Origin: Anaerococcus ihuae
Lineage (GTDB): Bacteria; Bacillota; Clostridia; Tissierellales; Peptoniphilaceae
Length of the DNA: 64,000 bases
Direction of reading: 5' to 3'
Assembly: GCF_928368155.1 (NCBI RefSeq)
Contig: NZ_CAKMRU010000002.1
Coordinates: 248,001 to 312,000, forward strand
A program made the position numbers and the translations under genes. This document shows, one piece after another, positions 1 to 64,000 of the stretch (its first letter is position 1; each line of letters opens with the position of its first letter). The notes under the pieces are model-generated. The model made no database searches and was not told the DNA's origin. It saw only the letters and a program-made list of their open reading frames with translations.

Positions 1-56
1 CAAATTATTTGAGAAAATCGCAAGCGGAAAGGGATAGAGAAAAGAAAAATGATTAG
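1..56 (+). CDS. tsaB: TsaB, C-terminal end only (t6A tRNA modification)
   Basis: Only the tail lies in the window, read from base 3 to the TAG at 54-56; it ends YLRKSQAERDREKKND. A YLRKSQAER-type ending is typical of TsaB, the inactive Kae1-like partner that with TsaD and TsaE makes the threonylcarbamoyl adenosine (t6A) modification of ANN-decoding tRNAs in the cytosol. It overlaps the rimI start by 8 bases, and the tsaB-rimI-tsaD order is common in Firmicutes, which supports the call despite the short fragment. Confidence 0.75.
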   Translation, partial: NYLRKSQAERDREKKND

Positions 57-486
57 AACTATGACTGTAGGGGATACGGACAAGGTTTATAAAATCGAAT
101 CTAGGTCATTTTTTAGGCCTATGCCCAAAAAAGACCTCATAAATGATATTGAAAAAAATAAGCATAAAGATTTTTTTGTATATGAAAAAAACGGGGAAGC
201 TGTTGGATTTTATATAATTTCAAAAATTTTGGATGAGATTGAAATTTATACTATTGCAGTTGATGAATTTTATCGTGGTCAAAATATTGGATCATTTATG
301 CTTGAACATATGATTAATTTAGCAAGAAATTTAAAAGTTTCCAAAATTTGGCTTGAAGTTTCAACAAAAAACATTCCAGCTATTAATCTTTACCAAAAAT
401 TTGGTTTTGAAAAAATTAGACTTAGGGAAAATTATTATGCCAGAGTTCACGAAGATGCTTATATAATGTTAAAGGAATTGGATTAG
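49..486 (+). CDS. rimI: RimI-type GNAT N-acetyltransferase
   Basis: A 145-residue single-domain GNAT acetyltransferase, the usual length for RimI, which acetylates the N-terminal alanine of ribosomal protein S18. The acetyl-CoA pyrophosphate loop RGQNIG follows the central beta strand (about residues 79-84), and the end carries the RENYY...EDAYIM pattern typical of the family. It overlaps the end of tsaB and is followed at once by tsaD (stop at 484-486, next ATG at 487), so the three are translated as one operon. The ribosome binding site is weak (AAAGGG about 15 bases upstream), so coupling to tsaB translation is likely. The substrate is inferred from family and position; related GNATs can have other targets. 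Confidence 0.88.
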   Translation: MIRTMTVGDTDKVYKIESRSFFRPMPKKDLINDIEKNKHKDFFVYEKNGEAVGFYIISKILDEIEIYTIAVDEFYRGQNIGSFMLEHMINLARNLKVSKIWLEVSTKNIPAINLYQKFGFEKIRLRENYYARVHEDAYIMLKELD

Positions 487-1497
487 ATGAAAGATTTTTA
501 TACAATGGGAATTGAAACTTCCTGTGACGATTCTTCAGTTGCTATTTTGAAAAACGACAGGGAAGTTTTGATAAATTTAATATCATCACAAATTGATATA
601 CATAAAATTTTTGGAGGGGTTGTGCCAGAAATTGCCTCAAGAAAACACCTTGAAGCGATTAATCCTTTGATTGAAAAGGCACTTTTGGATACAAATTTAT
701 CTTACGAGGATATTGATTTGATTTCTGTTACCAAGGGTCCTGGCCTTATCGGTTCACTTTTGGTAGGAATTTCTGCGGCAAAGGCTCTTTCTTTGTCAGC
801 AAATATTCCAATGATTGGAACAAATCACATGCAAGGACATATTTGTGCAAATTATTTGTCAAATAAAGACCTAGAACCACCATTTATTTCTTTGGTTGTA
901 AGTGGAGGCCATACTTATCTTGTAAAAGTTAATGGCTATACCGATTATGAAATTATTGGAACAACAAGAGATGATGCGGCTGGAGAATCTTATGATAAAA
1001 TTGCAAGATCAATTGGTCTTGGCTATCCAGGCGGACCAAAAATTGATAAACTTGCAAAAGAAGGAAGAAAGGATGCGATTAATTTTCCAAGAATTATGCT
1101 TGAAAAAAATTCTTACGATTTTTCATTTTCAGGACTTAAAACTTCGGTTTTAAATTACATGAATCACCAAAATCAAAAAAATATAGAAATAAATAAGGCT
1201 GACTTGGCAGCAAGCTTCCAAGAAGCTGTTGTTGATGTTTTGGTAGAAAAATCTATGAGATTAATTGATGAGACCGGTTTAAAAACCTTGGCGGTTTCCG
1301 GTGGAGTTGCAGCAAATTCAAGATTAAAAGAAAGATTAAAAGAAGAATGTGAAAAAAGAGGAGTCAAATTTTACTATCCAGATATAATTTTATGCACAGA
1401 CAATGCAGCCATGATTGCTATGGCGGGATATTTAAATTACAAGGATGGAGCAAGGTCTGATAATTTTTTAAAAGTTTATCCGAATTTAGGACTTTAA
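487..1497 (+). CDS. tsaD: TsaD, tRNA threonylcarbamoyladenosine transferase
   Basis: A 336-residue TsaD/Kae1/Gcp protein that transfers the threonylcarbamoyl group onto A37 of tRNA. The N-terminal GIETSCDD nucleotide-binding signature, the metal-binding HMQGH at 114-118 (the family usually has HxEGH, so the central residue is Q here), the SGGHTYL loop and the C-terminal LAVSGGVAANSRL and DNAAMIA motifs are all present. The ASKH basic region of the ASF domain fold is intact and the length is normal. It starts on the base after the rimI stop. An internal ATG at 505 would also give a complete TsaD, but no better ribosome binding site precedes it. Confidence 0.96.
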   Translation: MKDFYTMGIETSCDDSSVAILKNDREVLINLISSQIDIHKIFGGVVPEIASRKHLEAINPLIEKALLDTNLSYEDIDLISVTKGPGLIGSLLVGISAAKALSLSANIPMIGTNHMQGHICANYLSNKDLEPPFISLVVSGGHTYLVKVNGYTDYEIIGTTRDDAAGESYDKIARSIGLGYPGGPKIDKLAKEGRKDAINFPRIMLEKNSYDFSFSGLKTSVLNYMNHQNQKNIEINKADLAASFQEAVVDVLVEKSMRLIDETGLKTLAVSGGVAANSRLKERLKEECEKRGVKFYYPDIILCTDNAAMIAMAGYLNYKDGARSDNFLKVYPNLGL

Positions 1498-1512
1498 TTT
1501 GACAATAAGGCT

Positions 1513-1860
1513 ATGAATAGAGAAAAAACAAAATTAAAAACATACAATACAAAAAATAAAATAACTTACTTTCTTTACTTTTTGTCAGCAATTTGTGTTT
1601 TTGCCTTTGGTCTTTATTATAAAGAAGGTTTTGAGCTTGGTGGGGGAATATTTTTATTTTTAAGAGGGATATACTTGATAAAAACCAACAACAAGTCTGC
1701 GGGATCAATAATTAGAAACGAAAAAAAGGGCTTAAGTATAAAACTTATTTTGATTTTGGCTTTTTCTTTGATAAATCCCCTAGGAACTCTTCCTTTTTTA
1801 TATGAGATTAAAAAAAGAGATTGGGTTATAAATGGAGGGCTGGATGAAGAAAAAAAGTAA
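1513..1860 (+). CDS. Small membrane protein of unknown function
   Basis: A 115-residue protein that I do not recognise. It has a basic N-terminus, hydrophobic stretches at about residues 19-37, 43-56 and 74-94, and a charged tail, which predicts two or three membrane helices. The start ATG follows AAGG with close spacing, 15 bases after tsaD. Its 3' end overlaps the start of the next gene, a protease lipoprotein whose ribosome binding site GGAGGG (1834-1839) lies inside this coding region, so the two are probably translationally coupled. A role supporting the adjacent lipoprotein is possible but unproven. Confidence 0.6.
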   Translation: MNREKTKLKTYNTKNKITYFLYFLSAICVFAFGLYYKEGFELGGGIFLFLRGIYLIKTNNKSAGSIIRNEKKGLSIKLILILAFSLINPLGTLPFLYEIKKRDWVINGGLDEEKK

Positions 1861-3238
1861 ATTAAGCTTTCTTGTTTTGGCGATAATTATTCTATTTTCA
1901 TCTTGTGCCCAAAGAAGAATAAACTATCTTGAGCAAAGAAGAGATATTTTAATTTCAGAAAAAAATAAAAAAGAAAAAAAGACTGTAAAGATAAATCCAG
2001 ACAAAATAGATGAATTTAAGTCCATTGAAGATTATATGACTTGGTACAATGAACTCGATGGACCTTGTGAATTGATTTTTGAAGATAAAAAAGAAAAGGA
2101 AAATTTAAGTCAAGAAGAAATGGTTGAAGATTTCAATTATCTTTTCAATGAAATTCGAGATAATTATCCTTTTTTTGGGGTTTTAAAAAGAAAATATGGT
2201 ATCGATTTTCTTTCTAATTATTCAAAATACTTAAGTGAAGTAAAATTTTGCAAAAATGACGAGGAATTTACAAGAACTATGGAAAAAATCATTGGCGATT
2301 TGCACAATGACCATGCAACAATTGCACAAAAGCCCTATGTAGAAGAAACCTTAGATTATTATTCACATTTTTGGAAAGATCCCTCCATGTATTACGAATT
2401 TTTGACCATGAACAAGGAAAGTGTCAGAGATAGGTACGGTGTAAAGGGGCTTCAATCAAAAGATTTAAAAAAGAAGAAATCATTGAAAAAAGCAAGGGAT
2501 ACAGAAAATTCTGGTGAAAATTTAGAAGTGAAATTGCTCGATAATGAGCTAGGACTTGTAAAAATAAATGAAATGCTTGCAGAATATGAGCTGGACGATG
2601 ATATGGAAAAATTGGACAAATTTTTAGAAGAAAATGAAAATCTAAAGGCTCTTGTAATCGATATAAGAGGAAATTCTGGAGGAAATATAGAATATTGGCA
2701 AGAATATTTGCTACCAAGACTTATAGAAAAAAAGGTTTTTGTAAATAATCACATGTTTTTTAAAGATGGAATGAGGACAAGGCTTTTACTAAAAAGTGAA
2801 GGAATTTCTTGTGAAAATATTTCAAATGTGGACTTAGGGAAAATGGAACTTGAGCACAAAGAAGATTTAAAAGATTTTTCATATTATAGCAAGGATAAAA
2901 TAGAAATCGCCCCAATTAAAGATAATAAATTCGAGGGGAATTTATATTTGTTAGTTGATGAGGGAGTATATTCAGCAGCAGAAGGAATGGCAAATTTTTG
3001 TAAAAATTCAAAAATTGCAAAATTACTAGGGCAAAAAACTGGAGGAGATGGAGTAACCCTTGGACTAATAAACGATGTTTGCCCAAATTCAGGTCTTGTT
3101 TTCACCTACACAAACACCCTTGGTTATAGCCAAGACGGTTTGATAAATGAAGAAGAAAAAACAAGCCCTGATATATATACAGAAAGTTTCAATGAATCGG
3201 TAGATACAATTAAAAAATTAGAAAAAATTGGAGGATAA
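1844..3238 (+). CDS. S41 (C-terminal processing protease-like) lipoprotein
   Basis: A 464-residue exported lipoprotein. The first residues form a lysine-rich n-region and hydrophobic core ending in the lipobox FSSC, so it should be lipid-anchored outside the membrane. The catalytic region matches peptidase family S41/tricorn core: a DIRGNSGG turn (about 273-280) and VYSAAEG (about 375-381) carrying the nucleophilic serine, followed by GQKTGGDG. A charged helical region precedes it; no clear PDZ domain is visible. I chose the ATG at 1844 because GGAGGG at 1834-1839 precedes it and the signal peptide begins there; an in-frame ATG at 1832 lies upstream of that site. Substrate unknown. It shares a transcription unit with the following ROK kinase. 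Confidence 0.85.
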   Translation: MKKKSKLSFLVLAIIILFSSCAQRRINYLEQRRDILISEKNKKEKKTVKINPDKIDEFKSIEDYMTWYNELDGPCELIFEDKKEKENLSQEEMVEDFNYLFNEIRDNYPFFGVLKRKYGIDFLSNYSKYLSEVKFCKNDEEFTRTMEKIIGDLHNDHATIAQKPYVEETLDYYSHFWKDPSMYYEFLTMNKESVRDRYGVKGLQSKDLKKKKSLKKARDTENSGENLEVKLLDNELGLVKINEMLAEYELDDDMEKLDKFLEENENLKALVIDIRGNSGGNIEYWQEYLLPRLIEKKVFVNNHMFFKDGMRTRLLLKSEGISCENISNVDLGKMELEHKEDLKDFSYYSKDKIEIAPIKDNKFEGNLYLLVDEGVYSAAEGMANFCKNSKIAKLLGQKTGGDGVTLGLINDVCPNSGLVFTYTNTLGYSQDGLINEEEKTSPDIYTESFNESVDTIKKLEKIGG

Positions 3239-3239
3239 G

Positions 3240-4091
3240 ATGTACGGATCAATAGAATTTGGTGGAACAAAAATAAAATGTGCAAGCTTCGATGAAAATG
3301 GAAAAGTAATAGACGATTGTTGGATAGATACAGGCAAACCTCAAGAAAATTTGGAAAAAATCGGGGAATTTTATAAGAAAAATCCAGTTAAATCTCTTGG
3401 AGTTGGAGCCTTTGGTCCGATAGATTTAAATGAAAATTCAAAAACTTACGGCTTTATCCAAAACACACCAAAAAAACTCTGGGTAAACTATGATTTATTA
3501 GGAAATTTGAAAAAACAAGTTTGTCAAAATATTAAAATTGTAACCGACGTTGGGCTTTCATTAATAGGAGAAGCAAACAAGGGAGCAGGAGAAAATTTAA
3601 ATTCAAGCCTATATCTTACAATAGGAACAGGAATTGGAGGAGCCTACATCCAAAACGGAAAACTATTAAATGGATTTTCCCATCCAGAAATGGGCCACAT
3701 AAATATAAAAAGATTCAAAGATGATGATTTCAAATCAATTTGTACTTATCACGAAGATTGCCTAGAAGGCCTTGCTTGTGGACCAAGCATTCACAAAAGA
3801 CTAGGCAAAAATCCAAAAGAAGCCGACATAAATGAAAAAGCTTTTAGAATCTCAGCAAATTATATAGCCCAAGGAATTTACACTTACACCTTGGTATTAA
3901 GACCAGAAATTGTAATTATAGGTGGAGGCCTAATAAATAAAGAAGGCTTTATCGAAATGATAAGAGAAGAATTTGACAAAATAAAAGGAGCTTATCTAGA
4001 AATCACCCCAAGCGAAAAATATATAGTAAAACCAAAACTAAAAAACGATTCAGCCCTAGTGGGAGGATACTTGTTGGCAAAATCTTTGTAG
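3240..4091 (+). CDS. ROK-family sugar kinase (fructokinase/glucokinase-like)
   Basis: A 283-residue ROK kinase that phosphorylates a hexose with ATP in the cytosol. Visible signatures are the N-terminal phosphate loop FGGTKIKCA, GVGAFGPID, the ROK segment LTIGTGIGGAYI followed by HPEMGHI, the cysteine-containing zinc region CTYHEDCLEGLACGPSI typical of fructokinase-type members, and a C-terminal IIGGGL. The start is the ATG at 3240, five bases after GGAGG (3230-3234); a TTG at 3228 precedes that site. The gene begins as the protease gene ends (1-base separation) and is followed by a terminator at 4119-4166. Sugar specificity cannot be read from the sequence; the zinc motif favours fructose. 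Confidence 0.9.
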   Translation: MYGSIEFGGTKIKCASFDENGKVIDDCWIDTGKPQENLEKIGEFYKKNPVKSLGVGAFGPIDLNENSKTYGFIQNTPKKLWVNYDLLGNLKKQVCQNIKIVTDVGLSLIGEANKGAGENLNSSLYLTIGTGIGGAYIQNGKLLNGFSHPEMGHINIKRFKDDDFKSICTYHEDCLEGLACGPSIHKRLGKNPKEADINEKAFRISANYIAQGIYTYTLVLRPEIVIIGGGLINKEGFIEMIREEFDKIKGAYLEITPSEKYIVKPKLKNDSALVGGYLLAKSL

Positions 4092-4118
4092 GAAAGAACA
4101 AAAATTATATATTAAAAT

Positions 4119-4166
4119 AAACGATCTATTTAATTTTTAATTTTAAAAATAAGATAGGTCGTTTTT
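4119..4166 (+). terminator. Intrinsic terminator after the ROK kinase
   Basis: An 11-base-pair stem (AAACGATCTAT at 4119-4129 against ATAGGTCGTTT at 4154-4164, with one G-U pair) is followed by a T run at 4162-4166. The AT-rich loop of 24 bases is long but the stem is uninterrupted. It would end the transcription unit that includes tsaD through the ROK kinase. Confidence 0.7.
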
Positions 4167-4242
4167 AATTTATCTTTAAAAAATTAAAGAAGAACACTTT
4201 AGAAATAAATGTTTTAAGTTTTATAAAAAAAATCGTTTTACC

Positions 4243-4270
4243 TTGCTTTTTCGATTTGCTGAGGTATAAT
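4243..4270 (+). promoter_or_regulatory. Promoter of the tetrapyrrole operon
   Basis: A -35 TTGCTT (4243-4248) and a perfect -10 TATAAT (4265-4270) are 16 bases apart, placing the start of transcription near 4277, about 165 bases before hemA. This leaves a long leader that contains a terminator hairpin. Confidence 0.65.
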
Positions 4271-4276
4271 TCTTTA

Positions 4277-4440
4277 CAAGAAGAAGATATTATTTTTATT
4301 ATAAAGTTGAACTTTGTTTAATCCCGGACTTATTATTCCATACCGTATTGTTCTTCTTTATTTTCCCAGCCTAGGCTGGGTTTTTTATTTTGTTTTTTTA
4401 AATAGTATAATGGTATTAGAAATTGTTAGGAGGATTTTTT
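4277..4440 (+). promoter_or_regulatory. hemA leader with internal terminator (attenuator or small RNA)
   Basis: The stretch between the promoter and hemA holds no credible gene. It contains a strong hairpin CCCAGC-CTAG-GCTGGG at 4365-4380 followed by six T (4381-4386), an intrinsic terminator lying between promoter and hemA. Upstream, AAGAAGAA (in 4279-4289) can pair with TTCTTCTT (in 4350-4359), which would fold the leader just before the terminator. No T-box, cobalamin or other riboswitch core that I know is visible. A second TATAAT at 4406-4411 after the terminator has no good -35. The region is therefore either an attenuator or a ~110-nt independent transcript with a separate downstream start. 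Confidence 0.55.
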
Positions 4441-5667
4441 TTGTTTTTTTATTCATTTGGTTTAAATCATCACAAGGCAGATATAAATATTCGTGAGAAA
4501 GTTCATTTTAAGGATTCAAACATTATTGAAGCTAGCGAAATTTTGGAAAATCATGGTTTTGAAGAGGTTGTGATTTTGTCTACTTGTAATAGGTCTGAAA
4601 TTTTTGCTGTAGCTGATGAGGATATTTTTTCTGATGATTTTTTTGTGGAATTTTTTGAAAAATTTTTCTCCCTCAGTAATTTGTCTCCTTTTATTTTTGT
4701 AAAAAAAGATTTGGATGCTATAAATCATCTTTTTAGTTTGACTTCCGGTTTGGATTCTTTGATTGTAGGTGAAGATCAGATTTTAGGGCAGGTAAGTGAT
4801 GCCTATCAAACTAGTCTTTCTCTTGGTTTTTGTAAAAAAATTTTGTCAGAGGCTTTTAAAAGGGCTATAAATCTTTCGAAAAAAATAAAATCTGACTCAA
4901 ACATCTCCCATATCCCCCTTTCTCTTCCTTATATTGCAGTAAAAAAGGCCCAAGAATTTTCTACTTTATCAAATAAAAACACCCTTGTTATTGGAATTGG
5001 AAATATTGGAAAACTTTGCATAGAAAATCTTTTAGAAACTGGTGCAAATATTTTTATTTCTAATTGGAAGATGGATAATTCTATAAAAATTCAAAAAGAT
5101 TATGGCAATGTAAATATTATTCCATATGAAAAAATCGTAGAAAGTCTGAGTAAGATGGACTTTATTTTTTCTGCTACATCCTCTCCTCATTTGATTTTAA
5201 AAAAAGAACAATTTTTAAATATTAAAGATAAAAAATATATTTTTGACCTTGCTCTTCCAAGAGACTGCGATCCTGAAATTTCAAAAATTTCCAATATAAA
5301 GCTAATGGATATTGATTCAATAAAGGATATTTCAAAGAAAAATCTTGATAAAAGATATAAGATTTTATCTTCTTATAGGTATGAGATTGATGAAAAATCT
5401 AGGGAGTTTTTTACTTGGATGAAGGAAGTAAAAATTGACTATATTTTAAAAGATTTAAATGATAGGTGTGATGATTTAGCTGATAAGACCATGGATTATA
5501 TTTTCAGAAAGACTGATATGAGCAAAAGCCAAAAAAAGAAAGTTGACAAGGCCGTAAGAAATGCAATAAAAAAAATTGCCAGAGACCCAGTTTTAAATTT
5601 TAAAGAAAATCATGGGAAAGATTTTGATAAGAGTTTAAAAATTTTAACGAAGGTTTACAAAAAATGA
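4441..5667 (+). CDS. hemA: HemA, glutamyl-tRNA reductase
   Basis: A 408-residue glutamyl-tRNA reductase, the first committed step of C5 tetrapyrrole synthesis: glutamyl-tRNA is reduced with NADPH to glutamate-1-semialdehyde. The family start pattern GLNHHKADINIREK, the catalytic-cysteine segment ILSTCNRSEIFAV, SGLDSLIVGEDQILGQV and a Rossmann loop VIGIGNIGKL are present in order, followed by the helical dimerisation tail. The start is TTG at 4441: it lies 7 bases after AGGAGG (4428-4433) and gives the canonical short N-terminus; the upstream in-frame TTG at 4423 precedes the ribosome binding site. It overlaps the next gene by four bases and heads a five-gene operon. Confidence 0.95.
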   Translation: MFFYSFGLNHHKADINIREKVHFKDSNIIEASEILENHGFEEVVILSTCNRSEIFAVADEDIFSDDFFVEFFEKFFSLSNLSPFIFVKKDLDAINHLFSLTSGLDSLIVGEDQILGQVSDAYQTSLSLGFCKKILSEAFKRAINLSKKIKSDSNISHIPLSLPYIAVKKAQEFSTLSNKNTLVIGIGNIGKLCIENLLETGANIFISNWKMDNSIKIQKDYGNVNIIPYEKIVESLSKMDFIFSATSSPHLILKKEQFLNIKDKKYIFDLALPRDCDPEISKISNIKLMDIDSIKDISKKNLDKRYKILSSYRYEIDEKSREFFTWMKEVKIDYILKDLNDRCDDLADKTMDYIFRKTDMSKSQKKKVDKAVRNAIKKIARDPVLNFKENHGKDFDKSLKILTKVYKK

Positions 5668-6257
5668 GATATTTTCCAATTTCTATAGATTCAAAAGATA
5701 AAATTTGTCTTTTTCTTGGCGGAGGAAGGATTTGTAAAAGAAAAATAGAGTCTCTTTTGAGGGGAGATTTTTCTTTTCTTATCTATGGCAAGGAAATTGA
5801 CAAGGAAGTTATAAAACTTTATAAGGAAAATCCACAAAGAATAAAAATTGTGGAAAAAAATATTGACCAAAATTTTATTTTTCCACCATGTGATTTTTTA
5901 TTTTTGGCAACAGGGGACAGGAATTTAAACAAAATTTTAAGGAAAAAAGCAAAAAGCCAAGGACTTAGAACTTTGGATTTATCGGATTCTTTGGGGAGCG
6001 ATTTTTATTTGAGAAAAAATATTTCCAATGAATTTATCGATATTTCCATATCAAGTAACGGTCAGATTCCAATTTTTTCTTCTATCATAGGAGATGATTT
6101 AGAAAAATATTTGGAAAACCTTGATATGGAAAAAATAAAATTAATGGTTAAAATACGCGATAAACTAAGGGAAAATGGAATTTATAATAAGGAACTTTTA
6201 CTTGAATTATACAAAGAAGATAAGGAAATTTTGAAAAAATATTTGGAGAAGATTTGA
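5664..6257 (+). CDS. Precorrin-2 dehydrogenase / sirohydrochlorin ferrochelatase (CysG-N/Met8 type)
   Basis: A 197-residue protein of the SirC/Met8 fold. The N-terminal Rossmann strand CLFLGGGRICKRKIESLL binds NAD, and the middle segment DFLFLATGDRNLNKILRKKA and the later ISSNGQIPIFSSIIGD match the dimerisation part of the family. It oxidises precorrin-2 to sirohydrochlorin and in some members inserts iron to give siroheme. It overlaps hemA by 4 bases (ATGA) and ends TGATG into the HemC fusion, so it is tightly coupled. Its presence shows that the operon feeds siroheme or corrinoids rather than protoheme. Whether it chelates iron or only dehydrogenates cannot be decided from the sequence. Confidence 0.88.
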   Translation: MRYFPISIDSKDKICLFLGGGRICKRKIESLLRGDFSFLIYGKEIDKEVIKLYKENPQRIKIVEKNIDQNFIFPPCDFLFLATGDRNLNKILRKKAKSQGLRTLDLSDSLGSDFYLRKNISNEFIDISISSNGQIPIFSSIIGDDLEKYLENLDMEKIKLMVKIRDKLRENGIYNKELLLELYKEDKEILKKYLEKI

Positions 6258-8596
6258 TGATAAAAATTGGAAGCAGGGCAAGCAAACTTGCCTTAATTCA
6301 GGCTGAATTAGTAAAAGAAATTTTGCAAGAAGAAGGTCTTGATGTAAAAATTATAAAAATTTCCACAAAAGGTGACAGGATCAGGGATAGGAAAATTGAT
6401 CAAATAAATTCGAAGGGAGTTTTTGTAAAAGAGATTGAACAGGCGCTTTTGGAGAAAAAAATTGATATAGCCGTTCATTCCCTAAAAGATATGCCATCAA
6501 ATATTGACGAAAAACTAATTTTTGCGCCGGCTTTAAAGGCTGAAGACCCAAGAGATGTTTTTGTTGGAAAAGAAATTTTTAAAAAAATGGATGATTTGAA
6601 TAATGCTCTTGTTGGAACTGGATCAAACAGGAGAATATGCCAGGGGAGAAATTATTTCTCAAATATAAAATTTAGACCAATAAGGGGAAATGTTGAAACA
6701 AGGATTGGGAAAATTGAAAAAGAAAATCTTGATGGGGTGATTCTTGCAAAAGCTGGACTTATAAGGGCAGGCCTTGATAAAAAAATTAATTTTGACCTAG
6801 ACCCTCATATTTTTACTCCTTCTCCATGTCAGGGGATTTTGGGAATAGAAATAAGAAAAGAAGATGAGAATTTATTTGAAATTTTCAAGAAACATTCTCA
6901 CAGAAACAGCCAGATAAGAATGGAGGCTGAAAGGGCCTTTCAAAAAGAACTTGGAGCTGATTGTTCAACTCCTATGGGGATTTTTACAGAAATTTCTAAT
7001 GAAAAAATCACCCTTACAGGTGCCTTTGCCTTTAATAAAAATGACAAAATGATTTATGAAAGAGTGAGTGGAAAAATTTCTGATAGGATAAAACTTGGAA
7101 AAAATCTTGCAAAAAAATTAAAAAGAAAATCCTATAAAAAAATTATTTTGGCAGGGGCAGGAATAGGGGCCGCTGATAATATAACTATTGCCGTAAAAAA
7201 AGCTTTGGACCAAGCTGATGCCATAATTTATGATAGATTATTAAATCAAGAAATTTTAGAGCCTTATAGAAATAAAGACCTATATTATGTGGGAAAATCC
7301 ATGGGCGACCATGTTTTAAGTCAAGATGAGATAAACAAATTGATGGTGGACTTGGCAAAGACGGGGAAAAAAGTTGTGAGATTAAAAGGTGGCGATCCCT
7401 ATGTTTTTGGAAGAGGATCAGAAGAGGCTATTTTTATAAAAGAAAATGGTTTGGAATTTGAAACTCTTTCAGGCCTTACATCGGGAATAGTTTGCCTAAA
7501 TACAGCAGGAATTCCACCGACTCACAGGGATATAGCAACATCAGTTTCCTTTATTACAGGTCATAGGTCAAAAAACAAAAATGAAGATTTCAAAAAATAT
7601 GCAAAACTTCCGGGAAGCCTAGTTTTTTATATGGGACTTAAAAATCTTCCAAATATAATAAAAGATTTAATAGACGGAGGGATGAAAAAAGATAAAAAAA
7701 TCGCCATTATTTCAAATGGTTCAAGCCCAAAACAAAAAGTTTATACTTCAACTGTAGAAAAAGTTTTGGAAGAAATAGACCTAGAAAAAATAAAAAGGCC
7801 AGCAATAATCGTGATTTCCGATACAATCGGACTTAGGAAATATTTAAATTATTTTGAAAATAAAAATTTTTCAAGAAAAATTGCCCTCACTCGTGATTAT
7901 GAATCGGGTATAAATGATAAGAAAAAACTTGAATCTATGGGCTTTGATGTGAAAATTATTCCTACAATAAAAATTGTTGAGAAAAATTTGGATATTTTGG
8001 AACAAAAATTCAAAGATTTTTCCTATGATTATTTGGTTTTTACATCCAAAAATGCTGTAAAAATATTTTTTGAGAAATTAATTGAAAATCACGATATAAG
8101 AGATATTGGAAAAGTGAAGATTGCAGCAATAGGCGAGAGGACAAAAAAAGAAATAGAAAAATATAATTTGAAAGTCGACATAGTGCCAAGAAATTTTGTT
8201 GGCGAAAATCTTCTTGATGAAATGGGTAAATTCGTAAAAAAAGATGATAAAATATTTTTCCCTCACTCAAATTTGTCTAGGAAAAAAATCATAGATGGCC
8301 TTGATAAAATGGGAAATCTGGATGAAATTGAAATTTATGACAATATAAAAGAAGAAAAATTAGACCAAGATTTAGATTTTGATGAAATTATTTTTACCTC
8401 ATCATCTTGCGTTAATAATTTTGTAGAAATTTATGGAAAAGAAGCACTTTTAAATAAAAAAATTTATTCTATTGGACAAATAACTACAAGAACTATAAAA
8501 AATCATGGCCTAGAAGTTTATAAAGAATCAAAAAAGCAAAGCATGGATTCATTGATTGAAAAGATTGGAGAAAATTATGAGGATGAGAAGAATTAG
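6257..8596 (+). CDS. hemC-cobA-hemD: HemC-CobA-HemD triple fusion (porphobilinogen deaminase, uroporphyrinogen-III methyltransferase, uroporphyrinogen-III synthase)
   Basis: A 779-residue three-domain enzyme. Residues 1-292 are porphobilinogen deaminase: GSRASKLALIQAE, AVHSLKDMP, and Cys236 in GADCSTPMG, the dipyrromethane cofactor attachment site. Residues about 294-535 are an SAM-dependent uroporphyrinogen-III methyltransferase, with LAGAGIGAADNIT (the usual GAGPGD loop is altered to GAGIGA), the LKGGDPYVFGRGSEEA motif and AGIPPTHRDIATSVSFITGH. Residues about 540-779 are a uroporphyrinogen-III synthase (IALTRDYESG, FTSKNAVKIF). The chain therefore converts porphobilinogen to precorrin-2. 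The start ATG at 6257 overlaps the previous stop and follows GGAG at 6245-6248. CobA-HemD fusions are common in clostridia; the added HemC is less usual. Confidence 0.93.
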   Translation: MIKIGSRASKLALIQAELVKEILQEEGLDVKIIKISTKGDRIRDRKIDQINSKGVFVKEIEQALLEKKIDIAVHSLKDMPSNIDEKLIFAPALKAEDPRDVFVGKEIFKKMDDLNNALVGTGSNRRICQGRNYFSNIKFRPIRGNVETRIGKIEKENLDGVILAKAGLIRAGLDKKINFDLDPHIFTPSPCQGILGIEIRKEDENLFEIFKKHSHRNSQIRMEAERAFQKELGADCSTPMGIFTEISNEKITLTGAFAFNKNDKMIYERVSGKISDRIKLGKNLAKKLKRKSYKKIILAGAGIGAADNITIAVKKALDQADAIIYDRLLNQEILEPYRNKDLYYVGKSMGDHVLSQDEINKLMVDLAKTGKKVVRLKGGDPYVFGRGSEEAIFIKENGLEFETLSGLTSGIVCLNTAGIPPTHRDIATSVSFITGHRSKNKNEDFKKYAKLPGSLVFYMGLKNLPNIIKDLIDGGMKKDKKIAIISNGSSPKQKVYTSTVEKVLEEIDLEKIKRPAIIVISDTIGLRKYLNYFENKNFSRKIALTRDYESGINDKKKLESMGFDVKIIPTIKIVEKNLDILEQKFKDFSYDYLVFTSKNAVKIFFEKLIENHDIRDIGKVKIAAIGERTKKEIEKYNLKVDIVPRNFVGENLLDEMGKFVKKDDKIFFPHSNLSRKKIIDGLDKMGNLDEIEIYDNIKEEKLDQDLDFDEIIFTSSSCVNNFVEIYGKEALLNKKIYSIGQITTRTIKNHGLEVYKESKKQSMDSLIEKIGENYEDEKN

Positions 8597-9542
8597 AGAA
8601 AATAAAATTTTAAGAGAAATGACGAAAGAAACAAGTCTTGAAATTTCTGATTTTATTTATCCACTTTTTGTGGTTGAAGGTGAAAATATAAAAAAAGAAA
8701 TTCCTTCAATGCCAGATTGCTATCATTTTTCAATAGATAAATTAGAAGATGAGATAAATGAAATTGTAGACCTTGGAATAAGAGCGGTGATTTTATTTGG
8801 AATTCCAAGTAAAAAAGACGACCACGGGTCAGAAGCTTATGCAGAAGATGGAATTATTCAAAAAGCTGTAAGAAAAATAAAAATAATAAATAAAGATTTG
8901 CTTGTAATAACTGATGTTTGTATGTGTGAATACACAGACCACGGTCATTGTGGAATTTTGGATGAAAATGGCCACGTTTTAAATGACGAAACTGTTTCAT
9001 ATATTGCAAAAATTGCCCTATCTCACGCAAAGTCAGGCGCAGATATTATCGCCCCATCAGATATGATGGATTTTAGGATTAAGGCAATTAGAAAAATTCT
9101 CGATGAAAATAATTTTAAAAATATTCCTATAATGGCATATTCAGCAAAATATGCATCAAATTTTTACGGACCATTTAGGGATGCAGCAGATTCTGCTCCA
9201 TCATTTGGCGATAGAAAATCATATCAAATGGATTATCACAATTCAAACGAGGCCATGAGAGAAATTGCCCTCGACCTTGAAGAAGATGCAGATTTTATAA
9301 TTGTAAAGCCAGCCCTATCATTTTTGGATATAATTCAAAGAACAAAGGATAATTTCAACACAAATATTGTTGCCTACAATGTCAGCGGAGAATATTCTAT
9401 GGTAAAAAATGCCATAAAAATGGGACTTGTAAAGGAAGAAATAATTTATGAAATTTTAATTTCAATAAAAAGAGCCGGAGCAAAAATGATAATTACCTAC
9501 CACGCAAAAGAAATGGCAAAAAAATTGAGGGGAGAGAAATAA
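8577..9542 (+). CDS. hemB: HemB, porphobilinogen synthase (zinc type)
   Basis: A 321-residue porphobilinogen synthase (delta-aminolevulinate dehydratase) that condenses two 5-aminolevulinates. Cys115, Cys117 and Cys125 in DVCMCEYTDHGHCGIL form the three-cysteine zinc site, and the two Schiff-base lysines are Lys191 (YSAKYASNFYGPFRDAA) and Lys244 (VKPALSFLD). The gene overlaps the fusion gene before it by 20 bases. I chose ATG 8577 because GGAG (8567-8570) lies six bases upstream; a second ATG at 8583 is too far from it. The stop TAA shares its last base with the hemL ATG (TAATG), showing translational coupling. Confidence 0.96.
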   Translation: MRMRRIRENKILREMTKETSLEISDFIYPLFVVEGENIKKEIPSMPDCYHFSIDKLEDEINEIVDLGIRAVILFGIPSKKDDHGSEAYAEDGIIQKAVRKIKIINKDLLVITDVCMCEYTDHGHCGILDENGHVLNDETVSYIAKIALSHAKSGADIIAPSDMMDFRIKAIRKILDENNFKNIPIMAYSAKYASNFYGPFRDAADSAPSFGDRKSYQMDYHNSNEAMREIALDLEEDADFIIVKPALSFLDIIQRTKDNFNTNIVAYNVSGEYSMVKNAIKMGLVKEEIIYEILISIKRAGAKMIITYHAKEMAKKLRGEK

Positions 9543-10822
9543 TGAATCTTTTTGACCAAGCAAAAAAATATATACCAGGCGGAGTAAATTCTCCAGTAAG
9601 GGCCTTTGGAGCTGTCGGCGGCAATCCACTTTTTGCAAAATATGGAAAAGGATCAACAATAGTTGACGAAAATAATGAAGCCTATATAGATTTTATTTCA
9701 TCATGGGGGCCAATGATTTTGGGCCACGGAAAAAAAGAATTGATAGAAAAAGCAAAAAAATATTTAGAAGAAGGACTTACTTTTGGACTTCCTACAAAAG
9801 TAGAAATAGAAATGGCAAAATTTTTGGCAGAAGCTTTCAATACCGATATGATAAGAATGGTAAATTCTGGAACGGAAGCAACCATGTCAGCCATAAGATG
9901 TGCAAGAGGATTTACTAAAAAAGATAAAATAATAAAATTTGAAGGATGCTATCATGGCCACTCTGATGGACTTTTGGTAAAATCTGGATCGGGAGCCTTG
10001 ACCTTTAACGTAGCCACATCAGCAGGAGTTCCAAAAGAAGTAATAAAAGATACCCTAGTTTGCAAATATAACGATATAGAATCTGTCAAAAAAACAATTG
10101 AAGAAAACAAAGATCAAATTGCAGCAGTAATCTTAGAACCAATAGCAGGAAATATGGGAGTAGTTCCGATAGATTTGGAATTTGTAAAAGAGCTTAGAAA
10201 AATTACACAAGAAAATAAAATAATTTTAATATTTGACGAAGTGATCACAGCTTTTAGATTAAAATTCGGATCAATTTCTACAGAATTTGGAGTAAAACCA
10301 GATATGTTTTGCTTTGGAAAAATTGTAGGAGGGGGAATGCCAGTAGGAGGCTTTGGAGGAAAACGAGAAATAATGGAAGTTTTATCGCCAATAGGTCCAG
10401 TCTACCAAGCAGGAACCCTATCAGGATCCCCATTTATAATGAAAATGGGCTTAGATGTTCTAACAATATTAAAAGAAAATCCAGATATTTATAAAAGACT
10501 AGAAAAATACGCAAAAATGCTAGAAGAAGGATTCAAAGATAATTTAAAACAAACGGGAGTAGACGGATTTGTAACAAGGTATAAATCAATGATGTCAATA
10601 TTTTTTGGAGAGTTTGACCAAATAAAATCCTACGACGACGTTCAAAAAGCAGACCTTGAAACCTATTCAAAATATTTTAACTACATGAAAGATAAAAAAA
10701 TTCTCCTACCACCAGCCCAATTTGAAGCCATGTTCATGTCAGACGCTTTAGATGAGGATATAATAAATTACACAATAGAGCAAAACAAAAAAGCCCTAGA
10801 ATATATTAAAAAAACAAAATAA
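9542..10822 (+). CDS. hemL: HemL, glutamate-1-semialdehyde 2,1-aminomutase
   Basis: A 426-residue PLP-dependent aminomutase of the class-III aminotransferase fold that turns glutamate-1-semialdehyde into 5-aminolevulinate. The N-terminal IPGGVNSPVRAFG, MVNSGTEATMSAIRCARG, CYHGHSDG, the aspartate in LIFDEVITAFR, and Lys260 in FCFGKIVGGGMPVGG (the PLP lysine) are all present. It closes the operon; together with HemA it supplies aminolevulinate to HemB upstream. The ribosome binding site GGGGAGAG lies inside the end of hemB. A palindromic repeat hairpin starts 8 bases after the stop and could serve as terminator. Confidence 0.96.
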   Translation: MNLFDQAKKYIPGGVNSPVRAFGAVGGNPLFAKYGKGSTIVDENNEAYIDFISSWGPMILGHGKKELIEKAKKYLEEGLTFGLPTKVEIEMAKFLAEAFNTDMIRMVNSGTEATMSAIRCARGFTKKDKIIKFEGCYHGHSDGLLVKSGSGALTFNVATSAGVPKEVIKDTLVCKYNDIESVKKTIEENKDQIAAVILEPIAGNMGVVPIDLEFVKELRKITQENKIILIFDEVITAFRLKFGSISTEFGVKPDMFCFGKIVGGGMPVGGFGGKREIMEVLSPIGPVYQAGTLSGSPFIMKMGLDVLTILKENPDIYKRLEKYAKMLEEGFKDNLKQTGVDGFVTRYKSMMSIFFGEFDQIKSYDDVQKADLETYSKYFNYMKDKKILLPPAQFEAMFMSDALDEDIINYTIEQNKKALEYIKKTK

Positions 10823-11514
10823 AAAGAAAACCCATCTTGAGCGAAGTCGAGAGATCTCATGATTAAGTTTATCAAGAAATAAAATTTATCCTTTGGAAAA
10901 ATAAAAAAAGAGATCTCTCGACTCATTGCATTCGCTCGAGATGGGTTAATTTTTTATTTACTTAAATTCTTCGGATTATTTTAGAAATCAAGCTAAGATA
11001 ATATTTAGATTTATATAAATAAAATATTGTATAAAGAAAAAATGAAAGATAAACAATTCTTAATAAAAAACTTTAACAATTAAAAATGAGGATAAGTACC
11101 CATCTAGAGCTAAGTCGAGAGATCTATTATTAAATTCAAATATAAAAAAAATCTATCCTTCAGAAATAAACTAAATAAAACCAACACTCATCTCGACCTG
11201 ATAAATATGCCTTGATTTGGCATATTTATCCCTAAAACTAGTGCAGATTTATAACCGTTGATTTCGGTTATAAATCCTGAAAACTAGTGCGAGAGCACGG
11301 AGGAATTTACGTAGTAAATGAGTTTTCATAAGCACGGAAGAATTTGCAAAGCAAATGAGTTTTAGTGTGGAGAGATTTCATTTATTAAGTTTATCAAGAA
11401 ATAAAATTTATCCCTTAGAAAAATATAAAAAGAGATCTCTTATGCACTTCACTACCTTACCTTTAGTCGAGATGGGCTATAGATATATCTTTATTAATTG
11501 ATCAAAAAAATTTT
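10823..11514. repeat. Intergenic repeat region: two modular palindromic elements
   Basis: This 692-base space between convergent hemL and pepC has no gene. Element 1 (10830-10947) is a hairpin: outer arms CCCATCTTGAGCG (10831-10843) and CGCTCGAGATGGG (10933-10945), inner arms GTCGAGAGATCTC (10846-10858) and GAGATCTCTCGAC (10910-10922), then a T-rich tract, so it could terminate hemL. Element 2 (about 11099-11475) is a longer, apparently inverted copy. Between CATCTCGAC (about 11191-11199) and GGAGAGATTTC (about 11371-11381) it carries nested hairpins GATAAATATGCC/GGCATATTTATC and GATTTATAACCG/CGGTTATAAATC, both around the loop TTGATTT, and two smaller ones with arms ATTTAC/GTAAAT and ATTTGC/GCAAAT. 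Bases 10948-11097 show nothing recognisable. Confidence 0.8.
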
Positions 11515-12834
11515 CTACCTAACATTTTTAAGCATCTTATACATAGGATCAAATTCATCATAATAAATTTTCTCCTTATCAAATGCCTCCATAACTTTTT
11601 TTGTCAAAAATTTCTTGTCGATAATTACTTCAAAAGTATTTTCCCTAAACCACTCATCAGTCATAGAAAAATAACCATCTTTACCGTCGTCATCTCCCCA
11701 AGAATTTTCGATTTTCCAAAATCTAACATTCTTATCAATCTTATCAAAACCTGTAAGATTCATGGCGTGACAGGCTGTAGAAAATCTAGAATTTATTCTT
11801 TCTTCCTTGGTCATTTTTGGAAAATCTATAAAAGTTTGGTCGAAATTAAATAAATTTTCATCCAAAACTCCACTTTCCCTGTCCTCATTTATATCAACAT
11901 CACAGGCAAACCACATGGTTTCATTATTTTTAATAGATTTTTGAGCGAATTTACTCATAGTATCCATATCCACATTAATCCCCACAAGATCTGGAAGATC
12001 AACCGCATTTTTTGCGACCTTATCGACCAAAATCCTGTTATAAGGATGTCTTGGATCATTTAATAATTTTACTTTTCCATCAAAAAAGTTCCCAACATAC
12101 TTATCAAAAAAAGATTTTGGAGTCATATTTTTCTCAATATGGTATTTGTCGTCCTTGTCATAATATTTAAAATCAAAATTTTTCACAGGCTTTCCTATGG
12201 ATTTAACAAAGATATTATAGGCATAAGAAAGACCTTTTTCCCTCAAAATTTCAATTTCATTTTCATCATCAGTCGCCCTTATTTCCATGGCGATTTTTTT
12301 TAAGGCATTTTCCAAAACATAAAACATAAATTGAGATACCTCAGTATGAAAAACTTCACCCATATTAGTTTTTGGAACAATACCATATTTTTTTATCAAA
12401 TAATAGAAAAATTCAAAATATCCCCCGTCCTCAGGAGTAGAATAAAAAACATCCTCAACTTTTCTATCCTTAATATCCAAATTTTTTGTATCAATAACCC
12501 TTTGCAAAAACAAATTTGCCTTTTCCATATTGTCATAAAAATACAAAAAAGACTCAGAAAGCTCAAATTTTTCCATATTAAGTTTCTTGGCAATATGCAT
12601 CCTAACCATATTAAGCCCTGCAAATATCCAACACCTGCCAGTCTTTTTTTGATTAGTCACATCCTTGGTTTCAACTTGATTTGAAAAAATAAAATCATGT
12701 TTATTGATAATATTTTTATTAAGCGAAGCCTCCCTAATCCCCATATTTGAAATAGCATTTTCAATAACCTTGTTTTTAGGTTCAAGCTCATAGGTTTTTT
12801 CTAATTTATCAAAAATTTTGTCATCTAATATCAT
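11515..12834 (-). CDS. pepC: PepC, bleomycin-hydrolase-type cysteine aminopeptidase
   Basis: A 439-residue cytosolic aminopeptidase of peptidase family C1 (PepC/bleomycin hydrolase), which removes N-terminal residues from peptides and forms a hexameric self-compartmentalised barrel. The papain-like triad is visible: Cys68 in TGRCWIFAGLN, the histidine in TACHAMNLTGFD and the asparagine in WKIENSWG. Length is normal. The start ATG at 12834 follows AGAGG. A promoter on the minus strand (TATAAT at 12858-12863) precedes it. Transcription converges on hemL, with palindromic repeat elements between them. Confidence 0.95.
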   Translation of the reverse strand: MILDDKIFDKLEKTYELEPKNKVIENAISNMGIREASLNKNIINKHDFIFSNQVETKDVTNQKKTGRCWIFAGLNMVRMHIAKKLNMEKFELSESFLYFYDNMEKANLFLQRVIDTKNLDIKDRKVEDVFYSTPEDGGYFEFFYYLIKKYGIVPKTNMGEVFHTEVSQFMFYVLENALKKIAMEIRATDDENEIEILREKGLSYAYNIFVKSIGKPVKNFDFKYYDKDDKYHIEKNMTPKSFFDKYVGNFFDGKVKLLNDPRHPYNRILVDKVAKNAVDLPDLVGINVDMDTMSKFAQKSIKNNETMWFACDVDINEDRESGVLDENLFNFDQTFIDFPKMTKEERINSRFSTACHAMNLTGFDKIDKNVRFWKIENSWGDDDGKDGYFSMTDEWFRENTFEVIIDKKFLTKKVMEAFDKEKIYYDEFDPMYKMLKNVR

Positions 12835-12857
12835 AAGTCACCTCTTTGTTCTAAGAT

Positions 12858-12887
12858 ATTATACATTATTTATTTTAAATGTGTTAA
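12858..12887 (-). promoter_or_regulatory. Promoter of pepC
   Basis: Read on the minus strand, -35 TTAACA (12887-12882) and a perfect -10 TATAAT (12863-12858) are separated by 18 bases. The short leader ends at AGAGG before the pepC ATG. The plus-strand side of this 168-base gap must also carry the promoter for the polysaccharide cassette at 13003, but no strong plus-strand match is visible. Confidence 0.6.
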
Positions 12888-13002
12888 TTAAATTTTTTTG
12901 ATATAAAAAATATTGAAATTTAGTGTGTTTTGTTATAAACTTATTATTAGCTATTATTTTATATTTATAAATCTAAAAATATTTTTACAAAAGGAGTAAT
13001 AA

Positions 13003-13695
13003 ATGGATGAGAGAGAAATTGATTTAGTTGAATTAGCTAAAAAGTTAAAAAAACATATTTTTTCAGTCTTGTGTATAGCTATTATATTTGCAACTTTATC
13101 TTATGCTGCTTCAATTTTTATTATCAAACCTAAATATGAAGCAGTAACTACTATGATTATAAATAATACAGATGGTGAGATAGATAAGCAATATGAAAAT
13201 GTTAATATTGATCAAATTAATGCAAACAGGGCTTTGGTTTCTACTTATTCTGAGATAGTAAAGAGTAAGGGGATTGCTGATAAGGTAATTAATAAATTAA
13301 AACTTGACATGGATTTTGGAGATTTTTCTCAAAAGGTTTCAATTGAACCTGTAAAGGATACTCAAATTATTTCTGTTAAGGTTGTTGATACTGTTCCTGA
13401 AAGATGTATGGATATAGCAAATGCTACCTCTATGGTTTTTAAGGATTCAATAACAAAGATAATGAGTGTTGATAATGTTAAAATTCTTGACAAGGCAAAT
13501 TTACCAGAAGAACCTAGCTATCCTGACATTAAGAAAAATATAAGTCTTGGATTTATGTTTGGACTTTTGTTGGGTTTTGTTATTAGCTTAATTAAAGAAT
13601 TGAGTGATACAACTTTCAAGACCACTGATGATATTGCTGAGGCTTTTGATATTCCTGTTCTTGGAATAGTTCCTGATAAGAGTAAAGGAGAGTAA
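13003..13695 (+). CDS. Wzz/CpsC-type polysaccharide chain-length regulator and kinase activator (copy 1)
   Basis: A 230-residue membrane protein of the Wzz/YveK/CapA-activator type. Hydrophobic helices near residues 19-42 and about 175-195 flank an extracytoplasmic domain, and the C-terminal cytosolic tail (ADDIAEAFDIPVLGIVP) is the part that binds and activates the BY-kinase encoded two bases downstream. The start is preceded by AAAGGAG. It heads a four-gene cassette (Wzz, kinase, phosphatase, SH3 lipoprotein), the Gram-positive arrangement in which the kinase is split from its membrane activator. A related but diverged copy lies at 33703. Confidence 0.9.
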   Translation: MDEREIDLVELAKKLKKHIFSVLCIAIIFATLSYAASIFIIKPKYEAVTTMIINNTDGEIDKQYENVNIDQINANRALVSTYSEIVKSKGIADKVINKLKLDMDFGDFSQKVSIEPVKDTQIISVKVVDTVPERCMDIANATSMVFKDSITKIMSVDNVKILDKANLPEEPSYPDIKKNISLGFMFGLLLGFVISLIKELSDTTFKTTDDIAEAFDIPVLGIVPDKSKGE

Positions 13696-13696
13696 G

Positions 13697-14353
13697 ATGG
13701 CAGAAAAACACGGTTATTATAAAACTACTTCTATTTTCAATGAGGCAATTCGTTCTGTCAGAACTAATATTCAATTTTCTGATATTGATAACAATAAAAG
13801 GGTCATTGCTATGACTTCTTCTAAACCTAATGAGGGCAAGACTACTGTCTTGTATTCTATAGCTAAATCTTTTGCTGAAAATGGAAATTCTGTTGTACTT
13901 TTGGATTTTGATTTGAGAATGCCAAAGGTTGGCAAGGTTGCTGGTATTGAAACTAATATGGGTATTACTAATGTTATTACTGGTAAGGTTGAACTTAATA
14001 GGGCTTTGATTAAAGATCAAAATGAGGATAATCTTTTTGTTTTGCTTTCAGGTCCAGTTCCTCCAAATCCTGCTGAAATTTTAGCTTCAAATCATGTAAA
14101 GGAATTAATAAAGGAACTTTCTCAAAGATTTGATTATGTATTTTTGGATACTCCTCCAGTAGGCCTATTTACTGATGCTTCTATCGTTTCAACTTATTGT
14201 GACGGGGTTATTTTTGCAATAAAGGCAAATGATACTAAGAAGGAAGAAGTAAGCCATGCTCTTGAAAATTTGAAAAAAGTTAATGGTAAAGTTTTGGGTG
14301 CTGTCCTTACTTTTGCTGACTTGAATGAATCTACTTACAAGGGTTATTATTAA
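13697..14353 (+). CDS. CpsD/EpsB-type tyrosine autokinase (BY-kinase), active copy
   Basis: A 218-residue bacterial tyrosine kinase controlling polysaccharide export and length. The P-loop is intact (SSKPNEGKTT, residues 41-50, Lys48), with Walker A' LLDFDLRMP (68-76) and Walker B VFLDTPP (148-154, Asp151). The C-terminus has the short tyrosine cluster YKGYY expected to be autophosphorylated. The preceding gene supplies the activator tail and the following gene the phosphatase; the stop shares a base with the next ATG (TAATG). Compare the degenerate copy at 34343, which aligns without gaps over the first 160 residues. Confidence 0.93.
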   Translation: MAEKHGYYKTTSIFNEAIRSVRTNIQFSDIDNNKRVIAMTSSKPNEGKTTVLYSIAKSFAENGNSVVLLDFDLRMPKVGKVAGIETNMGITNVITGKVELNRALIKDQNEDNLFVLLSGPVPPNPAEILASNHVKELIKELSQRFDYVFLDTPPVGLFTDASIVSTYCDGVIFAIKANDTKKEEVSHALENLKKVNGKVLGAVLTFADLNESTYKGYY

Positions 14354-15141
14354 TGATTGACATTCACAATCATATAATTTATGGGGTGGATGATGGATCT
14401 AGGTCTTTGGATGAATCTTTAAAAATGGTTGAGCTTTTTATGGCGAATGGTTTTAATGAAATTATTGCTACAAGCCACTATGATCCATCAAGGTATATGG
14501 TAAAAAAGGAAGATATTTTGGAAAAATCTTCTATTTTAAATGATGAGATTAAAAAAAGGTCATGTGATTTTAAAATTTATCCAGGTCATGAGATTCAAGT
14601 TGACCTAAAAATTTTGAATAAAATTCGTGATGGCGAGCTTTTGACTTTGAATAATTCTAGATATGTTTTGTGCGAGCTTTCTTTTGTAAATAAGCCTTTA
14701 TTTTTGAGGGATTTGTTTTATAATCTATCTCTTGAAGGTTACATTCCTATTATTGCTCATGCTGAAAGATATCCTTATGTTGAAGCTCATACTTCATTTT
14801 TAGATGAATTTATCAAAATGGGAGCTCTTGTTCAAATTAATTATTCTTCAATGAATTCTCATAGAAAAACTACAAAAAGACTATTAGAAAAAAATATGGT
14901 TCATTTTATTGGAACTGATTCTCACCAATCTGAGTGGAGAAGTCCAAATATTGAAAGTGAGAAAAGAGAAATTATTGACTTAATTGGACAAGATAAATTT
15001 GACGAATTGACTTTAACAAATCCTAAAAAAGTTATAAATGATGAATTTATATCAAGTCATTACGAAGATATTGTAAGAGATGAGGATAAGAAAAAGAAAA
15101 GTAAGAAGAAAAGCTTATTTAATTTTTGGAGAAAAAAATGA
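14353..15141 (+). CDS. CpsB/YwqE-type PHP-domain tyrosine phosphatase
   Basis: A 262-residue manganese-dependent phosphatase of the PHP superfamily that dephosphorylates the adjacent BY-kinase. Metal ligands are visible in MIDIHNHIIYGVDDGS at the N-terminus, then TSHYDPSRY, YPGHEIQVD, IAHAERYPYV and FIGTDSHQSEW. The last 25 residues are strikingly lysine-rich and end in FNFWRKK, perhaps for membrane or kinase contact. It overlaps the stop of the kinase and, by ATGA, the next gene. Only this cassette contains a phosphatase; none accompanies the second kinase-like gene at 34343. Confidence 0.93.
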   Translation: MIDIHNHIIYGVDDGSRSLDESLKMVELFMANGFNEIIATSHYDPSRYMVKKEDILEKSSILNDEIKKRSCDFKIYPGHEIQVDLKILNKIRDGELLTLNNSRYVLCELSFVNKPLFLRDLFYNLSLEGYIPIIAHAERYPYVEAHTSFLDEFIKMGALVQINYSSMNSHRKTTKRLLEKNMVHFIGTDSHQSEWRSPNIESEKREIIDLIGQDKFDELTLTNPKKVINDEFISSHYEDIVRDEDKKKKSKKKSLFNFWRKK

Positions 15142-15557
15142 AGATAAAATATATTGTTTGCTCTTTTGCTCTTATTCTTGCCCTAAGCTCATGTGAAAAA
15201 AAGCAAGAAAAATACGAACAAAGAGATGTGAAGATTGATACTGTTTTTGATGATTCAAATTCTAATGTAGAAAATATTGCTCAAAACAACAATCCTGAAA
15301 TAAATGCAAGTGAAGGGAATGTAGACTTAAATAATAATCAGAACGAGGAAACTTATAGGGTTACAACAAGTGTAAATTTAAGACAAACACCTACAGTTGA
15401 CGAAGACAATTATATAGATGCAATTCCAGCAAATACCGAAGTTATTTTTATTGAAGAAGTAGAAAATAATGAAGGTGAAATTTGGTCTAAAATTATTTAT
15501 AAAGGCAAGACTGGTTTTGTTGCAAGTAATTTCTTGGAAAAAATCGTTGAAAATTAG
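15138..15557 (+). CDS. SH3-domain lipoprotein linked to the BY-kinase cassette (copy 1)
   Basis: A 139-residue lipoprotein. The signal peptide ends ALSSC, giving a lipidated cysteine on the outer face of the membrane; an asparagine-rich linker follows, and residues about 70-135 are a bacterial SH3 domain (VNLRQTPTVDED...GKTGFVASNFLEKI), a fold that commonly binds cell wall. The start ATG at 15138 overlaps the phosphatase stop (ATGA) and follows GGAG; the in-frame TTG at 15126 precedes it. The segment after the lipobox (EKYEQRDVKIDTVFD) recurs in the paralogue at 35035. A role in positioning the polymer machinery at the wall is my inference. Confidence 0.85.
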   Translation: MKIKYIVCSFALILALSSCEKKQEKYEQRDVKIDTVFDDSNSNVENIAQNNNPEINASEGNVDLNNNQNEETYRVTTSVNLRQTPTVDEDNYIDAIPANTEVIFIEEVENNEGEIWSKIIYKGKTGFVASNFLEKIVEN

Positions 15558-15578
15558 GCTTAAATTAATTTTTAAAAG

Positions 15579-15630
15579 AGCTTTTGTGAAATTTTGATTT
15601 TATGAATCATTATTTTACAAAAGCTTTTTT
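15579..15630 (+). terminator. Intrinsic terminator of cassette 1
   Basis: Stem AGCTTTTGT (15579-15587) pairs with ACAAAAGCT (15617-15625) and is followed by T (to 15630). It separates the Wzz/kinase cassette from the LCP gene, which has its own promoter. Confidence 0.75.
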
Positions 15631-15760
15631 GTTTGAAGTAAATAAATTGAAAAAAATTTCATGTAAAAAATATTCAAAATTTAAATTTTTAAAATTTCGA
15701 AAACCACATAAAAAAACCAAAAAAAAGCTTATAAATATAAGGATTGATTTTCACAAAAAA

Positions 15761-15789
15761 TTGACAAATGTTGCGAATTAGTATATTCT
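15761..15789 (+). promoter_or_regulatory. Promoter of the LCP gene
   Basis: A perfect -35 TTGACA (15761-15766) and -10 TATTCT (15784-15789) are 17 bases apart; an overlapping TATATT at 15782 is an alternative. Transcription would start near 15796, 40 bases before the LCP start. Confidence 0.6.
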
Positions 15790-15835
15790 AATGTAAGAAT
15801 AAATAAGACAAGTATAAGGGAGATTATGTTTAAAA

Positions 15836-17281
15836 ATGTTTAAAAGCTTGATATCAAAAATCACTATTTTTTTAGCAGCCATTGTCTACATAGTGTTTTT
15901 TTATTTTTTGAATAAATACAATATTTTACCAATAAGGTACAGGTTTATATTATTAGGATTGATTTTGTTGATTCTTTTGATTTTTACTTTATTGATTTTC
16001 AAAAGGAAAAAAACAGGCAAGCCAGTCAAAGCCTTTTTTATAATTATACTTTTCTTGATAAGTATATTTGAAGGTTTATTTATGTCCTATGCCAACACAT
16101 CAATTCAAACTGTGGAAAAAATTAACCAAAAAAAGGATGTTGATAAAACTAAGATGTCCTTTGTTGTTTTGAAAGATTCACCACTTGAAAGTGTGGCTGA
16201 TTTGGAAGAAACTCAAGTTGGTATTGCAAAAAAAATGGATGGCGAAAATATAAAAGAAAGCTTGAAAAAATACAAGGAAAAAACCGATGAGGATTTAAAC
16301 GCTGAAGATCTTGGTGATTATTTGACTTTGGGTCAAAGTTTAATAAATGGTAATGTTCAAGCGATTTTATTGAATGAAAATTTTAGGCAATTGCTCGATG
16401 ATACAATCGGTGGCTTTAGTGATCAAACTAGGGTTTTAAAATCATTTTCTGTTAAGGGAAATGACAAATTAAATCAAAACAAAGAAGTAGAAAAAGACCA
16501 AAGTTTCAATGTTTATATTTCAGGAATAGATACATACGGCGATCTTTCAACCGTATCAAGATCAGATGTAAACCTAATCGTGAGTGTAAACCCTAAAAAA
16601 GGAAAAATTTTGATAACAACAATTCCAAGAGATACCTATGTAAATATAGCAGGCCTTGGAGATTACGCAAATGATAAACTAACCCATGCAGGTTTATTTG
16701 GAGTTGATACTTCAATAAAAACATTAGAAAATTTCCTTGATATTAATATAGACTATTATGCAAAAGTAAACTTCTCAACCCTAACCCAACTTATTGACTT
16801 ATTAAATGGAGTTGACGTAGAAAATCCAGTTGCTTTTGAAACAAATGATGGGAAATATTTCCCACAAGGAACAGTCCACATGGACGGAGAAATGGCACTA
16901 AGCTTTTCAAGAGAAAGATATCACTTGGCAGAAGGTGATTTTGATAGAGGAAAAAATCAAGTAAGAGTAATGATAGGAATAATTAAAAAATTATTGTCAA
17001 CAGAAACCCTTTTGAATTTCAATTCAATAGCAGAAGTTGCACTTGATTCGGTAAATACAAATATGCCATATGATAAAATGATAGAAATGGTAAACGGACA
17101 AATTGATAAGCCAAAAGAATGGAAAATCAAAAGCCAAGCCCTACGAGGCCAAGGCGAACCAGGTTTGCCATCATACCTAATGCCAGGAAGTGAATTATAC
17201 ATGATGAGAGCAGATGAAGAATCAATTGATCAAATTCATGATGGGATTTTGAAAAATAATAAAAATAAAATAGAAAATTAA
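15836..17281 (+). CDS. LytR-CpsA-Psr (LCP) family wall-polymer transferase
   Basis: A 481-residue membrane protein expected to attach lipid-linked polymers to peptidoglycan outside the cell. Three N-terminal membrane helices (about 8-27, 34-55, 65-86) precede an accessory extracytoplasmic segment (about 100-215), then the LCP domain: SRSDVNLIVS, TIPRDTYVN, NDKLTHAG and SRERYHLAEGDFDRGKNQ, containing the conserved arginines and aspartates that bind pyrophosphate lipid. This three-helix architecture with an accessory domain is the CpsA type found in capsule loci. Directly upstream a five-codon reading frame (15826-15843) overlaps its start. It probably joins the polymer made by the downstream genes to the wall. 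Confidence 0.93.
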   Translation: MFKSLISKITIFLAAIVYIVFFYFLNKYNILPIRYRFILLGLILLILLIFTLLIFKRKKTGKPVKAFFIIILFLISIFEGLFMSYANTSIQTVEKINQKKDVDKTKMSFVVLKDSPLESVADLEETQVGIAKKMDGENIKESLKKYKEKTDEDLNAEDLGDYLTLGQSLINGNVQAILLNENFRQLLDDTIGGFSDQTRVLKSFSVKGNDKLNQNKEVEKDQSFNVYISGIDTYGDLSTVSRSDVNLIVSVNPKKGKILITTIPRDTYVNIAGLGDYANDKLTHAGLFGVDTSIKTLENFLDINIDYYAKVNFSTLTQLIDLLNGVDVENPVAFETNDGKYFPQGTVHMDGEMALSFSRERYHLAEGDFDRGKNQVRVMIGIIKKLLSTETLLNFNSIAEVALDSVNTNMPYDKMIEMVNGQIDKPKEWKIKSQALRGQGEPGLPSYLMPGSELYMMRADEESIDQIHDGILKNNKNKIEN

Positions 17282-17426
17282 TACTATATAAGGTGAATAT
17301 ATATTTGATTTTTCAAATAATAAATCAAAATTTATAGCTTACCCTATGTATATTTTTAGATTTATTAATGATAAAATATAGAAGTGGCATTTTATCCATT
17401 TAAATTCATCTTGTGTAATTATATCT

Positions 17427-17446
17427 TGATATAATGCCGATAACAA
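17427..17446 (+). promoter_or_regulatory. Extended -10 promoter of the polysaccharide biosynthesis operon
   Basis: TGATATAAT at 17427-17435 is an extended -10 box with no convincing -35. Near the expected start of transcription lies ATAACAA (17440-17446); together with TTGATAT (17426-17432) it forms an imperfect dyad with a 7-base spacer. The same ATAACAA half-site occurs as part of the perfect dyad at the UDP-glucose dehydrogenase promoter (33487-33510). Confidence 0.5.
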
Positions 17447-17473
17447 ATAAAGAATTAATAAAAAGGAATAAAA

Positions 17474-19435
17474 ATGGAAACTAAAAAAATATTAAACAAA
17501 AAAACATATATACTTTTAGTTTTTGATATTATAATCATAAACTTGGCATATTTTTTAGCCTTGTATTTGAGATTTGATGGAAGTTTTATCCAAATACCAA
17601 AAATATATCTACAAGCATTTAAAAATTATGCCCTAATAAATACGATAATTACTTTGGCAATATATTCAGCATTTAAGCTTTACAGGATAATATTAGAATA
17701 TGCATCTTATAACGAATTAATAAAAATAACACAAGCAGTAGTTCTCTCCTTATTAATTCATATATTTGGCATATCAGTATTATTTCAAAGGATGCCAATA
17801 TCATATTTTGTCTATGGATTTTTGATTCAATATACCCTTACAGTGGGATTAAGATTTGCTAACAAAATGATTCTACAAAGTAAATACAACATAATAGATA
17901 GAAATCCAGAATTTAAAAAGGCAATAATAATTGGAGCAGGATCAGCTGGACAAACAATAAAAGAAGATATAAACAAATCAAATAGAAAAGAGAATATAGG
18001 GATAAAAGTAGTAGCCTTTATAGACGATAATCCAGAAAAAAAAGGTCAATATATAGATGGTACAAAAATATATGGTGACAGAAATTTAATAAAAGAACTT
18101 GTAAAAAAAGAAGATATAGACCTAATCTTGGTAGCCCTACCATCAGCCCAAGAAAATCAAAAAAGAGAAATCCTACAAATATGCAATGAAACAAATTGTG
18201 AAGTAAAAGTCCTACCAGGAATTTACCAATTAGTATCAGGAAGCATATCAATGTCAGGGATGAAAGATGTCCAAATAGAAGATTTACTAGGACGAGATCC
18301 AGTAAAAATATTTTCAAACGAAACTTTTGATTACCTAAACGACAAGGTAGTTCTTGTAACAGGAGGAGGCGGATCAATAGGGTCAGAACTATGTAGGCAA
18401 ATTGCCCAATACGGACCAAAACTTTTGATAATATTTGATATATACGAAAATAATGCCTATGAAATAGAACAAGAGCTAAAAAGAAATAATAAAGATTTAA
18501 AATTTATCACCTTGATTGGTTCAGTAAGAGACTATGCAAGAGTAAAAAAAGTATTCGAAACCTACAAACCAGAAATAATATTTCACGCAGCAGCCCACAA
18601 ACACGTACCATTAATGGAGGTAAGTCCAGTAGAAGCAATAAAAAATAACGTAAGAGGGACCTACATAGTAGCCCTACTTTCATTAATATATGATGCAAAA
18701 AGATTTGTTTTAATCTCAACCGATAAAGCAGTAAACCCAACATCAGTAATGGGAGCAACAAAAAGAGTTTGCGAGAAAATAATCCAAGGAATAAACGATA
18801 TAAGACAAAACAAAGAATACGAAAAACTAGCAAAAGTAACAATCAACGATGGTGACAGAATAATCACCATAAATCCAAAAGATTATTTACAAGGAAAAAC
18901 ACCACAAACAGAATTTGTTGCAGTAAGATTTGGAAACGTCCTAGGTTCAAACGGATCAGTAATACCACTATTCAAAGAACAAATAGCATCGGGTGGGCCA
19001 GTAACAGTAACCCACCCAGAAATAATCCGCTACTTTATGACCATAAAAGAAGCAGTAAAATTAGTATTACAAGCAGGCTCAATGGCAAAAGGCGGAGAAA
19101 TCTTTGTACTAGATATGGGAGAGCCAGTAAAAATAGACTATTTGGCAAGACAATTAATAAAACTATCAGGCTATAAACCAGATATAGATATGCCAATAAT
19201 ATACACAGGCCTAAGACCAGGAGAAAAACTATACGAAGAAAGACTAATGGACGAAGAACTTTTATCAGATACAAAAGTAGAAGGAATATCCGTAGGAAGA
19301 CCATTAGAATTTTCAAGAGAAGAATTTTTCCAAAAATTAGATAAAGTAATAAACCAAGAAAATATAGACGAATTAGATATAGTTGTTACGATAAATACTT
19401 TGATAAGTACATTTATAGGAAAGGGTAATAAATAA
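17474..19435 (+). CDS. PglF/CapD-type membrane UDP-sugar 4,6-dehydratase
   Basis: A 653-residue membrane dehydratase. Four hydrophobic helices (about 12-32, 50-68, 82-104, 108-128) precede a first Rossmann fold (IIIGAGSAGQT, 151-161) and the linker SMSGMKDVQIEDLLGRDPV. The catalytic short-chain dehydrogenase domain has VLVTGGGGSIGSEL (293-306), HAAAHKHVPLME, and STDKAVNPTSVMGATK (415-430), the Met-Gly-Ala-Thr-Lys variant of the SDR catalytic site known from this family. It converts a UDP-N-acetylhexosamine, most likely UDP-GlcNAc, to its 4-keto-6-deoxy form. Its stop overlaps the ATG of the aminotransferase, the next pathway step. It heads a run of 12 co-directional genes. Confidence 0.93.
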   Translation: METKKILNKKTYILLVFDIIIINLAYFLALYLRFDGSFIQIPKIYLQAFKNYALINTIITLAIYSAFKLYRIILEYASYNELIKITQAVVLSLLIHIFGISVLFQRMPISYFVYGFLIQYTLTVGLRFANKMILQSKYNIIDRNPEFKKAIIIGAGSAGQTIKEDINKSNRKENIGIKVVAFIDDNPEKKGQYIDGTKIYGDRNLIKELVKKEDIDLILVALPSAQENQKREILQICNETNCEVKVLPGIYQLVSGSISMSGMKDVQIEDLLGRDPVKIFSNETFDYLNDKVVLVTGGGGSIGSELCRQIAQYGPKLLIIFDIYENNAYEIEQELKRNNKDLKFITLIGSVRDYARVKKVFETYKPEIIFHAAAHKHVPLMEVSPVEAIKNNVRGTYIVALLSLIYDAKRFVLISTDKAVNPTSVMGATKRVCEKIIQGINDIRQNKEYEKLAKVTINDGDRIITINPKDYLQGKTPQTEFVAVRFGNVLGSNGSVIPLFKEQIASGGPVTVTHPEIIRYFMTIKEAVKLVLQAGSMAKGGEIFVLDMGEPVKIDYLARQLIKLSGYKPDIDMPIIYTGLRPGEKLYEERLMDEELLSDTKVEGISVGRPLEFSREEFFQKLDKVINQENIDELDIVVTINTLISTFIGKGNK

Positions 19436-20649
19436 TGACAAAAAAAATGAATATACCATTCTCACCACCAGATATAAGCGAAGAAGAAATAAATGAAGTA
19501 ATAGATGCTTTAAAATCAGGTTGGATAACAACAGGACCAAAAACAAAAAAATTAGAAAAAGAATTATTAAAATTTACAGGAACTAATATAGGAGTCTGCC
19601 TAAATTCTCAAACAGCGGCAGCGGAATTGACCCTTAGAGCTTTAGGAGTTGGAGAAGGTGATGAAGTTATCACAAGTGCCTACACCTATACAGCAACAGC
19701 TTCAGTAGTAGATCACGTTGGAGCAAAATTAGTTTTAGTAGATACCCAAGAAGAAAACTTGGAAATGGACTATGAAAAATTAAAAGATGCCATAAACGAA
19801 AAAACCAAGGTAATAATACCAGTAGATTTGGGCGGAGTGCCTTGCGATTACGATAAAATATTTGAAATTGTAGAAGATAAGAAAAATTTATTCAAAGCAG
19901 ATAACGATATTCAAAAAGCTTACAATAGAGTAATAGTAATGGCAGATACAGCTCACGCTTTAGGAGCAGAATACAAAGGGGAAAAAGTAGGTTCAATAGC
20001 AGATTTTTCAAACTTCTCCTTCCATGCAGTAAAAAATTTCACAACAGCAGAAGGTGGATATGCAACATGGAAAGACAAAGAAGGAATAGACAACGAGAAA
20101 CTCTACAAAAAATATCAATTATTATCCCTTCATGGTCAATCAAAAGATGCCCTAAACAAAACAAAACTAGGATCATGGGAATATGATGTAGTAGGACCTT
20201 GGTACAAATGCAATATGACAGATGTATTAGCAGGAATAGGACTTGCCCAAATAAAAAGATATCCAAGACTTTTAAAAAGAAGAAAAGAAATAATAGAAAA
20301 ATACGACAAAGCCTTTAGACCATTAGGAATAAAAAGCCTAAACCACTTTGACCAAAACCACAAATCATCAGGACATCTTTATATAACACAAGTTCCAGGA
20401 ATAGATACAGAACAAAGAAATAAAATAATAGAAGAAATGGCAGAAAAAGGAATAGCATGTAACGTCCATTATAAACCACTTCCATTATTAACAGCCTACA
20501 AAAATCTAGGATTTGATATAAAAGATTATCCAAACGCCTATAACCACTACAAAAACGAAATAACCTTACCTCTTCATACAAAATTAACAGATGAAGAAGT
20601 TGATTATATAATTGAAAGTTTTTGTGAGATTGTGAAAAAGTATAAATAA
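19435..20649 (+). CDS. DegT/DnrJ/EryC1-type sugar aminotransferase (PglE-like)
   Basis: A 404-residue PLP enzyme that aminates a 4-keto nucleotide sugar. The N-terminal IPFSPPDISEEEINEVIDAL, GWITTGPKTKKLE, the cofactor-binding ADTAHALGAEYKG and Lys200 in FSFHAVKNFTTAEGG (PLP lysine) are intact, and the C-terminal HYKPLPLL completes the family pattern. It overlaps the dehydratase by one base, so the pair should make UDP-4-amino-4,6-dideoxy-GlcNAc. Normally the next gene in a bacillosamine pathway is an N-acetyltransferase; here it is an ATP-grasp ligase. Confidence 0.93.
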   Translation: MTKKMNIPFSPPDISEEEINEVIDALKSGWITTGPKTKKLEKELLKFTGTNIGVCLNSQTAAAELTLRALGVGEGDEVITSAYTYTATASVVDHVGAKLVLVDTQEENLEMDYEKLKDAINEKTKVIIPVDLGGVPCDYDKIFEIVEDKKNLFKADNDIQKAYNRVIVMADTAHALGAEYKGEKVGSIADFSNFSFHAVKNFTTAEGGYATWKDKEGIDNEKLYKKYQLLSLHGQSKDALNKTKLGSWEYDVVGPWYKCNMTDVLAGIGLAQIKRYPRLLKRRKEIIEKYDKAFRPLGIKSLNHFDQNHKSSGHLYITQVPGIDTEQRNKIIEEMAEKGIACNVHYKPLPLLTAYKNLGFDIKDYPNAYNHYKNEITLPLHTKLTDEEVDYIIESFCEIVKKYK

Positions 20650-20664
20650 AGTAAAGAAGGTTTT

Positions 20665-21864
20665 ATGAAAAAATTAATGATTTTAGGAGCGAGTGTCCTA
20701 CAAATACCTGCTATTGTTGAAGCTAAAAAGATGGGAATATATGTTATAGCAGTTGACATGAATCCTAATGCAGAAGGTTTTTCATATGCAGATAAAAAAA
20801 TAGTAGTAAGTACGACAGATACAAAAAAAGTCTTAGAAGCTGCAAAAGAAAATAAGATTGATGGGATAATAACCATAGCAAGTGATAGGCCAATGATAAC
20901 TGTAGCAAAAGTTGCAGAAGAATTAAATTTAATAGCAATTGATGAAAAAACTGCAATGAATGCTACAAATAAATCAAAAATGAGAGATGCACTGAAAAAA
21001 TCATCTGTACCAATACCAATGTATTTTTCAGTTGATGATTATGACCAATATAGAAAAGCTATAGAAAAAATTAAAAATAAAAACTACAAAGCTATAGTAA
21101 AACCTGCAGATAATTCGGGAAGCAGGGGAATAAGGCTTATAGAAAATTATGATGAAAAAGAATTAGAAAAGATATATAAGTATTGCAAAGAAAATTCGAA
21201 TTCAGGTCTTCTAGTCGTAGAAGAATTTATGCAAGGTCCGGAAGTTAGTGTAGAGACAATTTCATACAAAGGAATTTGTCATGTAATACAAGTTACCGAT
21301 AAAATCACTACTGGCCCACCATATTTTGTAGAAATGGGTCACAATCAACCATCATCATTAGACGAAGAGACAATAGAGAAAATAAAAAAAGTGGCAATAG
21401 ATGCAAACAAAGCTATAGGAATTAAAAATGGTCCATCTCATACAGAAATAAAAGTAACTATTGATGGGCCAAAAGTTGTTGAATTAGGAGCAAGACTAGG
21501 AGGAGATAATATAACAACTCACCTAGTACCATATTCAACAGGAGTAAATATGGTAGAAGCCTGTATAAATATTGCGCTTGGACAAGAAATAGACGTTAGA
21601 AAAAAATTTGAAAAAGCATCAGCAACAAGATATAAAAAATGTGATATAGGTAAAATAATAAAAATAACTGGTGTTGACCAAGCAAAAAAAATCCAAGGAG
21701 TAAAAGATGTAAAAGTAGTCCATGGAGTTGGAGAAGAGTCAAGACAAATAAAAAGCTCAAACGATAGAGTTGCCTATGTTATATCACAAGCAGAGAATAC
21801 TTCAAAAGCTACACTATCTAGTGAAAAAGCTTTGGAAAAAATAAAAATAGAAGTAGAAAAGTAA
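20665..21864 (+). CDS. ATP-grasp ligase 1 (amino-acid/carboxylate-amine ligase-like)
   Basis: A 399-residue ATP-grasp enzyme of the type that joins a carboxylate to an amine through an acyl-phosphate. A Rossmann-like N-terminal domain starts MILGASVLQIPAIVEAKK; the ATP-grasp core has AIVKPADNSGSRGIRLIE, LVVEEFMQGPEVSVE and the metal-binding HTEIKVTIDGPKVVELGARLGGDNI. This C-terminal pattern resembles carnosine-synthase and L-amino-acid-ligase relatives. It lies between the aminotransferase and the sugar-phosphate transferase, so an attractive role is acylating the 4-amino sugar with an amino or other carboxylic acid. That substrate assignment is inference. Confidence 0.85.
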   Translation: MKKLMILGASVLQIPAIVEAKKMGIYVIAVDMNPNAEGFSYADKKIVVSTTDTKKVLEAAKENKIDGIITIASDRPMITVAKVAEELNLIAIDEKTAMNATNKSKMRDALKKSSVPIPMYFSVDDYDQYRKAIEKIKNKNYKAIVKPADNSGSRGIRLIENYDEKELEKIYKYCKENSNSGLLVVEEFMQGPEVSVETISYKGICHVIQVTDKITTGPPYFVEMGHNQPSSLDEETIEKIKKVAIDANKAIGIKNGPSHTEIKVTIDGPKVVELGARLGGDNITTHLVPYSTGVNMVEACINIALGQEIDVRKKFEKASATRYKKCDIGKIIKITGVDQAKKIQGVKDVKVVHGVGEESRQIKSSNDRVAYVISQAENTSKATLSSEKALEKIKIEVEK

Positions 21865-21872
21865 GGAAGATA

Positions 21873-22466
21873 ATGATATACAGAAAGATTATAAAAAGAA
21901 TACTAGACTTAATACTAGCAATAATTGCCTTGCCGTTTGTACTAATAATTTGTCTAATATTTGGAATTTTGATATACATCGAAGATAAAGGTGATATTTT
22001 TTATATAGCAAAAAGAAGGGGCTTAAACGGCTCCATTTTTGGAATGTATAAACTTCGTTCAATGAAAATGAATGCACCAGACATTAGAAACAAAGACAAT
22101 TCTACTTTTAATAGTGCAAATGATCCAAGAGTTACAAAAATCGGAAAAATTTTGAGAAAAACTTCAATAGATGAGTTGCCACAAGTATTTAATATTTTAA
22201 AAGGTGATATGAGCTGGATTGGGCCTAGGCCAAATAATCCTAGTAAAGTATATGAAGATATGTCAGCTAATGAAAAGAAGAGATTGAGCATAAGACCGGG
22301 AGTAACAGGATATAGTCAAGCCTATTATAGAAATTCTATAAGTCAGTCTGAAAAACTAGAAAAAGACGTTTATTATGCTGAAAATTTAAATTTCATTTTT
22401 GATTTCAAAATAGTAATACAAACTGTTAAGTCTGTTTTACTTCAAAAAAATATAAATACTAATTAA
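21873..22466 (+). CDS. PglC-type initiating phosphoglycosyl transferase
   Basis: A 197-residue monotopic phosphoglycosyl transferase that moves a sugar phosphate from UDP-sugar to undecaprenyl phosphate, starting the repeat unit. It has the single N-terminal hydrophobic re-entrant helix (about 12-35), RRGLNGSIFGMYKLRSM, DPRVTKIGKILRKTSIDELPQVFNILKGDMSWIGPRPNNP with the catalytic Asp-Glu pair, and RPGVTGYSQ. It is the short PglC form without the extra four helices of WbaP/WcaJ. Following PglF- and PglE-like genes, a diamino-dideoxy sugar is the expected first sugar. Confidence 0.93.
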   Translation: MIYRKIIKRILDLILAIIALPFVLIICLIFGILIYIEDKGDIFYIAKRRGLNGSIFGMYKLRSMKMNAPDIRNKDNSTFNSANDPRVTKIGKILRKTSIDELPQVFNILKGDMSWIGPRPNNPSKVYEDMSANEKKRLSIRPGVTGYSQAYYRNSISQSEKLEKDVYYAENLNFIFDFKIVIQTVKSVLLQKNINTN

Positions 22467-22486
22467 ATTATAAGGAAGTAATACCA

Positions 22487-23761
22487 ATGAAAAATTTAGA
22501 TGGAAAAAAAATTCTATTTTTAGGAGCTTCAACTTATTTCTATGAAGCTGCAAAATATGCAAAAGATCAAGGGGCTTATATAATAGCTATAGATAGAAGG
22601 TCAAAAGAAGAGTGCATAGTAAAACAAATTGCAGATGAAGAATATCTAATGGATACTACCGATATAGAATCTATAAAAAATTTGATTATAAAAGAAAAAA
22701 TAGATGGTATTTATCCAGGAGCGAGTGAAGTTAATATTCCTATATCTATAGAATTAGCAGAAAATACAGGCATTCCAAAATACTGTGAGAAGAATCAATG
22801 GAAAATGGCAACTAACAAAGCTATTTTTAAAGATGTATGTAGGAAATATGATTTACCAGTTAGTCCTGTTTTTGATATTGCTGAACCAATAGATAAAAAT
22901 CAAATTTCAAAATTAACATTTCCTTTAGTAACAAAGCCAGTTGATAATAATGGTTCTACTGGAATTACAATTTGTGAAAAACCAGATGATTTTATAAATG
23001 CCTATAATAAAGCTAAGAGTGCTTCAAAAACAGGAAATGTTTTAGTTGAAAAGAAAATGAATTTTGAACATAGTTTGATAGCACATTACACAGCACAAGA
23101 TGGAGAAGTTATTTTTTGTGGATTAACAGATAAAGAATCTAAGAAAATAAATAAAGATAGTGCACCAGTGATGTCAATACAGTTTATGCCATCAAAATTA
23201 ACAGAAGACTTCAAAGCTAATATAAATGATAAGATAATAAATATGCTTGAGGGAATTGGTATTAAGTATGGTCCAATATGGATAGAAGTATTTTATGATG
23301 AAAATAATTTTTATTTAAATGAAATAGGATACAGATATGGCGGATCTTTAACATACTATCCAGTAGATTATTTATTTGGTATAAACCAAATGCACTTATT
23401 AATTAATTATTTGGCAACATCTAATCCTCTATATAAAAATTTTAAAGATATAAAAGAAATAAAAGAGAGAAAAAATCATAAATATTGTATTTTACCAATA
23501 CAACTAAAGCATGGAATTATTAAATCTATAGAAGGATTGGAAGAGTTAATAAATAAAGAATTTGTTTATGCATTTATCCAATCTCATATAGTAAATGATG
23601 TAATAGAGAAAACGGGTACAACGCATCAAGTTTTTGGTTATATTCACTTGGTTGCTGACAGTAAAGAACAAATGGAAGAATATATAAAATATGTAAATGA
23701 TTCATTAAAAGTATTAGATGAGAATGGCGAAAATATGCTAGATATTTTATATTGTAGATAA
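22487..23761 (+). CDS. ATP-grasp ligase 2
   Basis: A 424-residue ATP-grasp protein with the same plan as the ligase at 20665 but diverged in sequence. The N-terminal domain begins KKILFLGASTYFYEAAKYAKDQG; the core has LVTKPVDNNGSTGITI, VLVEKKMNFEHS, and the metal-binding segment GPIWIEVFYDENNFYLNEIGYRYGG. A C-terminal extension of about 100 residues follows. It should activate a carboxylic acid with ATP and couple it to an amine or alcohol. It sits between the initiating transferase and an amino-acid-metabolising enzyme, consistent with amino-acid incorporation into the polymer. The actual substrate is unknown. Confidence 0.82.
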   Translation: MKNLDGKKILFLGASTYFYEAAKYAKDQGAYIIAIDRRSKEECIVKQIADEEYLMDTTDIESIKNLIIKEKIDGIYPGASEVNIPISIELAENTGIPKYCEKNQWKMATNKAIFKDVCRKYDLPVSPVFDIAEPIDKNQISKLTFPLVTKPVDNNGSTGITICEKPDDFINAYNKAKSASKTGNVLVEKKMNFEHSLIAHYTAQDGEVIFCGLTDKESKKINKDSAPVMSIQFMPSKLTEDFKANINDKIINMLEGIGIKYGPIWIEVFYDENNFYLNEIGYRYGGSLTYYPVDYLFGINQMHLLINYLATSNPLYKNFKDIKEIKERKNHKYCILPIQLKHGIIKSIEGLEELINKEFVYAFIQSHIVNDVIEKTGTTHQVFGYIHLVADSKEQMEEYIKYVNDSLKVLDENGENMLDILYCR

Positions 23762-23779
23762 TGAGCGTAGAGGTTTAAA

Positions 23780-24769
23780 GTGACAAAAGTTAAAGTTATT
23801 TCAGAAAAACAAGTTATAAAAATAATGCAAAATCACTGGACAGATGGAATTAATCAGATAAAAAAATCCTTTATACATAGAGGAAAAAATAGAGTGATTT
23901 TGCCTGAAAAATCTTCTCAGATATTTGATTCTATATCACAAAATAGGATTAATTGTATGCCTTCTACTCTATTAGATGAAAATGTATGTGGTATCAAATG
24001 GGTTTCTGTATTTCCGACAAATGCTAGTAAAAACATTGAAAACGTGAATGGTATTACACTTTTATCTGAAATAGAGACAGGACAACCAATTGCTATAGTT
24101 AATAGTACTTGGCTTACCAAATTCAGAACGGCAGGAGTAGCAGCTTTGGCATCAGAATATTTGGCAAAAAAAGATAGTAAGACTATTGGTTTTATAGGTG
24201 CTGGAGAAGAAGCAAAAATGCATTTAGAAGTATTTAAACATATGCATCCAAGTATAAAAGAATGTAGAGTTTCATCAAGGACTCATAAATCATGCGTGAA
24301 ATTTGTAGAAGCTCTTTCAAAAAAATATGAAGATATAAATTTTACTATATGTGATAATAACTTTGAAAAAGCTATTAGAGGATCAGATATTGTTGTAACT
24401 GCAATATCAGGTCAAGAAGCTGTTTTAAAAGCAGACTGGCTAGATAACGCTAATTTTTATGTTCATGTAGGTGGATTTGAAGATGAGTATGATGTTGCAT
24501 TAAAGTCAGATAAAATAGTTTGTGATGAGTGGAATGCAGTTAAACACAGAGGAAGTCAAACTATAAGTAAAATGTATAAAGACGGCTTGCTTAAAGATGA
24601 AAATATATACGCTGAATTATCTGAAATTATTTTAGGTAAAAAAGAAGGAAGAAATAATAAAGATGGTCTAGTATATTTTAATTCTGTAGGTATGGCTTAC
24701 GAAGATGTAATGCTAGCTAAATTTGTTTATGACAAATCAGAAAGTTTAGGAGAAATTTTAGAAGTCTAA
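23780..24769 (+). CDS. Ornithine cyclodeaminase/SbnB-like NAD-dependent enzyme
   Basis: A 329-residue member of the ornithine cyclodeaminase/mu-crystallin family. It has NSTWLTKFRTAGVAALASEYL and the NAD-binding GFIGAGEEAKMHLE, then DIVVTAISGQEAVLKADWL. Family members include ornithine cyclodeaminase, alanine dehydrogenase and SbnB, which releases 2,3-diaminopropionate from an amino-acid conjugate. The residues do not allow me to choose among these. The start is GTG at 23780, six bases after AGAGG; no usable ATG is nearby. Its position among ATP-grasp ligases suggests it supplies an unusual amino acid for the surface polymer. Confidence 0.78.
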   Translation: MTKVKVISEKQVIKIMQNHWTDGINQIKKSFIHRGKNRVILPEKSSQIFDSISQNRINCMPSTLLDENVCGIKWVSVFPTNASKNIENVNGITLLSEIETGQPIAIVNSTWLTKFRTAGVAALASEYLAKKDSKTIGFIGAGEEAKMHLEVFKHMHPSIKECRVSSRTHKSCVKFVEALSKKYEDINFTICDNNFEKAIRGSDIVVTAISGQEAVLKADWLDNANFYVHVGGFEDEYDVALKSDKIVCDEWNAVKHRGSQTISKMYKDGLLKDENIYAELSEIILGKKEGRNNKDGLVYFNSVGMAYEDVMLAKFVYDKSESLGEILEV

Positions 24770-24783
24770 ATTGGAGATATATT

Positions 24784-25815
24784 TTGGATAATAATGAAAA
24801 AATAAGACTAACAGGTTACAATAACGAAAAAGGTATAAAAGCCTATATTAAAAATCATATAAGCAAATATTCTTTATTAAAAGATATGTTTATTGGAGAA
24901 ACAACTAAACTAGAAAGTGTAAAAATATTTTTGGATTTTTGTATAACAGTAATAGTGTTAGGCGCAGGAATTAATGATTATTTTCAATATAATTTTTATA
25001 AAAAAGATTATTCAGAAAGAGAAAAATTTATAGTTGGTAGAAAATGGAAAAAAATATTAAATAAATGTAATGGTTCTACAAAAATTGATTTATTTGATGA
25101 CAAATTAAAATTTAATAATAAATTCAATGATTTTCTAAAAAGAGATTGGCTTGATATTGATAATAGTAAGTACGAAGATTTTGTTGATTTTATTTCAAAC
25201 CATGAAATTTTCTTCCTAAAACAAAATGTTGGAAGTGGCGGTAATGGAATTAGTAAACATAAATCTAAAGAAATTAAGAATCTAGAAGAATTTTATAAAA
25301 AAATAAAAGGAAAATCTTTTATGTTAGAAGAATCTATAGTTCAACATGAAAGTCTAGCAGAATTTAATCCATCATCAGTTAATACAATAAGAGTTGTAAC
25401 TATAAGAGATAAAGATAAAGTTCATGTTATGGATGCAATACTTAGAATGGGAAATGGTGAAAAATCTACGGATAATTTTCATCAACATGGATTAGCTATG
25501 AAAATGGATGTAAAAACAGGAGAAGTTATAAGCAAGGCTATTGATAAAAGTAATAATAAGTATGTTGAGCATCCTATAAGCCATAAAAAATTATTGGGAT
25601 ATAAAGTTCCATATTGGGACAAAGTACTTGATGCAGTAACAAGAGCTAGCAAAATTTCTAATAAGGTTAGATATGTAGGATGGGATATAGCAATTTTAGA
25701 AAGTGGAGAAGTTTCAATTATAGAAGGTAATTGTTCAGCTGACCCAGATATAACTCAAATGCCTAAGCAAATTGGAAGATGGGAAGATTATAAAAAAGTT
25801 ATTGATAATTTGTAG
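24784..25815 (+). CDS. ATP-grasp ligase 3, sugar-transfer-associated type
   Basis: A 343-residue protein resembling the ATP-grasp family associated with sugar transfer genes. Recognisable parts are FFLKQNVGSGGNGISK (ATP-binding lysine and glycine-rich turn), SVNTIRVVTIRDKDKVHVMDAILRMG, FHQHGLAMKMD and the C-terminal GWDIAILESGEVSIIEGNCSADPD carrying metal-binding acidic residues. The start is TTG at 24784, seven bases after GGAG (24773-24776); the nearest ATG is out of frame. Such proteins occur in capsule loci with unknown substrates. Its coding DNA, like its neighbours to 30857, looks poorer in G and C than the flanking genes. Confidence 0.8.
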   Translation: MDNNEKIRLTGYNNEKGIKAYIKNHISKYSLLKDMFIGETTKLESVKIFLDFCITVIVLGAGINDYFQYNFYKKDYSEREKFIVGRKWKKILNKCNGSTKIDLFDDKLKFNNKFNDFLKRDWLDIDNSKYEDFVDFISNHEIFFLKQNVGSGGNGISKHKSKEIKNLEEFYKKIKGKSFMLEESIVQHESLAEFNPSSVNTIRVVTIRDKDKVHVMDAILRMGNGEKSTDNFHQHGLAMKMDVKTGEVISKAIDKSNNKYVEHPISHKKLLGYKVPYWDKVLDAVTRASKISNKVRYVGWDIAILESGEVSIIEGNCSADPDITQMPKQIGRWEDYKKVIDNL

Positions 25816-25825
25816 GAGTCATTAA

Positions 25826-26992
25826 ATGAGAATAAGTTTTACTGGCGATATTATGTGTGAATTGCCAACTTTGAGAAAATCAAAAATAAAAAATCAATAT
25901 AATTTTGACGGGATTTTATCGAGATCTGATATTTTTGGAAAAACAGATTATTTAGTTGGAAATCTAGAAACAGTACTAGCTGGTAAAAATGCAAAATATT
26001 CTAAAGATATTTACTCTTATAATACACCAGATTCATTTGCGGATGAGCTTTCTAAAGCGGGATTTAATCTTGTTTCAACTGCTAATAATCATTGTTTAGA
26101 TAGAGGAAAATTGGGTCTTTTAAGGACAATGAAAGTACTTGATGAGAAAAATATTAATTATATAGGAACAAATATAGATAAAAATGATAAAAGGTATAGA
26201 ATTGTAGATTTAGAAAATATAAAAGTTGGTTTTTTAGCTTATACTTATGGTTCAAATTACAGTATTAATAAAAATAAATTAGATGAAAATGATAAGTATT
26301 TGGTAAACTTTTTTGAAAAACAGGAATGGATTGACAATAGTAGGAAAGATAACTATTCAAAGCTAAAAGAAAAAATTTTATCTGCAGAAAATAGAGTTAA
26401 GTTAATGAAAGTTTTTAAAAAAGAATACAACAGGCCTAGAATAGATAATAATAATATTGGAAATCTAGATAAAAACTTGATTGAAGATATTTCTTTTTTA
26501 AAAAGTAAGGTAGATTATATTATTTTATTAATGCACTCAGGAGGACAATTTAATATTAAACCAGGTATTTATACTCGTGAATTAGTAAAAAAATTAAAGG
26601 AACTTGGTGTTGATTTGGTTATTGGTCATCATCCTCATATTGTGCAAGAATGTAAAATATATAAGGATTTTTTTGTAGCCTATTCACTGGGAAACTTTTT
26701 TATGTCCCCGGATACTATATATTTAATAAATGAAAATTTGCCAATGTATTCAATAGTTTTACACTTAGATATTATAAGTAACATTGATTATCAATTATCT
26801 TTTTCTATTGCTAAAATTGTAAAAACTAATGGATATGAAAGAGTAGTTAATGTTTATGATTTATTAAAATATGAAAATACAAATAAAGACAAACTATTAA
26901 ATGATTGCGAAAAAATATACAAAATATTTACTGGTATAAAATCTGTAAACTTTGATATAAAAAAAGAATATAAATTAATGATGGAGAAATAA
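25826..26992 (+). CDS. CapA-like metallophosphoesterase (PGA_cap family)
   Basis: A 388-residue protein of the PgsA/CapA group, named for poly-gamma-glutamate capsule synthesis and built on a calcineurin-like phosphoesterase fold. The metal-binding motifs are FTGDIMCELP at the N-terminus, VGNLETVLAG, STANNHCLDRG, GHHPHIVQE and YSLGNFFMSP. No signal peptide or membrane helix is visible, unlike classical CapA, so this copy may act in the cytosol. The last base of its stop begins the next gene (TAATG). Its location in a locus full of carboxylate-amine ligases supports an amino-acid-containing polymer. Confidence 0.87.
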   Translation: MRISFTGDIMCELPTLRKSKIKNQYNFDGILSRSDIFGKTDYLVGNLETVLAGKNAKYSKDIYSYNTPDSFADELSKAGFNLVSTANNHCLDRGKLGLLRTMKVLDEKNINYIGTNIDKNDKRYRIVDLENIKVGFLAYTYGSNYSINKNKLDENDKYLVNFFEKQEWIDNSRKDNYSKLKEKILSAENRVKLMKVFKKEYNRPRIDNNNIGNLDKNLIEDISFLKSKVDYIILLMHSGGQFNIKPGIYTRELVKKLKELGVDLVIGHHPHIVQECKIYKDFFVAYSLGNFFMSPDTIYLINENLPMYSIVLHLDIISNIDYQLSFSIAKIVKTNGYERVVNVYDLLKYENTNKDKLLNDCEKIYKIFTGIKSVNFDIKKEYKLMMEK

Positions 26993-28059
26993 TGACTAAG
27001 CTAAGTGTTGTTGTTGCAATATATAATGTTGAAAAGTATGTAAAAAAATGTGTAGAATCTTTAATAAATCAATCTAGTAATAACTATGAGATTATCTTGG
27101 TAGACGATGGAAGTACAGATTCATCAGGTAAAATAATTGATTCATACTTAAATTATGAAAATATAAGAATAATTCATCAAAAAAATAAAGGGGTTTCTGT
27201 AGCAAGAAATACAGGAATAGAAAATTGTAATGGAGAATGGTTAACTTTTGTTGATGGTGATGATTATGTAGAAAAAGACTTTATTAATAAAATATTAAAA
27301 TCTATTGATGAATTTGATACTGACATGCTTGTATTTAATTACAATGCCTTTTTTGATGAAAATAATAAGATTAAATGTAGAACTGTACCTTTTGATCAAG
27401 ATCAATATATATCAGATGATAAAGATTTATTTCAAAAAAGGATGATATCACAATATTATAAAGGCGGAGATAAAAACACTGTAGTTTCTTCAGGTACAAC
27501 ATGGTGCAAAGTTATTAGGAACAATATAATTGATAATAACAAAATAAGATTTAAACCTGGCTTACTAAAGGCTCAAGATACTGTATTTTGGCTAAATGCG
27601 ACTGAACAAGTAAATAGAATATATTATTTAAATGCAAATTTATATAATTATAGACTGTCAGCTGGCTCTATTAGTTCTGGAAAGAAATATATAAAAAATA
27701 GTAAGGAAGAATTTAATAATCTGATAAATGAATATGAAAAATTTATTGATAATTATAAAAAAGATGATTCATTTATAGATGCCTTTAATTTAAGATGTAT
27801 TCAAGTTTTAATGTGGAATATTGATCATAATTTTTTTAATAAGAATAATAATGAGGATTTTAATAAAAAAATAAAATTATTCAGAGATTTTATTCAAGTT
27901 AAAGAATATAAAAATGCAATAAATAGTGTTTCTTTAGATTATTTACCTAAAAGATTACAAGTAATGATGTATTTTGTTAAAAGAAAAAGATTGAAATTGT
28001 ATTATTTTGTTTATATAATTTATAATTTTTTATCAGACATCAAAAATTCGAGGAAATAA
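26992..28059 (+). CDS. Family 2 glycosyltransferase
   Basis: A 355-residue GT-A-fold inverting glycosyltransferase acting at the inner membrane face on the growing repeat unit. The N-terminus has SVVVAIYNVEKYVKKCVESL, ILVDDGSTDSSG, GVSVARNTGIE and the nucleotide-sugar/metal motif FVDGDDYVEKDF. The remainder is a variable acceptor region with a C-terminal basic/hydrophobic helix (KRKRLKLYYFVYIIYNF). It is the only conventional glycosyltransferase in the locus besides the initiating PglC-like enzyme, so the repeat unit should contain few sugars unless others are encoded elsewhere. Donor sugar unknown. Confidence 0.9.
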   Translation: MTKLSVVVAIYNVEKYVKKCVESLINQSSNNYEIILVDDGSTDSSGKIIDSYLNYENIRIIHQKNKGVSVARNTGIENCNGEWLTFVDGDDYVEKDFINKILKSIDEFDTDMLVFNYNAFFDENNKIKCRTVPFDQDQYISDDKDLFQKRMISQYYKGGDKNTVVSSGTTWCKVIRNNIIDNNKIRFKPGLLKAQDTVFWLNATEQVNRIYYLNANLYNYRLSAGSISSGKKYIKNSKEEFNNLINEYEKFIDNYKKDDSFIDAFNLRCIQVLMWNIDHNFFNKNNNEDFNKKIKLFRDFIQVKEYKNAINSVSLDYLPKRLQVMMYFVKRKRLKLYYFVYIIYNFLSDIKNSRK

Positions 28060-28107
28060 CTCTAATGACTATTATATGTAAAATGAGAAGATTAAATGGA
28101 GAAAATA

Positions 28108-29325
28108 ATGCATAATTTTAAAATAAAGATAGATAATAGAATATTAGAATATTATATTTTTTACTCCTTAATGTGTTTAATGTTTTTATTACCGCCTGCA
28201 ATATCTGAAAATTCTTCATATTATTTGACTAGTTTAATCAAAATTATTTCTTATGCTATGCTAATTCTAAATTTTTTTATTACAAGAAAAGCGTTTAATT
28301 ATTCATTTTTATTAATAATAGCTTATAATTTAGTACTAGTTATATCTACTATAGTAAATAACGGACAAATTAGTGAATCTATAAAACATGCACTAGTTGT
28401 TTTACTAGTATGCTATGCACTTACAACTATTTTGAAGGATGAATTAAAAAGAGAAGTGTTTGTTTTTGTGGTTAGAGATATTACATTAGTTTTCTTCATA
28501 GTTAATATTGCTTTTTTCTTTATTTTTCCAAAAGGAATACCATCAATTACTACAGACCCTAAATTTCCGAATTTCTTATATATGAATGTTAATTCTACAA
28601 TAAAATATATACTTCCAGGAATGTGTTGTTCCTCAATAATCGATATGAAAAGAAATAAGAAGATTTCTAAATTCACAGCAATTTTTTTATTTGGAATATT
28701 TTATCAAGCAATAATGATTTATTTTACTGCTACAGCTGTTATAGCATGTATGTTTGTTATCTTATGGATATTTTTCATTGTTAATAGCAAACTATTTAAC
28801 TCAAAACAAATATATGCAACAATGATTGCTATTATTTTGTTGATGGAAATATTGATTTCTTTTAATTCTCCTATAATTTCAATTATATCTAGAGCATTAG
28901 GAAAAGATGGAACTTTAAGTGGAAGAACTGTATTATGGTCAAATATAATTAAGCTTGTTTATGATAAATTATTATTTGGATATGGAGCATTAAGCGATTT
29001 AGATCTAGTAAAGATTATTGGAAATTTTTATGGTGCTCACAATTATTTTCTAGATATTTTGTTTCAAAGAGGATTGCTTGGGTTATTAATTTTAATTCTA
29101 ATAATATCATATCCAATTTACAATTATAATTACAAGAATAAAAATAAAGTTGTTGATATATTGATGGGGTATAGTTTAGCGTGCTTATTAATTTCATTAT
29201 CAGAGCCTCTATATACAAAAGAACATTTGATTATAGCTGTATTTTATTCTTTAATTTATACATTAGATCAATGCAATATTTATAATAGAAAAGTTTGTAG
29301 AAAGTCACATTACGTATATTATTAA
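28108..29325 (+). CDS. Wzy-like O-antigen/capsule polymerase
   Basis: A 405-residue protein made almost wholly of hydrophobic segments (about ten to eleven predicted membrane helices). The loop SGRTVLWSNIIKLV...LLFGYGAL...FYGAHNYFLDILFQRGLLG is the characteristic extracytoplasmic signature of O-antigen ligase/polymerase proteins, so it likely joins flipped repeat units. I chose ATG 28108 because GGAG at 28098-28101 lies six bases upstream; the ATG at 28096 overlaps that site. Its neighbour downstream is the flippase. Sequence outside the loop is too variable to predict specificity. Confidence 0.85.
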   Translation: MHNFKIKIDNRILEYYIFYSLMCLMFLLPPAISENSSYYLTSLIKIISYAMLILNFFITRKAFNYSFLLIIAYNLVLVISTIVNNGQISESIKHALVVLLVCYALTTILKDELKREVFVFVVRDITLVFFIVNIAFFFIFPKGIPSITTDPKFPNFLYMNVNSTIKYILPGMCCSSIIDMKRNKKISKFTAIFLFGIFYQAIMIYFTATAVIACMFVILWIFFIVNSKLFNSKQIYATMIAIILLMEILISFNSPIISIISRALGKDGTLSGRTVLWSNIIKLVYDKLLFGYGALSDLDLVKIIGNFYGAHNYFLDILFQRGLLGLLILILIISYPIYNYNYKNKNKVVDILMGYSLACLLISLSEPLYTKEHLIIAVFYSLIYTLDQCNIYNRKVCRKSHYVYY

Positions 29326-29339
29326 AAAGGAAAGTATAA

Positions 29340-30857
29340 ATGAGAAGTAAAAAAGCATTTTTAAATGTATTAACAAATTTAATACTACAAGTTTTTATAT
29401 TTGTTTATGGTTTTGTTTTGCCAAAAATTATAATGAGTAAGTATGGTTCGAATGTAAATGGATTAATTTCATCTGTAACTCAATTTTTGGCCTATATAAG
29501 CTTACTTGAATCTGGTGTTGGACCAGTTGTAAAGTCAATATTATATGATCCTATTTCAAAAAAAGACAATAAAAAAATTATAGATATTTTATATGCTACT
29601 GAAAAATTCTTTAGAACTATTGCCGGCATTTTTATAATATACATAATAGTTTTAACTTTTGCTTATCCTAATATTATAAAGACTTCAAAAAGTACTTTAT
29701 ATGTATCTTCGTTAATTATAATAATTTCGATAAGTATTTTTTCTGAGTATTTTTTTGGAATGATTTATACAATTTTTTTACAGGCTAATCAAGAAACTTA
29801 TGTAATTTCAATTATTCAAATTGGTACATATATTCTTGCCATAATCGCTGCTATAATAATGGCAAAATTAAATGTATCAGTTCATATATTAAAACTAAGT
29901 ATAAGTTTAATTTTTGTTTTAAGACCTATTGCTCAGAGTTTGTATGTTAAGAGAAGATTCAATTTAGATTTTAAAAAAGCTGACAAGAATTATGTTATAA
30001 AAAATAAGTGGGATGGACTTGCTCAACATATTGCTTATGTTGTTCACACTAATACAGATATCACTGTATTATCTATTTTTAGCACACTATCAGAAGTTTC
30101 TGTTTATTCTGTTTATATGTTAATTGTAAAAGGAATTAAGGCATTGATAACAGCTTTTTCATCTGGTTTAGATGCTTCTTTTGGTGATATGATAAGTAAA
30201 AAAGAAACAGAAAATTTACGAAATAAATTTGAACTTTATGAAATAATTTATTTTATGATTTGTACTGTTTTATTTGCTTGTTCTATAGTTTTAATTTTGC
30301 CTTTTGTAAAAATTTATACTTCAAATATTAATGACGCTAATTATATTAGGCCATTGTTTGGTATTTTGTTAGTTATTAGTGAGTGTTTGTGGGCGATTAG
30401 ACTACCTTATTTAACCTTGGTTTATGCTGCTGGTCATTTTAAAGAAACTAGAAATGGAGCTTGGATTGAGTGTTTAACAAATATTATAATTTCTGTAATT
30501 TTAGTTAGAAGATATGGTATTGTTGGTGTAGCAATTGGGACAATTGTAGCTATGGTAATAAGGACATCTGAATTTATTTATTATGCTAATAAAAGAATAT
30601 TAAAAGTTAATGTTATTAAAAGTTTAAGAAAAATTTTAGAATTGGCAGTTATAATATTTTTAACAGCTATTTTTGCAAATAAGATATTTATTTTCCAAAA
30701 TACTTCTTATGTATATTGGTTTGTAAATGCAATAATTGTTTTTATTTTTACATCCTTATTAACATTTATTATAAATATGATTTTTTATCGTAATAAATTA
30801 ATAGAAGTATTAAAAATATCTAAATCAATTTTAAAAAGAAAATCTATAAATAGTTAA
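29340..30857 (+). CDS. Wzx-like polysaccharide flippase
   Basis: A 505-residue polytopic membrane protein of the MOP/Wzx superfamily with about twelve to fourteen helices. The N-terminal pattern (LPKIIMSKYGSNVNGLISSVTQFLAYISLLESGVGPVV) is typical of polysaccharide biosynthesis flippases, which move lipid-linked repeat units across the membrane. It follows Wzy by 14 bases with GGAAAG as ribosome binding site. The pair Wzx/Wzy with Wzz upstream shows a Wzy-dependent assembly route. Confidence 0.88.
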   Translation: MRSKKAFLNVLTNLILQVFIFVYGFVLPKIIMSKYGSNVNGLISSVTQFLAYISLLESGVGPVVKSILYDPISKKDNKKIIDILYATEKFFRTIAGIFIIYIIVLTFAYPNIIKTSKSTLYVSSLIIIISISIFSEYFFGMIYTIFLQANQETYVISIIQIGTYILAIIAAIIMAKLNVSVHILKLSISLIFVLRPIAQSLYVKRRFNLDFKKADKNYVIKNKWDGLAQHIAYVVHTNTDITVLSIFSTLSEVSVYSVYMLIVKGIKALITAFSSGLDASFGDMISKKETENLRNKFELYEIIYFMICTVLFACSIVLILPFVKIYTSNINDANYIRPLFGILLVISECLWAIRLPYLTLVYAAGHFKETRNGAWIECLTNIIISVILVRRYGIVGVAIGTIVAMVIRTSEFIYYANKRILKVNVIKSLRKILELAVIIFLTAIFANKIFIFQNTSYVYWFVNAIIVFIFTSLLTFIINMIFYRNKLIEVLKISKSILKRKSINS

Positions 30858-30885
30858 CTTATTTTTAATTAATTACGGGGGAAGT

Positions 30886-31902
30886 ATGAATAAATTTGAA
30901 TACTATGTAAGAAGGTTTGGTTTTATTGGAATTATAAAACAAGCTCTTAGTAAATTTGGCTTAATTAAATTTGATGTTTACAATTTTTTATATGAAAGAT
31001 ATTATTCAAAACTTAAAAAAGAAGATTTTGAAGATGAACTTATAGATTGGTATAAGTATAGAAGTTTAAGTGATAGAAATCCATTAGAAAATCCTAAAAC
31101 TTTTAATGAAAAAATCCAATGGCTTAAAATTAATGATGCTACAAAATTAAAAACAATATGTGCGGATAAATATGCTGTTCGTGGTTTTGTTGAAGAAAAA
31201 ATAAGAAAAGAATATCTAATTCCATTATTAGGATGTTGGAACAAATTTGAAGATATTGATTTTTCAAAATTACCAGATAAAATGATTTTCAAATCAACTA
31301 CAGGTTCTGCAAGGTATAAAATAATTAAAGACAAAAAAAATATTGACTATGAAGATTTAAAAAAATCAATGGATTCTTGGCAAAAACTTCCATACGGATT
31401 TGCAGGAATGGAAATCCATTATTTGGATATAGAAAGAAAGATAATTTGCGAAAAACTTCTAGACATGGCTGGTCCAAGTGTAGCTGATTATAAAATTCAT
31501 TGCTTCAATGGAAAGCCTCTTATTGTTGAGTATATATCTGATAGAAAAAATCACTCTTATCGTGAATCATGGTTTGATACGAAGTGGAATAAGTTAAATA
31601 TTGTTATGGACTCTGACTCAGCTTTGAATCATGAAATAACCCCTAATTCACCTGAAAAATTAGAAAAAATGATTGAAATTTCCAAGATTTTGTCTGAAGA
31701 TTTTATATATGTAAGAGTAGATTTATATGAAATTGATGGAAAAATTTATTTTGGTGAATTAACATTTACACCAGCAAATGGTTTTGATGAATGGAAGGGA
31801 AAAAAATCTCAACTTTTAGTAGGGAAATTGCTTAGATTGCCTTATGAAAAAAGATTGGATATTGAGGAAATAAATAAAATAATGAGTGATTTAAAAGAAT
31901 AG
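30886..31902 (+). CDS. TupA-like ATP-grasp protein (ATP-grasp 4)
   Basis: A 338-residue protein matching the TupA-type ATP-grasp family, named after a protein needed for teichuronopeptide (glucuronate/glutamate polymer) in an alkaliphilic Bacillus. Visible segments are NPKTFNEKIQWLKI, ADKYAVRGFVEEKI, IPLLGCWNKFEDIDFSKLP, FKSTTGSARYKII, ICEKLL, YKIHCFNGKPLIVEY and VRVDLYEIDGKIYFGELTFTPANGFDEW (metal-binding acidic residues). The start follows GGGGGAAG. It is the last of the co-directional biosynthesis genes; a bidirectional terminator at 31913-31950 separates it from the UDP-glucose dehydrogenase on the other strand. Confidence 0.85.
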   Translation: MNKFEYYVRRFGFIGIIKQALSKFGLIKFDVYNFLYERYYSKLKKEDFEDELIDWYKYRSLSDRNPLENPKTFNEKIQWLKINDATKLKTICADKYAVRGFVEEKIRKEYLIPLLGCWNKFEDIDFSKLPDKMIFKSTTGSARYKIIKDKKNIDYEDLKKSMDSWQKLPYGFAGMEIHYLDIERKIICEKLLDMAGPSVADYKIHCFNGKPLIVEYISDRKNHSYRESWFDTKWNKLNIVMDSDSALNHEITPNSPEKLEKMIEISKILSEDFIYVRVDLYEIDGKIYFGELTFTPANGFDEWKGKKSQLLVGKLLRLPYEKRLDIEEINKIMSDLKE

Positions 31903-31912
31903 GAAAAATATT

Positions 31913-31950
31913 AAAAAAGCTATTATTGAATTAACAATGATAGCTTTTTT
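31913..31950. terminator. Bidirectional terminator between convergent genes
   Basis: Arms AAAAAAGCTATTATTG (31913-31928) and CAATGATAGCTTTTTT (31935-31950) pair around a short loop, giving A and T tracts on both sides. It can stop both the plus-strand polysaccharide operon and the minus-strand dehydrogenase gene. Confidence 0.85.
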
Positions 31951-31954
31951 GATT

Positions 31955-33433
31955 TTAATCTCTCTTAAAAATATCTCTAGTATAAACTTTATCTATTACA
32001 TCATCCAAGCAGTTGTTATATCTATTTGCAATAATTGCTTGGCTCATTTTTTTGAATTTTTTTAAGTTATTTACAACTTCAGATCCAAAAAAAGTATCAC
32101 CATCTTTTAATGTTGGTTCATATATTATTACTTTTGCACCCTTTGCTTTGATTCTTTTCATAACACCTTGGATTGAAGATTGTCGGAAGTTATCAGAATT
32201 TGACTTCATTGTAAGTCTGTAAACTCCAATCACGCATTCTTTTTCATTTTCTGGTTGATATTGATCAATACTATTATAATCATAATATCCAGCTATATTT
32301 AAAACTTGATCAGCAATAAAATCCTTTCTAGTCCTATTAGAATCAACAATAGCAGAAATCATATTTTGAGGAACCTTATCAAAATTTGCAAGAAGTTGTT
32401 TGGTATCTTTTGGAAGACAATAGCCACCATAACCAAAAGAAGGGTTGTTGTAATGAGAACCAATTCTTGGATCAAGACAAACACCATTGATAATCTCTTC
32501 AGTATTTAAATCTTTGCTTTCAGCATAAGTATCAAGCTCATTAAAATAAGAAACCCTAAGAGCAAGATAAGTATTAGCAAAAAGTTTTACAGCCTCAGCC
32601 TCAGTAAATCCCATAAACAAAGTATCAATATCTTCCTTAATAGCACCCTCTTGTAAAAGATGAGCAAAAATTTCAGCCTTATCACGACTTTCATCATCAC
32701 AAGAAACAATAATTCTAGAAGGATAAAGATTATCATATAAGGCCTTAGATTCCCTCAAAAATTCAGGAGAAAAAATGATATTTTTAGTATTATATTTCTC
32801 CCTAATAGATTTAGTATAACCAACAGGAATAGTAGACTTAATAATCATAGTAGCAGAAGGATTAACTCTTAAAACCAATTCAATAACAGATTCAACAGCA
32901 GAACAATCAAAAAAGTTCTTCTTAGAATCATAATTAGTAGGAGCAGCAATAACAACAAAATCAGCATCCCTATAAGCAGCCTCACCATCAAGAGTAGCAG
33001 TCAAATCAAGATCTTTTTCCTCAAGATATTTTTCAATATATTCATCTTGGATAGGAGATTTTCTATCATTAATCAAATCAACCTTCTCATTAATAATATC
33101 AACAGCAGTGACATGGTTGTGTTGAGACAACAAAGTAGCAATAGAAAGCCCAACATAGCCCGTACCAGCAACAGCAATATTATATTTCTTATCCAAAAAA
33201 TCCTTCCTAACTTCCCTTTTCTCCTCAACAAACAAATCAACAACATCAAAATCCAAAACCTCACCAAGCTTTTGAAGTTGATCAATAGAAGGAGTGTAGT
33301 CGAGGGATTCAAGACGACTAATCATAGTCCTGTTAATACCAGTAAGATCAGCAAGCTTAGTTTGAGTAATATTTTTTTCTTTTCTTTTATCAGCAACAGT
33401 CTTAGCCATTTTTTCAATAGATAATTTTTTCAT
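31955..33433 (-). CDS. UDP-glucose 6-dehydrogenase with an N-terminal XRE DNA-binding domain
   Basis: A 492-residue fusion. Residues 1-67 are an XRE/Cro-CI helix-turn-helix ([19 protein letters not shown]...[23 protein letters not shown]). Residues from about 85 on are a complete nucleotide-sugar dehydrogenase: NAD loop [11 protein letters not shown] (GTGYVG 90-95), [15 protein letters not shown], Lys283 in [14 protein letters not shown] and catalytic Cys339 in [10 protein letters not shown]. The enzyme part alone is about 410 residues, the normal length. It oxidises UDP-glucose to UDP-glucuronate, although a related UDP-hexose is possible. The ATG at 33433 follows GGAG by six bases and the HTH is in frame with no stop, so this is a true fusion. 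A dyad at its -35 box suggests self-regulation. Confidence 0.93.
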
Positions 33434-33469
33434 ACATTCTCCATTTTCTTTTTTATAAATTGTATAATA

Positions 33470-33510
33470 ATATTATCAATTTTATCTTGTTATGTCAATT
33501 TAAATAACAA
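33470..33510 (-). promoter_or_regulatory. Promoter of the HTH-dehydrogenase gene with an overlapping dyad operator
   Basis: On the minus strand a perfect -35 TTGACA (33498-33493) and -10 TAATAT (33475-33470) are 17 bases apart. A perfect inverted repeat TTGTTAT (33487-33493) / ATAACAA (33504-33510) with a 10-base spacer straddles the -35 box: the spacer contains most of it and the arms flank it. A protein bound here would block RNA polymerase. The XRE domain of the gene's own product is the obvious candidate. Confidence 0.7.
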
Positions 33511-33702
33511 ATAATTTAATTATGCCATAAAATGAGATAAAAAAGATATTTATAATAACATAGGTTCTCTCTAGTTCATTTCTATTATATTAATACTGGA
33601 TAAATATATTGATATTAAGTCGAAATTATTATAAACTATAGAGTAGCGAGATTTTATAATAAGAATTATAATATTTTCATATATATTTTAAGGAGACGTT
33701 GA

Positions 33703-34341
33703 ATGTACGAGAATGAAATAGATATATTAGAAGTTTTAAAAAATATCATAAAAAATATAAGAAAGGTAATTATATTTACTTTTGTTTTTGGAATTGTATT
33801 TTTTCTTTTAAGTAAATTTGTTATAGCACCTACTTACGAAGCGGATACAATGATTATGGTAGCAAAAAGTACAGATAGTAGTAGTAGCTCAACTTATGCA
33901 AAATTATCTAAGTCAAATGAATTTACAAGTGATATAATAAAAAAATTAGATTTAGATATAACAAGTGAAGAACTATCAAGTAAAATTTTAGTTGAGCCAG
34001 ACTCAGGTTCTAGAATAATAAATATTAAAGTAACAGATTCTATACCAGAAAGAGCGGCTGATATTGCAAATCAAACCGCTGTAGAATTAACAAATTCTAT
34101 TGGCAAGCTTAGTAAAAAGAAAGTCTTGATTTCTGATAAGGCAAAAGTGCCTAAAAAACCGACATCTCCAAATGTAAAAAAATATACAGGACTTGGTATG
34201 TTCCTTGGATTTTTTATTGGAGCCATATATGTATTGATTAATGAATTTAAGGATTCTAGAATAAAAAGTGCAAAAGAAATAGAAAGTTACTATGATTTAC
34301 CAATAATTGGGATTATTCCAGAAGAATTAAAAGGAGAATAG
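33703..34341 (+). CDS. Wzz/CpsC-type chain-length regulator (copy 2)
   Basis: A 212-residue membrane protein with helices near residues 20-41 and about 163-180 and an extracytoplasmic middle domain containing a serine-rich stretch (STDSSSSSTYAKLSKSN). The cytosolic tail SAKEIESYYDLPIIGIIPEELKGE matches the kinase-activating tail of copy 1 at 13003. The ribosome binding site is AAGGAG. It starts the second cassette, divergent from the HTH-dehydrogenase gene. Because the partner kinase gene at 34343 has lost its ATP-binding residues, the tail may serve for docking only. Confidence 0.87.
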   Translation: MYENEIDILEVLKNIIKNIRKVIIFTFVFGIVFFLLSKFVIAPTYEADTMIMVAKSTDSSSSSTYAKLSKSNEFTSDIIKKLDLDITSEELSSKILVEPDSGSRIINIKVTDSIPERAADIANQTAVELTNSIGKLSKKKVLISDKAKVPKKPTSPNVKKYTGLGMFLGFFIGAIYVLINEFKDSRIKSAKEIESYYDLPIIGIIPEELKGE

Positions 34342-34342
34342 G

Positions 34343-35005
34343 ATGAAAGAAAAAAATGAATATTTAAGTAATTCATCTTTTTATGATGAGTCAATTTATT
34401 CTATAAAAACAAACTTAAAGTACAATAAAGAATATAAAAACTATAAGATTATTGGAATGACATCATCAAAGCCTAATGAGAAAAATACAAAGGCCTTATA
34501 TGATATTGCAAAATCTTTTGCAAGTGATGGACTAAAAGTTGTACTATTAGATTTTGACTTAAGGATGCCAAAATTAGATAATTTGTTGAAACTTGATAAA
34601 AATATCGGCTTAACAGATTTCTTTTATGATAACAATAATATAAATGAAATCTTAATAAAAGATAAAAATCAAGAAAATCTTTCTATTTTGCTTTCAGGTC
34701 AAAAACCTAATAATCCAACAGAAATCTTAGATTCAAGTAAAGTAAAAAATATAATTAAAGATTTATCAGAAAAATTCGATTACATCTTTATAAATGTTCC
34801 TCCAGTTGACTTATTGGCTGATGGTGCAATTGTTTCAACTTATTGTGATGGCATAATTTTATCCTTTAAATACAATGATACAAAAAAAGAAGAGCTTGAT
34901 AAGGCTGTTGAAAATTTAAAAAAGGTAAATGCGAATATAATTGGAATGATTATGACACATGCTAAGATAGATAAGAATATTTATAAAGGATATTTTAACA
35001 AATAA
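34343..35005 (+). CDS. Degenerate BY-kinase paralogue (predicted pseudokinase)
   Basis: A 220-residue protein collinear with the active kinase at 13697: the first 160 residues align without gaps. The P-loop GKTT (47-50 of copy 1) is replaced by KNTK, so the ATP-binding lysine is asparagine, and the Walker B aspartate (151) is asparagine (FINVPP instead of FLDTPP). Walker A' LLDFDLRMP and the surface ILLSGQKPNNPTEIL are kept, and the C-terminus retains IYKGYFNK. The reading frame is intact, with a two-base gap after its Wzz partner, so it looks maintained rather than decaying. Most likely it cannot phosphorylate but can still assemble with Wzz or the active kinase. Confidence 0.85.
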   Translation: MKEKNEYLSNSSFYDESIYSIKTNLKYNKEYKNYKIIGMTSSKPNEKNTKALYDIAKSFASDGLKVVLLDFDLRMPKLDNLLKLDKNIGLTDFFYDNNNINEILIKDKNQENLSILLSGQKPNNPTEILDSSKVKNIIKDLSEKFDYIFINVPPVDLLADGAIVSTYCDGIILSFKYNDTKKEELDKAVENLKKVNANIIGMIMTHAKIDKNIYKGYFNK

Positions 35006-35034
35006 TTCAAAAATCTTTGAATTTTGGAGGAAAA

Positions 35035-35478
35035 ATGAAATTTAAAAAGATTATTTGCTTACTTGTAATCCTTATTAGCTTAAGTTCATGTAAGGCAAAA
35101 AAAGAAAAATATCAAAGTAAAAATGTTGAAGTAGATACAATTTTTGATAGTGATTTTTCTTATGATAATTCAGAAGAAGAGCAACTTGAAAATTTAACTA
35201 AGTTGCTTAAACAAGGTATTGATGAAATTCCTAATGTTGATGAAAAAGAAAAAAAAGATTCAAACCTAGAAATTTCCAAGGGATTTGCTACAAAAAAAGA
35301 TATTGAATTTAGAAAAGATCCACTTGAAGATGAGGATAATATTATAGGAAAAATACCAAAAAACACAAAGGTTGAAATAATTAAAAACGTTAATGTTGAT
35401 GGGAAAAAATGGTCTAAAATTTCTTATAATGGTAATAAAGGCTATGTAAAAAGAAGTTTTTTAAAAGAAATTGAATAA
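35035..35478 (+). CDS. SH3-domain lipoprotein linked to the pseudokinase cassette (copy 2)
   Basis: A 147-residue lipoprotein with signal peptide ending SLSSC, an acidic linker and a C-terminal bacterial SH3 domain (about 82-145: DIEFRKDPLEDEDN...GNKGYVKRSFLKEI). After the lipobox it repeats the KEKYQSKNVEVDTIFD pattern of copy 1 at 15138, which marks the two as paralogues beyond the SH3 fold. The start ATG at 35035 follows GGAGG (35026-35030); an in-frame ATG at 35017 lies before that site. It ends the second cassette and a terminator follows. Confidence 0.83.
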   Translation: MKFKKIICLLVILISLSSCKAKKEKYQSKNVEVDTIFDSDFSYDNSEEEQLENLTKLLKQGIDEIPNVDEKEKKDSNLEISKGFATKKDIEFRKDPLEDEDNIIGKIPKNTKVEIIKNVNVDGKKWSKISYNGNKGYVKRSFLKEIE

Positions 35479-35488
35479 ATTATTAGTT

Positions 35489-35519
35489 AAGTCAAATTCT
35501 TTGTGGATTTGGCTTTTTT
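35489..35519 (+). terminator. Intrinsic terminator of cassette 2
   Basis: AAGTCAAAT (35489-35497) pairs with ATTTGGCTT (35507-35515), including one G-U pair, followed by T (to 35519). Confidence 0.75.
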
Positions 35520-35600
35520 ATTATTTAGAATTTTATTGCAAGAATAAATTATTTTTGAAAAGTTTAACTTAAGTATCTAATTATTGTAATAAATACAAAA

Positions 35601-35618
35601 ATGTTATTTATATAACAA
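35601..35618 (+). promoter_or_regulatory. Rex-like redox operator upstream of the iron alcohol dehydrogenase
   Basis: ATGTTA-TTTATA-TAACAA (35601-35618) matches the clostridial Rex consensus TTGTTA-N6-TAACAA at 11 of 12 fixed positions. Rex is an NADH-sensing repressor that typically controls alcohol dehydrogenases. The site lies about 27 bases upstream of the -35 box rather than on it; a weaker promoter-like pair (TTGTAA at about 35585 and TTTATA at 35607) would overlap the site. Confidence 0.55.
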
Positions 35619-35644
35619 TAAAAGCCTTTATGATAAAAATAATG

Positions 35645-35672
35645 TTGACAAGGATAAACAAACTCATATAAT
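35645..35672 (+). promoter_or_regulatory. Promoter of the iron alcohol dehydrogenase
   Basis: Perfect TTGACA (35645-35650) and TATAAT (35667-35672) with a 16-base spacer, 45 bases before the start codon. This is among the best promoter matches in the window and suggests strong expression. Confidence 0.8.
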
Positions 35673-35717
35673 AATAGTGACAAAAGATTAACAAATATAA
35701 TTTAAAAGGAGAAAAAA

Positions 35718-36872
35718 ATGACTATTACAACATTCCAAGTTCCTAGAACTATTGTTCACGGTGTGGACAGTCTTGAATATCTTAAAAATCTTGAGGGAAA
35801 AAAAGCTGTTCTTGTTACTGGTGGACATTCTATGAAAAAATTTGGTTTTTTGGACCAAGCTAAAAAATATTTGGAAGAAGCTGGTATGGAAGTTATGATT
35901 CTTGATGGGGTTGAACCTGATCCTTCTGTAAAAACTTGCCTTGAAGGCGGCAAGAAAATGGAAGAGTTTGGACCTGATTGGATAATTCCAATTGGTGGAG
36001 GTTCTGCAATGGATGCTGCAAAGGCTATGTGGATTTTCTATGAACATCCTGGATATAGTTTTGAAAAATTGGCAGCTTTTGACAATCCACCACTAAGAAC
36101 AAAGGCAAAAATGGCTTGTATTCCATCAACATCAGGAACTGCTTCAGAAATAACAGCATTTTCTGTAATTACTGATACAGAAAAAGAAATCAAATATCCA
36201 TTAGTTCACGCAGATTTTGTTCCAGATGTGGCAATTTGTGATCCAGTTATAGCAAGCAAAATGCCACCAAGAATTACAGCTCAAACAGGAATGGATGTTA
36301 TGACTCACGCAGTTGAGGCTTTCGTTTCAACAGCAGCAGACGATTACACATCACCACTTGCAATCAGAGCAATCGAGCTTGTTTTTGGAAATCTTAAAAA
36401 AGCTTATGATAATGGAGAAGATATGGATGCAAGAGAAAAAATGCACGACGCATCAACCCTTGCAGGAATGGCATTTTCAAATGCTTCACTAGGAATAGTT
36501 CACTCAATGGCTCACAAAATTGGAGGAATTTTCCACCTAACACACGGAGAAGCAAATGCAATTATGCTTCCATATATCATTGATTACAATAGAAAATCAA
36601 CAGATAGTTATGATAAATTAGAAAAAATTCTAGGAATTGATGATATAGCAGAAGAAATTAGAAAATTAAATGCGTCTGTAGGACTTACAGCTAATATTAA
36701 AGACGGTAAAAATACTGTAATAGAAGAAGATAAATTCTTAGAAGTTTTGGATAAAATGAGTGAAAATGCATTTAAAGATGCTTGTACACTTACAAACCCA
36801 AGAGAAACTTCACCAGAAGATATTAAGAAAATCTATGAAGCTGCATATTACGGTAAAAAAATAGATTTCTAA
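35718..36872 (+). CDS. Iron-containing alcohol dehydrogenase
   Basis: A 384-residue group-III (iron-dependent) alcohol dehydrogenase, acting in fermentation by reducing aldehydes with NAD(P)H. It has the dinucleotide motif GGGSAMDAAKAMW and the metal ligands in HAVEAFVSTAAD, GIVHSMAHKIGG and THGEANAIMLPY; length is normal. The ribosome binding site AAAGGAG and a consensus promoter precede it, with a Rex-like site upstream. It is a single-gene unit closed by the terminator at 36923-36954. Substrate (ethanol, butanol or another alcohol) cannot be read from sequence. Confidence 0.95.
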   Translation: MTITTFQVPRTIVHGVDSLEYLKNLEGKKAVLVTGGHSMKKFGFLDQAKKYLEEAGMEVMILDGVEPDPSVKTCLEGGKKMEEFGPDWIIPIGGGSAMDAAKAMWIFYEHPGYSFEKLAAFDNPPLRTKAKMACIPSTSGTASEITAFSVITDTEKEIKYPLVHADFVPDVAICDPVIASKMPPRITAQTGMDVMTHAVEAFVSTAADDYTSPLAIRAIELVFGNLKKAYDNGEDMDAREKMHDASTLAGMAFSNASLGIVHSMAHKIGGIFHLTHGEANAIMLPYIIDYNRKSTDSYDKLEKILGIDDIAEEIRKLNASVGLTANIKDGKNTVIEEDKFLEVLDKMSENAFKDACTLTNPRETSPEDIKKIYEAAYYGKKIDF

Positions 36873-36922
36873 GAAAATAATTTTTAAAAATTATAATTAC
36901 TAAAAAATATAAATCGATTAGC

Positions 36923-36954
36923 AAAAACAGGAGCGAAAGTTCCTGTTTTTTTCT
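36923..36954 (+). terminator. Intrinsic terminator after the iron alcohol dehydrogenase
   Basis: AAAAACAGGA (36923-36932) and TCCTGTTTTT (36941-36950) form a strong stem around an 8-base loop, followed by T. Confidence 0.9.
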
Positions 36955-37010
36955 TTAGTTTAGAATTTTTTCTAAAGGATTTGGTAAATAGTTGGATAAA
37001 ATTAATAAAA

Positions 37011-37252
37011 GAGATCTCTCGACAGGCTCGAGATGGGTGATGATTGGATTATTTTAATTACTAAAGTTTCAAAAAAACTATAATATTATCCAAGATAATT
37101 TGTTTATTTTTGTAGAACTTTTATAGACTGAACTTTAAATAACACTATAATTTATATATAAAAATTTGATTTAAATTTATTCGGAGTATAAAAGTATAGA
37201 GTATAAATCCATCTCGACCAAGCGAAACGAAGTGGAGTGCGTGGAGAGATCT
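37011..37252. repeat. Two half copies of the palindromic repeat, facing outward
   Basis: The space 36955-37333 has no gene. A right half-element lies at 37011-37038 (GAGATCTCTCGAC followed by GCTCGAGATGGGT) and a left half at 37209-37252 (CCATCTCGAC ... GTGGAGAGATCT). Their order is the reverse of a complete element, so the ends point away from each other. The bases between them (37039-37208) show no recognisable feature. Confidence 0.65.
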
Positions 37253-37333
37253 ATTTTGTTTTTTTGGATATTATTTTACCTTATCAATGACCTATAATTT
37301 TTTTATCTATTAAAATTATATTTTTTTAAAAAT

Positions 37334-37394
37334 TTTACAAAAATTTATTATTATGGTACTATAAATGTAACAAAAAATGTACTAAAAATGTAAC
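37334..37394 (+). promoter_or_regulatory. Promoter and three-repeat operator of the small XRE regulator
   Basis: -35 TTTACA (37334-37339) and -10 TACTAT (37357-37362) are 17 bases apart. Immediately downstream three direct repeats ATGTAAC, ATGTACT and ATGTAAC begin at 37365, 37377 and 37388, about one helical turn apart. They end 13 bases before the start codon, a position where a bound protein would repress the gene. Confidence 0.6.
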
Positions 37395-37407
37395 TAAAGG
37401 TTTTTGT

Positions 37408-37611
37408 ATGGAAGTGGAAATTGAAAATAAAATTAGGGAATTTAGGAAAGAAAAGGGGCTTTCTCAGCATAAACTTGCTAAAATGGTTGGACTTAAAAGA
37501 AGGTCGATTATGGCTTATGAAAATAACACCATAAGTCCAAGTCTTGAAACTGCCTACAAAATTTGCAAGGTTTTGGACAAGGATATTAAAGAGGTTTTTA
37601 TTTTTAAATAA
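37408..37611 (+). CDS. Small XRE/Cro-CI-type regulator
   Basis: A 67-residue protein that is essentially a single helix-turn-helix domain (IREFRKEKGLSQHKLAKMVGLKRRSIMAYENNTISPSLETAYKICKVLDKDIKEVF). It resembles short stand-alone regulators usually encoded with a membrane or effector partner. The ribosome binding site is AAAGG. Direct repeats ATGTAAC/ATGTACT just upstream suggest autoregulation, and the next gene starts nine bases after its stop, so the two are a likely regulatory pair. Confidence 0.85.
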   Translation: MEVEIENKIREFRKEKGLSQHKLAKMVGLKRRSIMAYENNTISPSLETAYKICKVLDKDIKEVFIFK

Positions 37612-37620
37612 GGAGAGGAA

Positions 37621-38037
37621 ATGGGATTTTTATTTAATGATGTGAATGAATTTAGGGAAAAAATAAATGAAAAATTCAAAAATACTGATTCGTATTTATT
37701 TGCTACTAAACATAATTCAACTGGCAAGGGATTTTTGAAATTACTTTTTAGTAATTTGTATAACACAGTAGATTCTTCAAGGACTTTTCTTTTGTATTTT
37801 AATGAAAAGGGAATTTATGAAAAGGAAGTTTCAAATTCTACTAAGGACGATTTTATTCTTATGCCTTGGGATGAAATTGAAGTTTTTGAAATCGTTGAAG
37901 AATATAGAAGAGCTTTTATAAAATTTCCTCATTTGGTCAAAAATATTTCTTATGAGATTACTTTTGATGGGAAAATGGATGTTGATAATAGGAAAAATTT
38001 TGAAAATTTAAAGGAAAAATCTTGGCATAGATTATAA
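37621..38037 (+). CDS. Protein of unknown function paired with the XRE regulator
   Basis: A 138-residue soluble protein that I do not recognise; no signal peptide or membrane helix is visible. The middle alternates hydrophobic and charged residues in short strands (TFLLYFNEKGIYEKEV, FILMPWDEIEVFEIVEE), suggesting a small beta-rich fold, perhaps like a pleckstrin-homology domain. It begins nine bases after the regulator gene with GGAGAGG as ribosome binding site, so it is probably under the same control. It has no obvious toxin motif. Confidence 0.55.
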   Translation: MGFLFNDVNEFREKINEKFKNTDSYLFATKHNSTGKGFLKLLFSNLYNTVDSSRTFLLYFNEKGIYEKEVSNSTKDDFILMPWDEIEVFEIVEEYRRAFIKFPHLVKNISYEITFDGKMDVDNRKNFENLKEKSWHRL

Positions 38038-38051
38038 ATTTTTTGAAAAAT

Positions 38052-38079
38052 TTGAAATAATCAAGCAATATTGTATAAT
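38052..38079 (+). promoter_or_regulatory. Promoter of tyrS and its T-box leader
   Basis: -35 TTGAAA (38052-38057) and perfect -10 TATAAT (38074-38079) with a 16-base spacer; transcription should start near 38086. Confidence 0.7.
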
Positions 38080-38085
38080 TAATTT

Positions 38086-38250
38086 TAAGTAAATAGGACT
38101 TATAGGATTTACAGTAGGAAAAATTTGGGATAATTTTTTTGAAATTACAAAATTCTTTGTCCAAGGTTGGCTTTCTACTTAGTGAAAGCGTGGAGTATAA
38201 AAAGAAGTGGTACCGCATTAAGATGCCTTCTTATACTCTTTTTTTGTACT
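38086..38250 (+). ncRNA. T-box riboswitch (tyrosine) controlling tyrS
   Basis: The T-box sequence AAGTGGTACCGC is at 38205-38216; its TGGT can pair with the ACCA end of uncharged tRNA-Tyr. The terminator alternative is GAGTATAA (38193-38200) with TTATACTC (38231-38238) plus flanking AGAAG/CTTCT pairs, followed by seven T (38239-38245). Stem I is probably closed by GGAC (near 38096) and GTCC (near 38159). TAC-A at 38110-38113 is the most likely tyrosine specifier; TAT at 38101 is an alternative. At about 165 bases the leader is compact. Low charged tRNA-Tyr would allow read-through into tyrS. Confidence 0.9.
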
Positions 38251-38270
38251 TAAAAATAAAGGAGAAAAAA

Positions 38271-39536
38271 ATGAAATTTCAATACGAAAAAGAATATGAT
38301 AATGTATTTGATGAGTTAAAAGATCGTGGATATTTTGAGGCTTCTACTGATGAGGAAGAATTAGCTGAAAAATTAAAAAATGAAAAATTAACTTTTTATT
38401 GTGGATTTGATGCAACTGCAGATTCTTTGACAGTTGGTCACCTTATCCAAATTATGGTTATGATGAGAATGCAAAATTATGGTCACAGACCAATTGCTCT
38501 TCTTGGTGGAGGAACTACAATGATTGGGGATCCTTCTGGAAGAAGTGACATGAGAATGGTAATGACCAAGGAAAGAATCGACCATAATGCCAATTGTTTT
38601 TACAAGCAATTTCAAAGATTTTTGGAATTTGAGAATGAAGGAGAAGATTCCGGCGACAAGGCTATAATGGTAAATAATGGAGATTGGTTATTAAATCTTC
38701 CTTTTGTAGATTTTTTAAGGGATGTTGGATCAAATTTCCTTGTAAATGAAATGCTAAAAAAAGATGCCTACAAAAATAGGATGGACAAGGGTCTTACATT
38801 TTTTGAATTTTCCTACATGCTTTTACAATCTTACGATTTTCTAGAATTATACAGAAGACACAACTGCACCCTTCAAATCGGAGGATCTGACCAATGGTCA
38901 AACATTATCGGTGGTTATGATTTAATTAGAAAAAAAGAAGATGAAAAAGTTTATGGAATGACTTTTAAACTTTTGACAACTGCTGATGGAGTGAAAATGG
39001 GCAAAAGTCAAAAGGGAGCTGTTTGGCTTGATGAAGAAAAAACTTCAGCCTACGAACTTTTCCAATACATGAGAAATGTTGACGACAGGGATGTAGAAAA
39101 ATTCCTCTTGATGCTAACTTTCCTTCCAACAGAAGAATGTAGAAAACTCGGAAATGGAAAAGATGCAAAAGAAATAAATCATGCAAAAGAAGTTTTGGCA
39201 TATGAAATTACAAAATTAATTCATGGTGAAGAAAAAGCAAAAGAAGCCCTAGAAGCTTCAAAAGCCCTATTTTCTGGTGCTGGAGATGAGTCAGCAATGC
39301 CAACAACAGAAATTGAAAAAGAAGAGCTTCCAATGGGAATTTTGACACTTTTGACAAAATTAGGCTTAACAAAATCAAATTCTCAAGCAAGAGATTCAGT
39401 AAAGGGCGGCGGAGTAAGTGTAAACGATGAAAAAATAACCGACCCAAGATTTGAAATCAATGAAGATTTGTTTGAAGATGGAAAAATAATAGTAAAAAAA
39501 GGCAAAAAAACCTTCCACAAAGTTACAATAAAATAA
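38271..39536 (+). CDS. tyrS: TyrS, tyrosyl-tRNA synthetase
   Basis: A 421-residue class-I aminoacyl-tRNA synthetase that charges tRNA-Tyr. It has FYCGFDATADSLTVGHL (HIGH-type region), ALLGGGTTMIGDPSGR, LQIGGSDQWSNI, the KMGKSQKG loop (KMSKS type) and a C-terminal S4 RNA-binding domain (SNSQARDSVKGGGVSVNDEKI). The ATG at 38271 follows GGAG (38261-38264) and gives the normal length; a longer in-frame reading back to 38139 would run through the T-box and is not real. Expression is controlled by the T-box just upstream. Confidence 0.97.
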   Translation: MKFQYEKEYDNVFDELKDRGYFEASTDEEELAEKLKNEKLTFYCGFDATADSLTVGHLIQIMVMMRMQNYGHRPIALLGGGTTMIGDPSGRSDMRMVMTKERIDHNANCFYKQFQRFLEFENEGEDSGDKAIMVNNGDWLLNLPFVDFLRDVGSNFLVNEMLKKDAYKNRMDKGLTFFEFSYMLLQSYDFLELYRRHNCTLQIGGSDQWSNIIGGYDLIRKKEDEKVYGMTFKLLTTADGVKMGKSQKGAVWLDEEKTSAYELFQYMRNVDDRDVEKFLLMLTFLPTEECRKLGNGKDAKEINHAKEVLAYEITKLIHGEEKAKEALEASKALFSGAGDESAMPTTEIEKEELPMGILTLLTKLGLTKSNSQARDSVKGGGVSVNDEKITDPRFEINEDLFEDGKIIVKKGKKTFHKVTIK

Positions 39537-39674
39537 GAATAGAGCTTAGATGAATATAAGTTTATATAATATTTTATTTTAAAATAAAATTAAGCCAGTT
39601 GCATTTTTTGAAAAATTTTATATCAGGAAATTTTGGGTATAATATTTTGGAAAATAAAATTTAAGGAGAATATT

Positions 39675-39884
39675 ATGAAAATTTCAGCTAGAAATACAAT
39701 AAAAGGAAAAGTAGTAGAAGTTGTTGAAGGTGCAGTTAATGGAATTGTTAAAATCGATATAGGAAACGGAACCATAATCACATCATCTATTACAAACAAC
39801 GCTATTAAGGAACTTGGTCTTGAAGAAGGCAAAGAAGCTTACGCAGTAATTAAAGCAAGCAATGTTATGGTAGCTGTTGACTAA
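39675..39884 (+). CDS. Molbindin-like molybdate-binding protein (single Mop domain)
   Basis: A 69-residue TOBE/Mop domain (SARNTIKGKVVEVVEGAVNGIVKIDIG...ITNNAIKELGLEEGKEAYAVIKASNVMVAVD), the size of stand-alone molbindins that bind molybdate or tungstate in the cytosol. The ATG at 39675 follows AAGGAG by six bases; the in-frame extension to 39633 lacks a ribosome binding site. It is a single-gene unit with a terminator after it. No molybdenum transporter or cofactor gene is nearby, so its partner is elsewhere. Confidence 0.88.
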   Translation: MKISARNTIKGKVVEVVEGAVNGIVKIDIGNGTIITSSITNNAIKELGLEEGKEAYAVIKASNVMVAVD

Positions 39885-39944
39885 TAAATAATAAATAAGG
39901 ATAAACTTGGTTTTCTAATAAGCAAACCAAATTTGATCTAATAC

Positions 39945-39977
39945 CAGAGTGAGCATTAAAGCTTACTCTGTTTTTTT
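39945..39977 (+). terminator. Intrinsic terminator after the molbindin gene
   Basis: CAGAGTGAGC (39945-39954) pairs with GCTTACTCTG (39961-39970) with one G-U pair and is followed by seven T. A second, weaker hairpin (TTGGTTT / AAACCAA, about 39907-39930) precedes it. The rest of the gap to the metG promoter shows nothing else. Confidence 0.88.
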
Positions 39978-40109
39978 ATTTTATAATTTTCTAATTGAAT
40001 CCAATATTTTTTTCTAATTTTAAAGTTTATATTTTTTTATAAATTTTTTTACAATTTTAATTTCAAATTCTGTCCTATATTTTGCCAATTTTTTCTTATA
40101 TATTTTAAA

Positions 40110-40138
40110 TTGGAAAAAATGGACAAAAACGCTATAAT
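40110..40138 (+). promoter_or_regulatory. Promoter of the metG operon
   Basis: -35 TTGGAA (40110-40115) and perfect -10 TATAAT (40133-40138) with a 17-base spacer, about 54 bases before metG. Confidence 0.7.
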
Positions 40139-40191
40139 ATAGGTATATATAAAAAGAAATTTAGTTTTATTAATTTTAAAAAGGAGAATTT

Positions 40192-42132
40192 ATGGATAAA
40201 AATGCTTATTATATAACAACGCCAATATATTATCCAAATAGCAACCTTCATATTGGTAATGTTTATACTTCAGTTATTGCTGATGTTTTGAAAAGATATA
40301 AGGCACTCAGGGGATTTGATGCTTATCTTACAACTGGAACTGACGAACACGGTCAAAAAATAATGAATGCAGCTCTTTCTCATGGATCTAAGCCTCAAGA
40401 ATTTGTTGATAGAATTGCAGGAGAAACAAAAGTTTTGCTTAAAAAACTTGATATTGATTATGATTCATTTATTAGGTCAACCGATCCAAAACATGAAGAA
40501 AATGTAAAAAATATTTTCCAATATCTTTATGACAAGGGAGATATTTATAAGGGAAAATATGATGGATATTATTGCGAATCTTGCGAATCTTATTTTACTG
40601 AAAGCCAACTTGATGAGGGAAATTGTCCAGATTGTGGTAGGGCAGTTGATCATCATTTGGAAGAATCATATTTTTTCAGACTTTCAAAATATACTGATAA
40701 ATTAAAAGAACTTTTCAAAGACCATACTGAATTTCTTGAGCCTAAATTTAGGCAAAATGAAATGTTGAATAACTTTATCAACAAGGGTCTTGATGATCTT
40801 TCTGTTTCTAGAAATACTTTTGATTGGGGAGTTGATGTTCCTTTTGACAACGAGCATGTTGTTTATGTTTGGATTGATGCCCTATCTTGTTATTTGACAG
40901 CTATTGGTTATGGTCATGACATGGAAAAATTCAATAAATATTGGCCAGCAGGTGTTCATTTAATTGGAAAAGATATTGTAAGATTTCATACAATAATTTG
41001 GCCAGCACTTTTGATGGCTTTAGATATTCCACTTCCTAGAAAAGTTTTTGCCCATGGTTGGATTTTGTTTGACAATGACAAGATGAGTAAATCCAAAGGT
41101 AATATTATGTATCCAGAACCACTTGTGGAATTATATGGAACTGATTCTTTGAAATATTTCCTACTTCGTGAATTTAATTTTGGAGCTGATGGAAACTTCC
41201 TTTCAAAGAAATTTATGGATAGGTACAATTCTGATTTGGTAAATGATTTGGGAAATTTACTTTCAAGAACTGTTTCAATGATTTCAAAATATAATGATGG
41301 AATAATTAAAAAAGGTACTGAAACTGACGAGTACGATGAAGATTTAATCAATCTTTGCCATAAAACTTATGATGATTTCACAAAATTAATGGATGAATTT
41401 AAATTTAATGAGGCATTGGAATCTTTGTGGAATCTTGTAAGAAGATCAAATAAGTATGTTGACCAAACTGAGCCATGGATTTTGGGTCGTGAAGAAAAAT
41501 ATGAAAGATTAAATACAGTTTTATACAATCTTGCTGAATCTTTAAGAATTGTTGCCCAAATGCTTGAAACTGTTATGAGAAATACAACAAAAGAAATTTT
41601 AAAACAATTGGGTGTAGAAAACCAAGGTTTTGAATCTGCAAAAGAATTTGGCCTAATTAAAGAAGGAACAAAAGTAAGTAAGGGTGAAAACTTATTTAAT
41701 AGACTTGATACAGAAAAAGAACTTGAAAAACTTCATGCTTTAAATAATAAATTAATTGAAGAAAGACTTGGAGTTAAAAAGGAAGAAGAAAAAGAAGAGG
41801 AAATCCAATCAAAAGCACAAATTAAAATTGATGATTTTGACAAACTTGACCTTGTTGTAGGTAAAATTTTGGAAGTAAACGACCATCCAGATGCCGATAG
41901 ACTTCTTGTTTTTAAAGTTGATATTGGAAGTGAAACTAGGACAATTGTTTCAAGTATAAAAGAATTCTACAATAAAGAAGACCTAGTTGGAAAAAATATC
42001 GTAATAATTAAAAACCTAAAACCTGTAAAAATGAGAGGGATTTTATCAGAAGGAATGCTTCTTGCTGCAGGAGACGATGCAGTTTTACTTACAACAATCA
42101 AAGACTGCAAACCAGGTACGGTGATTTCTTAA
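40192..42132 (+). CDS. metG: MetG, methionyl-tRNA synthetase with C-terminal tRNA-binding domain
   Basis: A 646-residue class-I synthetase charging tRNA-Met and initiator tRNA. The HIGH-type sequence is YYPNSNLHIGN near the N-terminus; the zinc knuckle CESCESYF...CPDCGR (about 127-146) is complete; KMSKSKGN is the ATP loop. After a lysine/glutamate-rich linker (about 520-545) the C-terminal domain IDDFDKLDLVVGKILEVNDHPDADRLLVFKVDIG is an EMAP/Arc1p-type tRNA-binding and dimerisation module. The stop shares its last base with the tatD ATG (TTAATG), starting the metG-tatD-rnmV-rsmA operon. Confidence 0.97.
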   Translation: MDKNAYYITTPIYYPNSNLHIGNVYTSVIADVLKRYKALRGFDAYLTTGTDEHGQKIMNAALSHGSKPQEFVDRIAGETKVLLKKLDIDYDSFIRSTDPKHEENVKNIFQYLYDKGDIYKGKYDGYYCESCESYFTESQLDEGNCPDCGRAVDHHLEESYFFRLSKYTDKLKELFKDHTEFLEPKFRQNEMLNNFINKGLDDLSVSRNTFDWGVDVPFDNEHVVYVWIDALSCYLTAIGYGHDMEKFNKYWPAGVHLIGKDIVRFHTIIWPALLMALDIPLPRKVFAHGWILFDNDKMSKSKGNIMYPEPLVELYGTDSLKYFLLREFNFGADGNFLSKKFMDRYNSDLVNDLGNLLSRTVSMISKYNDGIIKKGTETDEYDEDLINLCHKTYDDFTKLMDEFKFNEALESLWNLVRRSNKYVDQTEPWILGREEKYERLNTVLYNLAESLRIVAQMLETVMRNTTKEILKQLGVENQGFESAKEFGLIKEGTKVSKGENLFNRLDTEKELEKLHALNNKLIEERLGVKKEEEKEEEIQSKAQIKIDDFDKLDLVVGKILEVNDHPDADRLLVFKVDIGSETRTIVSSIKEFYNKEDLVGKNIVIIKNLKPVKMRGILSEGMLLAAGDDAVLLTTIKDCKPGTVIS

Positions 42133-42896
42133 TGAAATTAATAGATTCACACGCCCATTTAACGAGTGATGATTTTAATGAGGACAGATCTTTTCTTATA
42201 AAGGATCTGTCTAATTTTGCCGTAAAATATGTGATAATGTCAGCTTGCGATTTAGAAGATTCAAGAGATGTTTTAAATATTTCAAAAAAATATGACAATT
42301 TATTTGCCCAAGTTGGTTTTCATCCTCAAAATATAGATTCTTTTAAAGAGGGAGATATAGAAAAATTAGAAAATTTGGCAAAAGATCCTAAGGTTGTAGC
42401 TATTGGGGAAATTGGTCTTGATTATTATTGGCAAGATGACAACAAGGATGAGCAAAAAGAAATTTTTATTAAGCAATTAGATCTTGCAAGAAAATTAAAT
42501 CTTCCAGTTGTAATTCATTCCAGAGATTCGATTGACGATTGTTTGGAAATTTTAAAAGATTATCCAGATTTAAAAGTCCAAATTCACTGTTTTGCCTATT
42601 CATATATTCATCTTATGGAATGTATGAAAAGAGGATATTACATTTCAATCGGGGGAGTTGTAACTTTTAAAAATGCAGAAAATGAGAAAAATGCAGCCAT
42701 AAATGTAGATTTAGATAGGCTCATGCTTGAAACAGATTCCCCATACCTTTCCCCAGAACCTTACAGGGGGATGAGAAATGATCCGAGAAAAATTGTGGAA
42801 GTTGCAAGAGAAATTTCAAATCTTCGTGGGATGAAATTATCAAAACTTGCAAAAAGAACAAGCAAAAATGCCATGGAATTTTTTAATATAAAGTAG
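42132..42896 (+). CDS. tatD: TatD-family metal-dependent hydrolase/DNase
   Basis: A 254-residue TIM-barrel hydrolase of the TatD family (3'-5' exonuclease/DNA-repair activity in characterised members). Metal ligands are in DSHAHLTSDDF, AIGEIGLDYYW, PVVIHSRDSIDD, VQIHCFAYS and LMLETDSPYLSPEPYRG. It overlaps metG by one base and is followed by the RNase M5 gene, the same order as in Bacillus, which supports the assignment. Confidence 0.94.
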   Translation: MKLIDSHAHLTSDDFNEDRSFLIKDLSNFAVKYVIMSACDLEDSRDVLNISKKYDNLFAQVGFHPQNIDSFKEGDIEKLENLAKDPKVVAIGEIGLDYYWQDDNKDEQKEIFIKQLDLARKLNLPVVIHSRDSIDDCLEILKDYPDLKVQIHCFAYSYIHLMECMKRGYYISIGGVVTFKNAENEKNAAINVDLDRLMLETDSPYLSPEPYRGMRNDPRKIVEVAREISNLRGMKLSKLAKRTSKNAMEFFNIK

Positions 42897-42901
42897 GTAG
42901 T

Positions 42902-43432
42902 ATGATAAAAGAAACAATAGTAGTTGAAGGAAAAGACGATATAACAAATATTAAATCAGCAGTTGATTGCGAGCTTATAGCGACAAATGGCCTTGCTTTT
43001 GGAAAAGATTTAATTGAAAAATTAAAAGAAATTGACAAAAGATGTGGAATAATAATTTTTACTGATCCAGATTTTGCAGGAAAAAAAATCAGGGCAAAAA
43101 TTTCCAAAGAAATTCCAAACGCCAAGCACGCCTATCTTGATAGGAAAAAAGCAATCAAAAAGGGAGATTTGGGAGTAGAAAACGCCTCAAAAGAAGATAT
43201 AATCGAAGCTTTAAAAAATGCCCATGCAACAAAAAGTGAAAAAAGAGAAGAATTTACTATGAAAGACCTTTTGGACAATGATCTTACCCTTACAAATGAC
43301 AGCAGAAACAGAAGAGAAAAACTTGGCGATATTCTATCCATAGGATATTTTAATTCCAAGCAACTTTTATCAAAACTAAATTCCTTTGGAATAAGCCGAG
43401 AAGAATTTGAAAGTGCGGTTGAAAAATTATGA
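42902..43432 (+). CDS. rnmV: RnmV, ribonuclease M5
   Basis: A 176-residue Toprim-domain endonuclease that matures 5S rRNA precursors. The Toprim glutamate is in VVEGKDDITNIKSAV, and the DxD-type motif is in IIFTDPDFAGKKIRAKI. A C-terminal helical domain follows. It overlaps rsmA by four bases (ATGA). Length and gene order match the Firmicute enzyme. Confidence 0.93.
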   Translation: MIKETIVVEGKDDITNIKSAVDCELIATNGLAFGKDLIEKLKEIDKRCGIIIFTDPDFAGKKIRAKISKEIPNAKHAYLDRKKAIKKGDLGVENASKEDIIEALKNAHATKSEKREEFTMKDLLDNDLTLTNDSRNRREKLGDILSIGYFNSKQLLSKLNSFGISREEFESAVEKL

Positions 43433-44277
43433 AAAAATTATATTCACCAAAAACAATAAAATTAATCCAAGACCTTTATGGTTTTAAATTCACAAAATCT
43501 TTGGGTCAAAATTTTTTGGTAGACAAAAATTTTGTAGATAAAATTATAGATTTATCAGAAGTTTCTGGCGAAAATATTTTAGAAATTGGACCAGGAATTG
43601 GAACGATTAGCCAAGAAATGGCAAAAACTTGCAAAAAACTTGTTGTAATAGAAATAGATAGGACCCTTATTCCGATTTTAAATGACAATTTGGGAGAATT
43701 TCCAAATGTCGACATAATAAATGCAGATATTTTAAAAACTAATCTTAAAAAAATTGTAAAAGAAAATTTTTCTGGGGAAGATTTCAAGGTCGTTTCAAAT
43801 TTGCCATACTATATAACAACCCCAATAATTGAAAAATTATTTGAAGAAGATCTTCCTTGTAAGGATATGACCATTATGGTTCAAAAAGAAGTGGCAGATA
43901 GGATGAAGGCAGATGAAAAAAGCAAAGATTATTCATCACTTTCAGTTTTTATTAAATATTATTCAGAAATTACAGGCCAATTTAAGGTTCCAAAATCAGT
44001 TTTTATGCCCCAACCAAAAATAGATTCCCAAGTTTTAAAATTAAATTTGAGACTTTATGATGAAAATGTTGATACAAATACCCTATTTAACATAGTAAGA
44101 GCAGGTTTTAATAAAAGAAGAAAAACTATCCTAAATTCCCTATCAAGCGTGATTGAAAAAGAAGATTTAAAAGAAATTTTTGAAATCTTGTCCCTAAAAG
44201 AAAATCTAAGAGCAGAAAATCTTTCCCTTGATGATTTTATAAAAATAGCAAATGAATATGAAAAAATAAAGGTATAA
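43429..44277 (+). CDS. rsmA: RsmA (KsgA), 16S rRNA dimethyladenosine transferase
   Basis: A 282-residue SAM-dependent methyltransferase that dimethylates two adjacent adenosines near the 3' end of 16S rRNA during 30S assembly. It contains KSLGQNFLVDKNFVDKI, the SAM loop LEIGPGIGTISQEMA, the catalytic NLPYYITTPI and VQKEVADRM. It ends the metG operon; no obvious terminator lies between it and the glutaredoxin gene 77 bases on. Confidence 0.96.
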   Translation: MKKLYSPKTIKLIQDLYGFKFTKSLGQNFLVDKNFVDKIIDLSEVSGENILEIGPGIGTISQEMAKTCKKLVVIEIDRTLIPILNDNLGEFPNVDIINADILKTNLKKIVKENFSGEDFKVVSNLPYYITTPIIEKLFEEDLPCKDMTIMVQKEVADRMKADEKSKDYSSLSVFIKYYSEITGQFKVPKSVFMPQPKIDSQVLKLNLRLYDENVDTNTLFNIVRAGFNKRRKTILNSLSSVIEKEDLKEIFEILSLKENLRAENLSLDDFIKIANEYEKIKV

Positions 44278-44354
44278 AATTGAAAGAGATTATCAATTGA
44301 GTATAATAATCTTGTTAGAAAAATAGATTTATAAGAAAAAAGATTGGAGAAAAA

Positions 44355-44585
44355 ATGAAAAAAGTAACAGTTTACACATCAAATACATGCCCACACTGCA
44401 AGGCAGCAAAAAATTATTTGAAAGAAAATAATATAGATTTTGAAGAAAAAAACGTAGACGAAGATAGAAGTGCAATCGACTACCTAGTAGAAAAAGGCCA
44501 CAGAGGAGTTCCAGTAATAAACATAGACGGAGAAGACATTGTAGGCTTTAATAAAGAAGTTGTAGACGAAAAATTAGGATTATAA
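44355..44585 (+). CDS. Glutaredoxin/NrdH-like redoxin
   Basis: A 76-residue thioredoxin-fold protein with the active-site CPHC in VYTSNTCPHCKAAKNYL and the cis-proline loop HRGVPVINIDG. Size and fold match NrdH-type redoxins and small glutaredoxins that carry electrons in the cytosol. The ribosome binding site is GGAG. A palindromic repeat element starts 15 bases after the stop and ends in a long T tract, so it may act as terminator. Confidence 0.9.
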   Translation: MKKVTVYTSNTCPHCKAAKNYLKENNIDFEEKNVDEDRSAIDYLVEKGHRGVPVINIDGEDIVGFNKEVVDEKLGL

Positions 44586-45256
44586 AATAAAAAAGTAAAA
44601 ACCCATCCGAGCAAGGAGAAATCTCAATATTACTTAAGTTATTAGAAATATTTAACCAAAGAGATCTCTCGACTAACGCTCGAGATGGGTTATTTTTTTT
44701 ATTTTCTTAATTACTACGAAATTAATTATTACTTATTTAAATTTTTTTAAAATTAGCAAGTAGCAAGTTAAAATTAAAAAAATTTCAAGATTGAATAAAA
44801 TATAAAGTTACAAGACCAAGTGATAGACAAATTGAAATTAAATAAAACTTTAGATAAAATCTAAATAAAATTATTTACCATCCCAATCTAGAGGGTAGAT
44901 TTCATTGAAAAAATCAATCCAAAATCAAATAGAATCTTTAGCATTAAAATAAAGAAAGAAGATACCCACCTCGAGCGAAGTCGAGAGGTCTCATGGATAA
45001 AATTAGGCCAAAATTAAATAAAAACTTCAGGTATAAAAAGCACAGAAAAACCCACCTCGGCAAAAGAGAAATCTCAAAACTTATTAAATATATAGAAATA
45101 TCTAACAAAATAGATCTCTCGACCACTAAAACCAGTTTTCTTCGAAAACTTTTCCGTGCTCTCCCACTAATTTTTAGGGATAATTATGCCAAGTCAAGGC
45201 ATAATTATCTGCTCGAGATGGGTTATTTTTAAATTTTTATTTAAATTTACAAAAAT
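44586..45256. repeat. Intergenic repeat region: two or three palindromic elements
   Basis: No gene is present between the convergent redoxin and PTS genes. Element 4 (44601-44700) has arms ACCCATCCGAGC and GCTCGAGATGGGT with inner GAGATCTCTCGAC, then eight T. Element 5 (44965-45230) starts with CCCACCTCGAGC and GTCGAGAGGTCTC, has a second left arm at 45051 (CCCACCTCGG), and ends GCTCGAGATGGGTT. Between GATCTCTCGAC and the right arm it holds nested hairpins AGTTTTC/GAAAACT and GATAATTATGCC/GGCATAATTATC (loop AAGTCAA). A short possible remnant lies at 44879-44905. Bases 44701-44878 are plain AT-rich sequence. Confidence 0.78.
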
Positions 45257-46762
45257 TTAATCAACTACTCCAAGTATTTCATTAATTTCGTTTTTGTATA
45301 GCACTGCCTTTGCTCCATAGATTACTTGAACTCCTCCTGGAACATCAAGGACTCCGGTTGCTCCTGTTTGTTTTAAAATATTTTTATCAACAATTTTTGG
45401 ATCTTTTAAATTTACCCTAAGTCTTGTTATACAAGCGTCAACATCAATTATATTTTCACTTCCGCCAAGGGCATCTAAGATTACAAGAGCTTCTTCGTGT
45501 ATGTTTGAATCGGAATCTTTTTTAACTTCTTTTTCTTCAACAACTTCATCGTCGCCTCTTCCTGGTGTCATTATATTAAATTTCTTTATTAAGAAAGAGA
45601 ATGAGAAGTAATAAAGGGCTGCCCAGATTAATCCAAATGGAATTTGTAACAACCAGTGAGTTTTTTCGTTTCCTTGTAAAACACCAAATAAAATAAAGTC
45701 AATTACACCACCTGAGAAGGTGTTTCCTATATTTATATTTAACAAATCAGCAATCATAAATGATAAACCATCCAAAAATGCGTGGAAAACATATAAGAGT
45801 GGTTGAACGAAAAGGAACATATATTCAAGAGGTTCAGTAATTCCAGTTATAAATGAAGTTAAAGCAACTCCCAAGAATAATCCTTTTAATTTTTTCTTAT
45901 TTTCTTCTTTTGCATTTTTGTACATGGCAAGGGCTGCTGCAGGCAAACCAAACATCATTGTTGAAAATCTTCCTGCAAAAAATCTTGTTCCTTCTGTAAA
46001 TAATCCAACGTGATTTGGATCAGCTAATTGAGCAAAAAATATTTTTTGAGCTCCAGCGATTTGTTGTCCTGCAACCATTTCTACTCCACCAAGTTCTGTA
46101 TACCAAAACATTGGATAAATCATGTGGTGAAGTCCAACAGCTCCAGACAATCTCATAAGCATTCCATATAAAAATGTTCCGAAAACGCCAAGTTTTGCAA
46201 TGGATTGTCCAGCAGAAATCAAAAGGCGTTGAAATGGTGGCCAAACTATAAAGAAAAATATACCAACAATAATTGCGACAAAAGATGTAATAATTGGAAC
46301 AAATCTTGATCCACCAAAAAATCCTAGAACTTGTGGTAATTGGATATTGTAATAATTATTATGAAGATAAACTGCAATAAGTCCAATAACCAAAGCACCA
46401 ACAACTCCTGTATCAATTGGATCTCCATCAGGATTAAAAATTGAAAGAAGAGTTTCTATAGTTGCATTCATTACCAAAAATCCAACAGCACCAGCAAGAG
46501 CTGCAACTCCCTTTTCTCTGTTTGCAAGACCAACCATAATACCAATACACAAAAGCATGGCAAGATTTGCAAAAACTACATTTCCAGCTCCAGCCATAAC
46601 CTTAAAAATAGTTTGTAAAACACTATTTCCTAAAAAAGGATAGGCATCAATTGTTGCTTGTGATGAAAAAGCACCACCAATACCCAAAAGTAAACCTGCG
46701 GCAGGGAGCAATGCTATAGGAAGCATAAAGGCCTTGCCGACTTTTTGTAAATATTTAAACAT
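45257..46762 (-). CDS. PTS transporter EIICB, glucose/N-acetylglucosamine family
   Basis: A 501-residue phosphotransferase permease. The N-terminal EIIC part (about 1-395) has the family start KYLQKVGKAFMLPIALLPAAGLLLGIGGAF, about ten membrane segments and the sugar-binding ITGITEPLEYMFLFVQP. The C-terminal EIIB domain has the phosphorylated cysteine in VDACITRLRVNL. No EIIA domain is attached, so the phosphate must come from a separate EIIA. It imports and phosphorylates glucose, N-acetylglucosamine or a related sugar; specificity is not decidable here. The start follows AAGGAGG and a good minus-strand promoter. Confidence 0.93.
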   Translation of the reverse strand: MFKYLQKVGKAFMLPIALLPAAGLLLGIGGAFSSQATIDAYPFLGNSVLQTIFKVMAGAGNVVFANLAMLLCIGIMVGLANREKGVAALAGAVGFLVMNATIETLLSIFNPDGDPIDTGVVGALVIGLIAVYLHNNYYNIQLPQVLGFFGGSRFVPIITSFVAIIVGIFFFIVWPPFQRLLISAGQSIAKLGVFGTFLYGMLMRLSGAVGLHHMIYPMFWYTELGGVEMVAGQQIAGAQKIFFAQLADPNHVGLFTEGTRFFAGRFSTMMFGLPAAALAMYKNAKEENKKKLKGLFLGVALTSFITGITEPLEYMFLFVQPLLYVFHAFLDGLSFMIADLLNINIGNTFSGGVIDFILFGVLQGNEKTHWLLQIPFGLIWAALYYFSFSFLIKKFNIMTPGRGDDEVVEEKEVKKDSDSNIHEEALVILDALGGSENIIDVDACITRLRVNLKDPKIVDKNILKQTGATGVLDVPGGVQVIYGAKAVLYKNEINEILGVVD

Positions 46763-46791
46763 AAGTCCTCCTTAACTAATTACTTTATTCA

Positions 46792-46890
46792 ATTATATAA
46801 GAAGAAAAAAATGTTTTCAATATAAGCAAAAAAATGAACTTTCTTTCAAAAAAATCTAATAAAAATCATAAAATGATGAAAGTACTTTCA
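46792..46890 (-). promoter_or_regulatory. Promoter and upstream palindrome of the PTS gene
   Basis: On the minus strand -35 TTGAAA (46820-46815) and perfect -10 TATAAT (46797-46792) are 17 bases apart. Upstream lies a perfect 14-base palindrome TGAAAGTACTTTCA (46877-46890) with a related half-site CTTTCTTTCA nearer the promoter. It does not fit the CcpA cre consensus. Position suggests an activator site or a remote operator. The remainder of the gap (46891-47060) shows a weak hairpin near 46932-46956 and nothing else. Confidence 0.5.
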
Positions 46891-47067
46891 ACAAAATTTT
46901 ATTTTTAAAATATTAGAAAATAATTTTTTTTAAAAACGAATAAAAACGTTTTTTAATATTTTTTCTATAAAAAGATTAGAAATATATAAAAAATAAGTAA
47001 GACCAAACTTGAAAATTCAATATTGATTTTATTTGTCAAAATTTTCGATTTATTTTATAGAAAAACA

Positions 47068-47096
47068 TTCTTATTTTATTTTGCTTGTGATATAAT
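47068..47096 (+). promoter_or_regulatory. Promoter of ilvA
   Basis: Extended -10 TGATATAAT (47088-47096) with -35-like TTCTTA (47068-47073) 17 bases upstream of the TATAAT; ilvA starts 22 bases after it, preceded by AAAGGAGG. Confidence 0.65.
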
Positions 47097-47117
47097 TTAA
47101 GCAAAAGGAGGCATTTT

Positions 47118-48302
47118 ATGTTTGATTTTAAAAGTGCAAAAAAAAGAGTAGACGAAGCTATTAACCCAACACATTTATTTTATTCTGAAATTTTCTCAGA
47201 TTTATCAAAAAACAATGTGTACATAAAACCAGAAAATTTACAAAAAACTGGTTCTTTTAAATTGAGGGGAGCTTATAACAAGATTTCAAAAATGGATGAA
47301 GAATCAAAATCCGTTGGAATCGTAACCGCATCTGCAGGAAACCACGCCCAAGGTGTAGCATTTTCTGCAAACCACCAAGGCATAAAGGCAATTGTTTGCA
47401 TGCCTGAAACAACTCCAATGATTAAAGTTGATGGAACTTTAAAATATGGAGCAGAAGTTGACCTTCACGGACAAACTTTTGATGAAACAAATACATACGC
47501 TCAAAAACTTGCCAAAGAAAAAGGCTATACTTTCATTCCTCCATACGATGACGAAGATGTAATTGAAGGACAAGGAACAATAGCTCTTGAAATTTTGGAA
47601 AAATTAGAAGATGCTGATTATATTTTAGTTCCAATCGGAGGCGGTGGGCTTGTTTCTGGTATTGCAAAATGTGCAAAAGAAATAAAACCAGATATTAAAA
47701 TTGTTGGAGTAGAACCAGCAAACGCTGCTTCAATGCAAGCTGCTATGGAAAACGGTGGTCCAATAACTTTGGATTCTGCTGATACAATTGCAGATGGAAC
47801 TGCTGTTGCAAGAGTTGGAGATATTACTTACGAAATTTGCAAGGAAAATGTTGATGAATATATTTCTGTAACTGAAGAAGAAATCATGGTAGCCTTGACT
47901 ACTTTGATGGAAAAACATAAACTAGTAGCAGAGCCTTCAGGAGCATTGAGTCTTGCTGCAAGTAAAAAACTTGGTTGCAAAAATAAAAATGTAGTTTGTG
48001 TAATCAGTGGTGGAAATATTGATATGTCATTTATTTCTCAACTAATCCACAAGGGACTTTATGAAGATGGAAGAATTGCAAGATTTACAGTAGAGCTTCA
48101 AAATGCACCTGGAAAACTTAGAGATCTTCTTGATGTGATAGCTTACACAAAGGCAAATATTGTTGAAGTACTTCACGATAGCCTTGCTGCAACTAGCAGA
48201 TATAAAAATATCCAAGTTGAAATAACCCTTGAAACAAACGGAAAAGACCATATCAGGAAGATTAAAGATTTACTTACTGAGAAAGGATACAATGTTCATT
48301 AA
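47118..48302 (+). CDS. ilvA: Threonine ammonia-lyase (threonine deaminase) with ACT-like C-terminus
   Basis: A 394-residue PLP enzyme that deaminates threonine to 2-oxobutyrate, for isoleucine synthesis or for threonine fermentation. The PLP lysine is in QKTGSFKLRGAYNK, followed by SAGNHAQGVAFSA, the glycine-rich PVGGGGLVSGIA and the serine/cysteine loop CVISGGNIDM. Residues about 320-394 (RFTVELQNAPGKLRDLLDVIAYTKANIVEVLHD) form an ACT-like regulatory domain, as in catabolic TdcB/short IlvA enzymes. It directly abuts murE with no spacer. No other isoleucine genes are nearby, which favours a catabolic role. Confidence 0.94.
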   Translation: MFDFKSAKKRVDEAINPTHLFYSEIFSDLSKNNVYIKPENLQKTGSFKLRGAYNKISKMDEESKSVGIVTASAGNHAQGVAFSANHQGIKAIVCMPETTPMIKVDGTLKYGAEVDLHGQTFDETNTYAQKLAKEKGYTFIPPYDDEDVIEGQGTIALEILEKLEDADYILVPIGGGGLVSGIAKCAKEIKPDIKIVGVEPANAASMQAAMENGGPITLDSADTIADGTAVARVGDITYEICKENVDEYISVTEEEIMVALTTLMEKHKLVAEPSGALSLAASKKLGCKNKNVVCVISGGNIDMSFISQLIHKGLYEDGRIARFTVELQNAPGKLRDLLDVIAYTKANIVEVLHDSLAATSRYKNIQVEITLETNGKDHIRKIKDLLTEKGYNVH

Positions 48303-49733
48303 ATGAAAATAGAAAAGATACTAAAAGAAATCACCTACATTTCCAAAAATATTCAAAATGATAGAGAAATTGTAGGAATTTCTTCAGACTCAAGGCAAAT
48401 CAAAAAAGATTATATATTTGTAGCTATCAAAGGATACGAGCTTGATGGTAATAAATATATAAATTCGGCAATCGAAAACGGGGCGAATACAATTGTATAT
48501 ACAAAAGATGATATAGAATTTGTAGATAAAATAAACTACATAAAAGTAGAAGATGAAAGACTAGCCCTTGCTCAAATTTCAAATTTGATTTCAAATTACC
48601 CATCAAAGTCTATGACTATGATTGGAGTTACTGGAACAAATGGAAAAACAACAACAGCAAATATGATTGCTTTTGTCTTGAATAAATTGGGATCATCATG
48701 TGCAAATATCGGAACAGATGGTGCAAATTTAATAAACAAAACCATGCCAACAGAGCATACAACTCCAGAAATTACTGATTTAAATAATATTTTGCTAGAA
48801 GCAAAAAAAGAAAATATCAAAAATGTAGTTATGGAAACCTCATCACATGGTTTGTGCTTGAAAAGAAATTATGGAATAGCTTATGAATACGGCGTATTTA
48901 CAAATCTTTCTATGGAACATATGGATTTTCATAAGACTATGGATAATTATTTTGCTGCTAAGATGATCCTATTAAAAAATTCCCAAAAACAAGTTGTAAA
49001 TTTAGATGATGATTATGGGAAAAAAGCTAAAGAAATTTTCAAAGACGCCATTACAATTTCTATAAATGAAGATTCAGCATATAGGGCTGAAAATATAAAA
49101 AGAATTGATTTGGGTCTTGAATTTTCTGTAAATGGTGTTAAATTTCACCTAAAAAGATTTGGATTCTATGATATTTATAACTCTCTTTGTGCAATAGCAA
49201 TTGCAAATGACCTTGGTTTTGAATTGGAAGAAATTTCTAAAGCCTTGGAAGATTTTAAGGGAGTAAAATCAAGGTTTGAATTTATAGAAAATGACCTTGG
49301 AATAAATATAGTAGTAGATTTTGCCCATACACCAAAGGCTTTTGAAAATATTTATAAGGACCTACCAAAAGATAAAAATATATTTGCAGTTTATGGAATT
49401 ACTGGAGATAGGACTTATGATATCAGAAAAGAAGTAGGAAAAATTTCTGCTAAATATGGTGTTTTTTCAGTAATAACAACAGACGATCCAAAATTTGATA
49501 CTTTCGAAAATATTTCAAATAATATAAGAGAAGGTGTAGAAGAAAATAATGGAAAATATACTATTATTGAAAATCGAAAAGAAGCCATAAAATATGCTAT
49601 AAGTCATGCTAAAGAAGGAGACTTTGTTCTCATGCTTGGAAAAGGCGAAGAAAAATTCATAAAATTAAAGGGAAACAAAAAAACCTACTACAGCGAAAAA
49701 GAAACCATAAGGGAAGTTCTAGAAGAGCTATGA
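48303..49733 (+). CDS. murE: MurE, UDP-MurNAc-dipeptide ligase (non-DAP type signature)
   Basis: A 476-residue Mur ligase adding the third residue of the peptidoglycan stem peptide. The ATP loop IGVTGTNGKTTT, ETSSHGL, and the C-terminal YGITGDRTYDIRKEVGKIS are clear. Where meso-diaminopimelate enzymes carry DNPR, this one has TTDDPKFD, so it probably uses a different diamino acid such as L-lysine or L-ornithine. It starts immediately after the ilvA stop and overlaps the next gene by four bases (ATGA). Confidence 0.93.
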   Translation: MKIEKILKEITYISKNIQNDREIVGISSDSRQIKKDYIFVAIKGYELDGNKYINSAIENGANTIVYTKDDIEFVDKINYIKVEDERLALAQISNLISNYPSKSMTMIGVTGTNGKTTTANMIAFVLNKLGSSCANIGTDGANLINKTMPTEHTTPEITDLNNILLEAKKENIKNVVMETSSHGLCLKRNYGIAYEYGVFTNLSMEHMDFHKTMDNYFAAKMILLKNSQKQVVNLDDDYGKKAKEIFKDAITISINEDSAYRAENIKRIDLGLEFSVNGVKFHLKRFGFYDIYNSLCAIAIANDLGFELEEISKALEDFKGVKSRFEFIENDLGINIVVDFAHTPKAFENIYKDLPKDKNIFAVYGITGDRTYDIRKEVGKISAKYGVFSVITTDDPKFDTFENISNNIREGVEENNGKYTIIENRKEAIKYAISHAKEGDFVLMLGKGEEKFIKLKGNKKTYYSEKETIREVLEEL

Positions 49734-50932
49734 AAATTTTTGTAATAGGAGCAGGGGTAAGCTCGCTTGCCTTCTGCTCTTTTTTAGATAAGAAAAATAT
49801 AACAGTTTTAGATTCAAACAAAGACAGTGGAAGAAAACTCCTTGCAACAGGAAATGGCAGGTGTAATTTTACAAATTTAAAGCTTTCCTATGATAATTTT
49901 TATTCAAATAAAAAAGATTTTGTAAATTATTCCTTGGATAAATTTTCAAATAAAGATTTGATAAAATATTTTGAATATTTGGGAATAGAGTGGACAAATT
50001 TACCATCTGGAAGATGCTATCCAAAAACTATGAGCTCACAGACTGTAAAAGATGCTCTCATGATGAAGGCAAATGAAAATGCAAAATTTATTTTTGACCA
50101 AAAAGTTTTGGATATAGATTTTGACAAAAAATTAATCATAACAGAAAAAAATAAATACAAATATGACATTCTTGTTATTGGATCAGGAGGGATGACTTTA
50201 AAAAATTCTGGTTCAGATGGGTCAATTTTTAAAATTTTAGAAAAATATACAAAAATTGAAGAAATGACCTTTGGGATTACAAATTTTAAAGCTAAAAATC
50301 CCCTATCAAAAAAGTCCAAGGGAGTTAAGGTTAATGCTAAGGCGAGTTTAAAAGTAGATGGGAAATATATAAAATCATCAACTGATGATGTGATTTTTCA
50401 AACTTATGGCCTTACCGGAACTGCGATTTTGGATCTTTCGAATTTGATTTCTCTTGCCTTAAAAGATGGTAAAAAAGTTAATCTTGACATTGACTTTTAT
50501 CCAGAGTATAAAAAAGATGGACTTTTAATGAAATTAGAAGAAAAATCAAAAAGATTTCCTCAAAGAAGTATTGAAGAATTATTGATTGGAAATTTAGATA
50601 AAAAACTCATAATTGATATACTTAAAAGGGTTAAAATAAATCCTGGTCAAAAAAATATAAAAAGAAAGGATTTGGAAAAACTTGTAAATATTTTGAAAAA
50701 TCTTTCTTTTGATATAATAGACATAAACGACAAGAACAATGCCCAAGTTACTTTGGGAGGAGTATCTTGCGAGGAAATTGACAAAAAAACCATGAAATCT
50801 TTAAAAATTAAAGATTGTTATTTTATAGGTGAGGTTATGGATGTGGCTGGAGATTGTGGAGGATATAATATTCAATGGGCCTTCTCATCAGCAAAAACTG
50901 CCTCAGAGGATATAAGGAGATTAAATGTTTAA
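49730..50932 (+). CDS. BaiN/HI0933-family flavoprotein oxidoreductase
   Basis: A 400-residue FAD-binding protein. The N-terminus has the dinucleotide loop FVIGAGVSSLAFCSFLDKKNITVLDS, then the family signature GRKLLATGNGRCNFTN, a second VIGSGGMTLKNSGSDGS, TYGLTGTAILDLS, and a C-terminal FIGEVMDVAGDCGGYNIQWAFSSA closing the FAD site. Characterised relatives reduce or oxidise diverse substrates (BaiN acts on bile-acid intermediates), but most are of unknown function, and I can name no substrate here. It overlaps murE and the next gene, so it is fully embedded in this operon. Confidence 0.9.
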   Translation: MKIFVIGAGVSSLAFCSFLDKKNITVLDSNKDSGRKLLATGNGRCNFTNLKLSYDNFYSNKKDFVNYSLDKFSNKDLIKYFEYLGIEWTNLPSGRCYPKTMSSQTVKDALMMKANENAKFIFDQKVLDIDFDKKLIITEKNKYKYDILVIGSGGMTLKNSGSDGSIFKILEKYTKIEEMTFGITNFKAKNPLSKKSKGVKVNAKASLKVDGKYIKSSTDDVIFQTYGLTGTAILDLSNLISLALKDGKKVNLDIDFYPEYKKDGLLMKLEEKSKRFPQRSIEELLIGNLDKKLIIDILKRVKINPGQKNIKRKDLEKLVNILKNLSFDIIDINDKNNAQVTLGGVSCEEIDKKTMKSLKIKDCYFIGEVMDVAGDCGGYNIQWAFSSAKTASEDIRRLNV

Positions 50933-52217
50933 GATAAATAGAAAGCTAAAAGAATTAAAACACAACGGAGAAAGAATTTCTTTGGCAATAATTGGTTGTG
51001 GAAAAATGGGAGCAAGCTTAATTAACCAATTGGGAGATATAGATGCAATCGAAGTTGGCTTAGTAGTTGAGCATACAATGAGTAAAGCAAAAACAGCTCT
51101 AATAGAATCAGGAATTTCCGAAGATAAAATTATTAATACAGATTCCTATGACGAGGCCTATGAAGCTTTGAACAAGGGCTTTGTTGTAATAAGCTCAAAT
51201 TATAGACTTGCATATAAACTTTTACAAATCACAGCCGTAATAGATGCAACAGGAAATCCACCATTTGGAGCGGAAATTGCATCAAAATCAATTCAATATC
51301 ATAAACATTTTATAACCTTGAATGTAGAATGTGACGCAGCAGTTGGACCAATTCTTTACGATATGGCAAAAAAAGCTGGAGTAGTTTATACAGGAATTGC
51401 AGGAGATGAGCCAGGTTCAATAATTGAGCTTTGCGATTTTGCCTATGGAATTGGGCTTGAAATTTTAGTTGCAGCAAAAGGAAAAAATAATCCATTAGAC
51501 AATTATGCGAATGCAGAGATTTTAAAAGAAAGTGCAAAAGAAAAAGGACTTTCACCAAGAATGCTAACAAGTTTTGTTGATGGAACAAACACCATGATAG
51601 AATTAAATTCAGTTTGCAACTGTCTAGGATTTTTGCCAGATACTTTTGGATGTCACGGAATTCCTACAAGCCCAGAAACAGCCGTAGAAGATTTTAAATT
51701 AAAAGAAGACGGTGGAGTTTTATCATCATATAAAACAGTAGAATTTTCACCAGGAATGGCACCAGGAGTATTTTTAATAGTAACAAGTGATAAAAAAGAA
51801 GTAAGAGATTTGATGAAATTTTTAGGCTTTGGAGATGGACCAAATTATTTATTAAATAGACCATACCACCTAACAAGTCTTGAAACACCAATTACAATTT
51901 ACAATGCAGTAATAGAAAATGAGCCAACAATAGCTCCACTACACGGTCAAGTTGCAGATACAGTTTCAGTTGCAAAAAGAGATATCAAAAAAGGCGAATA
52001 TCTTGATGGAATAGGATCAGATAAGGTATTTGGAAAATTAACAGATCACACAAGATCAATAAGAGAAGACCTACTTCCAATAGCCCTAATCACAGAAAAA
52101 ACAAAAGCAATAGTAGATATTCCAAAAGATACAATAATAGATTTATCAATGATAGAACTTGATGAAGAAGCAACAATAACAAAATTAAGAAGAAGACAAA
52201 ATTCAATGAAATTGTAA
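50925..52217 (+). CDS. NAD(P)-dependent oxidoreductase with SAF domain
   Basis: A 430-residue protein with an N-terminal Rossmann domain (LAIIGCGKMGASLINQL), a homoserine-dehydrogenase-like middle part (FITLNVECDAAVGPILYDMAKKAGVVYTGIAGDEPGS) and a C-terminal SAF-type beta-clip (about 345-420: SVAKRDIKKGEYLDGIGSDKVFGKL...ALITEKTKAIVDIPKD). Proteins of this architecture occur in sugar- and sugar-acid-catabolic gene sets; the reaction is not known to me with certainty. It overlaps the flavoprotein by eight bases, so they are co-translated. It probably reduces or oxidises a small hydroxy or keto acid. Confidence 0.8.
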   Translation: MFKINRKLKELKHNGERISLAIIGCGKMGASLINQLGDIDAIEVGLVVEHTMSKAKTALIESGISEDKIINTDSYDEAYEALNKGFVVISSNYRLAYKLLQITAVIDATGNPPFGAEIASKSIQYHKHFITLNVECDAAVGPILYDMAKKAGVVYTGIAGDEPGSIIELCDFAYGIGLEILVAAKGKNNPLDNYANAEILKESAKEKGLSPRMLTSFVDGTNTMIELNSVCNCLGFLPDTFGCHGIPTSPETAVEDFKLKEDGGVLSSYKTVEFSPGMAPGVFLIVTSDKKEVRDLMKFLGFGDGPNYLLNRPYHLTSLETPITIYNAVIENEPTIAPLHGQVADTVSVAKRDIKKGEYLDGIGSDKVFGKLTDHTRSIREDLLPIALITEKTKAIVDIPKDTIIDLSMIELDEEATITKLRRRQNSMKL

Positions 52218-52258
52218 AATAAGTCTGAAAAATATTCTAAGAATTTTGATGAAAAAAT

Positions 52259-52416
52259 TTTCCCTATTTCAACCTAGTGCAAGAGCCGAGAAATCTCAAG
52301 AGATCTCTCGACTAGGCTCGAGATGGGTTGTAGCGTAATTTTATTTTAAAATAGTTAATGAATTACAAAATCTATTTTGACAAAAATATGAGGCTGCAAA
52401 TGCAGTCTTATTTTTT
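52259..52416 (+). repeat. Palindromic repeat element 6 followed by a terminator
   Basis: The 446-base gap before the secondary alcohol dehydrogenase holds a compact repeat copy at 52259-52332 (left part TTTCAACC...GAGCCGAGAAATCTC, centre AAGAGATCTCTCGAC, right arm GCTCGAGATGGGTT) and, behind it, the flank TAGCGTAATTTTATTTT shared with elements 7 and 8. A separate intrinsic terminator follows: GGCTGCA (52392-52398) / TGCAGTC (52401-52407) with T at 52411-52416. Confidence 0.75.
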
Positions 52417-52538
52417 GTCTTTTTTTATTTGTAAATTTTTAAAAAATTTCAAAAATAATTAGAAATTTCAAAATAAAAATTTATTTTGAAAAATTTAAAT
52501 TTTCTTATTTTACTAATCAACATTAGTTTGAAGTTATG

Positions 52539-52610
52539 GTTTTCATCGGAATTTAAAACATGAAAACAAAATGATAAAGTATTGACAATTATTGAGATAT
52601 AAATTAAAAT
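52539..52610 (+). promoter_or_regulatory. Promoter and dyad upstream of the secondary alcohol dehydrogenase
   Basis: -35 TTGACA (52582-52587) and -10 TAAAAT (52605-52610) have a 17-base spacer. Just upstream is a perfect dyad GTTTTCAT (52539-52546) / ATGAAAAC (52560-52567) with a 13-base spacer, and before it ACTAAT/ATTAGT (52512-52527). The dyad position (ending 14 bases before the -35) suits an activator. The binding protein is unknown. Confidence 0.6.
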
Positions 52611-52663
52611 TAAAGCGTAGTAAAACAAAAATTTTTAAAAAAATAAAAAATAAGGAGGACTCT

Positions 52664-53740
52664 ATGAAAGGGTTTGCGATGTTAGGAATTGGTAAGACAG
52701 GTTGGATTGAAAAACCGGAACCAGAAATGGGACCATTAGATGCTCTTGTTAAACCAATAGCTTTAGCTCCATGTAGTTCAGATATTCACACAGTTTGGGA
52801 AGGAGCTATCGGAGATAGACACAATATGATTTTAGGCCATGAAGCTGCAGGAGAAATTGTAAAAGTTGGAGAATTAGTTAAAGATTTTAAACCTGGTGAT
52901 AGGGTTTTAGTTCCAGCTATTACTCCAGATTGGTCATCTCTTGAAAGTCAAGCAGGATTTCCAATGCATTCAGGCGGAATGCTTGCTGGATGGAAATTTT
53001 CAAACTTTAAAGACGGTGTATTTGGTGAAGTTTTCCATGTAAATGATGCTGATGCTAACCTTGCTTTAATTCCTGAAGGAGTAGATCCAGTTTTGGCTCC
53101 AATGTTATCAGACATGGTTACAACAGGATTCCACGGAGTTGAACAAGCAGACGTTCAATTTGGTGATGAAGTTTTGGTAATTGGAATTGGACCAGTTGGT
53201 TTGATGTCAGTTGCAGGAGCTAACCTAAGAGGAGCAAGTAGAATTTATGCAGTAGGAACTCGTCCAAACTGTGTAGAAGCTGCTAAATTTTATGGAGCAA
53301 CAGATATAATTTCCTACAAAGACGGATCAATTTCTGAACAAGTTCTAGAACTTACAAATGGTAAGGGAGTTGATAGAGTTATAATTGCTGGTGGAACAGT
53401 TGATACATTTGAAGAAGCAATCAAGGCTATGAAACCAGGTGCAAAAATTGGTAATGTAAACTACCTTGATGGTGGAGATTATATTAAAATTCCTAGAGTT
53501 GAATGGGGAGTTGGAATGGGCCACAAGGCAATTAACGGAGGCCTAACACCAGGTGGAAGACTCAGAATGGAAAAACTAGCTAAACTTGTTTCTTGTGGAA
53601 AATTAGATCTTTCAAAACTTGTTACCCATAAATTTAACGGATTTGAAAAAGTTGAAGAAGCTTTATACTTGATGAAAGATAAACCAAAAGATTTAATTAA
53701 ACCAGTAGTAATAGTAGCAGAAGATTTAATGGAAGATTAG
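52664..53740 (+). CDS. NADP-dependent secondary (isopropanol-type) alcohol dehydrogenase
   Basis: A 358-residue zinc medium-chain dehydrogenase very similar, from memory, to the enzymes of Clostridium beijerinckii and Thermoanaerobacter brockii: it begins MKGFAMLGIGKTGWIEK and contains SSDIHTVWEGAIGDRHNMILGHEAAGE. Catalytic zinc ligands are Cys37, His59 and Glu60, with the later aspartate in FHVNDADANLAL. The cofactor loop is VIGIGPVGLMSVAG with GTRPNCVEAAKFYG, the NADP-type segment. The four-cysteine structural zinc lobe is absent, as in this subfamily. It interconverts ketones and secondary alcohols. The ATG at 52664 follows AAGGAGG; its stop directly abuts the next gene. Confidence 0.94.
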   Translation: MKGFAMLGIGKTGWIEKPEPEMGPLDALVKPIALAPCSSDIHTVWEGAIGDRHNMILGHEAAGEIVKVGELVKDFKPGDRVLVPAITPDWSSLESQAGFPMHSGGMLAGWKFSNFKDGVFGEVFHVNDADANLALIPEGVDPVLAPMLSDMVTTGFHGVEQADVQFGDEVLVIGIGPVGLMSVAGANLRGASRIYAVGTRPNCVEAAKFYGATDIISYKDGSISEQVLELTNGKGVDRVIIAGGTVDTFEEAIKAMKPGAKIGNVNYLDGGDYIKIPRVEWGVGMGHKAINGGLTPGGRLRMEKLAKLVSCGKLDLSKLVTHKFNGFEKVEEALYLMKDKPKDLIKPVVIVAEDLMED

Positions 53741-54622
53741 ATGAAAATAATAATAGTATCAGGATTTTTGGGAAGTGGAAAAACAACCTTTATAGAAAAA
53801 TTGTCAAAAAAATTGGATGATGCAGTAATTTTAGAAAATGATTATGCCAAGGCAAATGTAGATAAGGATTTATTAAAAAATACTGGAAAAGAAATTTTGT
53901 CCTTGGAAGAAGGCTGCATTTGTTGTTCAAAACAAAAAGATTTTGCAACGACAGTTATGAGCATAGAAAATACAATAAATCCAGAATATTTGATAATAGA
54001 GCCAACAGGTTTGGGCTATCTTTCTAAAATAATTGAAAATATTAGTCCAATTGAATATGAAAAAATTAAAATTTTAAAACCAATAGCCATAGTTGACTAC
54101 TATAGTATCGATAAGATTATGGGAGAATATAAAGAGCTTTTCCTAGATCAAATCCAAAATTCATCCTATATACTATTATCAAAAACTGAAAATATAAGTA
54201 CAGAAAAAATCGAAAAAGAAGTAAAAAAACTTGAAAACTTAACAAAAGCAAAAGTTTTTACCACTCATTACAATGATTTTGATAAGAAAGAATGGGACTC
54301 TCTTATTGGGGAATATGATAAGGAATCTCTAATAAGAGGGGACTATAAACATTTACACCTTGATAATTTGGCATATGAAAATGTAGTTTTCAAAGATTTT
54401 AATGAACTTGGAACAAATTTCAATGCAGTTTGTCAAAATAGGTTTGGAAAATTAATCAGAGCCAAGGGTCTTGTAAATGTGGAAGATAAAAAAGTCAAGG
54501 TAGATGTTGTCGATAATAAATTTTCAGTAGAAAAATACGAAGGAGAATCTTTTACAAATTCTTTGATATTTATTGGGGAAAATCTAGAAGAAAAATCTTT
54601 TGATATACTTTTTAAAAAATAA
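53741..54622 (+). CDS. G3E (COG0523/CobW-like) GTPase, putative zinc metallochaperone
   Basis: A 293-residue G3E-family GTPase. Walker A is GFLGSGKTT (8-16), the metal-binding CICC (59-62) lies in LSLEEGCICCSKQKD, and EPTGLGYLSK is the switch/Walker B region; a CobW C-terminal domain follows. COG0523 proteins deliver zinc or other metals to client enzymes with energy from GTP. The gene begins on the base after the stop of a zinc alcohol dehydrogenase with no independent ribosome binding site visible, so co-translation is likely, and that dehydrogenase is the natural candidate client. Metal and client are inferences. Confidence 0.87.
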   Translation: MKIIIVSGFLGSGKTTFIEKLSKKLDDAVILENDYAKANVDKDLLKNTGKEILSLEEGCICCSKQKDFATTVMSIENTINPEYLIIEPTGLGYLSKIIENISPIEYEKIKILKPIAIVDYYSIDKIMGEYKELFLDQIQNSSYILLSKTENISTEKIEKEVKKLENLTKAKVFTTHYNDFDKKEWDSLIGEYDKESLIRGDYKHLHLDNLAYENVVFKDFNELGTNFNAVCQNRFGKLIRAKGLVNVEDKKVKVDVVDNKFSVEKYEGESFTNSLIFIGENLEEKSFDILFKK

Positions 54623-54627
54623 TTAAA

Positions 54628-54830
54628 AGAAGCCCAAAGGCTTCTCAGACTGTTGACAAAGTAAAAAATTTCCCATTTCGACCGAGTGCAACGAGCGGAG
54701 AAATCTCATGAGATCTCTCCATGCGTTCGTTTCACTCACTTAGTCGAGATGGGTTTTAGCGTAATTTTATTTTTTGAATTACTAAACTGATATTGTCTAC
54801 AAACTGAGAAACTTAAGGGCTTCTTTTTTT
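54628..54830 (+). repeat. Palindromic repeat element 7 nested inside a terminator-like hairpin
   Basis: Core element 54669-54757: arms CCCATTTCGAC and GTCGAGATGGG, inner GGAGAAATCTC/GAGATCTCTCC, spacer ATGCGTTCGTTTCACT. It is enclosed by longer inverted repeats: AGAAGCCC (54628-54635) with GGGCTTCT (54817-54824), TTCTCAG (54642-54648) with CTGAGAA (54804-54810), and GTTGACAA (54652-54659) with TTGTCTAC (54793-54800), followed by T (54824-54830). The whole could fold as one terminator for the metallochaperone operon. Confidence 0.75.
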
Positions 54831-54883
54831 GTGAAAATTTTCAAAAACTAAAAAATCTATTATAATAATTTTAAGGAGTTATT

Positions 54884-55552
54884 ATGGATATATTTATTGT
54901 TGAGGATGATAAAAAAATTTGTGAGGAGCTTTGTTTTCAGCTTGAGCTTTTGGGATATAAGTGTTTTGTTCCAGATGATTTTTCTAATATTTTGGATGAA
55001 TTTAAAAAAAGAAATTACAAGCTTGTTTTGATGGATTTGAAACTTCCTTTTGAAAATGGATTTTATTGGTGTGAGAAAATTAGGAAAATTTCAAATCTTC
55101 CTATAATTTTTCTAACAAGTGCGGCTGATGATATAAATTTAATTAATGCCATAAATTATGGGGCGGATGATTTTATTGCAAAGCCTTTTTCTATGCAGGT
55201 TTTAAATATGAAAATCAAGGCCCTTCTTAGAAGAACTTATGATTTTTCTGGGAAAAATTTAGACCTTTCTTATAAAAATATTTCTTTGATTAAAGATAAG
55301 ATGATTTTAAAAATTAATGATAAAGAAATAAATCTTTCTAAAAATGAATTTTTGATTTTGGAAATTCTTATGGAAAATCCTCAAAAAATTATTTCAAGAG
55401 AGGCTATAATGGATAAACTGTGGGCGACAGATTCTTTTATTGATGATAATACTTTGACTGTAAACATCAACAGGCTTAGGAAAAAATTAAAAAATCTGGG
55501 TTTAGATGATTTTATTCAAACAAAAAAAGGAGTGGGATATTTTATAAAATGA
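54884..55552 (+). CDS. BceR-type response regulator
   Basis: A 222-residue OmpR-family regulator. The receiver domain has the acidic pocket EDD (7-9), phosphorylated Asp51 in LVLMDLKLP, and the switch residues LTSAADD and AKPF; the C-terminal winged helix ends TLTVNINRLRKKLKNLGLDDFIQTKKGVGYFI. It overlaps its kinase gene by four bases (ATGA). The two-component pair followed by a BceAB transporter is the standard peptide-antibiotic sensing and detoxification module of Firmicutes. Confidence 0.93.
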   Translation: MDIFIVEDDKKICEELCFQLELLGYKCFVPDDFSNILDEFKKRNYKLVLMDLKLPFENGFYWCEKIRKISNLPIIFLTSAADDINLINAINYGADDFIAKPFSMQVLNMKIKALLRRTYDFSGKNLDLSYKNISLIKDKMILKINDKEINLSKNEFLILEILMENPQKIISREAIMDKLWATDSFIDDNTLTVNINRLRKKLKNLGLDDFIQTKKGVGYFIK

Positions 55553-56493
55553 AAAATTTGAAATTGTTTTTTAGCATTAATAGGGCATATATTTTATCAT
55601 TTTTAATTTTTTCCTCCCTATCCTTTCTTTTCTCTTTTGCTTTTTCTATAGATTTTAGGGTGTTTTTCTACTGTCTTATAATTTTATTTTTTATAATTTT
55701 ATCTATAGGAATTTTTAGGTTTTTTAAGGTAAAAAAATGTTTAGAAAAAAATTCCTTTTCTTATTTTGAGAAAAATATTTATGAAAAACATTTGAAAGAA
55801 ATTTTTCAAAGAAAGGAAAAAGAAATAGAAGAACTTAAGATATCAAGCAAATTAAGGCAAAATGATTTGGAAAATCTTTTGACAATTTGGGCTCATCAAA
55901 TAAAAACTCCCCTTTCAAGTATTTCTTTGATTAGTGAAAGGGAAGAAAATTATGATATAAAAAGAGAGCTAATAAGAATTGATGATTATATTGCATCAAT
56001 TTTGTCCTTTATAAAATTGGGTCAGGACAGTCTGGATTATTCTTTTAAATCTTTTTCTATTGAAAAGCTTATTAAAGATATTGTAAAAAGATATAGGAGT
56101 TTTTTTATCCATAAAAACTTAAAATTAATTCTTGATATAGAAGATGAAAATATAGTTTCAGATCCAAAATGGTTGGGACTTGTCCTTGAGCAGGTTTTGT
56201 TTAATTCTATAAAATACACAGATAGGGGCTTTATCAAAATTTCCTACATTGATTCTATCTTAAAAATTGAAGATTCTGGAATTGGTATAAAAGCTAGTGA
56301 TTTGAAAAATATTAATAAATTTGGTTTTAGTGGAGATAGTGATAAAAGAGATGCTAATTCAACAGGCATAGGACTTTTTTTGGTAAATGATATATTAAAA
56401 AAACTTGGATATGCTTATAAAATTGATTCTAAAGAAAAAAATGGAACTATATTTTCATTAAATTTGAAAAAATCTGATATTATTGAAAATTAA
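55549..56493 (+). CDS. BceS-type intramembrane-sensing histidine kinase
   Basis: A 314-residue histidine kinase with two N-terminal membrane helices (about 12-33 and 37-56) and almost no extracellular loop, the mark of intramembrane-sensing kinases that read the flux state of their ABC transporter. The H-box is LTIWAHQIKTPLSSIS with His116; the ATP-binding domain has EQVLFNSIKYTD, EDSGIGIKASDL and NSTGIGLFLVNDILKKLG. The kinase phosphorylates the regulator encoded just upstream. Length and topology are normal for the family. Confidence 0.93.
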   Translation: MKNLKLFFSINRAYILSFLIFSSLSFLFSFAFSIDFRVFFYCLIILFFIILSIGIFRFFKVKKCLEKNSFSYFEKNIYEKHLKEIFQRKEKEIEELKISSKLRQNDLENLLTIWAHQIKTPLSSISLISEREENYDIKRELIRIDDYIASILSFIKLGQDSLDYSFKSFSIEKLIKDIVKRYRSFFIHKNLKLILDIEDENIVSDPKWLGLVLEQVLFNSIKYTDRGFIKISYIDSILKIEDSGIGIKASDLKNINKFGFSGDSDKRDANSTGIGLFLVNDILKKLGYAYKIDSKEKNGTIFSLNLKKSDIIEN

Positions 56494-56567
56494 TTGGGGT
56501 TCTATAATTCAAATCAATATAAATCAGTTTTGAATTTATTAATTATTTAAAAATTAAATTGAGATAC

Positions 56568-56868
56568 AACCCATCTCGAGCGCAGTCGAGAGATCTCAAG
56601 AGATTTCTCCATGCGTTCGTTTCACTTACACTAAAACTCGTTTGCTTCGCAAACTTTTTTGTGCTTATGAAAACTCATTTGCTTTGCAAATTTTTTCCGT
56701 GCTTTCGCACTAGTTTTCAGGATTTATAACCGAAATCAACGGTTATAAATCTGCACTTAGTTTTAGGGATTATTGTGCCAAATCAAGGCACAATAATCTA
56801 GTCGAGATGGGTTCTAGCATAATTTTATTTTTAAAATTTTAATAAATAATTAAACTAACTTTGTCTAC
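56568..56868. repeat. Palindromic repeat element 8 with five nested hairpins
   Basis: This fills most of the 497-base gap before the ABC transporter. Outer arms are CCCATCTCGAG (56570-56580) and GTCGAGATGGGTT (56801-56813); inner arms GTCGAGAGATCTC (56585-56597) and GAGATTTCTCC. Between the inner and right outer arms lie GTTTGC/GCAAAC, ATTTGC/GCAAAT, GTGC/GCAC, GATTTATAACCG/CGGTTATAAATC and GATTATTGTGCC/GGCACAATAATC, the last two around loop AAATCAA. The flank TAGCATAATTTTATTTTT to TTGTCTAC (56861-56868) is shared with element 7. Confidence 0.8.
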
Positions 56869-56873
56869 GCTCT

Positions 56874-56897
56874 AAATCGGCATTTGCCGATTTTTTT
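56874..56897 (+). terminator. Intrinsic terminator after the two-component genes
   Basis: AAATCGGC (56874-56881) pairs with GCCGATTT (56886-56893) around a 4-base loop and is followed by T to 56897. It separates BceRS from the transporter operon. Confidence 0.88.
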
Positions 56898-56900
56898 AAT

Positions 56901-56939
56901 CTTACAAAATGTAAGTTTAAACGAAAAATTGTAAGTTTA
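56901..56939 (+). promoter_or_regulatory. Candidate BceR operator of the transporter operon
   Basis: Palindrome CTTACA-AAA-TGTAAG (56901-56915), then TGTAAGTTTA at 56910-56919 repeated at 56930-56939, exactly 20 bases or two helical turns apart. Bce-type regulators in Bacillus bind TNACA-N4-TGTAA sites; the spacer here is three bases, so the match is close but not exact. A -10-like TAATAT lies before the ribosome binding site AGGAGG. Position and symmetry fit activation by the response regulator. Confidence 0.6.
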
Positions 56940-56990
56940 GATTAGGGATTTTTTCTTTTATTTTTTGTAATATAAACTTAGGAGGAAGTT

Positions 56991-57764
56991 ATGAATATAT
57001 TAGAAGTTAAAAATTTAAGAAAAGTTTATAATAGTGAAGATAAAAATACAGAGGTTGTTGCCTTAAAAGATATTAATTTTGAGGTTGAAGAAGGAGAATT
57101 TGTTGCCATAATGGGCGAGAGTGGGTCTGGGAAATCTACACTTCTAAACTTGATTGCAACTTTGGATAAACAAACTTCTGGAGATGTGATTTTATCTAAT
57201 GAAAATACAAAAAATAAAAGTGACAAGGAGAGGGCGATATTTAGGAGGGAAAAATTGGGTTTTGTTTACCAAGATTTTTCGCTTTTATCATCTTTAAATA
57301 ACAGGGACAATATATTTTTGCCTTTGGTTTTATCAAATGAAAAATACAAAATTATGGAAGAAAAATTAGCTCCTATTGCAAAGGCATTGAAAATTTCTAA
57401 TCTTTTGGACAAATTTCCCTATCAAATTTCTGGAGGACAAAAACAAAGAGTTGCCGTTGCAAGATCTCTTATTACAAATCCAAAAATTTTACTTGCTGAT
57501 GAGCCAACAGGAGCTTTGGATTCAAATTCATCAATGGAGCTTTTAAATATTTTTGAAAATATAAACAAAAATGGGCAAACAATTTTAATGGTAACTCATT
57601 CGACTATGGCTGCTGCAAGGGCCTCTAGGGTTTTATTTATAAAAGATGGGAAAATTTTCTATGACCTTTATAAGGGAGATAGGACCAATGACCAAATGTA
57701 TGAAAAATTGGTTAAATCTCAAATGATGATTTTATCTGGAGGTGAGGGATTTGAACAAGCTTAA
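56991..57764 (+). CDS. BceA-type ABC transporter ATP-binding protein
   Basis: A 257-residue ABC ATPase with Walker A GESGSGKST, Q-loop VYQDFSLLSSLNNRDNI, signature ISGGQKQRVAVARSL, Walker B ILLADEPTGALD and the switch histidine VTHS. The MacB/BceA subgroup is indicated by EPTGALDSNSS and by the large-domain permease encoded next. It works with BceB to remove peptide antibiotics from lipid-linked wall precursors at the membrane. It overlaps the permease start and shares its ribosome binding site region. Confidence 0.94.
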   Translation: MNILEVKNLRKVYNSEDKNTEVVALKDINFEVEEGEFVAIMGESGSGKSTLLNLIATLDKQTSGDVILSNENTKNKSDKERAIFRREKLGFVYQDFSLLSSLNNRDNIFLPLVLSNEKYKIMEEKLAPIAKALKISNLLDKFPYQISGGQKQRVAVARSLITNPKILLADEPTGALDSNSSMELLNIFENINKNGQTILMVTHSTMAAARASRVLFIKDGKIFYDLYKGDRTNDQMYEKLVKSQMMILSGGEGFEQA

Positions 57765-59754
57765 TTTTAAAATGGCTACAAGGGGAATAAAAAATAATAA
57801 ATTTTTGTATTTTCCATACATTTTGGCATCAAGTTTTATGCTTTTTATTTTTAATCTTTTAATAGATTTAAAAAGTGAAAAATTCATTCTTGAAACTAGG
57901 GGAAGCGAAATTATAAAAACTCTTTTGGAAATGGGTTCATGGATTGTGGCTATTTTTTCTCTGATTTTTCTAGTTTATATGGCAAAAACCATTGTCAAAA
58001 ATCGCTATAAGGAATTGGGACTTTTGTATGGACTTGGCATGGACAAAAAATCTTTGAGAAAAATTTTGATTATAGAAAATTTAATTCTTGGAATTTTAAT
58101 TTTGATAATTGGAACATTTTTTACAATTCTTTTGGGACCTCTTTTTATAAATTTAGTGGCAAGAATTTTAAAAATTCAAACTCAAATCAAACTTTCTGTA
58201 AATTTTTCTAAGTTAGCTTTAGGACTTCTTGTTTTTGGAATAATCTTTATTTTAATAACTTTGATAAGTTTAAATTCAATTAGAAAAACAAATCCAATTG
58301 AGCTTTCAAAACTTTCCCAAAAAGGAGAAAGTGAACCAAAAGCGAATGTAATTTCTATGATTTTAGCCATAATTTTAATTGGCTATGGGTATTACACAGC
58401 CCTTTCAATTGATGGGGGAATATTTCAAGCTCTTCCAAAATTTTTACCAGCAAGTATAGCAGTAATAATTGGAACATATTTTTTCTTTAGGTCTCTTGTG
58501 ATTTGGATTTTAAAACTTTTTAGAAAAAATAAAAAAATTTATTATAAGGGCACAAATATGACCTTTATAGGAGAACTTATCAAAAGAAGCAAGGAATCTG
58601 CCATGGCACTTTCATCAATTACCATTATTTCTTCACTTTTTCTTTTGAGTTTTGTTGTTATGAGTGCCATGTTTGTTGGGAAAAATGATCTATTAGATAG
58701 GATTGCTCCAAGTGATTTTTTGATCCAATACCAAGAAAATGATAAGAAAAGTGAAAAATATACAAAAAATTTACTTGAAAAAAATATAGGAAAAGAAAAA
58801 ATAAAAAATCTTGGAGAATTTAAAAGAAAAGGTCTTGTAGTTAGTGAAAAATCACCTGGAAAATTTTCTATACTAGAAGATGATGATTTAAGAAAAACAA
58901 TAATGGATGATAAAACAAAAATTATATCCATAACAGATATAAAATCATTTAATAAAGCAAATAAGACAAATATTTCTCTTAAAAAGGATGAAGCTATAGT
59001 CTTTGATTCAAAAGCAAAAAAATACGATGAAATTTCTATAGAAAATCAAAATTTGAAAGTAAAAGAAAATGCAAAAAATACATCCTATGTCTTGATGGAT
59101 CCTACAACAAGTCTTTTTCATAATATTGTCCTAGTTGTAGATGATTTTGATAAATTTTCAAAAAAAATATCTGATGGTGAAAATATTAAGACTTTCCCAA
59201 GTGTGTCGGGAATATATTTTGACTTAAAAGAAAAAAATCAAAAAAATATTGATGAAATAGGAAATATTTTAAATAAAAATCTAGCAAATAAAAAAGAATT
59301 CGAGGATAAAATCTTTGTAAAAAATTCAATAGAAAATAGGATGGAATTTGACAAAATCCACACAGGAGCCTACATTGTTGTTCTTATTTTAGCCCTAGTA
59401 TTTTTAATCTCAACCATAATTGTAATTTATTACAAACAAGCTGCAGAAGGTCTTGAAGATGGAAGAAATATAAAGATTCTACAAAAAGTTGGAATGAGTA
59501 ATAAAGAAATAAAAAAATCAGTTAAAAAACAAAACCATTTCACGTTTTTTGGTCCTTTAATAATTTCAATAATCCATATTCTAATCGCATCAAAACTTGC
59601 CTTTGGCATGATTCAAATGTTTGCCATGCTTGAGCTTAGAAAATTTATAGAAATAGAGGCGATTTGTATAATAATTTTCTCATTAATTTATATAATGATA
59701 TTTAGAATAACTCTTCCAATATATTTTGAGATGGGAAAATTAAATAAGGAGTAA
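57751..59754 (+). CDS. BceB-type FtsX-family permease
   Basis: A 667-residue permease with about ten membrane helices arranged 1+3 (first 190 residues), further helices near 205-290, and a large extracellular domain (about 315-530) between the seventh and eighth helices, the hallmark of BceB sensors/detoxifiers; the final helices carry FtsX-like sequences (KQAAEGLEDGRNIKILQKVGMSNKEIKKSV). I chose TTG at 57751: GGAGG (57738-57742) lies eight bases upstream, whereas the in-frame GTG at 57742 overlaps that site. It ends two bases before the esterase-like gene, so all three form one operon. Confidence 0.92.
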   Translation: MNKLNFKMATRGIKNNKFLYFPYILASSFMLFIFNLLIDLKSEKFILETRGSEIIKTLLEMGSWIVAIFSLIFLVYMAKTIVKNRYKELGLLYGLGMDKKSLRKILIIENLILGILILIIGTFFTILLGPLFINLVARILKIQTQIKLSVNFSKLALGLLVFGIIFILITLISLNSIRKTNPIELSKLSQKGESEPKANVISMILAIILIGYGYYTALSIDGGIFQALPKFLPASIAVIIGTYFFFRSLVIWILKLFRKNKKIYYKGTNMTFIGELIKRSKESAMALSSITIISSLFLLSFVVMSAMFVGKNDLLDRIAPSDFLIQYQENDKKSEKYTKNLLEKNIGKEKIKNLGEFKRKGLVVSEKSPGKFSILEDDDLRKTIMDDKTKIISITDIKSFNKANKTNISLKKDEAIVFDSKAKKYDEISIENQNLKVKENAKNTSYVLMDPTTSLFHNIVLVVDDFDKFSKKISDGENIKTFPSVSGIYFDLKEKNQKNIDEIGNILNKNLANKKEFEDKIFVKNSIENRMEFDKIHTGAYIVVLILALVFLISTIIVIYYKQAAEGLEDGRNIKILQKVGMSNKEIKKSVKKQNHFTFFGPLIISIIHILIASKLAFGMIQMFAMLELRKFIEIEAICIIIFSLIYIMIFRITLPIYFEMGKLNKE

Positions 59755-59756
59755 AA

Positions 59757-60977
59757 ATGAAAAAAATATTTAAAATTCTTCTATATATAATAATTTCAAT
59801 TTCAGTATTAGGATTTTTGCTTATATTTTTGTGGACAAAAATTCCGGAATTTAAAGCCAAAAAAGAAATCTCAGATTTGGGAAAATATGCTCGAAAAATA
59901 GAAGATATAAAAATCGATGACCAAGTAGAAATTATCGGTCTTGGCGAGGCTACACATGGAAACAAAGAATTTCAGGAATTAAAATTAGACCTATTAAAAA
60001 AATTAGTAAAAGATGCAAATGTTAGAGCCTTTGCCTTGGAATGTGATTTTTCAGAAGGAATGGAGATAGATTCTTATGTAAAATCAGGAAAATTTCAAAA
60101 AAATCCATCAAAAATTTTCTCCTTTCCAATCTATCATACAAATGAGATGAATGATCTAATAAATTGGATAAAAAAATACAACCAAAATCACGACCAAAAA
60201 ATTTCCTTTTACGGTTTTGATATGCAAAATCCAGAAAAATCCGTAAAACTTGTAAAAGATTTTGTAAAAAAAGAAAATATTGATTTTGATATAAAAAGTC
60301 TAGAAATTCTAGAAGAAGACAAAATTTCAATAAAAGATCCAAAGATGAAAATATTGGAAGAAAATTTAAAAAAATTAAATGAAAAACTTGATAAAAATAC
60401 CAAAGAAAAAAGACTTATAGAAAATATTCTATCAAGTTTTCCATATTATAAAATGGTTGATGATTATGTAAAATCAAGTGAATATAGAGATAAAAAAATG
60501 GCAGAAAATATTTCTTGGATAAAAGATTATGAAAAAAATTCAAGAATAATGATAGCAGGTCACAATGGTCATATTGGAAAAAAAGAATCAATGTATAAAA
60601 ATATGGGAGAAAATCTAAGTGAAAAATATAAAAAATCATATTTTCCAATAGGAACAGATTTTTATAAAACAAAGGTAAATATAAAAACTATGCAAAAAAA
60701 TCAAAGGACAATACAAAAATTTATATCAGCAGATCCTTTTGCATACGCGGCAAAAAATTATAACAATTCCTATTATTTAGATTTTTCAAAAGTAGAAGAC
60801 GGAGATAGCAAAAATCTCTTAGATTCAAAAATAAAAATGGGCTCATTAGGCGAAGGCTATACTCCGATAATGAAATTTATCCCATATTCATATAGAATAG
60901 AAAATTCTCCAAAAGAAATTTTTGATGCAATGATTTTTGTATATGAAACACATCCGATTAAAATTATAGAAAATTAA
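59757..60977 (+). CDS. Erythromycin-esterase-family protein, membrane-anchored
   Basis: A 406-residue protein of the erythromycin esterase/succinoglycan-biosynthesis hydrolase family. An N-terminal membrane helix (about 5-27) precedes the catalytic fold: IIGLGEATHGNKEFQELK carrying the conserved Glu and His, AFALECDFSEG, SFYGFDMQNPEKS and RIMIAGHNGHIGKKE. Known members open macrolide lactones, but many relatives have other hydrolase roles. It follows bceB by two bases with TAAGGAG as ribosome binding site, so it is part of the peptide-antibiotic module, an uncommon partner. The anchor suggests action outside the membrane. A bidirectional terminator ends the operon. Confidence 0.87.
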   Translation: MKKIFKILLYIIISISVLGFLLIFLWTKIPEFKAKKEISDLGKYARKIEDIKIDDQVEIIGLGEATHGNKEFQELKLDLLKKLVKDANVRAFALECDFSEGMEIDSYVKSGKFQKNPSKIFSFPIYHTNEMNDLINWIKKYNQNHDQKISFYGFDMQNPEKSVKLVKDFVKKENIDFDIKSLEILEEDKISIKDPKMKILEENLKKLNEKLDKNTKEKRLIENILSSFPYYKMVDDYVKSSEYRDKKMAENISWIKDYEKNSRIMIAGHNGHIGKKESMYKNMGENLSEKYKKSYFPIGTDFYKTKVNIKTMQKNQRTIQKFISADPFAYAAKNYNNSYYLDFSKVEDGDSKNLLDSKIKMGSLGEGYTPIMKFIPYSYRIENSPKEIFDAMIFVYETHPIKIIEN

Positions 60978-60987
60978 ATTTAGTATA

Positions 60988-61025
60988 AAAATTGCCTAGA
61001 AATAAATTTTTCTAGGCAATTTTTT
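60988..61025. terminator. Bidirectional terminator between convergent genes
   Basis: AAAAATTGCCTAGAAA (60988-61003) pairs with TTTCTAGGCAATTTTT (61010-61025), with A and T tracts on either side, serving the Bce operon on the plus strand and the peptidase operon on the minus strand. Confidence 0.9.
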
Positions 61026-61034
61026 ATTTTTATC

Positions 61035-62054
61035 TTATGAATTTTTCTTAATTACATCCTTTATAGAATAAACAGTAAAACCATTTTTGCCAACTACAGT
61101 CTCTGCGTGATACAAAGAGGACAAAACTGATTCACATACGCTATCTCCAACTGCTGTAAATAAAAGGTCAATTGCATCATCACTTATAGATTTTAAATTT
61201 AAAATTTCCTTTGAGTCGTGTTTAATTATATTAGCAGTTGAGAAGGCTATTACAATTTCACCACTGCCATTTGAAATATAGGAACCATTTCTACAAAGGC
61301 CTGCGACAGCTCTTTTGGCAAGTCTTTTAAGTTGTCTTGAACTTAAAGGAGCGTCAGTTGCAAGAATGGTTATTACAGATCCCTTGTCTTTTTCATTTAA
61401 AACCTTATGAGGATATTTATCTGAAAAATATTCTCCGTCAATAACTAATTCATTATATTTTCCGTGGTTAGTCATTACCAAAGATCCAAGTGTGTATTCT
61501 TTTCCATCAATTTCAAAAACTCTAGATGAAGAACCAATACCACCTTTTAATTCATAACATTTCATCCCTCTTCCAGCGCCAACAGCTCCTTCTTCAAAGA
61601 TTGAATCGGCATCTTTTATAGCGTCAAAAATATCTTCTTCTTTAATATTTAAGGCTCTTATATCATTTAACCTCATGTCATTGCATTCCAAAACTAGAGG
61701 ATTTACAGTTCCTGTGCTTTCTCCAATTTCAGGGTTATTTTTTAGCATATATTTTACAAGGGCTGTAAGAGCTGTTCCAACACTTAGTGTATTAGTTAAT
61801 ATTATCGGTGTTTCTAAAGTACCTAGTTCATCTATTTGAACTAAGCCTACGCTTTTACCAAAACCATTTATTACATAAGAGGCACAAAGAAATTTTTCCT
61901 TAAAAATATTATTTTCTGTAGGAATTATAGCAGTTACACCTGTTTGAATATTGCCATTTGCTAAAGTTTTATGACCGATCTTTATACCTTTAACATCTGT
62001 AATTAAATTTAATTTTCCTTTTTTAAGACGCCCAATTTTTTTCTCAATTCCCAT
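61035..62054 (-). CDS. P1-family (DmpA-type) self-processing aminopeptidase
   Basis: A 339-residue member of peptidase family S58 (DmpA/BapA), N-terminal-nucleophile enzymes that cleave themselves and then remove N-terminal, often D- or beta-amino, residues from peptides. The self-cleavage site is in LKGGIGSSSRVFE, most likely between Gly174 and Ser175. Other family segments are TDVKGIKIGHKTL, GAVGAGRGMKC and ILATDAPLSSRQLKRLAKRA. It overlaps the upstream regulator gene by 11 bases, so the two form one minus-strand unit. Confidence 0.92.
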   Translation of the reverse strand: MGIEKKIGRLKKGKLNLITDVKGIKIGHKTLANGNIQTGVTAIIPTENNIFKEKFLCASYVINGFGKSVGLVQIDELGTLETPIILTNTLSVGTALTALVKYMLKNNPEIGESTGTVNPLVLECNDMRLNDIRALNIKEEDIFDAIKDADSIFEEGAVGAGRGMKCYELKGGIGSSSRVFEIDGKEYTLGSLVMTNHGKYNELVIDGEYFSDKYPHKVLNEKDKGSVITILATDAPLSSRQLKRLAKRAVAGLCRNGSYISNGSGEIVIAFSTANIIKHDSKEILNLKSISDDAIDLLFTAVGDSVCESVLSSLYHAETVVGKNGFTVYSIKDVIKKNS

Positions 62055-62862
62055 TATTTTTCTCCTTTTTAGATTTTAATATTACTGCAATCATGCTGCT
62101 TATTATATTTACAAAGGATAGGGGGCTTACCCAAGAATTGTTAAATATATCGCTGTGAGTTTCACAAATTATTTTATTATTTGTATATTTTGCAGCTGGA
62201 CTATTTTTTGAATCTGTAATAAGTAAAAAATTATCAGATTTTTTAGATAAGCCTTCCCCAATTTCTTGACTTCCACAAAAATATTTAGGAAAACTAAAAA
62301 ATATTGGATAATCATTTTTATCGATTGACTTAATAATATAATCAGTATGAATAAGGTCATTAAGATTTACCAAAATTGAAGATAAATTTAAAGATCTTAA
62401 CCTTTCATTTAAAAATTTTCCCATATTGTAGGACCAATCGTGGCCAAAAATAATTATATACCTACTTGATATAATATTTTTTGAAATAGAAATAATCTCG
62501 TCAACTTTTATTGAATTGTACAAATTATTTAAGTAACTAGCTTCCGATTCTAATATATTATTATAAAATTCTTCTTCCAAAACAGAATTATTATAATCTT
62601 TGGTTTTATAAGATATCTTTTTAGCATTTTCTTCTATGTATTTAATAAAAGTATTTTTAAAATCAGTAAAGCCATCAAAGCCGATTTTTTTACAAAAATT
62701 TAAAAAAGTGACCTCAGTACAACCACATTCCTCACAAATTGTAGCTAAACTAAGAAAGCAAATTCTAATATGGTTGTCAATTATATATTTGGCAAGTGAT
62801 TTTTGTTTTTGCGTATAATTGTCATCATCTTTAATTTTATTTAATAAATCCAAAAGTTCCAA
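62044..62862 (-). CDS. RpiR/MurR-type regulator (HTH plus SIS domain)
   Basis: A 272-residue regulator: an N-terminal HTH_6 domain (TQKQKSLAKYIIDNHIRICFLSLATICEECGCTEVTFLNFCKKIGFDGF pattern in broken form) and a C-terminal SIS sugar-phosphate-binding domain (about 125-245). RpiR proteins usually sense phosphosugars; here the controlled genes are likely the peptidase downstream and the divergent NhaC antiporter. I chose TTG at 62862: GGAGG lies seven bases upstream of it, while the in-frame ATG at 62889 lies before that site. Ligand unknown. Confidence 0.85.
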   Translation of the reverse strand: MELLDLLNKIKDDDNYTQKQKSLAKYIIDNHIRICFLSLATICEECGCTEVTFLNFCKKIGFDGFTDFKNTFIKYIEENAKKISYKTKDYNNSVLEEEFYNNILESEASYLNNLYNSIKVDEIISISKNIISSRYIIIFGHDWSYNMGKFLNERLRSLNLSSILVNLNDLIHTDYIIKSIDKNDYPIFFSFPKYFCGSQEIGEGLSKKSDNFLLITDSKNSPAAKYTNNKIICETHSDIFNNSWVSPLSFVNIISSMIAVILKSKKEKNNGN

Positions 62863-63045
62863 AATCACACCTCCATAAACTAAGTTCATTATAGCACAAA
62901 TAAAATATAGTAAAAACTTTAAAAAATAAAATTATTTCAAATATTTATAAAAAAATAAAATAAATACTAGATTTATTTTTTAAAACGTGCTATATTTTAA
63001 ATATAATGATAAGGTTATCCTTAAATAAAAATTTGGAGGCGAATT

Positions 63046-64000
63046 ATGGAAGATTTAGTTTTAATGAAAAAAAGACCGACTTTTGGATATTCGGTACTTT
63101 TGTTAGTAACTTTGGCGGCTATGCTAATTTTAGGATTAACAATTTTGAAAGCACCGCTTGCTGTAGTGATGTTTTTGGCGTGGTTAGTTGTAAATTTATT
63201 TGCAATTAAATTAGGTTATACATACAAAGAGCTAGAAAAAATAGGAATAAAACAAGTTGGAAAATCCTTACAATCAGTTGTAATAATGCTTGCTGTTGGA
63301 GTTTTGATTTCATCATGGATAGCATCTGGAACTGTGCCAACAATTATTTATTATGGACTTAAAATTATTAATCCAAAATATTATTTAGCAACAACTTTGA
63401 TTATTTGTGCTATAGTATCAATGTTTACAGGAACTTCATGGGGAACAATTGGTACTGTTGGAGTAGCTCTTTTAGGAATTGGAATTAGTATGGGCATTAA
63501 TCCAGGAATGGTTGCTGGAGCATTAATTTCTGGATCATGGTTTGGTGATAAGCTTTCACCTTTGTCAGATACAACAAATTTTCAATCTGGTGTAATGGGA
63601 GTTCCATTAATGACCCACGTTAAACACATGTTGTATACAACAGTTCCTGCTTTCATAATATCTCTAATTTTATTTTTGATTTTAGGTAGCGGACAAACTG
63701 CTGATGCAGATATTCACGCGGTTGAAGTTGTTGGTGAAAGCTTAAAAAAATTTTTTACAATAAGTCCAATAACCCTAATTCCCTTAATTGTAGTTGTAAT
63801 TTTATTGGTAAAACAACGTCCAGCATCTCAATCAATTCTTATTGGTGGAGTTTTAGGAATGATTTTAGCTGTTTTTTATCAAAAATTTGATGCAACTTTA
63901 GTTTTAAATTCTGCCCTTAAAGGTTTTGAATATGATTTTAAAGATGAATTTTTAAATACTCTTTTAAACCGTGGTGGAATGGATAGCATGACAAGAACTA
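63046..64000 (+). CDS. nhaC: NhaC-family Na+/H+ antiporter, N-terminal part
   Basis: The gene runs off the window end after 318 codons without a stop. It is rich in membrane helices and carries the NhaC signatures MFTGTSWGTIGTVGVALLGIG and GALISGSWFGDKLSPLSDTTN, where polar residues line the ion path. The start ATG follows GGAGG (63034-63038); the reading begins MEDLVLMKKRPTFGYS. It exchanges sodium for protons, or in some relatives carries malate-lactate exchange. A TATAAT at 63002-63007 is the likely -10 box. It is divergent from the RpiR regulator, which may control it. Confidence 0.92.
   Translation, partial: MEDLVLMKKRPTFGYSVLLLVTLAAMLILGLTILKAPLAVVMFLAWLVVNLFAIKLGYTYKELEKIGIKQVGKSLQSVVIMLAVGVLISSWIASGTVPTIIYYGLKIINPKYYLATTLIICAIVSMFTGTSWGTIGTVGVALLGIGISMGINPGMVAGALISGSWFGDKLSPLSDTTNFQSGVMGVPLMTHVKHMLYTTVPAFIISLILFLILGSGQTADADIHAVEVVGESLKKFFTISPITLIPLIVVVILLVKQRPASQSILIGGVLGMILAVFYQKFDATLVLNSALKGFEYDFKDEFLNTLLNRGGMDSMTRT

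Follow-up and report, generated by a model that had tools for sequence, protein, structure and literature searches.

Capsules and other surface polymers draw on UDP-glucuronate, and control of UDP-glucose dehydrogenases (Ugds) is usually ascribed to allostery and to separate regulators. In Anaerococcus ihuae, a single reading frame joins an XRE-type helix-turn-helix (HTH) to a Ugd, which raises the question of what a DNA-binding head does on this enzyme. The frame lies in a window of 64,000 nucleotides (the whole stretch of DNA that was analysed; contig NZ_CAKMRU010000002.1, positions 248,001 to 312,000), and coordinates given below for this locus are those of the window. According to the original prediction, the protein may be a trigger enzyme that senses UDP-glucose, UDP-glucuronate or NADH and converts this into transcriptional control of the surface-polymer genes on both sides. 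The gene and its parts are as follows:

31955..33433, minus strand: HTH-Ugd fusion gene of 492 amino acids, with its stop codon at 31955-31957
33439..33442, minus strand: ribosome-binding site GGAG, 5 bases before the ATG of the fusion gene
33233..33433, minus strand: XRE-type HTH domain, residues 1-67 (Pfam HTH_3 at 15-65; predicted fold)
33182..33232, minus strand: variable linker, residues 68-84 (low conservation, relaxed dN/dS in most pairs, pLDDT 55 at residues 71-80)
31958..33181, minus strand: complete UDP-glucose dehydrogenase, residues 85-492 (Pfam, NCBIfam and structure alignment)
33149..33166, minus strand: NAD loop GTGYVG, residues 90-95 (sequence and family conservation)
32585..32587, minus strand: codon of Lys283 (Lys204 of 1dli by alignment; invariant in 43 of 44 fused rows)
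32417..32419, minus strand: codon of catalytic Cys339 (Cys260 of 1dli by alignment; invariant in 43 of 44 fused rows)

The prediction that one frame encodes both an XRE HTH and a complete Ugd was confirmed by four Pfam domains above their cut-offs, namely HTH_3 at residues 15-65 (43.8 bits against a cut-off of 23) and the UDPG_MGDP_dh_N (85-251), central (278-367) and C-terminal (403-479) dehydrogenase domains. Among NCBIfam models, the protein exceeds the cut-off of TIGR03026 for nucleotide sugar dehydrogenases (299.6 bits against 189.8) and covers the whole profile of the UDP-glucose 6-dehydrogenase equivalog NF011631 (PRK15057), with 565.8 bits, below the curated cut-off of 757. The NAD loop, Lys283 and Cys339 are intact where they had been predicted. 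In the alignment to 1dli, which we take to be the Streptococcus pyogenes Ugd, Lys283, Asn287, Cys339 and Asp343 correspond to residues 204, 208, 260 and 264, and Thr201, Glu224 and Glu228 to residues 118, 141 and 145, all of which are presumably catalytic in 1dli. The seven positions are invariant in 43 of 44 fused rows, the remaining one (L107) being cut by a contig end. An AF2 model built from 29 sequences (mean pLDDT 74.5, pTM 0.61) has pLDDT 85-97 over residues 1-70, which hold the HTH, 55 at residues 71-80 and poor values around the catalytic core; a Foldseek search with the fusion's AlphaFold model ranked Ugds first, but with a TM score of 0.46. In four of the 44 fused rows, among them the window but none of the other 10 Anaerococcus rows, an in-frame start codon behind a Shine-Dalgarno-like tetramer lies no more than 25 codons ahead of the NAD motif. 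Because the window has such a tetramer and an internal TTG (at residue 80, behind AGGAAGGA, 33180-33210), a second, HTH-less Ugd product is possible in this strain.

Could the HTH be a sporadic gene-model artefact, as the original prediction had allowed? The distribution of the fusion refutes this. It was found in 11 of the 31 genomes of the genus, its own included, at full length in 10 (G003 twice) and cut by a contig end in G017; the nine further full-length carriers have fusions at 81-93% identity. A Ugd match (E up to 1e-30) was present in 28 of the 31, with an unfused Ugd alone in 17 and both forms in G004 and G010, and no Ugd other than the fusion was detected in the A. ihuae genome itself (94% complete). 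Searches of wider taxa used a strict threshold, by which distant fusions could be missed. Beyond the genus, neither 130 family genomes nor 249 order genomes yielded a full-length fusion; in the class, 5 of 391 sampled genomes had one, counting the own genome, which was also the only carrier among 398 sampled genomes of the phylum. A scan of GTDB contigs with an HTH-plus-linker profile, which favours fusions because its search patterns were derived from the fused family, returned 44 loci, of which 43 are fusions (two cut by contig ends). Ten of the loci belong to Anaerococcus; among the other Firmicutes with the fusion are Lachnospiraceae, Clostridiaceae, Coprobacillaceae (Kandleria), Oscillospiraceae and Mogibacterium, as well as Streptococcus suis with four records. 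By these comparisons, HTH-Ugd is a real and old architecture with a patchy distribution. On a tree of 88 Ugd domains, to which close unfused relatives had been added and in which bootstrap support is unsettled (L071, L073, L107 and L150 dropped), the fused label changes nine times within one Ugd clade, at least three of the changes being forced by supported branches; an earlier tree of 78 rows had four changes. The pattern may reflect one gain with losses, several gains, or exchange. Close free-standing relatives are more numerous than fusions in the class sample, and the HTH is therefore dispensable. No HTH homologue at E up to 1 was found in the fetched stretches around unfused loci, which are short, and thus no split HTH/Ugd pair. 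In L122 (5001-7738), a fused Ugd stands directly before a second, unfused Ugd, to which the window's protein is 61% identical.

Where it is present, the HTH is under purifying selection, as judged from dN/dS. Across 13 close pairs of fusions, dN/dS ranged over 0.00-0.35 in the HTH, where the pair at 0.00 has saturated dS, and did not exceed 0.10 in the dehydrogenase. Values for the linker spanned 0.00-1.73, leaving aside two pairs in which the linker value is undefined. Base identities indicate that within the genus the HTH and the dehydrogenase have had separate histories: the window shares 97% of HTH bases with A. jeddahensis but only 69% with A. vaginalis, while the dehydrogenase parts are about equally alike in both comparisons. 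A. jeddahensis carries two fused genes (L070 and L071) about 21 kb apart that are 99-100% identical from the HTH to the end and have upstream regions only 47-68% identical, as if gene conversion kept the coding parts alike.

Many fused genes have a 17-bp palindrome, TGTTATTTnAAATAACA, in their upstream region, often in two copies. The best site of each upstream region was compared with 300 dinucleotide shuffles (p up to 0.05; L099 dropped for having too little upstream sequence). In this comparison, which is not blind because the palindrome was first spotted in Anaerococcus and its symmetric consensus was written after other loci had also been viewed, the palindrome beat the shuffles at every one of the 10 Anaerococcus loci, at 15 of the 32 remaining fused loci and upstream of both stand-alone HTHs; of 20 distant unfused Ugds of the genus and family, one had it. 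Close unfused Ugds (66-81% identity), taken as a control, had it in 1 of 32 cases (L150), and fused loci fetched after the consensus had been set in one of four (L161, two sites 116 bp apart). A consensus-free test for two alike palindromes in 200 bp was passed by 15 of 32 fused loci, about four of them (e.g., L082, L088 and L112) with pairs that are not of the operator type, and by 0 of 20 unfused loci; it was also passed by 0 of 11 Anaerococcus loci, because there the overlap with the -35 hexamer spoils the symmetry. Each palindrome test was failed by 17 of the 32 non-Anaerococcus fused loci, including all four from S. suis. Kandleria vitulina has two perfect sites upstream of its fused gene, and many non-Anaerococcus fused loci have one site 30-45 bp before the start codon. 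At the window's promoter the elements are:

33493..33509, minus strand: proximal operator-like site TGTTATTTAAATTGACA, with 14 of 16 matches to the symmetric consensus, its right end being the -35 hexamer
33544..33560, minus strand: distal, weaker operator-like site TGTTATTATAAATATCT, with 13 of 16 matches, 51 bp from the proximal site
33470..33498, minus strand: promoter-like TTGACA - 17 - TAATAT with TG before the second hexamer, 10 of 12 matches

The promoter is the best of eight promoter-like matches in the region (shuffles average 4.9 matches). The two operator-like sites are among six palindrome matches with up to three mismatches in the window, and the proximal one has an exact counterpart in three further upstream regions of the genus. 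Nine of the 10 other Anaerococcus loci have their two sites 50-52 bp apart when sites of at least 11/16, about the shuffle mean, are counted; the distal site is weak in some species, at 11/16 and thus close to that mean. Ten representative spacings (51 to 139 bp), picked post hoc, cluster at the 10.5-bp period (R 0.71, p ~0.004).

The operator also appears to vary with the part of the HTH that would read it. In the recognition helix, which from the XRE fold we take to span about residues 33-42, position 39 is Ser in 35 of 47 fused rows and Gly in 10, with 2 not classed. Class A sites (at least 13/16) occur in 25 of 35 Ser39 rows versus 2 of 10 Gly39 rows. A second palindrome, TTCTGTTTnAAACAGAA, is present in five Gly39 rows, from which its consensus was itself read, and in 0 of 35 Ser39 rows; eight of the ten Gly rows form one clade. 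That operator type tracks the recognition helix is suggestive only, and the S. suis loci fit neither operator class.

Of 25 listed loci (26 had been selected and L111 was dropped; three end at a contig end), seven have an epimerase-like gene of about 361 amino acids no more than about 30 bp downstream of the fusion; the window has no such gene. The seven followers are 78-100% identical to the first, and the three that were checked with Pfam matched NAD-dependent epimerase. Every NCBIfam model scored below its cut-off for this gene, and its nearest solved structure is named dTDP-glucose 4,6-dehydratase; UDP-glucuronate 4-epimerase would be a guess from context. In L138 / L017 (G020), a Ugd of the same genus, 76% identical and without HTH or operator, lies directly after an epimerase-like gene. 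The window has a further XRE-like HTH stretch at 37426-37617, which contains an in-frame TAA and is 33% identical to the HTH of the fusion.

The core of the original prediction, the trigger enzyme, is supported because the palindrome lies at the gene's own promoter and is largely absent upstream of unfused Ugds, the HTH is under purifying selection and the catalytic residues are conserved. We consider it fairly likely that the fusion is a self-repressing trigger enzyme for the supply of UDP-glucuronate, tied to a metabolite. Its dehydrogenase part would make UDP-glucuronate, and its XRE domain would repress the gene by occupying the paired 17-bp operators at the promoter, so that the enzyme probably controls its own production directly. 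Protein on the proximal operator, covering the -35 box, would block RNA polymerase; because of this overlap, repression is, given binding, considerably more plausible than activation in Anaerococcus. Sites near whole helical turns apart would let two dimers sit on the same side of the helix, and the oligomeric dehydrogenase would hold the two operator-bound dimers together, although looping at the paired operators falls slightly short of an even chance. Binding of a nucleotide sugar or NAD(H) to the dehydrogenase domain would change operator occupancy and thereby tie enzyme supply to UDP-glucuronate demand. We rate such coupling of DNA binding to a metabolite as evenly balanced, and infer that it would be the natural reason for an HTH on a Ugd. 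More tentatively, the catalytic domain may double as metabolite sensor and as the clamp by which the repressor loops DNA: its oligomer would hold two helically phased operators at its own promoter, and the promoter-proximal HTH would be an exchangeable module, swapped between species independently of the enzyme, whose operator specificity shifts with its recognition helix. The anatomy, as read from sequence, fits an autoregulated enzyme, with a repressor head and operators at its own -35, with Ugds that lack the head largely lacking the operator too, and without sites spread more widely. That the fusion is the only Ugd detected in its genome, and that an epimerase-like gene follows it in some loci, also speak for the trigger enzyme; the fused loci that fail the palindrome tests, the operator-like site of one unfused relative (L150) and the dispensability of the HTH speak against it.

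The surface-polymer targets of the original prediction did not hold up in the same way. That the fusion regulates the flanking polymer loci, the divergent wzz-kinase operon and beyond, is suggested by its position: in the window it closes a polymer locus (Wzz, CpsB, LytR, sugar transferase, Wzy and others), and in the window, L070 and L083 the divergent neighbour is a Wzz gene, the shared intergenic region in the window being 269 bp. However, the best site overlaps the -35 of the fusion itself, the start of the divergent wzz is some 140-210 bp away from the two sites, the nearer of which ends 142 bp before it, and no site better than 13/16 occurs in the window outside the fusion promoter. Several relatives' fusions are not beside polymer genes on the side tested; neighbours elsewhere are JetA in Kandleria, a MerR-methyltransferase in L081, a nucleotidyltransferase-like gene, and transposases in two S. 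suis records. Autoregulation is therefore supported and control of neighbouring polymer genes is not, since sites elsewhere are near background; the fusion may still act on the divergent wzz gene, but we hold regulation of these loci to be improbable. Across the genome, a scan with an 18-base form and up to three mismatches hit 15 places versus 16 for the reversed pattern, and the palindrome with up to two mismatches hit 13 versus 7 for the control, a modest excess. The 13 include the gene's own site; ten of the others were examined, of which seven are inside genes and three between, one of these 591 bp before a GlgC-like gene. A genome-wide regulon was considered and is unsupported rather than disproved, with sites elsewhere at or near background.

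Operator-like sites at the gene's own promoter would also be expected if the HTH simply repressed that promoter as the protein accumulates, with no metabolite signal and the dehydrogenase acting as dimerisation partner or passenger. The linker, variable and poorly ordered in the model, offers no visible conserved route for an allosteric signal, which also favours such concentration feedback. Nevertheless, this leaves unexplained why a Ugd in particular gained and kept a DNA-binding head, and Ugds change shape upon ligand binding; we regard it as an unlikely alternative. A third reading makes the HTH a relic or passenger from a mobile regulator that is now only tolerated; the palindromes would then be remnants, or would serve a different regulator. 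The patchy distribution, with its repeated label changes on the Ugd tree, would agree with this, as would the nearest stand-alone HTHs (L100 and L114), which precede IrrE-like genes, one of them in a prophage-like contig, and have similar sites upstream. However, all 13 pairs show purifying selection on their HTH, the operator differs where the recognition helix does, and unfused relatives lack the sites, which makes a relic very improbable.

If the fusion is indeed a self-repressing trigger enzyme, an enzyme that reads its own promoter would form a one-protein feedback loop, and sugar-nucleotide metabolism would become one of the few pathways governed by enzymes that bind DNA. For the coupling of catalysis and DNA binding, the family would offer a defined candidate site, a further operator type and, as natural controls, Ugds without the HTH.

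Full-text literature searches listed no title on an HTH-Ugd protein, and known systems resemble only parts of it. The closest solved structures, Klebsiella Ugd (3phl) and 1dli, are about 58-60% identical to residues 85-492 in a structure-based alignment; unlike the fusion, these Ugds are free-standing and have no DNA-binding domain. The XRE/Cro-C1 repressors SinR (1b0n) and C.BclI (2b5a) share the HTH_3 fold, with weak sequence similarity to residues 7-85, but their effector or dimerisation part is not an enzyme. The stand-alone HTHs L100 and L114 are 49-51% identical over the HTH and have a similar palindrome upstream in both cases; however, these are proteins of 116-118 amino acids without a dehydrogenase, and the next gene is IrrE-like (Peptidase_M78). 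At L114 (5001-6910 and 7317-8093, viral contig) and L100 (5661-7600), the HTH is followed by the IrrE-like gene and then by a gene without a Pfam match, and the L114 set has phage-like genes on one side and, on the other, a Ugd fragment without its first 234 residues. BirA and PutA are trigger enzymes with a DNA-binding domain; the DNA-binding fold of PutA is a ribbon-helix-helix, unlike the HTH of the fusion. Each of the two is a single chain that is both a metabolic enzyme and a repressor of the operon of its own pathway (PMC6978683). The fusion resembles them as an enzyme that carries a DNA-binding domain in one chain and would likewise repress and sense, but it differs in its enzyme and in its ligands, which are unrelated. 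Set beside these systems, an HTH-Ugd fusion with an operator-like palindrome at its own promoter, as recognised from sequence, is new here.
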